A DNA stretch of 33,756 bases from a virus, in the IMG/VR virus record IMGVR_UViG_3300029787_000180, positions 1 through 33,756 of that record; one strand, 5' to 3'. Both the position numbers and the translations under genes were made by a program. The notes under the pieces are model-generated. The model did not search any database. It was not told where the DNA came from and worked only from the letters and a program-made list of their open reading frames with translations. Positions within the stretch are counted from its first letter, which is position 1; the number at the start of each line of letters is the position of its first letter. Of the stretch, positions 1-33,756 are shown piece by piece.

Positions 1-73
1 CCAGCTTCTGTTAACCGTAGTATTTCACCTTCATTTGACCTGTTTAAAATCATTGCTATGTTGTTTTCGCGTG
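1..73. repeat. Left copy of imperfect 73-bp terminal overlap
   Basis: Bases 1-73 match bases 33684-33756 at 69 of 73 positions, with mismatches at positions 7, 31, 56 and 69. Both copies lie in the tail fibre gene on the minus strand. Joining the window end to end without collapsing the copies gives a stop codon two codons past the junction. Collapsing them gives a continuous fibre frame whose length is a multiple of three. This is best read as contig circularity with allelic variation, not a biological tandem repeat. Confidence 0.85.
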
Positions 74-3000
74 CAATCGACATAAAACCATTGTCGTGAA
101 TAACTGTGCCAACGGTTGTATTATCGTCAGCCGTTTTGCCAACAAGTAAATGACCGCTGCTATTGATGCGCATTTTTTCACTAGAACCATCAACCCTAAA
201 ACGAATAGAACTATCTGCTGTTGCCCCATCTCTATCAGCGACAATAAATAAATTCCCGCCGTCCGCAAAGATAGCACCATCAATATTATTTGAGGTATCA
301 GCAAACTCTATCATTCCTGCACCTGTTCCAGAGCCTCCTGCTATTTTTAATTTTTTGTGTTCCGACTCGTTAGCTATTGTAGATGTTCCAACCCCAACAT
401 TGCCATCGCCTGTTATGGATAATCTCTCATCCGTTGTAGCATCACCAGCAACGGAACCAACAAAAAAACCCAGCCTTCTATCAGCTTGAGTGGCATGATT
501 AAACGACATGATATACATATCTTGTTGGTTTGCAGAAAACTTGATTGCGTTGTAAATGCCATTTCCTGCGGCAGTGTTACCAATAGTAAAAGTAGAATTA
601 GTGTTAGCCGCAGTTACATCTGTAGATGAATGACTAGTTTCAACATGAAGTGGTGAGGATGGAACTGATCTTCCAATCCCCACGTTGCCGTTGCTGTCGA
701 TGCGCATACGTTCTGTACCATTTGTATAAAAATTTATTGGGTCAGCGCCAATTGTTCCAATCTGCATTACATTGTTGAACGTCCCAACAATTCCGTCAGT
801 GTTTGAAGAAGTTAAACGAAGTAAAGCTCCATTTGTGCTGTTCTGATTTATATGAAGAGTTTTAGCTCCTGTTTGCCAACCAACTCCTGTTGGATCGGTG
901 GTTCCAATTCCCACGTTGCCGCCAAAAATAGCACCAGAATTAAACGTAGCTGCACCAGCCGCAGACATATCAAATGTGAGCGCATCTACGTTTGAACCGC
1001 CATCATTTCCACGTAGTATCAAATCTTTATCTTGTGTTGGAACTCTGATTACAAAGTCGCCTCCAACATTCTCAAGCTCTGCGTAAGAAGCGCCACCGTC
1101 CTTTAAAAAAACAATCCCACCGTCTGCATCCAAGGTTATGTTGTGCGTGCTGTCTATAAAAATGTTGGAATTATTCTCTATGTTGAGATCACCAGTAGTA
1201 TTTTTAATAAAGGCGTTTGCGTTGTTGTGGTATAGCTCTAAATCTGAATCAGCGCCAAAGATTGCTTTATGATTATCACCAAGCGTTAAACCATGACCAT
1301 CGATAACCCCGCTACTATCAACACCAAATCCAGTTGCTGAAGACAGTGAACCATCTCTGTGAATGTTGAATTTTCTTGATCCAGATGCAGTTGGATCACC
1401 AATCCAAAATTGAATCATATCTACGCCCGGAGCATGAACAATCTTAGCTGAATTAGCTGCTATGTTACCAATAAAACTTAGTTGACCAACATTACCAGCC
1501 GCGCCAGAATGATTGATAGCTAAAATATTATATGTGTCAGTACCGCGCCCAACGGACATAGCATTATAAAGGCTTTCATGGTTTTCAGTACTAATAGAGC
1601 CTACCGATACTTCGCCTTCTGGCGCTATAGTCATTCTTATTTGAGCAGCTTCACTATTACCTGTAGAAAATTGCAGTCGTGTTGCATTGTTAGAAGAAGT
1701 AAAAGCGCTAGTAGCTACAGCTTTAATAGATGCAGCCTCAAGAATTGCATCCGTCCCGCCAGCCTCGTTTGGCGCATTAAAGCTAAGCTTTCCAAGAACA
1801 TCATTAACGCCTACGGTTGTGTCAGATGTTTGAAGTTTAAGCTCTGCACCGTCAGGGGTTTTTACGGTAACATCACCAGTAAAGTTTGCTGCGGATACCA
1901 TCGCCGCACCAGCCGCCGCAACGTTTGTCGCGTCCGTTACATCAGCACTTGCTTCAATACCGTTGAGCTTTGTATGATCCGCATCCGTAAATACATTGCT
2001 ATCACTTGCGCTTTCTACCAATGTGCGAATTTCTGCGGCGGTTTGATCTGCCGTTGCTGATGCCTCTATTCCATCTAGCTTTGATCCATCAGTTTGTAGA
2101 TCACGCCCATCAACCGTACCTGACACAGTAATGTTACCAGTTACATCTGCACCAGTTGGCTCAACTTTAAGAATGATATTTGTAAGAGCTGAACTTGCTC
2201 CGTCCGAAACGCCAATATGCAGACCGCCATCTCGCTTACTGTCACTGTCTAGTCCATCAATAATTCTTGGTCGGATAGCTGCGTATGTATGATATGCGGA
2301 AGAAGTTAACTGACCATAGAATAAGACACCGCCGGTATAAGCAGCCACGCCTGATGATACAGAAGATGTATCATACATGGTTAAATTAGGGTTTGGGCCT
2401 TGAAGGCGTACATCGTCACCGCCCGTATCAGTGTTGCCGATTTGAACATATGCAGCCGTGCCAGACGATGCATTACCGTATATTAATACCTCACTGTCTA
2501 CATCAACAACGCCATTACCGTTACATCTTAAATTAATGTTTCCATTGGTATCGGTTGAAGAAATTGTATTGCCATCGATTGTAATATTATCAATGGCTAG
2601 TGAGCTGGCAGATATAGCGCCAGTAATCGAACCAGAAACAGAGAAATTACCCGTAACATTTACATTCTTATTAAAGTCAAAACTGGTAGTAGCATGAGTG
2701 TATAACAGTGTAGCTGACGCACCATCTATAGTAATACCAGCATTATTAGCCGCTGCACTGTCAGCCGCACCACTAGCAAGCACAATGTTTAAGTCATCAA
2801 CGGTAAGAGTAGTAGAATTAATTGTCGTTGTGGTTCCATCGACTTGAAGGTTTCCAGCAACTATAAGTGTTCCAGTGTTATCCCCATGAGTAGCTGGATC
2901 AATCGTAAATGAAGCTGGTGCTTTTAAACTACCGCCAAGAGTAAGATTTCCAGCAATGCTAACATTAGAACTTTCAAATGTAGTGTTAAGAGTACCCGAA

Positions 3001-3935
3001 CCAGTACCAGCATATACTTTAATTGTTCCGGCCGTATTTAAATCAAAATAACCTCGTTGAGTATCATCATCTTTGAAAACTAATGTACCGTTTGATGGGT
3101 TTAAATTTAGCGCACCGCCATCCGTATTTAAAGATAAATCAGAAACAGTACCGCCAAGATGGGTAGACTTGATAGAAGAAAAAGTTGTTGAAGTAGTCGT
3201 ATTGATAAAGCGTATTTGCTGATTATCACCAGATAAAAATACCTCAATGCCAGTAGAGCCAGCGCGTTGAACCGCAAAACTTTTAGTTGCCGGAATGTTT
3301 AGTTCAACGTCTTCAGTAGGTGAAATTGTTACACTGCCAGTTGACGAGCTAATAGTGTTTCCATCAATAGCAATGTTATCAATAACCAAGTTTTCTAAAT
3401 TAAAACTGGTTAAATTTTCAAGCTGATTTACCCCGACCTCTCCAGAACTATTGAACGAAAGAAACTTATTTGCTCGATCAGCAACCGAGGGCAGGGTCAT
3501 ATCCAAATTTATTGCATCAGTCAGTGCGCCCTTGATGCTCCGGCTGTCTCTTTCCTCTCGGTCGCCCATCATCATAGTAAGCGTATCAAAATCACTCTCT
3601 AGTGCCGTAGAAGTAATGTTGCCGCCAGAAGTGTAAACAGATGTTCGAGCTAGTGGTACGTCTGAGAGAACAGTAACAATAGAATTGTTTGCCGGAGTAT
3701 AATCAGTCGGGGAGGTTTTAAAAACTACCTTACCCGTCCCGTCCGTATTCAGTCCGACCGAGTTGCTTGAGTCCTTGATATCGTAGTGGGTGCTTTCGGT
3801 TTTTAGAGTGCTATCAACATAGACCTTGATATTTGAACTAGCATTTACTTGGAAGCTGAAAGAAAACTCGGTAGTTGATCCGTTGGCTGTTGATTGCGTC
3901 CGGCGCACCTGATCATTGATTGAAAACGTAGCCAT
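1..3935 (-). CDS. Tail fibre protein, N-terminal 1,311 codons (continues from the other end of the window)
   Basis: This is the receptor-binding tail fibre of a podovirus. I translated it through to position 1 without a stop. The start is the ATG at 3935, with GAGG eight bases upstream. Residues 1 to about 150 resemble the T7 tail fibre N-terminal domain that attaches the fibre to the tail: a beta-rich start, then a LARTS-type segment and an FDTLTMM helix. The shaft carries repeats typical of marine phage fibres, namely DGRDLQTDGSKLDGIEASA at about residue 612 with a related copy near 655, and GNVGIG-type repeats near 1007, 1083 and 1178. The gene follows the large internal protein after a 47-base gap. 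The remainder is at 33053-33683, and the reconstructed protein is 1,521 aa. Confidence 0.93.
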   Translation of the reverse strand, partial: MATFSINDQVRRTQSTANGSTTEFSFSFQVNASSNIKVYVDSTLKTESTHYDIKDSSNSVGLNTDGTGKVVFKTSPTDYTPANNSIVTVLSDVPLARTSVYTSGGNITSTALESDFDTLTMMMGDREERDSRSIKGALTDAINLDMTLPSVADRANKFLSFNSSGEVGVNQLENLTSFNLENLVIDNIAIDGNTISSSTGSVTISPTEDVELNIPATKSFAVQRAGSTGIEVFLSGDNQQIRFINTTTSTTFSSIKSTHLGGTVSDLSLNTDGGALNLNPSNGTLVFKDDDTQRGYFDLNTAGTIKVYAGTGSGTLNTTFESSNVSIAGNLTLGGSLKAPASFTIDPATHGDNTGTLIVAGNLQVDGTTTTINSTTLTVDDLNIVLASGAADSAAANNAGITIDGASATLLYTHATTSFDFNKNVNVTGNFSVSGSITGAISASSLAIDNITIDGNTISSTDTNGNINLRCNGNGVVDVDSEVLIYGNASSGTAAYVQIGNTDTGGDDVRLQGPNPNLTMYDTSSVSSGVAAYTGGVLFYGQLTSSAYHTYAAIRPRIIDGLDSDSKRDGGLHIGVSDGASSALTNIILKVEPTGADVTGNITVSGTVDGRDLQTDGSKLDGIEASATADQTAAEIRTLVESASDSNVFTDADHTKLNGIEASADVTDATNVAAAGAAMVSAANFTGDVTVKTPDGAELKLQTSDTTVGVNDVLGKLSFNAPNEAGGTDAILEAASIKAVATSAFTSSNNATRLQFSTGNSEAAQIRMTIAPEGEVSVGSISTENHESLYNAMSVGRGTDTYNILAINHSGAAGNVGQLSFIGNIAANSAKIVHAPGVDMIQFWIGDPTASGSRKFNIHRDGSLSSATGFGVDSSGVIDGHGLTLGDNHKAIFGADSDLELYHNNANAFIKNTTGDLNIENNSNIFIDSTHNITLDADGGIVFLKDGGASYAELENVGGDFVIRVPTQDKDLILRGNDGGSNVDALTFDMSAAGAATFNSGAIFGGNVGIGTTDPTGVGWQTGAKTLHINQNSTNGALLRLTSSNTDGIVGTFNNVMQIGTIGADPINFYTNGTERMRIDSNGNVGIGRSVPSSPLHVETSHSSTDVTAANTNSTFTIGNTAAGNGIYNAIKFSANQQDMYIMSFNHATQADRRLGFFVGSVAGDATTDERLSITGDGNVGVGTSTIANESEHKKLKIAGGSGTGAGMIEFADTSNNIDGAIFADGGNLFIVADRDGATADSSIRFRVDGSSEKMRINSSGHLLVGKTADDNTTVGTVIHDNGFMSIARENNIAMILNRSNEGEILRLTEA

Positions 3936-3982
3936 AGATCAAACCTCACATTTTGGAATTGTACATTGTAGATAAATGATAA

Positions 3983-6796
3983 TCATTGGACTTCTGGCTC
4001 CATGAGGGTAAAGTCGTTCGTCTGCATCCACTGTCGCGCCTTCTTTCTCTTGAAACTTAATATTGAGTTCAGTTCGTCAAACTGATCCTCTCCGTTATCA
4101 AGGTTAAAGTAACTATCAACATCAGAAACTTTTTCATTCATTTGATTGAGGAGCGTTTGATTTGGATTATAACCCGTTTCGCCCGGGCGTACCCCCTGAT
4201 CGTCAACGTCATTTATAGTTTTAACAAATGTATTGTATTGCTCACCGTTGAGTAAAATTTTGTTGATCCGGCGGCCGTGCAAAGAAAAACTACCATAGCC
4301 GTTTTCTGCCAGCCTTAAAACCTCTTTGTCTAATGAACTATATCTTCCTTGTGACAATCTCACCGGGTTAAATGCTTCAGAAAATCGACCATCACCAGTT
4401 GTTACCTCATTGCCCCAGAAATCTAATCGGGGAGGTAGTTCATCATTATATAATGGATTTCTAGCTTTTGCCCGTTGCAAAGCTTCATAGAACCCTTTGG
4501 TAAATCCATTTAGTTCAGTGTATGGAGAATTGGTTAGGGGTGCTATTCCCTCCGGCAGCATCGTATTACTTGCTACTGGATTTTGAATACGCTCCATAGT
4601 TGCCTTCATTGATGTTTGACCCTCTAATAGAAACGGGTATTTGTCCTCAGTTAAATACTCATATGCGTAAGCAGTAAGCCCGAAAGGGTTGGTAACCTTG
4701 CTAAGATTACCCGCTACATTTGTGGCTACAGAACCAGCTTGTTTACCTCCGAAATCTAGCATCCTTACAAAAAAATCTTCAGTTGATTGATGCTTATTTC
4801 CCACCGTTGACGTTAGTTCTGAAACTCCCTGCAAAAAGGGCATATTGGTTGCGTATTCAGCCGCCGTTAGCGTGTATGATTTTGCCATTGCAGTTAGTAA
4901 GCTCATATCATCTTCATGCTTCATGTAGTCGCGCATATCTGCGCCCATAATTATCAAGGCTGAAAGCGGATCAAAACGCGATAAGCTATAGAAATTGTAT
5001 TCACCGTTATCTTGTTTAAAACCAATCGACATTGGTTGAACGCCAGAACCCTTTACAACCTGTTCAGTGGCGTAGTCGGAACCTGTACCAGTAACGACAA
5101 CATTATCGCCAAAGTCTCCGCTCACAAATCCCATGACACTTAGAGCAACACCGTTTCCCAATGCTAATTTTGCCAGTGCATCATCAAGTTCCGGGCCTGA
5201 TATATCTCCTTTTAAAGCGCGATAAACGGGATAAATATTTAGTGTGCGGTCAAATGCTTCATTAATTACATTTGTCGGAGTATTGTAAAAAGGCACGATT
5301 ACCTTGAATAACGGAACATCTCGAATAAACGGAGCCATTTTCCCAAAGAAACCTTGAGGCGCACCTTGAAAGGTCATCTTGCGGCTTTCGTCAGTCATCA
5401 TTTTGTCTACGGTTGTTGGGGGGTTTGTCATTACTGAGATGTATGCTTCTTCGCCACGCTCTTTTGCCAACTCTTTGACGCCGCTTACTCTCATTTCTGT
5501 TTGATATGCTATCATCTGTGCGCGAAATGCTTCACGATATTGAACCCGCCGCCGTGTTATAACTTTAAAATACTCATCTTCAGATGCTAAGAAACGACCG
5601 GACATTCTTGTTGCAATGCCGACACTATCGACAAAGCTCTGAAAATAATGACCGTCTGCTAATTGATTTTTGACATCTATAATACTGTCAGTTGATCCTA
5701 GTGCGCGTTGCTCTCTGAGGTCAATTTTGGAAACAAGGTCATTAGATCGCCCGGTAATCATAGTGTTACCCATTAATGTCAACGCATCTTTCTGCGCCAT
5801 CATTAGACCATGAGCCTCGGCTAGACCTTCTGACATATATCGCTGATCGCCCACCTCTCCACGAATACCGCCTAAAGTTCTAATGTTACCAATCGCCCCG
5901 GCTAGCCCACGCTCTAGCAAAGTTATCCCTTGGAACATGCCATTGCCAGCAATATTAACCATATGAGTGACAGGACTAGAAAGCAGAGCATTGATGTAGT
6001 TCTCCATTGCTATATCCCAAGACTTTGAAAGAAAGCCTTTTTCAGCATATTTTGCTCGGGCCGCTGGATTAGGAAGTAAAGCCAAAGAGTTTAGATGATA
6101 GTCCATCAAATCAGGGCTAAGGTCATCAACTAAACTGTCCATTTGTTGCACATATGAACTTATATCGAATCCCATTGTATACTGAATGTTCCTTACAGCC
6201 GCTCCCGTTCTCATCGCTTCACTTACTGCACCGGACACTTGCGCTGCGAGGTTTTGACTTATCCCTGCAAGGACGCCAATTTTTTTAAATGCCTCTTCTT
6301 TTTCGGCACGATTTGGGTTCATTCTTGCGACCATTGCGCCGTAACGCATTTCTTGAGCCATTTTAACTACGGCAATAATCCCGCCTACAACCTCCTCGGG
6401 TTTTGCCGGATCGCCGGGTTTGCGCTTTATCATCTTGTAGACGATATTTTCAATACCCGTTAGCTCGGCTAGAGAAACCATTTCATCCATTGATTTTGTA
6501 TTGCGCCGAAAATGCTCAAAAAGGTCTTTGTTTTTTTCTTTGATATTAGAAAGCACCGTTTCCAGATCAAGATCAAAGAAGTTTTTATCATCGAAAACCT
6601 CACCAATTCTGCCAAGGTTCAGACCTTTTTTAAAACCTCCTTCGGTTAGCTTTTCGTTGAATTTATCAATCTCCTCACTATCCAGCCCTTTCACAATCAG
6701 GCTACCGCCCGGACCTTGTGTGATTGTTTCATCAGGTATTGTACCCGCGTAGCTTCTGCGAGTTGCAGCTTCAACAAATTCTTTTAGAACGCTCAT
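3983..6796 (-). CDS. Large putative internal virion (ejection) protein, 937 aa
   Basis: A very large, mostly helical protein encoded between the tail-tube and fibre genes, where T7 carries its gp15/gp16 ejection proteins. I see no lysozyme or transglycosylase motif. A central segment (roughly residues 265-345, beginning near SSPVTHMVNIAGN) resembles stretches I recall from large phage virion and polyvalent proteins. Hydrophobic patches around residues 500-580 could insert in a membrane. The ATG overlaps the upstream stop as ATGA, indicating translational coupling. A virion role is inferred from position and size; the exact function is unknown. Confidence 0.72.
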   Translation of the reverse strand: MSVLKEFVEAATRRSYAGTIPDETITQGPGGSLIVKGLDSEEIDKFNEKLTEGGFKKGLNLGRIGEVFDDKNFFDLDLETVLSNIKEKNKDLFEHFRRNTKSMDEMVSLAELTGIENIVYKMIKRKPGDPAKPEEVVGGIIAVVKMAQEMRYGAMVARMNPNRAEKEEAFKKIGVLAGISQNLAAQVSGAVSEAMRTGAAVRNIQYTMGFDISSYVQQMDSLVDDLSPDLMDYHLNSLALLPNPAARAKYAEKGFLSKSWDIAMENYINALLSSPVTHMVNIAGNGMFQGITLLERGLAGAIGNIRTLGGIRGEVGDQRYMSEGLAEAHGLMMAQKDALTLMGNTMITGRSNDLVSKIDLREQRALGSTDSIIDVKNQLADGHYFQSFVDSVGIATRMSGRFLASEDEYFKVITRRRVQYREAFRAQMIAYQTEMRVSGVKELAKERGEEAYISVMTNPPTTVDKMMTDESRKMTFQGAPQGFFGKMAPFIRDVPLFKVIVPFYNTPTNVINEAFDRTLNIYPVYRALKGDISGPELDDALAKLALGNGVALSVMGFVSGDFGDNVVVTGTGSDYATEQVVKGSGVQPMSIGFKQDNGEYNFYSLSRFDPLSALIIMGADMRDYMKHEDDMSLLTAMAKSYTLTAAEYATNMPFLQGVSELTSTVGNKHQSTEDFFVRMLDFGGKQAGSVATNVAGNLSKVTNPFGLTAYAYEYLTEDKYPFLLEGQTSMKATMERIQNPVASNTMLPEGIAPLTNSPYTELNGFTKGFYEALQRAKARNPLYNDELPPRLDFWGNEVTTGDGRFSEAFNPVRLSQGRYSSLDKEVLRLAENGYGSFSLHGRRINKILLNGEQYNTFVKTINDVDDQGVRPGETGYNPNQTLLNQMNEKVSDVDSYFNLDNGEDQFDELNSILSFKRKKARQWMQTNDFTLMEPEVQ

Positions 6797-8769
6797 AGGT
6801 CACCGCCGTTTTCTGACATAGATGCCCCGGTTTCTAGCAAAGTAATTCCTCCGCTTATGGATAACAAAGGTATACTGCCTTTAAAAAACTTGCTGAAAAC
6901 TTCATTTTTACTCATGTTAGTAAGTTGAGCCGTAACATCTACTCGGTCATCAATAAGCTCAACAATTGTTTTTGGCTCAGACGCAAGCCCTGTTTTATTA
7001 CCATTAGCAAACCAACTTAACGACTGTGCTTCAGCGGGTTTAACTCCAAGCTTCTTTGCTACTTGTTTATATATATCAGAAAATACAGCATACTCTGTTT
7101 GAACATCTTTTCCGTCTATTTTTTGACTCCCAAGTGTATCAGCAACCATAGTAGCTGCATCAAATGTTGACGGGTCTTTTTGATACATTTCTTGGTATTC
7201 TTTAGTTTTAGCTGCCGTTTTACCGCCAATAAATTTTAAAGGAACAGACCCCAGCTCTAATTCGTTTAATGCATCTAGAACCGCTCGAATAGCATGAGTA
7301 TCAACAGTTACACCAGAAAGGTTACCCGCTACGTTTTCAGCAAATGTTGCGGGTTTTGGATTAGTATCAAATGAAATACCTGACGCCATTACATCATCTA
7401 AAAGTTTACGATGCAAACCGCCGGGATTAATTATCATAGGATAACCTTTTTCATTTATTCCTTCGCCACCGGGTCCAATGATAGTGCCAATATCTATGTC
7501 TCTTTTTTGCTTAACACTTGCCAGAGAAGCACTTCTTAAATTTTCTTCCGTTTTAGTTCGTGGACTAGTAGCGGCATAATTTAGAGCAAACTTACGCAAT
7601 GCTTCAAAGGCTTGCTCTTTAGTATAGCCAAGCTCAATAGCCTTATCGACTATAGGACCAGTGTTATAAAAGAATTGGACGTTTGTGCCGACAAACGGTT
7701 TTGCTCTTTCTGCTAACTTGTCTGAAATGGCGTCACTCATTTCAATAACTTTTCTTGCACGATCACCCAAAGGTAATTTTGCCCCATCTGGGGCGCGAGG
7801 CACTGGAGTTTCTTTTTGCTCTGAGAAAGTTCTTGTGTAAGCTTCTGGCGTTGTATCAAACATAATTTCGCCGCTGGGTTGAACCCGATCTTTGGGTTTA
7901 AGTTTCATCTGATCAGCACGGATATTTAAAATATTTACCGCGTCATCAGCATTAATTTTTACTGGTTCCGCATTTGCAAAGAGTTGACCCGCGTTCATAC
8001 CAACGTCAGGCATTGCGCCCGGCTGGCTCAATCTATCGACTACGGGCTGCAACTTACCCTTGATGGCCTCTTTAAGCCCCTCATCTGACCGTGCAGCGCG
8101 GAAACCCCCGACAATCGTGTCAATGGCCGCTCCAAGCCCAGCCCCCTCTAAGGAGTTCTTTAGCCTACCAGAGAGCCTTTCAGCCGCACTAGCTTCATCA
8201 TCTACCGAGCTATCTAGATACTCGGTTACAGCATTTCCTAAATCAAATTCGTTAAGAAGCGTAGAAAGGTTACCCTCTTCGGGATCAAACAGTGCATCAG
8301 CAAAAGCTCCGCGCCCCATGTTGGCAAGTAGACCCGCACCCTTGACGGGAGCTGCAACCATGCCAGCCGCAAATTGTACTAGTCCGCGACCGAGCTGTTC
8401 TATTGCACTGTCACCCTCCGGCACTTTTATATTGAGGTTTTGTAAGCCTTGCTCGAAAGCCTCATCCATACGGGTTGGCTCCCCAATCGTGCCTAACCCT
8501 CCGGTCTTTTCGTCAATGAATGTCCCTATATCATCTGCCGTACTTACTACACCCTTGACCGCATCTTGAACACCTCCGGCAACTGCCCGTCCCGTTGCCA
8601 TTGCAGCATCTGCAAGCCTACCCGGAGCGGAACTTACTCGAGGACCAAAGAAGCGACTAGGTGTTTTAAATTGCTCAAGCTTTCCACCCTCTTGATTAAT
8701 AACAAGCTCGGGTATTCCGTTTAGCCGAAGCTCAATAGATTTGCGGCGTTCTGCTAGAAGATCAGTCAT
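6793..8769 (-). CDS. Putative internal virion protein, 658 aa
   Basis: The N-terminal third is rich in Ala and Gly with helical hydrophobic stretches (about residues 130-155). The C-terminal half contains a conserved-looking region with VTVDTHAIR (about residue 490) and EYAVFSDIYKQVAKKLG (about 560), followed by SLSWFANGNKTGL. I recall this pattern from uncharacterised proteins in marine podovirus tail modules. Histidine and aspartate in the VDTH segment could be functional, but I assign no activity. The ATG lies inside the upstream gene (8-base overlap), and the stop overlaps the next ATG. It is likely ejected with, or packaged beside, the two neighbouring large proteins. Confidence 0.68.
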   Translation of the reverse strand: MTDLLAERRKSIELRLNGIPELVINQEGGKLEQFKTPSRFFGPRVSSAPGRLADAAMATGRAVAGGVQDAVKGVVSTADDIGTFIDEKTGGLGTIGEPTRMDEAFEQGLQNLNIKVPEGDSAIEQLGRGLVQFAAGMVAAPVKGAGLLANMGRGAFADALFDPEEGNLSTLLNEFDLGNAVTEYLDSSVDDEASAAERLSGRLKNSLEGAGLGAAIDTIVGGFRAARSDEGLKEAIKGKLQPVVDRLSQPGAMPDVGMNAGQLFANAEPVKINADDAVNILNIRADQMKLKPKDRVQPSGEIMFDTTPEAYTRTFSEQKETPVPRAPDGAKLPLGDRARKVIEMSDAISDKLAERAKPFVGTNVQFFYNTGPIVDKAIELGYTKEQAFEALRKFALNYAATSPRTKTEENLRSASLASVKQKRDIDIGTIIGPGGEGINEKGYPMIINPGGLHRKLLDDVMASGISFDTNPKPATFAENVAGNLSGVTVDTHAIRAVLDALNELELGSVPLKFIGGKTAAKTKEYQEMYQKDPSTFDAATMVADTLGSQKIDGKDVQTEYAVFSDIYKQVAKKLGVKPAEAQSLSWFANGNKTGLASEPKTIVELIDDRVDVTAQLTNMSKNEVFSKFFKGSIPLLSISGGITLLETGASMSENGGDL

Positions 8770-10594
8770 TTGAGTTTAACCCATCAGCTTTGTTAAATAT
8801 ATCAATGTATCCATCCGCAGAGTTTTCAAACCTAGCGCGAAACCTGTTAGTTGCGTTACTTGTGTCCTCCATAATTTCTTTAAGAATTTTTGCTGCGTAA
8901 GAGAAATCGTTATCTTCAAATTCAGAAACTAAAATTCGACTTCCATCTTGTTTTTTAATAGCAAAATCTTCATTTATTTTATAAAAATCAATATTAGCTT
9001 TAAGCACCTGTAAAGATTTTTTAGCCGATTTAATCGTCAAAGCATTTGTAATGTCTACAAAATCGGAAGCAGTCTCCTCCAAAACTTTAGCGGCGGCTAC
9101 ATCAGGATCAAAATCTTCATCATTCATGCCCGCTTCTCGCCGGAGTTCCTCAAGTCTAGCTTCAGCTCGTGCAAAAATCGCAACTTTATTAACATTTGCG
9201 TCAGATGTTTCTAATAAATCAAAATTATCTGGCAATTCAAGTTCGCCTTTAATAATCTTTTTTGCGTATTTCAAATCAGCATTGTCTAAATCTTGAACTT
9301 TTTTGAAATACTTCTCACGATCTTTGAGATTGAGAAGATCAACATTGTCAATCACCTCTTCAATGGTCAATCTGTCTCTTCTGGAAGAAAGAAAATCTAT
9401 CGTTGCCCCACTGCTTACCGTCCTTATTCTACCCGCTTCAACAAACTTTTCTTGAAGTTCCTGTGCCTTATCGGGGTCATATATTGTCAGACTTTTTACT
9501 GCTTGTTTAAAATCTGGCCTATCACCCAAAACCAAGGCCGCATTTGCCCTTGCAACTAGCTTGTCTCTAGTTTCGGCATCATTTCTGTCTTGAAACTTTT
9601 CTTCATTTTCTATTGCGTTAATAACTGCGTTTCGTTCTTCTCGTAGCACTTTAGCAATATCAACATTAGTTTGACCCGCACCTTGAAGTATTCGCACAGA
9701 ATTTAATTCTTCCGTAGTTAATCTAGATGTTTCTCCGCGCCCTATATCAATAATTTTGTCCGTAAAATTTCCGGTTTCAGGGTCATCAGAAAACAAAGAA
9801 TTTAACAAAGTTTTACGGGCTGTTTCTATTACTTTATTGTCAAACAGAGTAGCTAGAGATTTAATTTCACCCGAAGTAAAATTATTTCGTACAGCTTCGG
9901 CCAAAACATTGTTTTTATACGCTTGCAGAACCGCGTCTGGATTGAGAGGATTTCCCTTTGCATCTTCAGTCGGCAAGCTTGGCAACACTTCGTCTAAACT
10001 ATCAAGCTCTGTGATGGTATTCTGAATAAAAGCAGACTTGGCATTCGCTCGGGCTTCAACAATGTAATCGTTTTGATAAGAAGTTAGCTTTGAGTTAGCT
10101 ACGATTGACAATCCAGCGCGTAGTTTGCGAGCCTGAGAGGGTACGCTTTCATCAAAAGTAGAAGAATAACCTTCAATAATTGCGTCAAATTTTTCAGAAA
10201 GATCACCCGGATTTCGGTTATTTGTCTGATAATCAATTAGTACACTGTCGATTTCACGTCTTGCGGCTAGTTCAATTTCCTCGCCAACAACGGACGCGGC
10301 CGCTTGTCTTGCAGCTCGAGCAAAGATAGTTTCATCTCCACCGGGTAGTGTAAGCTCCTGACCAGAAGCGGCAGCATCCTCTATTTGTTCAATAGTTGGA
10401 GCGTTAGTCGCTCCGTATTGCTCTCCTTTTAGCTCTTGCTGTATTCTATTTTGTTGAGAAAAAAAGCTAGTCATGCGGTCAACGGCTTGTTGGACCTGAC
10501 CCAGCCCACGCTCTATGGCTTGAGCCTCAAAGTTTCTTGCTTCGGGAATACGTAGGTTTACCCGACCCCCACGATATACAACACTCTCAGCCAT
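8762..10594 (-). CDS. Putative internal virion protein, 610 aa, helical
   Basis: A charged, almost entirely alpha-helical protein with long heptad-like stretches (about residues 20-60 and 330-480) and no recognisable enzyme motif. The N-terminus (VVYRGGRVNLRIPEARNF) is short and beta-like. It sits immediately after the small gp14-like protein, its ATG overlapping that stop as TAATG, and before two further large proteins. This parallels the internal core proteins of T7-like phages. The assignment rests on synteny and composition rather than a recognised family. Confidence 0.68.
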   Translation of the reverse strand: MAESVVYRGGRVNLRIPEARNFEAQAIERGLGQVQQAVDRMTSFFSQQNRIQQELKGEQYGATNAPTIEQIEDAAASGQELTLPGGDETIFARAARQAAASVVGEEIELAARREIDSVLIDYQTNNRNPGDLSEKFDAIIEGYSSTFDESVPSQARKLRAGLSIVANSKLTSYQNDYIVEARANAKSAFIQNTITELDSLDEVLPSLPTEDAKGNPLNPDAVLQAYKNNVLAEAVRNNFTSGEIKSLATLFDNKVIETARKTLLNSLFSDDPETGNFTDKIIDIGRGETSRLTTEELNSVRILQGAGQTNVDIAKVLREERNAVINAIENEEKFQDRNDAETRDKLVARANAALVLGDRPDFKQAVKSLTIYDPDKAQELQEKFVEAGRIRTVSSGATIDFLSSRRDRLTIEEVIDNVDLLNLKDREKYFKKVQDLDNADLKYAKKIIKGELELPDNFDLLETSDANVNKVAIFARAEARLEELRREAGMNDEDFDPDVAAAKVLEETASDFVDITNALTIKSAKKSLQVLKANIDFYKINEDFAIKKQDGSRILVSEFEDNDFSYAAKILKEIMEDTSNATNRFRARFENSADGYIDIFNKADGLNSND

Positions 10595-11067
10595 TATGTC
10601 GGTGTAGTCCCTAGAATTGGCCCTTGCGATTGAGCCGCGCCAATGCCCATTGCTACGTTTCCAATAGCCGATAGTGTTCCCATCCGTACCGCTGCTCGAC
10701 CAGCCGCTTGTGCATTTGCTGCGTTTGCGTTGCCTTGAAGTATCGCGTTCTCAGCGTTTAGGTCTAAAGTGCGTAGCTCTCCTAACGCCCTAGAGGTAGA
10801 CGCCAGATTTATCATTCGCTTCGTTTCATTTCCCTTGAACGCCAAGATGCCACCCGCCGCCGCTCTAGCACTCGTTGCTGCCATCGCTCGGTTGAGTTCG
10901 CGCAATCTTTCAATGCCTTCTCGCTTATAGTTTATCGCATCTTGTCGGCCTTTAATTTTCTCATTGTATGCTTGCTGTTCATATTGAGCTTGTTGCGCCT
11001 GAGCTTGTCCGATTTGGGCTATGCCACTAATCACACTCCCGGCAATCATCATAATAGGTGCGCTCAT
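10594..11067 (-). CDS. Small internal virion protein, T7 gp14-like, 157 aa
   Basis: It opens with a hydrophobic segment (residues 3-22), followed by a Gln/Ala-rich helix (QAQAQQAQYEQQAYNEK) and a second small-residue hydrophobic segment near residues 122-150. This Ala/Gln-rich, membrane-prone composition and the position directly after tail tubular protein B match the small ejection protein of T7-like phages (gp14), which forms the outer-membrane channel during DNA entry. The start overlaps the upstream stop (ATGA). Sequence identity to T7 itself is not visible, so the analogy is structural and positional. Confidence 0.72.
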   Translation of the reverse strand: MSAPIMMIAGSVISGIAQIGQAQAQQAQYEQQAYNEKIKGRQDAINYKREGIERLRELNRAMAATSARAAAGGILAFKGNETKRMINLASTSRALGELRTLDLNAENAILQGNANAANAQAAGRAAVRMGTLSAIGNVAMGIGAAQSQGPILGTTPT

Positions 11068-13142
11068 GTTCCTACACTCACTTTATAGTCCAGTGCCAAA
11101 ACCGTGAAGAAAACAGGTTGATCTTGGCTGATGGTTATTTGTCCTTCTCGGTCATAACCAAGAAAACCTTGTACTTTTTTAACGCCCGTAAAAGTTGGGA
11201 CGCCGCCACTGCCTGACACGGTTGTTGCCAGATTAATACTCTTTGAATTGATCGTAATGTTTTGTGATCTTGATAAAATTGGAGTAACTTCAAGAATACG
11301 TTTTTTGGTAGACTGCATACTGCCCGAGGGCAAACGTAGCTCTAGCGGTTGAGTTTTTACAGTCGGCGTATAGCTTAAACCAACCTCCACATAGGTTGAG
11401 GGAACACCGCCTATCGTCACCGCATTAGATGCTACTGTTTGGTCTGTATCTACGATATCATCCCGAATAATTTTGACCGTTTTACCATTGAGATGAAATA
11501 TACTCCCGGCCGTAGTGTTAGTAGGTAACGATTGATCCGGGGCAGTTGATCCGCTGCGATACTGAATAGAACTATCGGTAGTCCGGTCATCGTCAAAGAC
11601 TTCCAAATAATATTTTGTAGCACCGCCGATTGTACGCTTGACTACCACGTAAATCGTATCCTGATCTACCGCAACATCAACGAAAGTTCCATCAGTAGAC
11701 CAGTTGGCAGGTGCAACTATTTGCTGCGCTCTATTCAGCGTAAATGCAGTTATTGTACCAGCAAACCCGGTTGATTGCGCCCTATATCCCGTTGTGGATG
11801 TACCGTTGACGATTAACAAAAGATCGCCTTCAGAAGTGTCGGTTGCATTTCTCAAGGCCATGCGTTGAGGATCAAGGATCATGTGAGAGTTAAGTAAAGA
11901 AATATTGTTTGCTACGTACGAAAGCTCACTGTCGGAGAACAGCATTTCTCGAAGTGATTTACCCTCTCTCTGAATAAACAGCGTACCTCCTTCAGACGCT
12001 TGGGGCATAATACCAAATTTTGAGCCGCGTCTGGTAGCTGATTTGATCGTAATGTTGCTCGGAGTGATTGGGTCTAAATCCGCTTGAGGTACAAAGAACT
12101 CAGCTCCCGTAGTAAAGATTTGCAAGTCACGGCCAGAGCGTAACCCGGTAATAGCATTAACGCTATCCGTAGAAAGCGTAACTTTGATTGCATCATCATC
12201 TAAGCCTTCAGCCGCTTTGAAGTTAAAGAAGTCACCGACCTTAGAACCGAATAATGTAGCGGGTTCGCTTAGACTGCCACCAAAGTAAAGACGCCCTTCA
12301 TGGAAACTGCAAGTGCGCGGAAATCCTCGAGTTGTTGAAAACGCATCCTCGTAGCCTTCTTCAAGCTCCCAATCTCCGGACGCTATTGCATCAGTGCTAA
12401 AAAAAGGAACCTCGGTTATCACCTCAACTTCGGTACCAGAATTTTGTTTAATGATCCTAGCCCGACCAAATCCACTAAGTACATTGATAAACTGATCGAC
12501 ATGAGAGCTAGTAAAAATAGAACTTCCGGCAGTCACTTTAGTCGTACCGGAGACTGCCGCCGCCGTGATCGTTGCAGACGGGTTTGACGTAGTAAGAGTA
12601 AAAGCTGTTTTTGGCTTGGTTAAGCTTAAAGCTGATCCTGTCCAAGTTGAGTTATTTGCACCACGTACCAGCTTGAAAGGGGCAAAGTCTTCATTAGTAA
12701 CAATCAAAGTATCCGCTGATTGCGTAAAATAGGTTTTGTTCATATCAATCGAACCACTGCCTACTATTGTACCAACGCCAAACTGATAATAGTTGAGAGA
12801 GCCACCATTTAAGTTTTCAAGAACGACCTGATCAGCGATAAAACGAAATCGAATAGCTGCACTACCTCCCGAGGGAGTGTGAACAGAAGCTAAAATCATA
12901 AAGTTCTGTGTTGTGCTAAACTCAAACGGTATAAGCATCACGCCGTTCTGTGGGTTGTCGGAAGTAAAATCGGTAACAAACCTTAGACCCGGACGCCGCG
13001 TAAACCCCCCCGTTGGCTCGAACTCTACATTCTGAGCGAGTGAAACAGATGCGTAGTATTGGGTGAGATCAGTGCGGCCGCGCAAGAGCGGGTCCATCTC
13101 CCCCCCGGTAAAAGCATTTTGGATTGCTTGAAATCTACTCAA
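11064..13142 (-). CDS. Tail tubular protein B (nozzle), T7 gp12-like, 692 aa
   Basis: This forms the distal tail tube of the short tail. The N-terminus carries the family hallmark QNAFTGGEMDPLLRGRTDL followed by a Tyr-rich segment and RRPGLRFV. The middle contains FHEGRLYFGG and a DD-rich region, as in tail nozzle/stabilisation proteins. The start is a TTG at 13142 preceded by GAGGTG, overlapping the upstream stop (TTGA). The later ATG at residue 17 would delete part of the conserved N-terminus and is unlikely. At 692 aa it is slightly smaller than T7 gp12 (794 aa). Confidence 0.93.
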   Translation of the reverse strand: MSRFQAIQNAFTGGEMDPLLRGRTDLTQYYASVSLAQNVEFEPTGGFTRRPGLRFVTDFTSDNPQNGVMLIPFEFSTTQNFMILASVHTPSGGSAAIRFRFIADQVVLENLNGGSLNYYQFGVGTIVGSGSIDMNKTYFTQSADTLIVTNEDFAPFKLVRGANNSTWTGSALSLTKPKTAFTLTTSNPSATITAAAVSGTTKVTAGSSIFTSSHVDQFINVLSGFGRARIIKQNSGTEVEVITEVPFFSTDAIASGDWELEEGYEDAFSTTRGFPRTCSFHEGRLYFGGSLSEPATLFGSKVGDFFNFKAAEGLDDDAIKVTLSTDSVNAITGLRSGRDLQIFTTGAEFFVPQADLDPITPSNITIKSATRRGSKFGIMPQASEGGTLFIQREGKSLREMLFSDSELSYVANNISLLNSHMILDPQRMALRNATDTSEGDLLLIVNGTSTTGYRAQSTGFAGTITAFTLNRAQQIVAPANWSTDGTFVDVAVDQDTIYVVVKRTIGGATKYYLEVFDDDRTTDSSIQYRSGSTAPDQSLPTNTTAGSIFHLNGKTVKIIRDDIVDTDQTVASNAVTIGGVPSTYVEVGLSYTPTVKTQPLELRLPSGSMQSTKKRILEVTPILSRSQNITINSKSINLATTVSGSGGVPTFTGVKKVQGFLGYDREGQITISQDQPVFFTVLALDYKVSVGT

Positions 13143-13771
13143 CCGCGCACCTCTACTAGCATATAATCAGCAATCACGCTCGGGGTCTGTCCCGCGCTGT
13201 CAATGTTCATAGCTTGGCGAAGATATCCACCACGACCGCCTTCGGAGGGAGTGCCGATAGCGTCCGTTTTCCACCTCTGCATCTTGGTAGTCTGATCAGT
13301 GATAGGCTCGGCTAGATGCCAAGCTAGCTGATAAGCTAAGAGCTGAACAAAGTAGGTAGGCATATTGCCTTCGCTAACAGCCTTTTGATAATCAATGGTG
13401 ATCGCTGTTTCATCAGTAAACAAAACTGCTCCACCGACAGATGATTGCCCGATTTCCCAGTTTTTAATTATTCCAGAACCCGCCGTTGTACTGGTACGAA
13501 CCGCCCGAGGAACGCCTGTTACCATGTCATTTGGGAGCGTATATTGATAAGTCCACTCGCTTACTGGTGTAGTTGACTCTCTTGATAAAGTAGCCTTCGC
13601 AATGGTGAAGCTCCAAGGATAAAGTCCAAACGTAGAAAGCTTCACCTCATCGTAAATATTGTTGCAAATAGTTGCGGCATCAGAACCGTCCGAAAAACTT
13701 GTTATTGAAGATGCTCCGAGATAGGTGAGGGCTTTGTTACAAATTCCTACGTCAGTATCGCCAGATGCCAT
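13139..13771 (-). CDS. Tail tubular protein A (portal-tail adaptor), T7 gp11-like, 210 aa
   Basis: Head-completion adaptor that binds the portal and receives the tail tube. Family features are CNKALTYLGA near the N-terminus, LYPWSFTIAKATL at about residues 50-62, YQYTLPNDM at about 75 and a C-terminal AYQLAWHLAEPIT helix (about 146-158). The ATG at 13771 has TTGGAG eight bases upstream. It is the first gene after the hairpin at 13783-13811, so it probably depends on read-through from the capsid unit or on a weak promoter. Its length of 210 aa is close to T7 gp11 (196 aa). Confidence 0.92.
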   Translation of the reverse strand: MASGDTDVGICNKALTYLGASSITSFSDGSDAATICNNIYDEVKLSTFGLYPWSFTIAKATLSRESTTPVSEWTYQYTLPNDMVTGVPRAVRTSTTAGSGIIKNWEIGQSSVGGAVLFTDETAITIDYQKAVSEGNMPTYFVQLLAYQLAWHLAEPITDQTTKMQRWKTDAIGTPSEGGRGGYLRQAMNIDSAGQTPSVIADYMLVEVRG

Positions 13772-13782
13772 TTACTATCTCC

Positions 13783-13811
13783 AAAAAAGGGAAGGGGGCG
13801 CGAACACCCCC
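13783..13811 (-). terminator. Putative intrinsic terminator with UUCG tetraloop after the capsid unit
   Basis: On the minus strand a 7-bp stem GGGGGUG / CGCCCCC closes on a UUCG tetraloop (stem 13794-13800 with 13805-13811), followed by UUCCC and a run of six U. It lies six bases downstream of the stop of the 91-aa capsid-associated gene and just before tail tubular A. The U-run begins five bases from the stem, so termination may be partial. Confidence 0.7.
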
Positions 13812-13817
13812 AACTCA

Positions 13818-14093
13818 TTAGTCACTATCAGTCATAGCAACTGTAGTACCATCGGTTACGTCCACAACGCCCGAGGCGTTGCTTGCCACCATAACAATCG
13901 ACATGGTGGGCGTGTTATTGTCGTAAACAAAAATAACATCACCTACCGCTAGTAGCTGAGAAGCATCGTTAAAATACCCCTCAGTGTTGATAGTTGCGAT
14001 TGCGTCCGCTGACGTGTAGCTCCACATTGCTGAGTTGCTACCTTTCTTGGACTGACCGCCGATAGGGTTAAGACCCGTGTTTGCATATGCCAT
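13818..14093 (-). CDS. Capsid-associated (decoration-like) protein, 91 aa
   Basis: A small beta-rich protein directly downstream of the major capsid gene (10-base gap) with a strong AGGAGG Shine-Dalgarno. Features are TGLNPIGGQSKKG at the N-terminus, a SADAIATINTEGYF segment, LAVGDVIFVYD and ASGVVDVTD near the C-terminus. I recall this compact pattern from small proteins following the capsid gene in marine podoviruses. Head decoration or capsid stabilisation is the likely role, inferred from position. It shares the insulated capsid transcription unit between the terminators at 15135-15162 and 13783-13811. Confidence 0.72.
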   Translation of the reverse strand: MAYANTGLNPIGGQSKKGSNSAMWSYTSADAIATINTEGYFNDASQLLAVGDVIFVYDNNTPTMSIVMVASNASGVVDVTDGTTVAMTDSD

Positions 14094-14103
14094 GATCTAC
14101 CTC

Positions 14104-14952
14104 CTATTCGTCACAAATAACATCAACGAGTGCATCAGTATCGATCACAACCGAACCCATTGAGAGCATTGCTGTAACCAAGAAAGATGTTTTCTCAGGG
14201 ATGTAATTTATTTCAGTTTTCGGCGCGATACCCACGGCACAACCAAGAGCCGAGCGATGGAAAGCAAAACAAGTCCGATCTCCCGAGGAAAGCGGCAAGC
14301 CACCCTCATCTCTGTCACCGACCACATGGAAGGTGAAACCGAGCATTGTATTGATTTGACCACCGACTAAAGCCTGTACAGTCTGAAAGTCGCTCGAAAT
14401 CGCTCTTTCATCACCAAGCAAGCCGGATAGGTTATTTGCATGAATGACGAAATGACGATCCGTTGCCGGAACGGACTTGGCATCAAGTGCTTTCTTTGCT
14501 GCGAGTATCTTACCAACATTTAGGTCAGAGTTCGCCGCACTTCCAGAAGTCACCACCGTTTTAGCGACCGTGGACCCGGCTGATGCGGTATTAAGTGCAT
14601 CAATCAAAATTTGGTCTTCTCTTCGACCGATTGCATTACCTACAACTTGCGCCAGCTCTTGACGCTCATCGAAGTTAATCTTTTGCTGATTGAAGATATC
14701 GCTATATTCAGCCGCTACGTAATCAGTCAATGAAACTGACACTTGGCTAAACGCTGCATTGATTGGCACTACATCTGTTTGGGGAACCCTAACGGATGCT
14801 TGGCCTTTTCCCACTTTGGGAAACTTTACGGTATCACCCACAACACCAGTTCGCATTCTTGCAGCTCCGCGAAGAACAGCCGCACCTTGGTAGGCTTGGT
14901 GAACTTCTGCTTCAAATAGCTGTACGAATGCCGGGGATAGGTTCGTACTCAT
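14104..14952 (-). CDS. Major capsid protein, 282 aa
   Basis: The shell protein of the head, with a fold expected to be HK97-like. The N-terminus begins with SPAFVQLFEAEVHQAYQ, followed by a basic/Val-rich loop (RTGVVGDTVKFPKVG, about residues 34-48), then VPQTDVVPINAAFS and a long helix with EYSDIFNQQKINFDERQELAQ (spine-helix-like). The C-terminus is a beta region (TEINYIPEKTSF). The ATG at 14952 has AGGA ten bases upstream. The gene sits after scaffold and a terminator, with a structured leader (14993-15056), which suggests separate and strong expression. Confidence 0.92.
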   Translation of the reverse strand: MSTNLSPAFVQLFEAEVHQAYQGAAVLRGAARMRTGVVGDTVKFPKVGKGQASVRVPQTDVVPINAAFSQVSVSLTDYVAAEYSDIFNQQKINFDERQELAQVVGNAIGRREDQILIDALNTASAGSTVAKTVVTSGSAANSDLNVGKILAAKKALDAKSVPATDRHFVIHANNLSGLLGDERAISSDFQTVQALVGGQINTMLGFTFHVVGDRDEGGLPLSSGDRTCFAFHRSALGCAVGIAPKTEINYIPEKTSFLVTAMLSMGSVVIDTDALVDVICDE

Positions 14953-14972
14953 TACGTTTTCCTATAATTAGG

Positions 14973-15089
14973 TTAAACGCCGTTTAGGTTGTCGGGAAAT
15001 CCCCGGCCTCTGGCTACGCGGCCCGTCCGCGCCCGGTGTATTTCTACACGCCAGAGCGGCCCGAGAGGGTTGTCGCTCAATTTTGCCAT
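14973..15089 (-). CDS. Possible 38-aa ORF overlapping the capsid leader RNA structure
   Basis: An open frame of 38 codons starts with ATG GCA AAA TTG and ends 20 bases before the capsid ATG. It would encode an Arg-rich peptide (WRVEIHRARTGRVARGRGF in its middle). There is no convincing Shine-Dalgarno, and its GC content is far above the neighbouring genes because of the stem sequences. It could be a leader peptide, but I favour the RNA structure as the constrained feature. Confidence 0.3.
   Translation of the reverse strand: MAKLSDNPLGPLWRVEIHRARTGRVARGRGFPDNLNGV
14993..15056 (-). ncRNA. Structured leader of the capsid mRNA: three-way junction plus hairpin
   Basis: Read on the minus strand, CTCTGGC (15056-15050) pairs with GCCAGAG (15014-15008). 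Inside are GTGTA-GAAA-TACAC (15049-15036), a perfect 5-bp hairpin with a GNRA tetraloop, then CGGG, then CGCGG-ACGGG-CCGCG (15031-15017), a second perfect 5-bp hairpin, then TA. This makes 17 perfect pairs in 49 bases arranged as a three-way junction. A further 4-bp hairpin (CGGG-GATTT-CCCG, 15005-14993) follows. The GNRA loop exists only in the minus-strand RNA, the sense of the capsid transcript. An 8-bp direct repeat GGTTGTCG (14987-14994 and 15068-15075) flanks the region. No known RNA family was recognised. Confidence 0.62.
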
Positions 15090-15134
15090 TATCACAGTAG
15101 GCGTATTATGTAAAGATACATATTGGTTATGCAC

Positions 15135-15162
15135 AAAAAAAATAGCCGCTGTTATGCGGCTA
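15135..15162 (-). terminator. Intrinsic terminator after the scaffold gene
   Basis: On the minus strand a perfect 7-bp stem TAGCCGC / GCGGCTA (15162-15156 with 15149-15143), loop ATAACA, is followed immediately by eight U (15142-15135). It lies 22 bases downstream of the scaffold stop and upstream of the capsid leader. It should separate capsid transcription from that of the packaging genes. Confidence 0.88.
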
Positions 15163-15184
15163 GTCTTGAGGCAATATTCACGAC

Positions 15185-15994
15185 CTAATTATATCTTCTT
15201 TCAAAATCCTTTTCAACATCTCGAGTAAATTTCATGTCAGTACCATATCGAGGATCAGACATTTTGCTTTGCATGGACCTCCTAAAGTCATCATCCGACA
15301 TTCCAGCCTCGGCTACATCAGCAATAGGTATTTGAGATAAATCACCTGTCATGCCACGCATTTTTTGCATAAGACGCTGACCAATCGCAGAGCCGCCCCA
15401 TACGTTCAACTCTTCACGTTCTTCTTTTGAAATCACGCCCTTTTTTTCCAAACCATCAGCCCAGTTAACATTTGAATTAACTATTGCGTCCGCATTTTGA
15501 CCCAATGCTTTTCGCTCACGCTCTACGTCTAGCTGTATTTGTGCAGTATTCTCACCCGACATTTCAACAATCTGTCCGGCCAGCTCATCAAATGCAGCCT
15601 GATTGATCCCGTACTTTGCCGCCCAGCTTTTATATGTTTCTATTATCGGATCATCGTCAGCGTATCCGGCTTCAGTGAGGGTGTTCATATTATACTCATC
15701 CGGCACTTTATGCTCACCGCCGCGCATTTTCTTTTCAAGCTCTTCATAACCTTTGACGAGGTTTTCTAGGTCCGGGCCTTCTTTTTCATCCCAGAATTTA
15801 TTTGGAAACCACTCCGGCCTTTCATAAATCTCGCTCTCGTCCTCTTCCGACTCGGATTCCGCATCTGCGCGGTGTTCAATAGTTTGACCTTCTTCACTTT
15901 CTTGCTCGGCCTCCATTGCCGCCGCTGCCATCAATCCATCAGGGGCCGGAGCTGCTTCAGCCTCGGTTGTGCCTTCAACTTCTTGATCACTCAT
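15185..15994 (-). CDS. Capsid assembly scaffolding protein, 269 aa
   Basis: Internal scaffold that directs procapsid assembly and then leaves. The first 60 residues are low-complexity and strongly acidic (Glu/Ala/Ser-rich). They are followed by the family pattern PEWFPNKFWDEKEG (about residue 60), LENLVKGYEELEKKMRGG and VPDEYNMNTL. A helical middle and a short basic C-terminus (FTRDVEKDFERRYN) complete the T7 gp9-like architecture. The ATG lies in an 8-base overlap with the upstream gene. The position between portal and capsid is canonical. Confidence 0.9.
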   Translation of the reverse strand: MSDQEVEGTTEAEAAPAPDGLMAAAAMEAEQESEEGQTIEHRADAESESEEDESEIYERPEWFPNKFWDEKEGPDLENLVKGYEELEKKMRGGEHKVPDEYNMNTLTEAGYADDDPIIETYKSWAAKYGINQAAFDELAGQIVEMSGENTAQIQLDVERERKALGQNADAIVNSNVNWADGLEKKGVISKEEREELNVWGGSAIGQRLMQKMRGMTGDLSQIPIADVAEAGMSDDDFRRSMQSKMSDPRYGTDMKFTRDVEKDFERRYN

Positions 15995-16271
15995 TTGCTC
16001 GTTTTATCCTTTGTTCTATTTCTCTTATTATTGAATTTTGGCCTTCTCTTGAATAACCAAAGCTAGCGTCCGCACCGGGAACCCAGCAAGGCTGATCAAG
16101 TGTTATTGACCGCAAGTGCTTCAATACTTCTTTTCCGGCCTCGGTATCAAAACAGCGTTTGAATTTAATATCGAGGTCATCTTTAGTTTTTAGCTGGAGT
16201 TGGGCGACCGTGGAGTTCACGCCATCCCAACCCGGATCATTTATACTACGAATACGGTCAGCATTGCTCAC
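15987..16271 (-). CDS. Bbp19-like small protein between portal and scaffold, 94 aa
   Basis: The sequence FDTEAGKEVLKHLRSIT near residue 41 and FGYSREGQNSIIREIEQRI near the C-terminus match the pattern I know from the Bbp19-like small proteins that sit beside podovirus portal genes. Their function is unestablished. The start is GTG at 16271, overlapping the portal stop as GTGA, with AGGAG nine bases upstream inside the portal gene. No membrane segment or catalytic motif is apparent. Confidence 0.65.
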   Translation of the reverse strand: MSNADRIRSINDPGWDGVNSTVAQLQLKTKDDLDIKFKRCFDTEAGKEVLKHLRSITLDQPCWVPGADASFGYSREGQNSIIREIEQRIKRANE

Positions 16272-17830
16272 TGCATTGTCTCCTCTTGTGTTGCCTCACC
16301 CTCGGGGACCATGCCTTGTTGCTGCGCGGCCATCTTCGCCATCTCCATCATTTGCTCTTGCATCACTTGACGCTCTTCTAGCGTAGTTCTCAGTTTGGCT
16401 GGGACGCCAAGTTGATCAGCGATATAATCGCCAACGGCTTCCATGCGTAGAAGTGTCTGACCAGTTGGTCCTAACATTTGAGAAATCTGCATAAACTGCA
16501 TAACTTCGTTGAGCCTGTCCATGTTTGATGCCATTGCTAATGGACTAACCGGAGTAACGGTTACTTGTAGCCCGTTTATTTTTAACGGCAGATCAATCAT
16601 TCCCATTTCATCCATTAGCTCCATAGTACGCCGGACCACCGGAAACATTGTTTCAGAAATAAGTCTACCGAACGCAGCCCCTAGATTTTGAGACAGTTCT
16701 TTCATACGTTCAACAATTTCAGTTGCACTTCGAGCCGACATATTATCCGGGGGCAAGCTTTCATCTAGTAACGTCTTCTTGATGTTAATCCTCAAATCAT
16801 TACTGACTATCTGTGAAAGGTTAGCGTCCCCGGAGCGTGGCAATGGTTGAAGGGATGGACCCCGAGGACCGCCATTAGAAGATACGCCTATGACCGCACC
16901 GGGAACTATGCTGATAGTTTGGGGATTCAAAACACCATCATCAACGGCAGTAAAGACCCCTCCTATAGAAATGGAAGCATTTTTTAGTGTAAGTTCAACA
17001 ACTTTGTTAAGTGTCTTAATGTCAGGTAGTGCATATAGCACCGGACCACGGCCATATCTTTCGTTACTTGCCTTCATGTATCGAGAGATAACCCAAGGAA
17101 AAGACTTCAAATCACGATGAACTAGCTTGAAATCACCCTCCATTGTAACAATACAATAGTGAATGTTGCCATGCTCGGTATAAGTGGCCTCTATTAACTC
17201 TACCGTTTCGTAAGGGTCTTCTTTGTATTTACTAGATACCTCATCAGGAATATCAGCGTCAGGAAATTCTAGCTGAATATTACGAAACGGTCGCTTGAAC
17301 TTTCTGTAAACAGTATCAACCGATCCATTCGGACCCTCTTCAAATGATAAATGAAAACTAGGTACTGACGTATATCGTATAGGGGTTACATCATCGCCGG
17401 GTTGAATTAACATACAAGCTGTCCCGACCGCCAAATCCAGCAAAAACTCACCCATAGCAAGATCAAAACCGGACTGAGCCATCACGCCAAACATTTTTTC
17501 AGCGTAGAAATCCAAAGCCTGTTGTGCTTGAATTTTTTGCTGATCCGGTATTTCGTTGCCGGGTTCGAGCCGACACCAAGGCCTTTGGGGAGGAAACAAA
17601 GAACTTTGAATACGGTTTGCAAATCTGGCGGTCGAGTGGATTGCGGTGCTATCAAACACCCGTTTCATTTTATTCTGACCCGGAGTATTCCCCTCATAGT
17701 ATCCATCGTAGAGGTTTCGCATGGGCAGGGCGTACTCATACGCCTCTTCATAAATTGATCTCCATTGCTCTTTGTGAGCTTCAGCTTTTTTAAATCGCTG
17801 CTTAATTTGTTCAGTTGTAAGTACAGCCAT
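16268..17830 (-). CDS. Portal (head-tail connector) protein, 520 aa
   Basis: The dodecameric portal through which DNA is packaged and ejected. Recognisable elements of the T7 gp8-like family are the N-terminal helix with EEAYEYALPMRN, then FDSTAIHSTARFANRIQSSLFPPQRPW (broken here into recognisable halves FDSTAI and FANRIQSSLFPP), a central RYMKASNERYGRGPVLYALPDIKTLN region, and MSATE-like ARSATEIVERM. The C-terminus is Met/Gln-rich. The length is close to T7 gp8 (536 aa). The start overlaps the stop of a 46-aa gene (TAATG). Confidence 0.94.
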   Translation of the reverse strand: MAVLTTEQIKQRFKKAEAHKEQWRSIYEEAYEYALPMRNLYDGYYEGNTPGQNKMKRVFDSTAIHSTARFANRIQSSLFPPQRPWCRLEPGNEIPDQQKIQAQQALDFYAEKMFGVMAQSGFDLAMGEFLLDLAVGTACMLIQPGDDVTPIRYTSVPSFHLSFEEGPNGSVDTVYRKFKRPFRNIQLEFPDADIPDEVSSKYKEDPYETVELIEATYTEHGNIHYCIVTMEGDFKLVHRDLKSFPWVISRYMKASNERYGRGPVLYALPDIKTLNKVVELTLKNASISIGGVFTAVDDGVLNPQTISIVPGAVIGVSSNGGPRGPSLQPLPRSGDANLSQIVSNDLRINIKKTLLDESLPPDNMSARSATEIVERMKELSQNLGAAFGRLISETMFPVVRRTMELMDEMGMIDLPLKINGLQVTVTPVSPLAMASNMDRLNEVMQFMQISQMLGPTGQTLLRMEAVGDYIADQLGVPAKLRTTLEERQVMQEQMMEMAKMAAQQQGMVPEGEATQEETMQ

Positions 17831-17970
17831 TATGATTTTTTCTTTCCGAGCATGGCGTAGGCAATCGCAAAAGCTTGCTTTCTGTTTTTAACTTTGCCTT
17901 CTTTCATTATCTGATCAGCTTTTTTGCCAACCATTTTATCCATAGTGCCTTTGTCAAATTTCTTTGCCAT
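17830..17970 (-). CDS. Small basic protein, 46 aa
   Basis: A short gene starting ATG GCA AAG AAA, Lys-rich, with the C-terminal stretch KNRKQAFAIAYAMLGKKKS. I recall similar KxRKQAxAIA endings from tiny proteins scattered through marine phage genomes. Its stop overlaps the portal start (TAATG), which is strong evidence that it is translated. The function is unknown; nucleic-acid binding or virion packaging is possible given its charge. Confidence 0.7.
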   Translation of the reverse strand: MAKKFDKGTMDKMVGKKADQIMKEGKVKNRKQAFAIAYAMLGKKKS

Positions 17971-17973
17971 GTT

Positions 17974-18228
17974 TTACGCCTTCTTATGCCTGTTTGCGAA
18001 GTTTCTAGCTGCTTCTACAGAACCGAAGCCCCAAGCCTTTAGAGCAAGAGCTTTACGGGTAGGGCGTCCCTTTTCGTCTTTCATTGGTCCTTTCATTCCG
18101 GCAAATCTGGCCGCAAATGAAACCCGCCTCGGGGAGGTACCAGTTTTAAGCTTTCGGCCCATGCCAAGGGCTTTTCTACCCTTTTCGTTGAGGCCACCTT
18201 CTTTACTTTGAAACGCCTTTTTTACCAT
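17974..18228 (-). CDS. Small basic protein with GGLNEKGRKA motif (DUF6321-like), 84 aa
   Basis: Features are GGLNEKGRKALG near residue 11, a basic middle, RRVSFAARFAGMKGPMKDEKGRPTRKALALKAWGF and a basic C-terminus. The GGLxxKGR ... RxSFxAR ... GRPTRKxxxLxxW pattern is one I associate with a small phage domain of unknown function (DUF6321). No clear Shine-Dalgarno precedes the ATG, and it overlaps the end of a smaller ORF, so coupling is likely. Three bases separate its stop from the next ATG. Confidence 0.7.
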   Translation of the reverse strand: MVKKAFQSKEGGLNEKGRKALGMGRKLKTGTSPRRVSFAARFAGMKGPMKDEKGRPTRKALALKAWGFGSVEAARNFANRHKKA

Positions 18229-18322
18229 ATTTATTCGCCATCTTCTTTCGAAGCTTGGTCGTCTTGCTGTCCATTTTCTTGCTCAAAGACCCTTTTGCGC
18301 TCTTGGCTCCGTACATCGTCAT
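18203..18322 (-). CDS. Very small basic ORF, 39 aa, good Shine-Dalgarno
   Basis: This starts at ATG ACG ATG TAC with AAGGAG four bases (or ten for the second ATG) upstream and encodes a Lys-rich peptide (GAKSAKGSLSKKMDSK in the middle). It overlaps almost completely, in another frame, with the 43-aa ORF 18231-18362, and its end overlaps the start of the DUF6321-like gene. The composition resembles the other tiny basic proteins in this block, and the ribosome-binding site favours this frame. Confidence 0.5.
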   Translation of the reverse strand: MTMYGAKSAKGSLSKKMDSKTTKLRKKMANKYGKKGVSK

Positions 18323-18362
18323 CAATCTCCTTGTGCTTTGGATTGCGAAAGTATTTTTTCAT
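18231..18362 (-). CDS. Very small ORF, 43 aa, coupled to the upstream gene
   Basis: The ATG overlaps the stop of the 84-aa gene upstream (TGATG). The peptide begins KKYFRNPKHKEIDDD and ends in an acidic Gln/Asp/Glu-rich tail. Coupled spacing favours translation, but the same DNA carries a second small open frame with a better ribosome-binding site. Either or both may be expressed. Confidence 0.42.
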   Translation of the reverse strand: MKKYFRNPKHKEIDDDVRSQERKRVFEQENGQQDDQASKEDGE

Positions 18363-18616
18363 CAGCCCATCCGAGGATTGCGGCCCAACGTGCTTTGAAG
18401 CTCGGGCGTATCACGTCCTCTAGTTCCGGCTGTAACCCCTTGCGCCATGAGTTGACTACGCCCACGCATCCCGCCACCCCTACGGGCAAGTACCCGGGCT
18501 TGAACTCTACGGCCTTCGGCAGCTTTGTCCCTCTCAGCTTGAGCTTCTTGCTCGGCAAGATTTGCCTCAACTTTCGGGTCTTTCTTTGGCTTCGGCCTTC
18601 CAAACAAACCAGACAT
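18362..18616 (-). CDS. Small protein of the pre-portal block, 84 aa
   Basis: It starts SGLFGRPKPKKDPKVEANL, continues with a charged helix rich in Glu, Gln and Arg (about residues 20-45), then a Gly/Arg-rich segment (ARRGGGMRGRSQL). I recall SGLFGxPKxP-type proteins in the same position upstream of portals in T7-like marine phages. The function is unknown; a virion or assembly role is inferred from position. The start overlaps the upstream stop (TGATG). Confidence 0.68.
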   Translation of the reverse strand: MSGLFGRPKPKKDPKVEANLAEQEAQAERDKAAEGRRVQARVLARRGGGMRGRSQLMAQGVTAGTRGRDTPELQSTLGRNPRMG

Positions 18617-19107
18617 CAAAACACCTTTGCAAACATTTCATAATCAGAACCGTCAGGACCATATCTCCGCATGATACCTTCGCTCTTGAAGTAACATCTT
18701 TTCGCCCACTTGTGAGCCGATACATTTGCAATACAAACTGTGATCTGTATCCTATTTGTACACATTTGCTCGGCGTAGAAATCAAAAAACCTTAGTGCGG
18801 CGCGGTGAAAACTCATTGTTTTTTTACTGATTTGCCTAGAGGGAATAAGCCATGCCTGAGACACTCCCGGCCACAAGTCAAACACGCCGAACATAGCGTA
18901 GACTTCGCCATCACCAAAACCAGTATACGCTACTCCGGTTTCAGAAAAGTGTTGGAGTTGCTGCACGTAATCAGGAAACCTACTAGCCAAATCTGCATCA
19001 AAATCATTTAGCTCAATCAAGTGGTAATGCACCGGATGCCAATCAACCACCTTGTGCCGGGGATAATCCAGCCGAAGCACCCGATTAAGTTGCTCAACTG
19101 AAAACAT
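18616..19107 (-). CDS. GNAT-like protein resembling T7 internal virion protein A, 163 aa
   Basis: An alpha/beta protein with the order of a GNAT acyltransferase: beta strands around GVAYTGFGDGEVYAMFGVFDLWPG (about residues 57-80), a helix with ALRFFDFYAEQMC and a C-terminal NVSAHKWAKRCYFKSEGIMRRYG segment, where the Ala/Lys-rich helix would contact the cofactor. The same layout is seen in the DUF2833 proteins of T7-like phages. It overlaps the end of the terminase gene by 14 bases. I see no strong Q/RxxGxG/A acetyl-CoA loop, so catalysis is uncertain. Confidence 0.65.
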   Translation of the reverse strand: MFSVEQLNRVLRLDYPRHKVVDWHPVHYHLIELNDFDADLASRFPDYVQQLQHFSETGVAYTGFGDGEVYAMFGVFDLWPGVSQAWLIPSRQISKKTMSFHRAALRFFDFYAEQMCTNRIQITVCIANVSAHKWAKRCYFKSEGIMRRYGPDGSDYEMFAKVF

Positions 19108-20620
19108 CGAAGTCTAGCACTTTTGCCTGTGCGGGTTGAGCTGCCAAGTTACGCGGCCCTTTAGTCATCAGTCTATGCTCGGAACCAAGCAAGCAATACC
19201 CCGCCGCATCTCCAACGTGTGAATGTTCATTCTTGTTGGGAACATCCCTAAATCTTTCGTGACCACTGCCCATAGCCACCCGTTTAAAATGATATCCCCC
19301 GGCTAGACACTTTCTAAGACGCACACATTTCTTGCTGACCAAAAACCCCGGCTTGCCATCGATCAGCCTTCCCATAGGAATAGCCATAGCCTCACGCCGA
19401 GTGCGAAACTCATTCGTAGCAGTAGGACGTGCCATCATGCCCAAGCTTTTGAGGTGATCAAACGCAGTTGTCTCAAATATTTGATCTCTCTGCATACCAG
19501 CCGGATCACCCCAGATCATTGTTTCCATACCCGGAAAACGAGAGTTCAACTCGCTCTTCAACATATCAGCAAATCTGTTCAAACCCATGTCAAACGTCAC
19601 AAGCTCATGCAAAACGTGCCAACGACCGTTAGCCATCTTCTGACCAAAGATAGCCGCCGGAGTAAGTCCGAAGTCTAAGCCCACTTGCAGCGTCACGGTC
19701 GGATCAACCGACAGCTCCGCACTCATCATTTCATCATTATACTCCGGCCAAACAGGCTTGCCCTCCTGCACAAACGTATATTTCCCTTGACCGTAGCACT
19801 GTATCCAATCCAAATTCTTACCGCCGAGAAGCTGATCGTAATAACCACTTACCAAGTTCTTAACATTCTCCGCTTTTTCATTAGTGCGCCACCAACGCCC
19901 CGCTTGCCTCGTCAATCCTTGAGCCTCGGGCATATCGTCCGGTACTTCCTCTAACGGAACCTCAACAACACCACCGGGCTGACGGAAAAACTCCCACGCA
20001 TACTTTCCCGTAGGACGCTCTTTCTCAGCTAAACGATAATACCAATGATCATCATCCATAGGGTTAGTATCCATAATAACCCCGTGCCACGTAGGACCGC
20101 CATCAGATCGCGTAGGAAAACGACCCACCCGATGCGTCAAACCATCTATTACAGCCTTCGGTAACTCCCGACACTCGTTCACCCAAGCACCCGTTAACTC
20201 CAAGCTCAACAATTTCCTAACATCCTTCGGATCATCCAATGCTAAGAAAATAACCTCAAGATCAATTCCCGAAGCCCCGTCACGCGGCGGCAGCTTAACA
20301 TGATGCGTAATAGGTGGAGCGTACTTAACCGGACCCCAAATATGCTCGGGCATCAATTCCAACCACGTCTTCAAAGTAGTAGTCCGCAACATAGGATTAG
20401 TATTGCGAACAATCGCAAAGCGAGAATACTTTATACCATCCCGAGGAGAAGGCTTCTGTTCTACCGCCCTACGCCAAATCTCAGCACAACACGCGTAACT
20501 CTTACCACTTCCCACCGGACCCATAACCCCCCGAACAAAACCCTTGCTCCGAAAAAATCGCGCTATCGTAGGCGAAGATGAAAAGTCCAGCTTTATCTTC
20601 CGAGGATGCTCACCCATCAT
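19094..20620 (-). CDS. Terminase large subunit, 508 aa
   Basis: DNA-packaging motor: ATPase plus headful or end-cutting nuclease. Walker A GPVGSGKS is at about residues 34-41, and a Walker B-like segment LTGAWVNECREL is at about 140-152. The nuclease domain shows LQVGLDFGLTPAAIF (about 310), MIWGDPAG (about 370) and HVGDAAGY (about 478), supplying its acidic residues. The best start is the ATG at 20620 or 20617, behind AAGGGGG; a TTG at 20623 is the longest form. It overlaps the small subunit gene by about 11 bases. Confidence 0.95.
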   Translation of the reverse strand: MMGEHPRKIKLDFSSSPTIARFFRSKGFVRGVMGPVGSGKSYACCAEIWRRAVEQKPSPRDGIKYSRFAIVRNTNPMLRTTTLKTWLELMPEHIWGPVKYAPPITHHVKLPPRDGASGIDLEVIFLALDDPKDVRKLLSLELTGAWVNECRELPKAVIDGLTHRVGRFPTRSDGGPTWHGVIMDTNPMDDDHWYYRLAEKERPTGKYAWEFFRQPGGVVEVPLEEVPDDMPEAQGLTRQAGRWWRTNEKAENVKNLVSGYYDQLLGGKNLDWIQCYGQGKYTFVQEGKPVWPEYNDEMMSAELSVDPTVTLQVGLDFGLTPAAIFGQKMANGRWHVLHELVTFDMGLNRFADMLKSELNSRFPGMETMIWGDPAGMQRDQIFETTAFDHLKSLGMMARPTATNEFRTRREAMAIPMGRLIDGKPGFLVSKKCVRLRKCLAGGYHFKRVAMGSGHERFRDVPNKNEHSHVGDAAGYCLLGSEHRLMTKGPRNLAAQPAQAKVLDFDVFS

Positions 20621-21032
20621 CAACCCCCTTGTCAGGCATCACCATGTCAATGCTAACAACACTCGGCTTATCAACCTCCTTCTCCTGATCCAACAATCCC
20701 GCCGACTTCGCCAACATCTGCAAAATCTGACGCTTATCAATCATCTCAACGTCAACCGTAGAACCAAACCTACCCGGCGTTACCCGAATACGCCGAACAG
20801 CACGCATAGAAACATCACTTATCTCACTGCGATCACGTAAACGTACACCCTCAGAACTAAACTCCACAATGTCATCAATGCTACTCGTCCCCAAAGATAA
20901 TAACTCAGCCGCTAACTCATCACGGTTCTCGTAAATCATCCTACTCCCACGAACACGGCGATTAATGTCACCAATCGCCATCTTCGTAACCCGAGGAACC
21001 CGCTGACTGCCCTTCTTAGAACGGGATTTCAT
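20610..21032 (-). CDS. Terminase small subunit (probable), 140 aa
   Basis: It lies immediately upstream of and overlaps the large subunit. The N-terminus is basic (KSRSKKGSQRVPRVTK). The C-terminal EMIDKRQILQMLAKSAGLLDQEK matches the oligomerisation/large-subunit contact region of many small terminases, where a DKxxALxxLAKxxGL pattern is usual. A middle strand with RRIRVTPGRFGSTVDVEM precedes it. The ATG at 21032 fits the neighbour's stop; the longer upstream extension is a frame shadow of the previous gene. The HTH part is not obvious. Confidence 0.75.
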   Translation of the reverse strand: MKSRSKKGSQRVPRVTKMAIGDINRRVRGSRMIYENRDELAAELLSLGTSSIDDIVEFSSEGVRLRDRSEISDVSMRAVRRIRVTPGRFGSTVDVEMIDKRQILQMLAKSAGLLDQEKEVDKPSVVSIDMVMPDKGVDDG

Positions 21033-21258
21033 CGGCTGTATCCCCCCGCTCAGAAGAACCCAACTGACCATTCACACTGCCACGCCGAGAGTCATCTTGC
21101 TCAAATAACCGTAGCCATACCTCCCCATCCTTATTCGGCAAAGGTAAACTCTCCAACTTAATACTAATCTTACCGTCCTTCTCAAAAGCAACCCCGTGCT
21201 TCAACCATACTGGCTTGTCACGACCGTCAACCTCCTTCGCTTGAACTACATTCATCAT
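21016..21258 (-). CDS. Unknown 80-aa protein with an SSB-like acidic C-terminal tip
   Basis: A short beta-rich protein (KPVWLKHGVAFEKDGKISI, then LPLPNKDGEVWLRLFE) with a disordered Ser/Gly/Asp tail that ends in DEIPF. Bacterial single-strand binding proteins end in DDDIPF, the peptide that recruits RecO, RecG, exonuclease I, PriA and others. The body does not look like a full OB-fold SSB. It has an AGGAG Shine-Dalgarno, and its start overlaps the GcrA-like stop. A role in replication or repair is plausible but unproven. Confidence 0.68.
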   Translation of the reverse strand: MMNVVQAKEVDGRDKPVWLKHGVAFEKDGKISIKLESLPLPNKDGEVWLRLFEQDDSRRGSVNGQLGSSERGDTADEIPF

Positions 21259-21434
21259 TTTCTTTCTCCTCTCACTTGTTGATCATCTATCACCCCACTT
21301 ACCCGCAAACGGTAAACCTTGCCCAAAACAGAATTGCGACTAATCCCACCAAAACGCCGCGCAATCTTACCCGCCGATTCACCAGCTAACCACAACTTCA
21401 CTAAAAGACGCACCTTCCGATCAGTCCATTTCAT
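21255..21434 (-). CDS. GcrA-like regulator, N-terminal DNA-binding domain only, 59 aa
   Basis: The sequence begins KWTDRKVRLLVKLWLAGES and continues AGKIARRFGGISRNSVLG, KVYRLRVSG. This is the GcrA signature: W-T-x-x-R, an LKxLW-type helix, then the SxxIAxxLGGxTRNAVIGKVHRL pattern. GcrA is a cell-cycle transcription factor of Alphaproteobacteria that binds the sigma-70 holoenzyme and promoters containing GANTC. Here only the conserved N-terminal DNA-binding domain (about 48 residues) plus a short basic tail is present, without the long C-terminal sigma-interacting part. It has GGAG eight bases before the ATG and overlaps the next gene's start. Confidence 0.85.
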   Translation of the reverse strand: MKWTDRKVRLLVKLWLAGESAGKIARRFGGISRNSVLGKVYRLRVSGVIDDQQVRGERK

Positions 21435-21540
21435 ACCGTTTCTCCAAAAAAAATTTGTGTTGTACCCATACGCACTCGGCAGACCCCGGGGGGCAAGGGG
21501 TGGGGTTCGCGCTTTTTTTCTTGTACACGTACAAGTCCAT
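21421..21540 (-). CDS. Possible 39-aa ORF between initiator and GcrA-like gene
   Basis: An open frame begins ATG GAC TTG TAC GTG, whose first codons are the inverted repeat at 21520-21535. It encodes a Lys/Cys/Pro-containing peptide (KKKSANPTPCPPGSAEC) and overlaps the start of the GcrA-like gene by 14 bases. No Shine-Dalgarno is visible. It may be a leader peptide or chance. Confidence 0.28.
   Translation of the reverse strand: MDLYVYKKKSANPTPCPPGSAECVWVQHKFFLEKRYEMD
21520..21535. promoter_or_regulatory. Inverted repeat CTTGTAC-AC-GTACAAG, candidate operator
   Basis: Perfect 7-bp arms CTTGTAC / GTACAAG with a 2-base centre lie in the 130-base gap between the initiator gene and the GcrA-like gene. 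Two further TTGTAC-like half sites lie on either side (21463-21468 and 21553-21559). The spacing and symmetry suit a dimeric regulator binding upstream of the GcrA/packaging genes. Confidence 0.45.
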
Positions 21541-21564
21541 AGCGGTCGTATTGGTGTTGTACAA

Positions 21565-22515
21565 TCATCTAAAACGCATCCTGTTAGTTGTTCTCTTCAA
21601 AATGGATAGGGGGTCTTCTTTCTTCCCTTCCTTTATTGCTATGAAGTATTGCAATGACACGGGTGCTTGCTTGCCCTTATCGCGCATCCACTTGATCAGG
21701 CTACGGCTGCGCTTGTCGAATGTATCAGGCGTGAACCCGAGGTCGATCAGCTTGGACGCCAGCTCCATCTGCCGATCATCGTACACCCAGCCTCGGCCGT
21801 ATGTTTCCGCGACCGCACTTGAGTATCCATTGCAAATCCTTCTACACTCTTCTTCTTTGCTCTCTTCTATACTTCTATTGTTAAGGTTGTTAAATACAAG
21901 GTGGGGCTTGTGAGTAGTCATACAAGGTGCAGCTTGTATAAGGTCACCTTCTGTTTCATTGCTTTCACAAGGTGCAGCTTGTGGGGCCTGTGGATAACTC
22001 TGCTTTTTGTGGATAACTTTTGGTGCTTTTGTGAGTTGTCCTTTTGAGCCTCTTGCTGCTAGTTCCATGACTTTATCGGCTTCTTTGGCTTCTTCTTCGG
22101 GTGTTTTTGCTTGGGCGGGCTGGGGCATTTTCTCTACATCTTTGATACTCATGGTTGGGTCGTAGACTATTCTCCAGAGTGCGCCTTTTTTCCCGAATGG
22201 TCTGTTTTGATTTTGCTTTCTGAGCTTTTCTATGTAGCCCCATTCGATGAGTTTATTCATGTGTTGTGATGCTGCTTGTTGTGAGCAGCCTAGTATTTCT
22301 GCTATTGTGTATTGGTTTGTCCAGAAGGTAGCGGTCCAAGCTTTAGCGAAGGAGCAACATACTGCTAATGCTCTGAAGGTTTTGGGGTACTGATTGAAGC
22401 GGTTATCTACTACGGCCCTGCCGGGTACTTGTGCGTAGGGACCGGGGGATTGTTTGCTTCCGTGGCCTTCTGGCGCGTCCCTGATGGGGTCTGGAGTGTA
22501 GATAGTTTTATCCAT
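21565..22515 (-). CDS. Winged-helix replication initiator (probable), 316 aa
   Basis: Residues about 38-125 form a winged helix: a YPKTFRALAVCCSFAK helix, then FWTNQYTIAEILGCSQQAASQHMNKLIEWGYIEKL and a basic wing before WRIVYD. A polar linker (about 135-235) follows, containing repeated QAAPC-type peptides encoded by the iterons at 21896-21982 and ending before a C-terminal helical domain (about 240-316). A DNA-binding domain, a linker holding the iterons and a separate C-terminal domain is the layout of lambda O. The start is the ATG at 22515; a longer frame is out of context. Function is inferred from this layout and from the lack of any other initiator. Confidence 0.72.
   Translation of the reverse strand: MDKTIYTPDPIRDAPEGHGSKQSPGPYAQVPGRAVVDNRFNQYPKTFRALAVCCSFAKAWTATFWTNQYTIAEILGCSQQAASQHMNKLIEWGYIEKLRKQNQNRPFGKKGALWRIVYDPTMSIKDVEKMPQPAQAKTPEEEAKEADKVMELAARGSKGQLTKAPKVIHKKQSYPQAPQAAPCESNETEGDLIQAAPCMTTHKPHLVFNNLNNRSIEESKEEECRRICNGYSSAVAETYGRGWVYDDRQMELASKLIDLGFTPDTFDKRSRSLIKWMRDKGKQAPVSLQYFIAIKEGKKEDPLSILKRTTNRMRFR
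21896..21982. repeat. Three palindromic 16-bp iterons
   Basis: Two identical copies of ACAAGGTGCAGCTTGT (21922-21937 and 21967-21982) and one variant ACAAGGTGGGGCTTGT (21896-21911) are present. Each is an inverted repeat ACAAG-N6-CTTGT. Spacing start to start is 26 and 45 bases. They lie inside the initiator gene, in the linker-coding part, and are probable binding sites for the initiator dimer. Confidence 0.85.
21989..22016 (-). promoter_or_regulatory. Two perfect DnaA boxes
   Basis: The + strand reads TGTGGATAA at 21989-21997 and again at 22008-22016, so the minus strand carries two exact TTATCCACA consensus boxes in the same orientation, 19 bases apart. Only one near match (TGTGGATAG at 28001) was noticed elsewhere. 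Confidence 0.85.
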
Positions 22516-22517
22516 TA

Positions 22518-22673
22518 CTAATCTTCTTGCAGCTCTGCTTCTGTGATTAATCCGCACCCGTTACAGAGTTCACAAGTCTCATCGTATGTGGTGAGGTATT
22601 GCCGCCCGAAAGAGGGTACATCATAGACGTGTCTTCCTTGACCGTTGCAGTCTGGGCATGTGACGAGCTTCAT
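22518..22673 (-). CDS. Small DnaJ-type zinc-finger protein, 51 aa
   Basis: It contains two CxxCxGxG-type half sites: CPDCNGQG at residues 6-13 and CELCNGCG at about 36-43. These are separated by a short Tyr-containing loop, as in the cysteine-rich domain of DnaJ. It probably binds one zinc ion. Similar stand-alone proteins are common in phages with unknown roles. Its ATG overlaps the stop of the 31-aa membrane peptide gene (ATGA), and its stop lies 2 bases before the initiator ATG region. Confidence 0.8.
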   Translation of the reverse strand: MKLVTCPDCNGQGRHVYDVPSFGRQYLTTYDETCELCNGCGLITEAELQED

Positions 22674-22765
22674 GGCTGAACCGTCTGAGAGTACCAAGCT
22701 AGGAGCATCATCAGATACAGCCCTATGCTTGTGGTGAATAGTAGGAGTTTTAGGGTTTTTTTCAT
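22670..22765 (-). CDS. Small single-span membrane peptide, 31 aa
   Basis: ATG AAA AAA ACC opens a peptide with a basic start and one hydrophobic span (LKLLLFTTSIGLYLMMLLAW), then a short polar end. It begins one base after the methyltransferase stop and overlaps the zinc-finger gene start (ATGA), so it sits in a tight translational chain. The function is unknown. Confidence 0.6.
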   Translation of the reverse strand: MKKTLKLLLFTTSIGLYLMMLLAWYSQTVQP

Positions 22766-22766
22766 G

Positions 22767-23711
22767 TCACGCCTCAATCTCTTTGATGATACGCCCAAAC
22801 CTCTCTGGAATAGCTGGTACGACTGCGTTCCCTAGCCCTCTAAGTCTGTCCACCCGATTTCGTACCCCATTAGCCACTCGACCCACTGCGGGTTCAGTGA
22901 GCCAGTTTTGCCCACCGCATTCGGCAATGTATCGGCTGGATTGCCCTTGCGCTCTTGGCGTCCAGCTCCACTTTTTCCCTTGTAATCTCGCGCTGTCGGC
23001 GTCGGCCACATTGACCGCGCTACCACTGTCTCTAAATTGGGGTTCTTGTCTTTCACCCTGTTCTGTATGTTTGGCGCTGACATTGCCGTACAACTGCGAG
23101 GTGTCGGCCACATTTTGACTTGATCGTTGATACTCACACGCCTCTTCGCTCCAGACGGTCTTTTTCCGCGCTTCAGTGTGCCGCCTCGATTTGCTGAATT
23201 TGTGTCCGGCGTGGCCCACAACCCAGATTCGCATACGTCTGTGCGGGGCATCGACACTGACAGCTCCAATATGAAATGTTTGGACTTGATAATCGGCTTT
23301 GTCTTCCAAGTCAGATAACACCTTGTCGAGGCCCAAAGTGATGTGGCCAGACACATTTTCGAGAATAATCCAATCTGGCTCGACTTGTTTAATAATGGAA
23401 AATACTTGCGGCCAGATGTGTCGGTCATCGTCACTTCCTCTGCGCTGCGCGGAGGCATAACTAAAAGGCTGGCATGGGTAGCCACTAGTGAGGATTGATC
23501 GTCTGTCTCCGACTGCGCGAATAATGGTAGTTGGATCATTTGCAAGCTCCTTTACGTCTTTTTCTTGCGGCACATCAGGCCAGTGCTTTTTAAGTATTTT
23601 TCGGCACCAACCATCAAGCTCACAGAAAAGAACTGGCTTAGACAAACCTGATCGCTCAAGCCCCAACGCAAAGCCGCCTATGCCAGAGCAAAGATCAATA
23701 TGAGCCATCAT
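22767..23711 (-). CDS. DNA cytosine-5 methyltransferase, 314 aa
   Basis: Transfers methyl groups from S-adenosylmethionine to cytosine C5. Motif I is DLCSGIGGFALGLE (residues 6-19), motif IV GYPCQPFS with catalytic Cys80, motif VI ENV (118-120), motif VIII RRMRIWVVGH (about 157-166), and motifs IX/X are near the C-terminus (RVDRLRGLGNAVVPAIPERFGRI). The target-recognition region lies at about 168-275. No matching restriction gene is visible, so an orphan, protective or regulatory role is likely. Its start overlaps the nuclease stop. A second long frame lies entirely within it. Confidence 0.93.
   Translation of the reverse strand: MMAHIDLCSGIGGFALGLERSGLSKPVLFCELDGWCRKILKKHWPDVPQEKDVKELANDPTTIIRAVGDRRSILTSGYPCQPFSYASAQRRGSDDDRHIWPQVFSIIKQVEPDWIILENVSGHITLGLDKVLSDLEDKADYQVQTFHIGAVSVDAPHRRMRIWVVGHAGHKFSKSRRHTEARKKTVWSEEACEYQRSSQNVADTSQLYGNVSAKHTEQGERQEPQFRDSGSAVNVADADSARLQGKKWSWTPRAQGQSSRYIAECGGQNWLTEPAVGRVANGVRNRVDRLRGLGNAVVPAIPERFGRIIKEIEA
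22832..23545 (-). CDS. Overlapping +1-frame ORF with WPTP and GWTDLE motifs, 237 aa
   Basis: This frame is open for 237 codons entirely inside the methyltransferase gene. It shows LWATPDTNSANRGG, KMWPTPRSCTAMSAP and MWPTPTARDYKGKSGAG, and ends LNPQWVEWLMGYEIGWTDLEG. I recall stand-alone phage proteins with repeated WPTP and a LNPxWVEWLMGxxxGWTDL ending. In this DNA those motifs are simply the shifted reading of the methyltransferase repeats NVADT and AVGRVANGVRNRVDRL. The possible starts are TTG 23545 or ATG 23539, without a clear Shine-Dalgarno. It may be genuine dual coding or a recurrent annotation artefact. Confidence 0.35.
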   Translation of the reverse strand: MQMIQLPLFAQSETDDQSSLVATHASLLVMPPRSAEEVTMTDTSGRKYFPLLNKSSQIGLFSKMCLATSLWASTRCYLTWKTKPIIKSKHFILELSVSMPRTDVCESGLWATPDTNSANRGGTLKRGKRPSGAKRRVSINDQVKMWPTPRSCTAMSAPNIQNRVKDKNPNLETVVARSMWPTPTARDYKGKSGAGRQERKGNPADTLPNAVGKTGSLNPQWVEWLMGYEIGWTDLEG

Positions 23712-24163
23712 GTCTTGTTTCCCAGCAATAGAAAGTCCTCCAAGGGGATCATTGCCACGGGTTCTATGTCGGACGGGTCTTGACGGTCCTTGCGGCCACC
23801 GATTTGCACTTTGGGTTTACAGTTGTGCAGTGCGGTGAAGGCTATTTTATCAGCCCACTTTACGAGCAGAAAAACGGGGAGGTGTAAGGCTTGATATAGC
23901 TGCTTTGCCTTCCAGACTTTAGTGAAGCTTATGAGATAGGAGGGATACTTGTTCATCTCGGTCTTGCGGGTTTTCATTTCTATGAAGGCCATGACCTCAT
24001 TGCTCCTGATCGCGGCGTAATCAAATGCTGATTTGTCCTTCATTTTGCTCATCTGACACTTCCATTTTTGGGTGACGATCAGGGCTAGCTCGGCTTCGTT
24101 GTCCCGGTCCATCTGCTTTTCGTACACGGGACGATACGTATTGAAGTTGTACATTCTAGACAT
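23708..24163 (-). CDS. PD-(D/E)XK-type nuclease, 151 aa
   Basis: A compact nuclease with an N-terminal helix holding Glu (about residue 25), then KSAFDYAAIR with Asp48 and, after a strand, FIEMKTRK with the E-x-K pair at 62-64. This is the D-(x13)-ExK spacing of the PD-(D/E)XK core. It ends with PVFLLVKWADKIAF strands. The likely job is a structure-specific or resolvase-like nuclease in replication or recombination. The ATG at 24163 overlaps the upstream stop by 8 bases; a longer GTG form is possible. A Holliday junction resolvase is one alternative. Confidence 0.7.
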   Translation of the reverse strand: MSRMYNFNTYRPVYEKQMDRDNEAELALIVTQKWKCQMSKMKDKSAFDYAAIRSNEVMAFIEMKTRKTEMNKYPSYLISFTKVWKAKQLYQALHLPVFLLVKWADKIAFTALHNCKPKVQIGGRKDRQDPSDIEPVAMIPLEDFLLLGNKT

Positions 24164-24632
24164 GACGAAACTCTGCTTGCAGTTCGTCACGTATTCTATT
24201 GATATAATTACGTAGCCCGAGGTCTTTACTCATTCGCTCTTCAATACGCCTGATTGAGTTAAGCAGGGTAGTGTGATCGCGGTTTACTGCTTTTGCTATG
24301 ACGGGAAAGCTTAGAGATGTTAGCTCTCGGCAAAGATAATGTGCGAGTTGACGCCATACTACGATATGGCTATGTCGTTCACTGCCGCGAAGTCTCTTGA
24401 CGCTTATCTGACTTCGCTCTGAGATGGCAGTGAGTATTTCGCGGCACGATATCCGTTGGCTGATATCTCTAATATCAATGTCCCCGGAAAAAGAGCCTCG
24501 ACCAACTTTTTCTTCAGCCGATAGATATCCGTTTTGAAACCCTTCACGTCCTCTACCACTTGGCAACCGCTCTGACCATCCGGCCCAGTCTTCTTCTTGT
24601 CGAAGTAACTGAAATCTGCTTTGTACTTGCAT
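24156..24632 (-). CDS. DnaA domain IV-like DNA-binding protein, 158 aa
   Basis: Residues about 61-135 match the DnaA-box-binding domain IV: SCREILTAISERSQI, VKRLRGSERHSHIVVWRQLAHYL, CRELTSLSFPVIAKAVN and the signature RDHTTLLNSIRRIEERM. No AAA+ ATPase domain is present. The first 60 residues come from DNA shared with the DUF1064-type gene in another frame and look non-native. ATG 24632 has GAGG nine bases upstream and is the only ATG start, so a 229-base overlap is implied unless a rare start (for example ATT near 24474) is used. It could bind the DnaA boxes at 21989-22016 or compete with host DnaA. Confidence 0.82.
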   Translation of the reverse strand: MQVQSRFQLLRQEEDWAGWSERLPSGRGREGFQNGYLSAEEKVGRGSFSGDIDIRDISQRISCREILTAISERSQISVKRLRGSERHSHIVVWRQLAHYLCRELTSLSFPVIAKAVNRDHTTLLNSIRRIEERMSKDLGLRNYINRIRDELQAEFRHV

Positions 24633-24808
24633 ATTTTTTTTCCTCTTATTTCACATTTGAACTCCGGCTGGAGTGTGAGGTTTGTTATTTCTTTTGCAGC
24701 GACCCGGGGCTTTAGTACGTGGTAATAGTGCTTCGCTTCGGCAACGCTATCGAAGGTTATTCCATCAACCGTTACCTTCTTGTTTTTGAACTTTGAAAAA
24801 CTAGGCAA
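24404..24808 (-). CDS. DUF1064-type nuclease, 134 aa
   Basis: The family pattern is clear: KFKNKKVTVDGITFDSVAEA (N-terminus), ITNLTLQPEFKCEI, YKADFSYFD and VVEDVKGFKTDIYRLKKKL. DUF1064 proteins are phage-encoded and thought to be endonucleases with a PD-(D/E)XK/Vsr-like fold; Glu in FDSVAEA, Asp in KADF and the VVEDVKG segment would form the site. The start is TTG at 24808, overlapping the ribbon-helix-helix stop; no ATG is nearby. It overlaps the DnaA-like frame over its last 229 bases. Confidence 0.85.
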   Translation of the reverse strand: MPSFSKFKNKKVTVDGITFDSVAEAKHYYHVLKPRVAAKEITNLTLQPEFKCEIRGKKICKYKADFSYFDKKKTGPDGQSGCQVVEDVKGFKTDIYRLKKKLVEALFPGTLILEISANGYRAAKYSLPSQSEVR

Positions 24809-24998
24809 CTGACCGTGCCGCTCTAGCTATGCGCGTTATACGGTAGTCGCTTTCATTCTCTTCTAAGCCAAGATGGTTGACGATAATGTCCTCCACAAAA
24901 CTCACGACAGTCATATTTCTTGCGGCGGCGGCATCGTGGATGCGTTCTTTTAGGGCAGGGTGCACCCTTATTATTATAGCACTCTGGTCAGTTGACAT
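24801..24998 (-). CDS. Ribbon-helix-helix (Arc/CopG-like) regulator, 65 aa
   Basis: A strand IIIRVHPALKERIHDAAAAR then a helix and VVSFVEDIIVNHLG form the ribbon-helix-helix arrangement: a short beta strand with alternating residues, a first helix, and a turn followed by a second helix. The start is ATG 24998; the longer frame to 25046 runs into the control region. GGA lies eleven bases upstream, so the ribosome-binding site is weak. As the first gene of the leftward arm, beside the divergent control region, it is a good candidate for the repressor of one or both arms. Confidence 0.75.
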   Translation of the reverse strand: MSTDQSAIIIRVHPALKERIHDAAAARNMTVVSFVEDIIVNHLGLEENESDYRITRIARAARSVA

Positions 24999-25066
24999 AA
25001 TTTTTTTCCAAAAAGTTACATAATGGTATTGTACACTTGATATCAACTATGCTAGGACGTGACTAG

Positions 25067-25144
25067 CGATACATTATAGATACAAGGGGAGTACATAAGA
25101 ATGAATTAGACGCTTGGTTAAACAAAAAGATTAAAGCCGATTAG
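25067..25144 (+). pseudogene. Small startless open frame, possible gene remnant
   Basis: A 25-codon open stretch between a TAG and a TAG reads through the 20-bp repeat as IIDTRGV in the same frame as the end of the 69-aa gene downstream (FIDTRGV), then continues HKNELDAWLNKKIKAD to a stop. It has no ATG, GTG or TTG. It looks like the 3' end of a gene whose 5' part was lost, or a duplication scar. Confidence 0.4.
25074..25093 (+). repeat. 20-bp direct repeat, copy 1
   Basis: Identical to 25345-25364 (begins TTATAGATAC, ends AGGGGAGTA) and lying 271 bases upstream of it. This copy is in the control region, and the two copies flank the 69-aa gene. Chance is unlikely at this length and distance. 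Confidence 0.85.
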
Positions 25145-25157
25145 AAAGGATGGATAA

Positions 25158-25367
25158 ATGAAAATTACAGTAAGCCTAACAATTGAGGTCAACCCCGAAT
25201 CTTACGCTGAGTGTTATGGGGAAGAGTACAACAAAAAAAACCACAACCAAGCTATTAAAGATGACGCCCATTATTGTGTCGAGCAATCTTTGACTGATTG
25301 GTTTGATCGAATTGGTTTTGAAGGTAAAGTCGTTAATCCTAAATTTATAGATACAAGGGGAGTATAA
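25158..25367 (+). CDS. Unknown small protein, 69 aa
   Basis: First gene of the rightward arm, with an AAAGGA Shine-Dalgarno seven bases upstream. The N-terminus is a beta strand (KITVSLTIEVNPES), followed by a polar Asn/Lys segment and a helix (HYCVEQSLTDWFDRIGF). It ends in IDTRGV, encoded by the second 20-bp repeat, which also supplies the ribosome-binding site of the recombinase. No family recognised. Being bracketed by direct repeats, it may be an inserted or excisable unit. Confidence 0.65.
   Translation: MKITVSLTIEVNPESYAECYGEEYNKKNHNQAIKDDAHYCVEQSLTDWFDRIGFEGKVVNPKFIDTRGV
25345..25364 (+). repeat. 20-bp direct repeat, copy 2 (contains the recombinase ribosome-binding site)
   Basis: This second copy encodes the last codons of the 69-aa protein, and its AAGGGGAG is the Shine-Dalgarno for the serine recombinase ATG at 25368. 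Possible explanations are a duplicated regulatory segment, recombinase sites or a recombination scar. Confidence 0.85.
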
Positions 25368-26138
25368 ATGTTTGAACGCAAAGACCACGGCCAGCCACAC
25401 AAGGGCAAATATGCCGCGTATGTGCGCGTAAGTACCGAAGAGCAAGACGTGGTTAATCAGGAACACGCTATCAAAGCGTACCTCAACGGCGGTGATTACA
25501 GTGTAAAGTGGTTCCGCGAAGAGGGCGTAAGTGCAGGGACTGATTGGAACGATCGGGATGAACTACATAGATGTTTAGATTACTGTCGCAAAGAAAAGGC
25601 TACGATGATCATTTACTCTGTAAGTCGTATGTCTCGGCGCACTTGGGAAACGCTGCGTTTCTTAGAGCAAGAAGTCAGTACGGGTAAAATCAAACTGGTA
25701 GTCGTAGACAACCCGAACCTTGATCATAAGACCATTGGGCTTCTCTCAGCCGTTGCAGAGATGGAAAGAACACAGATTAAAGAGCGTACAAAAGCAGCTC
25801 TCGGGCGCATCAAGGATGAGCTGGCTGAAAAAGGAAAGTACACCACGAAAGCGGGAAAGGTCGTAACAAAACTGGGCAACCCGACTAACTGGGCAGAAAC
25901 CCGCCAGCAAGGAGCGGACACCAAAAAAGAGCAAGCTGATGATCGAGCCGAGAATGTATGGCCGATTATCGAAAACCTCTTAACCCGTGGGCTGGGTTAC
26001 CGGGGAACAGCCCGACAGCTTAATCTCATGGCTATACCAACGCCAACCAAAGTAATGAAAGGAGACACCGCCAAGCGTACAGAATGGCACGCTAGTAGCG
26101 TCCGTAACTACGCCCTCAGAATGGGGTGGGTAAAATGA
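25368..26138 (+). CDS. Serine recombinase (resolvase/invertase family), 256 aa
   Basis: The catalytic domain starts KYAAYVRVSTEEQ with nucleophile Ser22, then WFREEGVSAGTDWNDRDEL, MIIYSVSRMSRR (arginines of the active site) and LLSAVAEMERTQIKERTKAAL (the long E helix). The C-terminal part (from about residue 195) has LLTRGLGYRGTARQLN and HASSVRNYALR, a helix-turn-helix-like reading of the DNA site. At 256 aa it is larger than a typical resolvase (about 185) and much smaller than large serine integrases, so it may act as an integrase-like, inversion or resolution enzyme. It overlaps the start spacing of the upstream gene (TAAATG). Confidence 0.92.
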   Translation: MFERKDHGQPHKGKYAAYVRVSTEEQDVVNQEHAIKAYLNGGDYSVKWFREEGVSAGTDWNDRDELHRCLDYCRKEKATMIIYSVSRMSRRTWETLRFLEQEVSTGKIKLVVVDNPNLDHKTIGLLSAVAEMERTQIKERTKAALGRIKDELAEKGKYTTKAGKVVTKLGNPTNWAETRQQGADTKKEQADDRAENVWPIIENLLTRGLGYRGTARQLNLMAIPTPTKVMKGDTAKRTEWHASSVRNYALRMGWVK

Positions 26139-26178
26139 TCCTTTACAAAAAGGAAAGCACAAAAAGGAGACAACAAAA

Positions 26179-26634
26179 ATGACTATGCAATCCAAACATA
26201 TTATGGCATTGGCGCTTAAGCAATATTCGCTTGCCGTGACAAAAATACTTTTGCTACGGCATCAGCGAAAGAAGAATACCGAAAAGCATGAAAGCAAACT
26301 AGCCGCTTGGCTGGGATCGACAGAGCTGAGAAATGTATTCGGGTCACTCATGAGCGAAGCCGAAATTGTAGGGCAGCCATACAGTGTCAGCTACATCTGC
26401 GAGCAACTTATCTGTGGTCGGCAATCAGCGGAAAATATGATTTCTGAGTGCCTTGCTGAAGGCTGGATTATTCAAGTTAAACAAACCTATAATGGCTATT
26501 ACGCAGGGCCAGAAATGTCAGCGCGACAGAGACAATTTGCTGAAACGCACTTGAAATGGGCCTTTGAAAACGGCGCAGTTACAGCCCAAAGGCTATATCT
26601 GGCCGCTCAAGATATGTATGGTAGGCATGTATGA
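26179..26634 (+). CDS. Winged-helix-like DNA-binding protein (tentative), 151 aa
   Basis: The sequence has an N-terminal helical region, then YSVSYICEQLICGRQSAENMISECLAEGWIIQVK, which reads as a helix-turn-helix with a recognition helix followed by a wing strand. This is the MarR-type order, in which a Gln/Ser recognition helix is followed by E/W-rich turns. A strong AAGGAG ribosome-binding site lies 9 bases upstream. Its neighbours are recombination genes; it could be a regulator of the rightward arm. No family assigned with confidence. Confidence 0.5.
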   Translation: MTMQSKHIMALALKQYSLAVTKILLLRHQRKKNTEKHESKLAAWLGSTELRNVFGSLMSEAEIVGQPYSVSYICEQLICGRQSAENMISECLAEGWIIQVKQTYNGYYAGPEMSARQRQFAETHLKWAFENGAVTAQRLYLAAQDMYGRHV

Positions 26635-26686
26635 CCAATATACATTGTTTAATTGAACCAAGCAGTACAAAATGAAACAGATACAA

Positions 26687-26705
26687 ATACCGTACAAGAC
26701 GGTAT
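26687..26705 (+). promoter_or_regulatory. Perfect hairpin just upstream of a start codon
   Basis: ATACCGT-ACAAG-ACGGTAT is a perfect 7-bp inverted repeat with a 5-base loop, three bases upstream of the GGAG ribosome-binding site (26709-26712) of the gene starting at 26720. In RNA it is a hairpin next to the ribosome-binding site; in DNA it is a potential operator. Confidence 0.6.
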
Positions 26706-26719
26706 ATTGGAGCTTTATG

Positions 26720-27100
26720 ATGCGTAAAAGGAATGTAAATCCCACTGTATCCAACTTGCGAAATGGGTCGCTTAGATTTAAAAGAAGGTTGGACGTGCCG
26801 ATGTGGCACCATGATCATTTGCCGAAGGTTATTAATACCCTCGAGGAAGTGACCGCCGAGCTTCGGCGTATCAAAAATTCTAATACATTACGAAACTCTG
26901 ACAAGTGTGTCTACGCTCAACACTGTTTGATGTTTGCGAATCAGTCATTGTCTAAGATGACACCAAAAGACCCGCGAACACGCGGAGCGGCAGTATACGG
27001 TTATCCGAATACTCACTACATGGTCAATGAAAACGGCCATGAGGAAGTACAGGCTCGTAAAGACCTCGAAGAGCCAACGTCACCTTATGGACGTGAATGA
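26720..27100 (+). CDS. Unknown protein, 126 aa
   Basis: A basic N-terminus (RKRNVNPTVSNLRNGSLRFKRR), a His-rich turn (MWHHDHLPK), then a helical region (LEEVTAELRRIKNS) and a Pro/Asn-rich tail. No family recognised. GGAG lies 7 bases before the ATG at 26720, with a second ATG three bases upstream also usable. The hairpin 26687-26705 lies directly upstream and may regulate it. Confidence 0.65.
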   Translation: MRKRNVNPTVSNLRNGSLRFKRRLDVPMWHHDHLPKVINTLEEVTAELRRIKNSNTLRNSDKCVYAQHCLMFANQSLSKMTPKDPRTRGAAVYGYPNTHYMVNENGHEEVQARKDLEEPTSPYGRE

Positions 27101-27136
27101 AGAGGTTATGATTGTAAACAGAAAGGAGGAAAGAGA

Positions 27137-27340
27137 ATGTCTCTTTCTAAACAAAAAGTTATCGTAAAGTCTACAATCCTTAGGCGCATAATAAGTATAT
27201 TGTTAGTATCACCTGACAATACAGATCACACAGTACAGTCTTCACAGTTTGTACAGTTTGTACAAGATTTTATTGCAGGTTTAAGTCTGTTTATCATGCT
27301 TTTTGTCGGTTTGTTTCTCGGCTACATTTTAGGTTACTGA
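27137..27340 (+). CDS. Small membrane protein, 67 aa
   Basis: The N-terminus is basic (SLSKQKVIVKSTILRR) and the C-terminus is one strong hydrophobic span (about residues 47-66). A middle stretch QSSQFVQFVQDF is encoded by a tandem 9-bp repeat (CAGTTTGTA twice at 27245-27262). It has a strong AAGGAGG Shine-Dalgarno. It sits one base before the exonuclease gene. The function is unknown; membrane anchoring of a recombination or exclusion factor is possible. Confidence 0.7.
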   Translation: MSLSKQKVIVKSTILRRIISILLVSPDNTDHTVQSSQFVQFVQDFIAGLSLFIMLFVGLFLGYILGY

Positions 27341-27341
27341 G

Positions 27342-28262
27342 ATGCCGAAGCTTACAAAAACAGGCTATGAGCTAGGTAGCAGCGAAGCGGGTGCGGTCGT
27401 TTTACATCGCACTTCTTTTAACACGCGACATGAAATTCTACAGAGGCACAAGCTAGCCCGGGCAGGGGTAGAGCAAATAGATGACAATCGCTTTGCGGCC
27501 GCAAGACTTCGCGGGAATATGCTTGAAGATGGTGTTGCAAAATGGGCAGCTCACGACATTGAAGACAAAACAGGTGAGCCTTGTGAAATCTATGAGCCAA
27601 CTGAAGCATATCAGAAAGCTCATTTGGGCATTGCCTCTTCAATAGATCGTATCATTACACTTGGCGCACCGATTGACATGGTTGCAGTAGATGGTGCGCC
27701 CGTCACCTTAAAGGGGAAAGGCATCTTGGAAATCAAAACTGATGCCTACCACGAAGGCAAGCCAAAGCCCGAATGGATGGTACAAGTTATGCACCAAATG
27801 CTTTGCTCTGACTACAAATGGGGTATCATTGCGTGTCTCAATCAGAAGTTAAAACTGCATCTATATCCGGTAAAGTTTGATCAGGTATTGGCCGATAATA
27901 TGATCTATGCCTACGCTGAGTTTTGGGAGTTAGTCAACACGGACAAGGACTATCCCCCGATTGCAGAAAATCAAGAGTCCCCAACCGATTTGACTGAGCT
28001 TGTGGATAGCCACACAGATGTTTCTTTAGCTTGTGCCGCGTATCTCAACGCCAAGTCACAAGTGCGAGAACACCAAGCCGAAGCTGATAATTGCAAGGAG
28101 GTTTTAAAAGAAGTCCTTGATCAGTTTGAGTTATCTTATGCCTCAGTGCCGGGGTTTGAGTTAAAGCTCAAGAAATCTTGGAGGGAGAGAAAAGAACAGC
28201 GTGGGACGGGCGAGTTCTACGAACTAGACACACTTACAGTAAAGGACATTGAGGATGAATAA
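27342..28262 (+). CDS. YqaJ-type viral exonuclease, 306 aa
   Basis: The 5'-3' exonuclease partner of the annealing protein in phage recombination. The N-terminus contains GSSEAGAVVLHRTSFNTRHE, then RLRGNMLEDGVAKWA (conserved Glu), ASSIDRIITLG with the catalytic Asp, GILEIKTDA providing E-x-K, and WMVQVMHQMLCSDYKWG with conserved Gln, as in YqaJ/lambda exonuclease folds. The C-terminal third is helical and charged. Directly adjacent to RecT with an 8-base overlap, it forms an Exo-RecT pair. A start immediately after the upstream stop is consistent. Confidence 0.87.
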   Translation: MPKLTKTGYELGSSEAGAVVLHRTSFNTRHEILQRHKLARAGVEQIDDNRFAAARLRGNMLEDGVAKWAAHDIEDKTGEPCEIYEPTEAYQKAHLGIASSIDRIITLGAPIDMVAVDGAPVTLKGKGILEIKTDAYHEGKPKPEWMVQVMHQMLCSDYKWGIIACLNQKLKLHLYPVKFDQVLADNMIYAYAEFWELVNTDKDYPPIAENQESPTDLTELVDSHTDVSLACAAYLNAKSQVREHQAEADNCKEVLKEVLDQFELSYASVPGFELKLKKSWRERKEQRGTGEFYELDTLTVKDIEDE

Positions 28263-29277
28263 TCTCACAATCAGAGAGAGCTTCGCGCCTCAAACGCTGG
28301 ACGAAGCTATAAAATTTTCAGAGATGATTAGCAAGTCGTTCATGGTGCCGAAGGACTACCAAGGAAAACCCGCTAATTGTTTGGTAGCAATCCAGTGGGG
28401 GATGGAGTTGGGCTTATCACCTATGGCAGCTCTACAAAACATAAGCGTGATAAACGGTAAACCCGCCGTTTGGGGTGACGCTCTACTGGCAATGGTAAGG
28501 GCTGACTCTCGCTGTCTCAGTGTCAAAGAGGAAATTACCGGGGAAGGTGATGATCGAGTAGCAAGCTGTAGGGTGCGGCGTCAACACGTTGGAGAAGTAG
28601 AGGCGATTGAAAGAACCTTTAGCGTGGCGCAAGCCAAAAGAGCTAATCTATGGAACAAACGCGGCCCGTGGCAAGACTACCCCGAACGGATGCTCCAACA
28701 CAGAGCTAGAGGAAATGCACTTCGTGATGCTTTTCCTGATGTCCTACACGGCATGATGAGTTCTGAAGAGGCCGAAGATATACCGATCAAGGATGTTACA
28801 CCAAAACAAGAGATAGGTGTAGCACCTCCAAAGATAGAGGAAATCACCGTCAATCGAGAACCTCCAAAGCCCAACCCATCACCGCCGCTGTACAGCAAAA
28901 GAAATACTTCGGCACCGCCGGATCAAACGGTGATAAAAACTCAAAAAGAGAAGTCCGAGTTTCGCGCCATGTTGTCAGAAATGTCTGAGACTATGGAGCC
29001 TAAAAAATTTATTTTGTTTGTTCCAAATAAACAGGCTCAATATTTTGAAACTGAACAGGCTTATATGGATGCTTACAACGACATTCTTCTTGCCGTGCGA
29101 AGAGCTGAAAGCCTAGCCCACGCAACTCGCCGTACCAAGATGAAAGAGCTGGAGAAAGTAAACCTTGATACTTTTGAAAAGCTTGATCCGGCACACGCTA
29201 TTGAACTTTGTGACAAGCGTAAAGCCTACAATGCTGGGCTGTCAACGGAAGAGAAGGAGGTCCAAAAAGATGAGTGA
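28255..29277 (+). CDS. RecT-like single-strand annealing protein, 340 aa
   Basis: The core has LDEAIKFSEMISKSFMVPKDYQGKPANCLVAIQWGMELGL (read in parts), SPMAALQNISVINGKPAVWGDALLAMV, and CRVRRQHVGEVEAIERTFSVAQAKRANLW followed by RMLQHRARGNALRDAFPDVL. This is the RecT family pattern with an Ile/Asn-rich central strand and conserved Arg/Ala helix. The C-terminal 150 residues are a Pro/Glu/Lys-rich linker and a charged helix. The ATG at 28255 overlaps the exonuclease stop, and a TTG start two codons earlier is possible. Together with the exonuclease it supports recombination-dependent replication. Confidence 0.87.
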   Translation: MNNLTIRESFAPQTLDEAIKFSEMISKSFMVPKDYQGKPANCLVAIQWGMELGLSPMAALQNISVINGKPAVWGDALLAMVRADSRCLSVKEEITGEGDDRVASCRVRRQHVGEVEAIERTFSVAQAKRANLWNKRGPWQDYPERMLQHRARGNALRDAFPDVLHGMMSSEEAEDIPIKDVTPKQEIGVAPPKIEEITVNREPPKPNPSPPLYSKRNTSAPPDQTVIKTQKEKSEFRAMLSEMSETMEPKKFILFVPNKQAQYFETEQAYMDAYNDILLAVRRAESLAHATRRTKMKELEKVNLDTFEKLDPAHAIELCDKRKAYNAGLSTEEKEVQKDE

Positions 29278-29512
29278 TAAAATGGGACTGAGTTTAAAGC
29301 AAAAACAGGTCTTCGATTTTCTTGTAAAATTTTACAAGGTGTATGGAGTATACCCGAGCGTAAGAGAAATTTTAAAAGGTGAGATTGACGGAACAAAAGT
29401 CATGCCGCCTCGGGTCAATCCTTCCAACATCAATCAAATGTTAAAAGAAATAGAAGAACGTAAATGGATTGAGAGACTACCCGGTAAATCCCGAGCTATT
29501 CGAGTTCTCTAG
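29270..29512 (+). CDS. Stand-alone LexA-type DNA-binding domain, 80 aa
   Basis: It reads LSLKQKQVFDFLVKFYKVYGVYPSVREIL (read in parts), then NPSNINQMLKEIEERKWIERLPGKSRAIRVL. This is the LexA N-terminal winged helix: LTxRQxEVLxFI, the YPPSVREIA turn, a recognition helix, and the final GxxRAI strand. The autoproteolytic domain is absent, so RecA-triggered self-cleavage cannot occur. A strong AAGGAGG Shine-Dalgarno lies nine bases before the ATG. Last gene of the rightward arm, it may repress phage or host SOS-type operators. Confidence 0.82.
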   Translation: MSDKMGLSLKQKQVFDFLVKFYKVYGVYPSVREILKGEIDGTKVMPPRVNPSNINQMLKEIEERKWIERLPGKSRAIRVL

Positions 29513-29718
29513 CTTTTCTTCTTACCAAAAAGGTCAGCGTCTGCTTTTTTGACGGTGGCCTTTCCTTTTGCATGGGCCTTGAGGCGAGCAACTGCCCACC
29601 CATGCGCTGACATCTTAGGTTTACTACCAGCCGAATAATATGCACCCAAGCCACGCCGATATATTTTGTTAGCTCGAGCAGCTCCGAACATCTTTTGATA
29701 TTTTTCGGGTGCAGCCAT
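29509..29718 (-). CDS. Small basic protein, 69 aa
   Basis: Rich in Lys, Ala and Gly, with AARANKIYRRGLGAYYSAGSKP, MSAHGWAVARLKAHAKGKA and a charged C-terminus. I recall tiny proteins with GAYYS and AWAxARL motifs in marine phages; function unknown. It is the last leftward gene and overlaps the rightward stop. Its start overlaps the preceding stop as TAATG. Confidence 0.7.
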   Translation of the reverse strand: MAAPEKYQKMFGAARANKIYRRGLGAYYSAGSKPKMSAHGWAVARLKAHAKGKATVKKADADLFGKKKS

Positions 29719-29900
29719 TAGCGTTTACTCCTTTCTTTACTTATCCTGTCCATCATCGCGGGTGTTAGCATCCCCATTTTGTACAGTCGCCGAGTTCGTT
29801 TTATCTCGCGCCGAGTAGCGTCAGGGTTTTTTGATCCGGCTACATATTTTTTTGGTAAACCTGATTTTTTATCCTTCGGCACCTTTGCAAATCTAGCCAT
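29718..29900 (-). CDS. Small basic protein, 60 aa
   Basis: It starts ARFAKVPKDKKSGLPKKYV, then IKRTRRLYKMGMLTPAMMDRISKERSK. This pattern (AKVPKxxKxGLPKKY ... LTPxMMxRI) occurs in small proteins of unknown function in cyanophages and other marine phages, as I recall. It has a strong AAGGAG Shine-Dalgarno inside the endolysin end, with an 8-base overlap. Confidence 0.75.
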   Translation of the reverse strand: MARFAKVPKDKKSGLPKKYVAGSKNPDATRREIKRTRRLYKMGMLTPAMMDRISKERSKR

Positions 29901-30408
29901 CCGCTAGCTCCTTTGCGAACTCAGTGACCTCTTTGTTTCGCCGGGACCATCCCCTTCCAAAAGTGCTAAAAGTTTTAAGTCGCTCATAGAATGATTGTCG
30001 GGTATGATAGAGGCTCTCAATTGCATTTTCTGGGTTTAGGTCGTGGATAGCTTTGATGCTTATTGGACCGATTGCTCCATCAGCCTTGACCCCTGCTAAA
30101 CGCTGTATCCACTTTGCCGCCCGTCCGGTTCCAGAGTTTACCCCAATATCCATGAGAACCATGTCAAGCCCAGCCGGGGCTTCATCCAAACGTAGACGAT
30201 CCCAATATTCTTTTTTGTATATCGGTGCTACATCTTTGAAAGTGAGAGACTTCATTTCTCCTTCAACTACTTGTCGGCCTACCCATTGCTCATAGACTGA
30301 CCGAGTTACGCCCATCATGGTTTCACCGCCGGGATCATCCGGGTGGAAGCTGTATCCCCCCTCCGATTTCAAAACGTGTTCGAGAACCGCATCAAAATTT
30401 TCTTTCAT
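29893..30408 (-). CDS. Endolysin, GH108-type N-acetylmuramidase, 171 aa
   Basis: Cuts peptidoglycan glycan strands at lysis. The hallmark is HVLKSEGGY with catalytic Glu16, then HPDDPGGETMMGVTRSVY, which is typical of the GH108 family, DVAPIYKKEYWDRL and DIGVNSGTGRAAKWIQ. A C-terminal peptidoglycan-binding-like segment (ADGAIGPISIKAIHDL) follows. The start is the ATG at 30408 with GGAG upstream; an upstream TTG would add 26 residues that overlap another gene. No signal peptide is visible, so it depends on the holin. Confidence 0.9.
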   Translation of the reverse strand: MKENFDAVLEHVLKSEGGYSFHPDDPGGETMMGVTRSVYEQWVGRQVVEGEMKSLTFKDVAPIYKKEYWDRLRLDEAPAGLDMVLMDIGVNSGTGRAAKWIQRLAGVKADGAIGPISIKAIHDLNPENAIESLYHTRQSFYERLKTFSTFGRGWSRRNKEVTEFAKELADG

Positions 30409-30494
30409 GTTTTCATCTCCAGCCAGAGCCGGAACAAATTTACGGCTGTATTCAATGCGACCGCTGTTAGTAGCGCGGTATGCCAATCAATCAT
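30405..30494 (-). CDS. Tiny single-span membrane protein between holin and endolysin, 29 aa
   Basis: ATG ATT GAT TGG begins a 29-codon frame with a hydrophobic middle (HTALLTAVALNTAVNLFRLW). Its ATG overlaps the holin stop (ATGA) and its stop overlaps the endolysin ATG (ACATGA), so it bridges two lysis genes in a translation-coupled chain. A GGA lies six bases upstream. The position suggests an antiholin or lysis regulator, but that is inference. Confidence 0.68.
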   Translation of the reverse strand: MIDWHTALLTAVALNTAVNLFRLWLEMKT

Positions 30495-30892
30495 TTTGTT
30501 ATTCCTTTCTGTTTTTCGTATGTTCTCAAACCTCCAATCCCGAGCATACCGCCCAAGACGGTTAGTAAAGTTCCCATGTCAAAATTAGGAAGCTCGGGAA
30601 GTTCTGCACCCGCAAAGCTTGCCCCGAAAACAATCAAATCTTTCACGACAAAATGATAGGCAAATGCTATCGCGCAAACCCACCCCACGGCTGGACGCCA
30701 GCCGCCCTTGAAGAACGAACCGGAAGCCGCTTCTGCCCTGTTAATCTCTAGTTGCGCCAGTAACGCCTCTTGAGCATGTCTGTCTGACATGGTGGCTATC
30801 TCATGTGCCAGCTTTGCCGCTTGATCCTTGTCAGTAACTACTTTGTTGAGAAGGCCGGATACCGGGCCTATGAGTGCGTTTACAATACTCAT
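30491..30892 (-). CDS. Holin of the three-membrane-span GTA type, 133 aa
   Basis: The N-terminal half is a helical soluble part (about residues 1-60) and GGWRP (about 63-67) marks the first span. Hydrophobic segments lie at about 68-84, 85-95 and 106-122, with LPELPNFDMGTLLTVLGGMLG leading to the last span. This is the gene-transfer-agent-type 3TM holin family known from Alphaproteobacteria. It makes the membrane hole that releases the endolysin. The start overlaps the upstream stop (ATGA), and it directly precedes the 29-aa membrane gene. Confidence 0.87.
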   Translation of the reverse strand: MSIVNALIGPVSGLLNKVVTDKDQAAKLAHEIATMSDRHAQEALLAQLEINRAEAASGSFFKGGWRPAVGWVCAIAFAYHFVVKDLIVFGASFAGAELPELPNFDMGTLLTVLGGMLGIGGLRTYEKQKGITK

Positions 30893-31173
30893 CTGCGTTT
30901 ACTCTTTTTGTTTTTGGACCCCTTCGGGCGACCGCGTTTTCTAGTCGTAGATTTTGATTTTGGCGGGGTCTTGGAAACTAGGGAGACAATAGGCTGAGAT
31001 GAGAGGACTTCGCTGTCGATAGAAGTTTTTCCCGACCCAGATTTCATTTCCACTTCGCTCGATTTCTGCCGCATAGTCCCGGCAAGATATAATGGACCGG
31101 AAGAAGATTTCCCCTCCCGCATCGTGGACTTGCCCAGCAAGCGAAACCACAAGGACAAAAACGAGTTCCACAT
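30889..31173 (-). CDS. AT-hook-like protein with hydrophobic N-terminus, 94 aa
   Basis: The N-terminus is WNSFLSLWFRLLGK (amphipathic or short membrane-attaching). The middle is Ser/Lys-rich, and the C-terminus has the motif KRGRPKGSKNKKSKR, an AT-hook-like DNA-binding tail. It lies between a two-span membrane protein and the holin, with its ATG overlapping the stop as TAATG. A GAGG is nine bases upstream. Both membrane and DNA features in one lysis-cassette protein are unusual; function unknown. Confidence 0.65.
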   Translation of the reverse strand: MWNSFLSLWFRLLGKSTMREGKSSSGPLYLAGTMRQKSSEVEMKSGSGKTSIDSEVLSSQPIVSLVSKTPPKSKSTTRKRGRPKGSKNKKSKRR

Positions 31174-31403
31174 TATTTTGATCCTCGATCTGTCTTGGAC
31201 TCTGAGTTGACAAAAACGGCAAACGTTCCTGTTAATGCTCCCATGCACACGCTGACTAAGCTCGCGGCCTGTGTGGTCATGTCAGCAGGTGGAATTGACA
31301 TAAACCAATGAACCGCTTGGTACGTCAACACAGTAATCGCAAGCATCATTATGCGGGGTAAAATTTTTAACTCGTCCAATGTCCGAGCTGTTAATTGCAC
31401 CAT
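31173..31403 (-). CDS. Two-span membrane protein, holin-like, 76 aa
   Basis: Two hydrophobic stretches (about residues 14-33 and 44-64) are separated by a short polar loop (SIPPADMTTQ) and followed by a charged tail. The topology and position suggest a second holin or antiholin. It has AAGGAGC upstream, which is inside the last codons of the previous gene. The start is ATG 31403. Confidence 0.72.
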   Translation of the reverse strand: MVQLTARTLDELKILPRIMMLAITVLTYQAVHWFMSIPPADMTTQAASLVSVCMGALTGTFAVFVNSESKTDRGSK

Positions 31404-31404
31404 G

Positions 31405-31860
31405 TTAAAGCTCCTTTAAAAAATCGGTAAACAAGTAGAGAAGATAAAAGCCCAAGGCACTAAGAAGTGATGCCGAGCCATAAGTAATGTAGCGAATATT
31501 CCGAGCGATTTGCTTCTCTCTTTCTTCAGCCTCTTTCTTTCTTTTGACTCGCATTTTCGCTTCAAAAGCAACGTAATCATCCCATGAAAAAGAGGCATAC
31601 AATCGCACCATGCTTTCAAGCTCTTTGCGTTTTTGTTTGATTTCGTGGAGCGAAACGAACTCTTCAAAATCGTCAGCGTCTTTTCCAGCAAACTTATTCC
31701 AAAAGTTATTTTTCTTCCGCGTACCTTTTGCTCGCAAATCCTCTTCAGCTCCGACCATTTTCGACAACGATCCGAGTGCAGACGTAATGTCCTTACCATG
31801 TGAAATCGTCTGTTTAATAACAGCGAACCCGGCATTGAAAGCAGCAAGCTCTGCAAGAAT
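31405..31860 (-). CDS. Membrane-anchored lysis-region protein with AUU start, 151 aa
   Basis: The N-terminal frame begins at ATT (31860), with AGGAG exactly seven bases upstream. The sequence reads LAELAAFNAGFAVIKQTISHGKD, then helical charged regions (FEEFVSLHEIKQKRKELESMV) and a C-terminal membrane span (about residues 123-147). I recall homologues that begin MLAELAAxNAxFAVIKQ, which supports this start. No ATG, GTG or TTG lies upstream in frame before a stop; the first TTG is 31 codons in and would cut the conserved start. One base separates it from the previous stop. Function unknown. Confidence 0.8.
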   Translation of the reverse strand: MLAELAAFNAGFAVIKQTISHGKDITSALGSLSKMVGAEEDLRAKGTRKKNNFWNKFAGKDADDFEEFVSLHEIKQKRKELESMVRLYASFSWDDYVAFEAKMRVKRKKEAEEREKQIARNIRYITYGSASLLSALGFYLLYLFTDFLKEL

Positions 31861-31861
31861 T

Positions 31862-31960
31862 TTATTTCTCCTTTTTGGGTTTGCCCTTTTTCTTTGTTGG
31901 CTGGGGCTTTGTTTTTGCCCCGGGTTTTAAATGCGGGTTGAGATCATAAATGTGAGCCAT
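31862..31960 (-). CDS. Tiny basic protein, 32 aa
   Basis: ATG GCT CAC ATT begins AHIYDLNPHLKPGAKTKPQP and ends in a Lys-rich tail. AAAGG lies seven bases upstream. Its last codons contain the Shine-Dalgarno of the next gene (AUU start), and its stop is one base before that start codon. It is coupled and probably expressed; function unknown. Confidence 0.62.
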   Translation of the reverse strand: MAHIYDLNPHLKPGAKTKPQPTKKKGKPKKEK

Positions 31961-31970
31961 ATCGTTACCT

Positions 31971-32150
31971 TTAGGAGTTGTACATTGATGCTATAAGAAG
32001 AAGGATAATCGCGCCAGCCGACCCTATGAGTATGCTTTCTAATCTTCGCATCCGGGTAAGCACCTCTTCGGTCATTACCTCTAAACGGATGACCCTCTCG
32101 GCCAACTCGTCAATACGAACATGAGCTGATGCAACCGTCCTTTTATCCAT
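31971..32150 (-). CDS. XhlA-like coiled-coil membrane protein, 59 aa
   Basis: A charged helix (about residues 10-38: ELAERVIRLEVMTEEVLTRMRRLE) is followed by one membrane span (SILIGSAGAIILLLIASMY, about 39-57). This is the layout of the XhlA (haemolysin) family, which associates with holins. Its ATG overlaps the upstream stop (TGATG). It is the first gene of the lysis cassette proper. Confidence 0.75.
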   Translation of the reverse strand: MDKRTVASAHVRIDELAERVIRLEVMTEEVLTRMRRLESILIGSAGAIILLLIASMYNS

Positions 32151-32374
32151 CAGCTTGCCAAAACTTGTGCGTCTTCAGTTTGCAAAGAAGCAATAAGGTC
32201 ATTCTGAACACTCTGTAAAGCGCGATTAACTACATCCAAATCAGATGTTAGCGCTATTGATCTCTGTTGTAAGTTTTTCATCTGAGAGCACATAAATTTT
32301 TGCTGGTTACTCAGCTTGTCAATTTCATGCTTTTCATCACCAAGCCTTAAATATGCTACATTATCTTCAGTCAT
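32150..32374 (-). CDS. Unknown coiled-coil protein, 74 aa
   Basis: An acidic N-terminus, then heptad-like stretches (EIDKLSNQQKFMCSQMKNLQQRS and LQSVQNDLIASLQ) suggesting a coiled coil. AAGGAG is upstream of ATG 32374. Position after fibre-proximal proteins. No family recognised. Confidence 0.7.
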   Translation of the reverse strand: MTEDNVAYLRLGDEKHEIDKLSNQQKFMCSQMKNLQQRSIALTSDLDVVNRALQSVQNDLIASLQTEDAQVLAS

Positions 32375-32384
32375 TTCTTTCTCC

Positions 32385-32690
32385 TTATGACCACGGTAAT
32401 CCTGTTCCAGTTACGGGGTTTTTCTTGAGTTCAATTTGTGAAGCTAGGCTGGCTTCTACATCCGTTTTATTTACTTGTGCTTGAACCCAACCTAACGCAT
32501 CAGTCAACTTCACATCTTCGTACTTGATAAAGCCTTCTGCGTTTTTGTCAGGTTTGTGACCAGTTGTGCCGTAGTTCGTTGCAGTATGATCGCCATCCTT
32601 TGCATTACACCGCCAGTGTATTGTTGTAATGCCACCACTTGCCAAGTCTCGGTCACACTGATGTATGATCCATTCATAAGTAACTGCCAT
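32385..32690 (-). CDS. Fibre-proximal protein found in marine phages, 101 aa
   Basis: It begins VTYEWIIHQCDRDLASGGI, then HWRCNAKDGDHTATNYG and LGWVQAQVNKTDVEASLASQI. I recall this pattern (VTYEWxIxQxDR) as a small conserved protein near tail fibres in cyanophages and related marine phages; function unknown. The ATG has AGGAG upstream within the previous gene's end. Confidence 0.72.
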   Translation of the reverse strand: MAVTYEWIIHQCDRDLASGGITTIHWRCNAKDGDHTATNYGTTGHKPDKNAEGFIKYEDVKLTDALGWVQAQVNKTDVEASLASQIELKKNPVTGTGLPWS

Positions 32691-32693
32691 TCT

Positions 32694-33005
32694 CTAAACT
32701 CCTGTCTCAACCATAGCTTTGTACGCTGTCTTCACTGAGTCTGTCCAAGCTGCATTAGCTATAGCCTGTACACTAGCATCTTCACCCGAGAGGTCTGTGG
32801 CTGTATGTGTCCAACTACCATCTTCAGCTTGGGTAGAATTGAACGGCGCTAGCACATGCCTGTGAAAGCTACGGCTTAATTCTGATTTAGAACCACCAGA
32901 CCCTTCTTCCATAATCTTCGTAGCCTTGCGAACTTGTATGTTCCAAGTGCTTACTACCTCAATTTTATCGTATTCTATTTCTTTTGTTATATCGCCTTGT
33001 GCCAT
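32694..33005 (-). CDS. Fibre-proximal protein, 103 aa
   Basis: It starts AQGDITKEIEYDKIEVVSTWNIQVRK, with alternating beta residues, then an Asp/Thr/Glu-rich middle and a helical end (VKTAYKAMVETGV). The start is ATG 33005 with GGAGG six bases upstream; the longer reading includes unlikely upstream codons. Likely a fibre or tail accessory protein by position. Confidence 0.7.
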   Translation of the reverse strand: MAQGDITKEIEYDKIEVVSTWNIQVRKATKIMEEGSGGSKSELSRSFHRHVLAPFNSTQAEDGSWTHTATDLSGEDASVQAIANAAWTDSVKTAYKAMVETGV

Positions 33006-33052
33006 TGTTACCTCCTTTGGCTTGGACTGTCCGACCCTGCTATCCAACAGGC

Positions 33053-33756
33053 TTATATTATGTAAGAAATGCTTGCAGCGAAGAAGTCACCGTTAGACAT
33101 GTCAGAAACTTGAACAACTCTTTGTGCACTGGTTCCTGACATGAAGTGAAATCTGCCATAACTATTACCAGCAAGCATTTCAAAAGATACTGGAATATCA
33201 TTCGACCCGCCAATGCCCTGACTTCTTACTGCTCCTTGTGCTAATACGTTGGCTGCATTTGATGTGAAAGGAAAACCAACTATAAAAAAAGCACCAGACA
33301 TACTTCCTACAGTGTTTATTGTTAGATAGAAATCAGCAAAGACCCTATTACCTATTTTTGTATAATTACCAACTGCCCCTACCGCAGAACCGCCACTGCC
33401 TGAACCACTGCCCACACTTGGAGTAAAAGTACCAATTTCATATTCATCCAGCGTATTGCTTGATGCCGTTCCAGAGCCGCCAGCATCGCCAAAGACTACA
33501 CCGCTAGATAGGTAAAGGTCTTTAAATCTACCATTAGCATAACCTAAATCAACGGTTCCATCAGCGACTGCACCATTCTTAAATGGCGTGTAACTAGCGG
33601 CATCAAAACGCAAACCAGAAGCATCACCTTCGCTATCAATTAACATTCTGTCATTGTTAATGTGCAAAGAACCTCGCTCTTGTCCAGCTACTGTTAACCG
33701 TAGTATTTCACCTACATTTGACCTGTTTAAAATCATTGATATGTTGTTTTCACGTG
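33053..33756 (-). CDS. Tail fibre protein, C-terminal part
   Basis: This frame continues the tail fibre from 1-3935 across the circle, entering through the 73-bp overlap at 33684-33756. The segment has RGSLHINNDRMLID, GLRFDAASYTPF, KDLYLSSGV and a C-terminal domain with GTFTPSVG, GNYTKIGNRVFADFYL and SISYII at the end. Those last parts match receptor-contacting tips I recall from marine phage fibres. The stop is TAA at 33053. Confidence 0.92.
   Translation of the reverse strand, partial: RENNISMILNRSNVGEILRLTVAGQERGSLHINNDRMLIDSEGDASGLRFDAASYTPFKNGAVADGTVDLGYANGRFKDLYLSSGVVFGDAGGSGTASSNTLDEYEIGTFTPSVGSGSGSGGSAVGAVGNYTKIGNRVFADFYLTINTVGSMSGAFFIVGFPFTSNAANVLAQGAVRSQGIGGSNDIPVSFEMLAGNSYGRFHFMSGTSAQRVVQVSDMSNGDFFAASISYII
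33684..33756. repeat. Right copy of imperfect 73-bp terminal overlap
   Basis: Matches bases 1-73 with four mismatches. At all four, the right copy has A on the + strand where the left copy has T, T, C and G. Three of the four changes alter the fibre protein (Glu/Val twice, Ala/Ser once). The reading frame is intact in both copies. Confidence 0.85.

Follow-up and report, generated by a model that had tools for sequence, protein, structure and literature searches.

A structured, covarying leader RNA upstream of the major capsid gene in a group of mostly marine short-tailed phages

Introduction

The capsid protein is the phage protein needed in the largest amount, and few cis-acting phage leader RNAs are known. 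Here we ask what lies between the promoter and the major capsid protein (MCP) gene of virus record IMGVR_UViG_3300029787_000180, and what it may do for the capsid mRNA. The window, i.e., the stretch of DNA that was analyzed, is this whole 33,756-base record. An earlier reading from the letters alone (hereafter, the sequence-only reading) had proposed an undescribed three-way-junction RNA in the capsid leader, with a possible role in translation or stability or as a protein-binding site. It had named paired covariation in relatives as a check, and conservation due to a 38-aa reading frame as a refutation.

Locus and virus type

The minus-strand gene order is portal (PF12236), a small protein, a T7-type assembly protein (PF05396), MCP and tail genes. 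Between the assembly gene and the MCP gene lie, in minus-strand order, a terminator hairpin, a promoter-like TTTACA-15-GATAAT sequence and the junction RNA. The features of this interval are:

14104..14952, minus strand: MCP gene (Pfam Phage_capsid_2, PF19821; E 1.4e-67)
14960..14963, minus strand: Shine-Dalgarno AGGA of the capsid gene, read from the sequence
14978..15080, minus strand: leader RNA element (covariance model R1, 113.5 bits, with the window row in the training set)
15088..15114, minus strand: putative sigma70 promoter of the capsid transcript, TTTACA-15-GATAAT (promoter scoring; relatives keep TTTACA..TATATN)
15143..15162, minus strand: intrinsic terminator that follows the scaffold gene and precedes the capsid promoter (terminator search)

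The window also encodes an integrase, a replication initiator and an Arc-like repressor match, and no match to an RNA polymerase, Q or N was obtained among the 30 window proteins given to PHROGs. At positions 24801-26138, the Arc-like repressor match and an integrase/invertase accompany a T7-type podovirus gene set for which no polymerase match was obtained. The virus is probably temperate and related to lytic marine podoviruses.

In the minimum-energy fold of the leader, the capsid Shine-Dalgarno lies inside a predicted hairpin at 14953-14982 (minus strand), CCUA/UAGG within GCGUUU/AAAACGU. By eye, this hairpin is common to the window and one relative (L005), and it is not general among relatives.

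Fold of the leader and covariation in class 1

The leader is about 100 nt long, between promoter and MCP on the minus strand. The three-way junction with 17 pairs in 49 bases that had been reported is present as stated: positions 15056-15008 of the minus strand read CUCUGGC / GUGUA-GAAA-UACAC / CGCGG-ACGGG-CCGCG / GCCAGAG, giving 7, 5 and 5 pairs. Single-sequence folding of the 101-nt stretch was unexceptional (z = -0.70; 49 of 200 shuffles folded equally well or better), and folding of the 245-nt leader gave z = -2.87. Single-sequence thermodynamics (z = -0.70) prove nothing; the proof of the fold is comparative. The parts of the fold are as follows:

15054..15078, minus strand: module 1 (fold of the class-1 alignment, pair counts, descriptor)
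15078-15074/15058-15054, minus strand: P1a of module 1 (RNAalifold and pair counts)
15073-15070, minus strand: strand X of module 1, ACAA, facing C 15059
15069-15067/15062-15060, minus strand: P1b of module 1 (RNAalifold and pair counts)
15011..15053 (15053-15050/15014-15011), minus strand: P2, 4-bp closing helix of the class-1 three-way junction, nearly invariant in class 1
15036..15049, minus strand: P3 hairpin GUGUA-GAAA-UACAC, GNRA loop 15044-15041 (two-sided changes in 3 of 5 pairs)
15017..15031, minus strand: P4 hairpin CGCGG-ACGGG-CCGCG (loop ACGNN in class 1, CGUAA in the MEP301 class)
14986..15009, minus strand: module 2, mirror of module 1 (pair counts, descriptor)
15009-15007/14988-14986, minus strand: P5a of module 2, with C 15006 (pair counts, descriptor)
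15005-15002/14996-14993, minus strand: P5b of module 2, with strand X ACAA at 14992-14989 (pair counts, descriptor)
14979..15014, minus strand: P6, GCC 15014-15012 with GGC 14981-14979, closing module 2 (anchored pair count)

A scan with the MCP returned 80 loci at 67-89% identity, 76 of which included the leader (63 distinct). Alignment A2 comprised 32 of the 39 class-1 leaders; L007, L042 and L044 were left out as too diverged, and L017, L043, L049 and L052 as near copies. From these 32 leaders RNAalifold recovered P1a, P1b, P2, P3, P4 and P5b unaided, and the named structure was paired in 98.6% of 880 cells, with two-sided changes in 12 of 28 pairs. The class-1 covariation score was 0.227 versus 0.085 +- 0.008 in shuffled alignments, none of 500 reaching it, and was at most 0.063 in slid versions. 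On four of the five measures, none of 500 shuffles came up to the class-1 pair counts, and each of the six slid versions fell short on every measure. The fifth measure, further pair types, did not stand out from the shuffles, 139 of 500 of which reached it. P2 and P1b, having nearly no variation in class 1, give little evidence alone.

These results showed that the leader is a structured RNA, covarying above shuffled and slid controls as expected of a cis-regulatory RNA, and that it is a genuine element, since relatives, mostly marine phages, keep the shape while the letters change. The structure proposed for the capsid-sense leader transcript is thereby borne out, and the paired covariation was found both in class 1 and in the MEP301 class (below). 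Other parts of the sequence-only reading needed redrawing. Only 4 bp (UGGC/GCCA) of its 7-bp closing stem are general, and the outer CUC pairs instead with an upstream GAG in P1a, a pairing that covaries at columns 3-28, 5-26 and 6-25 of A2. The junction is real, but the element continues past it on both sides, 15080-14978, and the GAAA loop, present in class 1, is not universal.

The MEP301 class and covariance searches

The MCP of Methylophilales phage MEP301 has 60% identity to the window MCP, and leaders of its class follow the same plan in other letters: P1a, a CAUA-like strand facing C, a hairpin, P3, P4 (CGUAA loop), AAGC and module 2. In alignment A3 (51 of 71 MEP301-class leaders), two-sided changes occurred in 13 of 16 pairs, and the score was 0.498 versus 0.195 shuffled. 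In A4, 21 of those leaders chosen for module 2 in register, such changes occurred in 16 of 24 pairs, with a score of 0.356 versus 0.141 shuffled. Neither score was reached in 500 shuffles.

Covariance models built from class 1 (R1) and from the MEP301 class (R2) join the classes through cross-matches at leaders. R1 found L076, L053, L080, L078, L055 and others at 31-67 bits, all at the leader, and found the L057 group weakly, also at the leader (23-24 bits, E about 0.02). The L055-class members L191 (40 bits) and L189 (24 bits) were found by R2, and both models found the leader of a 186-kb Hyphomicrobiales contig (L334; R1 35 bits, R2 33 bits), whose genome had a single match in 3.2 Mb. The MEP301 leaders escape R1, and the window leader escapes R2 (best 11.7 bits). 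Among 13 records searched with R1, 8 had a strong match, one each, before the MCP; those without were two of the L057 class, MEP301, Vibrio phage CKB-S2 and one cut at a contig end. R2 gave a single clear match in 13 of 14 records, one of them partial at the record end. An R2 scan of 199 genomes (order of G024) missed a known positive and carries no information.

MCP relatives occur on contigs assigned to many phyla, and since most of these contigs are metagenome bins, hosts beyond Methylophilales and Vibrio are weakly founded. Pelagibius litoralis (L338) is an isolate, and its variant leader was rejected by the descriptor described below.

A core of twin mirrored modules

Judged from the aligned sequences, the conserved fold is two mirrored modules plus a variable middle domain, sited between the putative promoter and the capsid gene. 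The junction that had been taken for the element is this middle domain, absent from some lineages, and the conserved core is the pair of flanking modules. The 8-bp direct repeat that had been noted, GGTTGTCG on the plus strand at both 14987-14994 and 15068-15075, exists; rather than flanking an insertion, it represents the GACAACC/AYAAC strands of both modules.

Common to the classes are two hairpins in mirrored order, each with a 1x4 internal loop in which a C faces an AYAA-like strand. This strand is AUAA or ACAA in class 1 and the L055 class, CAUA, CUAA and similar in the MEP301 class, and ACAC, CCUA or AUAC in some genome contigs. The conserved unpaired letters are the AYAA/ACAA strands, the facing C, the ACGN or CGUAA loop and AAGC. 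Minimal forms, with little sequence between the modules, occur in CKB-S2 and L331.

An alignment-free descriptor, for which only the contrast with shuffles or random segments counts because its rules were fixed after viewing the leaders (genome set included), found both modules in 37/40 class-1 leaders (shuffles 1/400), 54/66 of the MEP301 class (13/660), some of these matches being register errors, and 17/17 of the L055 class (0/170). The corresponding counts were 9/24 for L053-81 (4/240), 9/21 for genome contigs (4/210), 1/11 for Vibrio and Pelagibacter phages (0/110) and 1/10 for others (3/100); random segments of the same loci gave 17/1177. Loci short of upstream DNA and identical leaders were left out of the descriptor and promoter counts. 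By the same descriptor, twin modules were found in 0 of 28 SI2-class leaders (shuffles 5/280), and Vibrio 1.138-like phages are close MCP relatives without the element. The SI2-like class (Dunaliella viridis virus SI2 and Rhodobacterales-associated contigs; L250-L296) has its own strongly conserved, different MCP leader, GAUGCAGACCC...GGCACCC...CAAGG..CCUUG, directly behind its promoter and upstream of the MCP.

P6 occurs as GCC/GGC, GC/GC, GU/AC, GUU/AAC, GCG/CGC, GCU/AGC and GUA/UAC. An anchored count found its pairs kept in 23/23, 23/23 and 15/23 leaders, versus 0 of 2000 shuffles, the 23 having been picked by patterns that include outer letters, which makes the first column circular. Automatic helix length was not discriminating for P6 (2.89 versus 2.70 shuffled), so its acceptance follows from the anchored count. 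Because P2 and P6 share bases 15014-15012, they are exclusive in class 1 or part of a more complex arrangement.

In the L055 class (L168-L191), the P1b loop is complementary to the joint that precedes module 2 (CUGUAACC/GGUUACAG, CUGGAAC/GUUUCAG), so that the two can pair. This pseudoknot reached at least 6 bp in 9 of 12 distinct rows versus 11.7% shuffled, and was unsupported in class 1 (2/28) and the MEP301 class (7/38).

Promoter, predicted start and terminators

The capsid promoter is missing from the consensus scanner list because the scanner limits spacing to 16-18. Promoter placement was scored in 126 leaders that have both modules and sufficient upstream DNA. In 91 of them the -10 of the best promoter ends 3-12 nt (mode 6) ahead of the first P1 base, compared with 16% for shuffled upstream DNA, and on this placement transcription is predicted to start at or just before P1; the best promoter lies elsewhere in 35. 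The window gap from -10 to P1 is 9 nt, which may leave about 2 unpaired 5' nt. Descriptor and promoter placement together put the two stem-loops close behind the promoter. Some class-1 loci (e.g., L002, L026) have a dyad in the -35/-10 spacer of the capsid promoter, about 170-185 nt upstream of the MCP; it is not obvious in the window. The dyad reads ACAAGC..GCTTGT, versus ACAACC..GGTTGT in the L026, L034 group, matched changes such as are expected of an operator.

By a strict home-made finder, a terminator like that after the scaffold gene lies 187-263 nt upstream of the MCP in 20 of 43 loci sampled, and strong terminators at +900 to +1300 downstream were found in only 5 of 43. The window has a second terminator-like hairpin at about 13789 (minus strand), 1163 nt downstream of the MCP start, where a short gap precedes the tail gene at 13771-13139.

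TTAACT is enriched in the last 55 nt before the MCP, in class 1 (11/34 versus 0.66 expected) and in L053-81 (13/19 versus 0.52), and is absent from the MEP301 class (0/55). We take this motif before the Shine-Dalgarno to resemble the T7 gene 10 translational enhancer.

Database and literature searches

Rfam 15 gave no match above the gathering cut-off for the window or for the loci of 16 relatives, as expected from the proposal of an undescribed RNA; at E<=10, positions 14900-15200 had only 4 sub-threshold chance matches. A blastn search of the leader against annotated phages gave only short chance matches (E 0.8 or worse), and no report of the leader was found in the open-licence PubMed Central literature. 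For the MEP301 paper (PMC8024684), a term search showed that 'promoter', 'terminator', 'non-coding' and 'intergenic' do not occur. The leader is apparently an undescribed family of structured cis-acting mRNA leader.

Candidate functions

Three readings fit these data: the leader may protect the 5' end together with a docking protein, act as an antiterminator in the manner of put, or be an operator for capsid autoregulation. We prefer the protector. Our working proposal, which we put forward tentatively and with less than even confidence, is that the leader is a cis-acting, 5'-terminal protein-docking RNA that protects and boosts the capsid mRNA, a mechanism that we infer and that agrees with the earlier guess of a translation, stability or protein site. 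Transcription would start at, or a few nt from, the first P1 base; the 5' end of the capsid mRNA would thus be born in or beside a helix and be gripped poorly by RppH and RNase E. The unpaired module letters and the P4 loop may dock a host or phage protein that gives further protection or aids translation. As a net outcome, the capsid mRNA, made from an insulated promoter of its own, would be long-lived and strongly translated, and the leader RNA probably keeps capsid production high.

The protector is preferred because the start is predicted at the stem, the site before the MCP is the sole one in records with a strong match, a terminator insulates the unit in 20 of the 43 loci sampled, TTAACT is present in some classes and the effect of 5' structure is known; covariation in two diverged classes also supports it. 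According to excerpts of PMC3997798, 5'-terminal structure stabilizes mRNA since RppH and RNase E need single-stranded 5' ends, and a 5'-end helix is proposed to hinder them in ompA and papA mRNAs; unlike the capsid leader, those stem-loops belong to bacterial genes and need no conserved loop letters. Counting against the protector is the conservation of the internal-loop letters, which calls for a binding partner, whereas a mere protector needs only a stem. Also against it are close MCP relatives lacking the element (SI2 class, Vibrio 1.138-like phages), the lack of TTAACT from the MEP301 class and the 35 leaders whose best promoter lies elsewhere.

Two other phage leaders bear comparison. 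The T7 gene 10 (major capsid) leader is alike in being a short-tailed phage capsid mRNA leader with a 5' stem-loop, and its TTAACTT-like enhancer before the Shine-Dalgarno has a counterpart in some leader classes. Its stem is short and simple and its promoter belongs to the phage polymerase, whereas the window-type leader has about 100 nt, a covarying multi-helix fold and conserved internal loops. The PHIKZ p40 RNA is likewise a structured phage mRNA 5' UTR, of about 180 nt, but it belongs to a giant phage and another gene and has no comparative family or assigned function (PMC8545117).

By architecture, the nearest known mechanism is that of the HK022 put RNA, about 70 nt with two stem-loops just downstream of PL (PMC9378689, in excerpt). 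By analogy, the two nascent stem-loops of the capsid leader could dock on RNA polymerase, so that pauses and terminators are ignored through the structural operon, which we regard as possible but doubtful. Both RNAs are short and structured, start a phage transcript and have an internal-loop stem-loop pair, and put acts in cis without a ligand domain, as is proposed for the capsid leader. According to the same excerpts (PMC9378689), put lies on the early PL and PR transcripts and has a stem I with triplex and bulge; the capsid leader, unlike put, lies on the capsid transcript and has mirrored 1x4 loops and an extra P3/P4 domain. The promoter-proximal pair of conserved internal-loop hairpins favors this antiterminator, as do the apparent use of host RNA polymerase by the window virus (no polymerase or Q/N match), the window terminator 1163 nt after the MCP start, which would have to be overcome, and the variety of hosts, which would be expected with a universal enzyme as partner. 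However, strong terminators downstream are rare (5 of 43 loci), and the element was not found before early genes in any record searched. Searches for homology with HK022 put were negative: R2 had no match in HK022, and the best R1 match, at 14 bits and not significant, lay inside a tail region; these are leader-side models only, which leaves room for remote homology.

We consider it unlikely that the leader is an operator for autogenous control, in which unassembled capsid protein (or a partner) would bind the twin modules and repress its own translation. The single copy at the capsid leader only, in records with a strong match, two mirrored sites that suit a dimer and the predicted hairpin over the window ribosome-binding site just downstream all fit such an operator. 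Nevertheless, the element is present at only 40% MCP identity (CKB-S2) and absent from closer relatives (SI2, 47%), the Shine-Dalgarno hairpin is not general, and we know of no case in which a capsid protein with the HK97 fold binds RNA.

Less probable still is a two-state switch in class 1, in which P2 (UGGC/GCCA) and P6 (GCC/GGC) would compete in response to a ligand or protein. In its favor, class 1 has an almost unchanging P2, P6 covaries across classes and both use 15014-15012, but other classes keep P6 without P2, and no conserved expression platform (terminator or exposed/hidden Shine-Dalgarno) was found.

Finally, a coding or DNA-level element, i.e., a leader peptide or a mobile repeat with target duplication, is scarcely credible even though a short out-of-frame ORF (40 codons) starts in the window leader and the direct repeat is such as target duplication would leave. 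The coding explanation is ruled out for the relatives studied: none of six frames is open in all 32 A2 rows (at most 8/32 sense, 22/32 antisense), so conservation is not due to the 38-aa reading frame, no frame is open across all rows of A3, and class-1 leader lengths (100-107 nt) vary by 1-2 nt, including single-nucleotide changes. The mobile repeat is ruled out because the repeat belongs to the fold and the element lies at one place in all relatives.

Significance

The leader puts a structured RNA on the most abundantly needed gene of a large, mostly marine group of short-tailed phages, and the element persists in phages whose MCP identities range from about 40 to 90%. MEP301 and CKB-S2 each provide one cultured representative. 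If the operator reading were true, it would be, to our knowledge, the first RNA-based capsid dosage control in tailed phages. A further conjecture, to which we give limited credence, is that the leader represents a new class of phage RNA whose twin 1x4-loop modules make direct contact with a host machine found in all bacteria, either RNA polymerase or the 30S ribosome. It would then boost or antiterminate late transcription by RNA alone, with no sequence relationship to put. If this were true, the same leader would serve capsid genes in hosts of several bacterial classes, and docking on polymerase or ribosome would make it a compact RNA tool for raising late expression across many hosts.

Follow-up and report, generated by a model that had tools for sequence, protein, structure and literature searches.

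Segment 21836-22016 of the window, that is, of the 33,756-base virus record IMGVR_UViG_3300029787_000180 (no end repeats listed), is probably the theta-type replication origin of this phage, nested in the gene of its initiator (Table 1). It would provide a precise candidate origin for small podophages of an uncultured group without replication machinery of its own, one stretch of DNA being both protein-coding and the predicted landing pad for the copying machinery. An origin inside the initiator gene, combining initiator sites with DnaA boxes, had been proposed in a preliminary description of the window and is strongly supported by the relatives of the phage, with regard to a codon-based null model, reading frames, spacing and the AT-rich tract.

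Table 1. Coordinates of the origin sites and associated genes in the window
Feature	Position	Strand	Remarks
Initiator gene (winged-helix N-domain, disordered linker, helical C-domain)	21565..22515	-	phrog_270 replication initiation protein, E 8e-9
DnaA box TTATCCACA, distal to dyads	22008..22016	-	
DnaA box TTATCCACA, proximal to dyads	21989..21997	-	orientation opposite to nearly all relatives
Dyad (iteron) 1 in coding direction	21967..21982	-	read as QAAPC
Dyad (iteron) 2	21922..21937	-	read as QAAPC
Dyad (iteron) 3	21896..21911	-	read as KPHLV, frame differs from dyads 1 and 2
AT-rich tract, candidate unwinding element	21836..21895	.	adjoins dyad 3
GcrA N-terminal domain protein, next gene after initiator	21255..21434	-	PF07750, E 1.7e-13
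DnaA domain IV protein without AAA+ domain	24156..24632	-	PF08299, E 9e-19; aligned to PDB DnaA 1j1v, 3pvp

The three 16-bp palindromes and two exact TTATCCACA boxes described earlier were recovered at exactly the positions claimed. The arms ACAAG/CTTGT are exact in all three repeats and fit ACAAGN6CTTGT, but the 6-bp centre (GTGGGG, GTGCAG and GTGCAG on the plus strand) is asymmetric, and we refer to the repeats as dyads. They form the only three-copy direct-repeat family with a spacing of ≤150 bp in the whole window, and the repeat search of the window yielded no second multi-copy cluster as another origin candidate. The two TTATCCACA copies are the only exact DnaA boxes in the window; for ACAAGGTGCAGCTTGT, with up to three mismatches, 5 matches were counted on both strands vs 0.30 in shuffles. 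Judged by sequence, a single DnaA box in the window is unremarkable when taken alone, while its conservation throughout the family is remarkable. The AT-rich tract adjoining the sites was also confirmed, with 80/65/60% AT per 20-bp step in the 60 bp past the last dyad vs 35-40% further on. A near-perfect 16-bp dyad, CTTGTACACGTACAAG, lies just past the initiator gene at 21520-21535, and its half-sites have the opposite orientation to those of the iterons; no dyad of this type was found at the equivalent place in relatives.

Searches of IMG/VR returned >80 distinct initiator genes, many of them on fragments, which form 21 clusters at 70% amino acid identity; the nearest relative of the window initiator is 52% identical. 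No homologues were found among the phage records or the GTDB genome contigs searched. Nearly all relatives carry 2-4 dyads, some with one letter of the right arm changed, and most carry an exact DnaA box. For comparison with a synonymous-codon null, the protein was held fixed and codons were redrawn from the gene's own usage. An exact box was seen in 18 of the 21 clusters (0.95 expected) and exact dyads numbered 49 (3.1 expected), whereby counts and spacings across relatives are not independent and the cluster-level null handles kinship only in part. Exact boxes outside the initiator gene showed no enrichment (4 in 813 kb, with 6.2 expected). Among the relatives, translation passes through the dyads in every one of the three frames (KPQLV, QAPAC, TSPSL). 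On a tree for which most of the linker was cut out of the sequences, dyad 1 changes frame at least 7 times. The box is present in both orientations. Since the synonymous-codon null is far exceeded and both frame and orientation change, the DNA of the origin region itself, and not just the encoded protein, appears to be under selection, which would make it a clear case of DNA sites that persist within coding sequence even as frame and orientation change. Three of the 21 clusters are without an exact box, and DnaA is therefore not needed in all. One clade (L030, L031, L117-L120) has four dyads and no exact box, and its initiator is longer and contains an inserted segment; the 34-kb record of L030 gave no PF08299 match.

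In the coding direction, the order in the relatives is box, dyads and AT-rich tract. The distance from box to first dyad is 19-21 bp in 18 of 23 distinct spacings and 31 or 41-42 bp in the rest, so that the spacings differ by steps of about one helical turn. Dyad-to-dyad spacings are dominated by 24, 33-34 and 43-45 bp; as 16, 41 and 57 bp were found too, helical phasing of the dyads was dropped as a general rule and is only partial. The window departs from the family pattern, with inverted boxes 15 and 34 bp from dyad 1 and its last two dyads 26 bp apart vs 24; together with L129 it stands apart, each having two boxes, inverted and at other distances. After the last dyad, the mean AT content in 20 cluster representatives is 0.73/0.73/0.70 per 20-bp step (~72% over 60 bp), with a gene mean of 0.54. 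GC skew on the initiator strand rises from a mean of ~0 to +0.31 within 1 kb of the last dyad (~83 loci). In the window, for which a skew inflection had been predicted at about 21.9 kb, the plus-strand skew shifts from -0.42 to +0.07 at 21.5 kb, with no change in gene direction, the minus strand carrying the main genes throughout 4-25 kb. A two-replichore reading of the window skew was rejected, however, as confounded by gene direction: the skew drops again past 29.5 kb and elsewhere tracks gene direction, and we therefore regard it as support but not as proof.

The initiator gene most likely starts at the ATG at 22513-22515 and not at the GTG at 22557, because the ATG is conserved in the alignment. 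Replication-initiator profiles of PHROG match every relative tested; phrog_270 is matched by all 16 members of alignment A2, and O-like profiles by 10 of the 16 at 1e-3 or better. In Pfam, the initiator and its relatives match only general winged-helix families. The AlphaFold model (m18fc3d270509; mean pLDDT 60, i.e. low confidence overall) folds residues 31-115 into a winged helix and the C-terminal domain into helices, with residues 155-215 between the two at pLDDT <50. The location of the sites in the linker-coding part, as described earlier, thus holds, the origin DNA encoding this disordered stretch. The C-domain modelled alone reached a mean pLDDT of 80, and comparison of this model with the PDB gave no fold match. 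A comparison with solved structures placed the protein closest to MarR-type proteins and to initiators of RepA_N plasmids, in each case with a weak E-value; the RepA_N folds 5kbj, 4pql and 4pt7 (E 0.05-0.07) score no better than many MarR proteins, with a query model of mean pLDDT 60.

Given what was observed directly, namely sites whose DNA is under selection, ordered as box, dyads and AT-rich tract, and the domain layout of the protein, initiation could proceed in four steps. Initiator dimers would bind the three ACAAGN6CTTGT dyads via the winged helix, as suggested by the dyad symmetry and the MarR-like fold. DnaA, most likely that of the host, would occupy the boxes beside the dyads, as suggested by their exact consensus. 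By analogy with ori-lambda, the AT-rich tract at dyad 3 would then open, and host helicase or primase would be recruited by the helical C-terminal domain, since the phage has neither. The lack of a phage polymerase, helicase and primase, already remarked upon in the preliminary description, was borne out by a scan of ~30 window proteins; that initiator and DnaA both load the host replisome is what we infer.

The lambda origin and O protein (PMC5043065, PMC3985674) share with this system the location in the initiator gene, the dyad iterons and an AT-rich region (~40 bp in lambda) beside them (PMC5043065); the lambda iterons are bound by O dimers, and DnaA-box-like sites have been footprinted near pO (PMC5043065, PMC3985674). 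Unlike the 19-bp iterons of lambda, the sites here are 16-bp ACAAGN6CTTGT dyads, and DnaA boxes of exact consensus accompany them at a preferred distance; no P- or DnaC-type helicase loader was found among the window proteins scanned, which cover all but a few small ORFs, and the Pfam lambda O family matched none of the 16 initiator members. Of the designation as lambda-type, the layout therefore stands, but the protein does not follow it, having no Pfam lambda O match and its nearest folds, at weak E-values, in MarR-type and RepA_N proteins. In pSK41 Rep, a RepA_N protein, the linker is likewise encoded by ori DNA (PMC5703833), and the winged-helix N-domain (predicted here), the separate C-domain and the central position of the origin in the gene are also alike (PMC5703833; PDB 5kbj, 4pql, 4pt7). 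Differences are the DnaA boxes, of which none were detected in the staphylococcal plasmids, the C-domain without PDB fold match, and the lack of a PF06970 (RepA_N) match in the window protein and the 16 members. Overall, the layout appears to resemble that of pSK41 Rep more closely than the lambda origin. In the iteron plasmids P1, pSC101, RK2 and F, the iterons are not known to lie inside the initiator gene. DnaA boxes beside helically phased repeats are typical of such plasmids (PMC5043065), which resemble the present origin in their DnaA boxes, AT-rich region and initiator repeats, with the dyad-to-dyad phasing here only partial; their repeats, in contrast, are mostly direct and monomer-bound, and Rep_3 (PF01051) matched neither the window protein nor the 16 members. 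The OM43 phage MEP301 (MW452941) has a terminase 66% identical to that of the window, lacks DNA and RNA polymerase as well (PMC8024684), and its gp55 matches O-like initiators, but its genome contains neither TTATCCACA nor ACAAGN6CTTGT and shows no avoidance of GANTC. MEP301 and Hodr were considered as carriers of the same origin and discarded, as neither has such an array. By profile searches, the initiator thus fits none of the Pfam families lambda O, RepA_N and Rep_3.

As to which protein reads the boxes, the exact consensus suggests DnaA, but the preliminary description had missed the phage protein with a DnaA domain IV, a second candidate reader; it had likewise overlooked the GcrA gene and the further dyad that relatives carry in the capsid promoter. 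This protein scores 67.7 bits against PF08299 (gathering score 31.5) and, aligned to DnaA structures, keeps the DNA-contact motif RDHTT, with an arginine at what we take to be E. coli R399. Its gene overlaps, in another frame, a DUF1064 nuclease gene (24404-24808, minus strand), inside which its start ATG is located. This internal ATG is conserved; most relatives have it 105-108 bp ahead of the domain, with a Shine-Dalgarno-like purine stretch preceding it. The gene looks like a nested gene translated from it, which fits better than a programmed frameshift, for which no conserved slippery site was seen. Why a DnaA DNA-binding domain should be carried without its motor is a question raised by this arrangement. 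At the same origin, the protein could be the reader of the boxes, as an architectural partner or competitor of host DnaA, a reading we consider possible but unlikely. It is favoured by the conserved contact residues, by the presence of the gene in 52 of the 64 genomes with enough flank for an association analysis, by the window's two boxes being the only exact sites in the genome, and by the report that the AAA+ domain of DnaA is dispensable at iteron plasmids (PMC5043065). In the 64 genomes, however, box and gene are not associated (45 with both, 11 with the box only, 7 with the gene only and no exact box, 1 with neither; Fisher p = 1), and long records such as L100, L145 and L149 have the box with no PF08299 match. 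An obligatory role as box reader, suggested by the first relatives, was thus abandoned with the larger set, and because of this lack of association, host DnaA seems the likelier and simpler reader. A match in an Acinetobacter "phage" (H9) was set aside, being a full-length DnaA among chromosomal genes. In the gut phage contig L161 (MT836079), one exact and three relaxed DnaA-box-like sites fall within 260 bp (4431-4692), just past the domain IV gene; such a cluster near the gene is absent in L158 and L159.

Of the 22 loci long enough, 21 have one further exact dyad ~7-8.5 kb downstream, the exception being the window. It lies in the capsid promoter region, in L004 between the scaffold and capsid genes (L004:9567-9582), and always reads TTTACAAG; a TTT before it gives a -35-like hexamer, TTTACA, followed in most loci by a -10-like hexamer. 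Directly past this dyad, the RNA of the capsid leader has a conserved fold, in which changes on both sides support 14 of the 16 predicted pairs (alignment A6), and it matches no Rfam family; the leader is present in the window too (14953-15085, minus strand). As the dyad also occurs in a promoter, binding by the initiator alone is no proof of an origin. The promoter dyad and the MarR-like winged helix would suit an operator array of a MarR-like regulator in place of an origin; this is quite improbable, since the dyads lie in the middle of the gene, together with an AT-rich tract and a conserved DnaA box at a preferred spacing, and the protein matches replication initiators, and a double role as regulator and origin protein is compatible with the origin reading. 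Tentatively, and with rather low probability, the lineage may have its own two-part initiator, consisting of the O/RepA_N-like protein on the nested dyads and the motorless domain IV protein, itself from a nested gene, on the adjacent boxes, the former also controlling the capsid promoter via the further dyad in most relatives. Genome copying and capsid synthesis would then be under one shared switch. It is very improbable that the segment, close to the small terminase gene, serves packaging (pac) or partition: terminase genes do lie within ~0.5-2.5 kb downstream, but DnaA boxes and an AT-rich tract are unexpected at such sites, and the further dyad of the relatives is ~7.5 kb off, at a promoter. 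That the repeats merely reflect a repeated protein motif with no DNA function can practically be dismissed, for although many copies encode KPQLV and PVD[KN]S (KPQLV, PVDKS), identical DNA persists where frame or orientation differs, and conservation goes far beyond the synonymous-codon null.

With regard to the host, the window has far fewer GANTC sites than expected (20 seen vs 120), and this strong avoidance together with the gene for a GcrA domain suggests an alphaproteobacterial host. In 12 of 13 relatives tested, the GANTC ratio is 0-0.32; L129, like MEP301, shows no avoidance.
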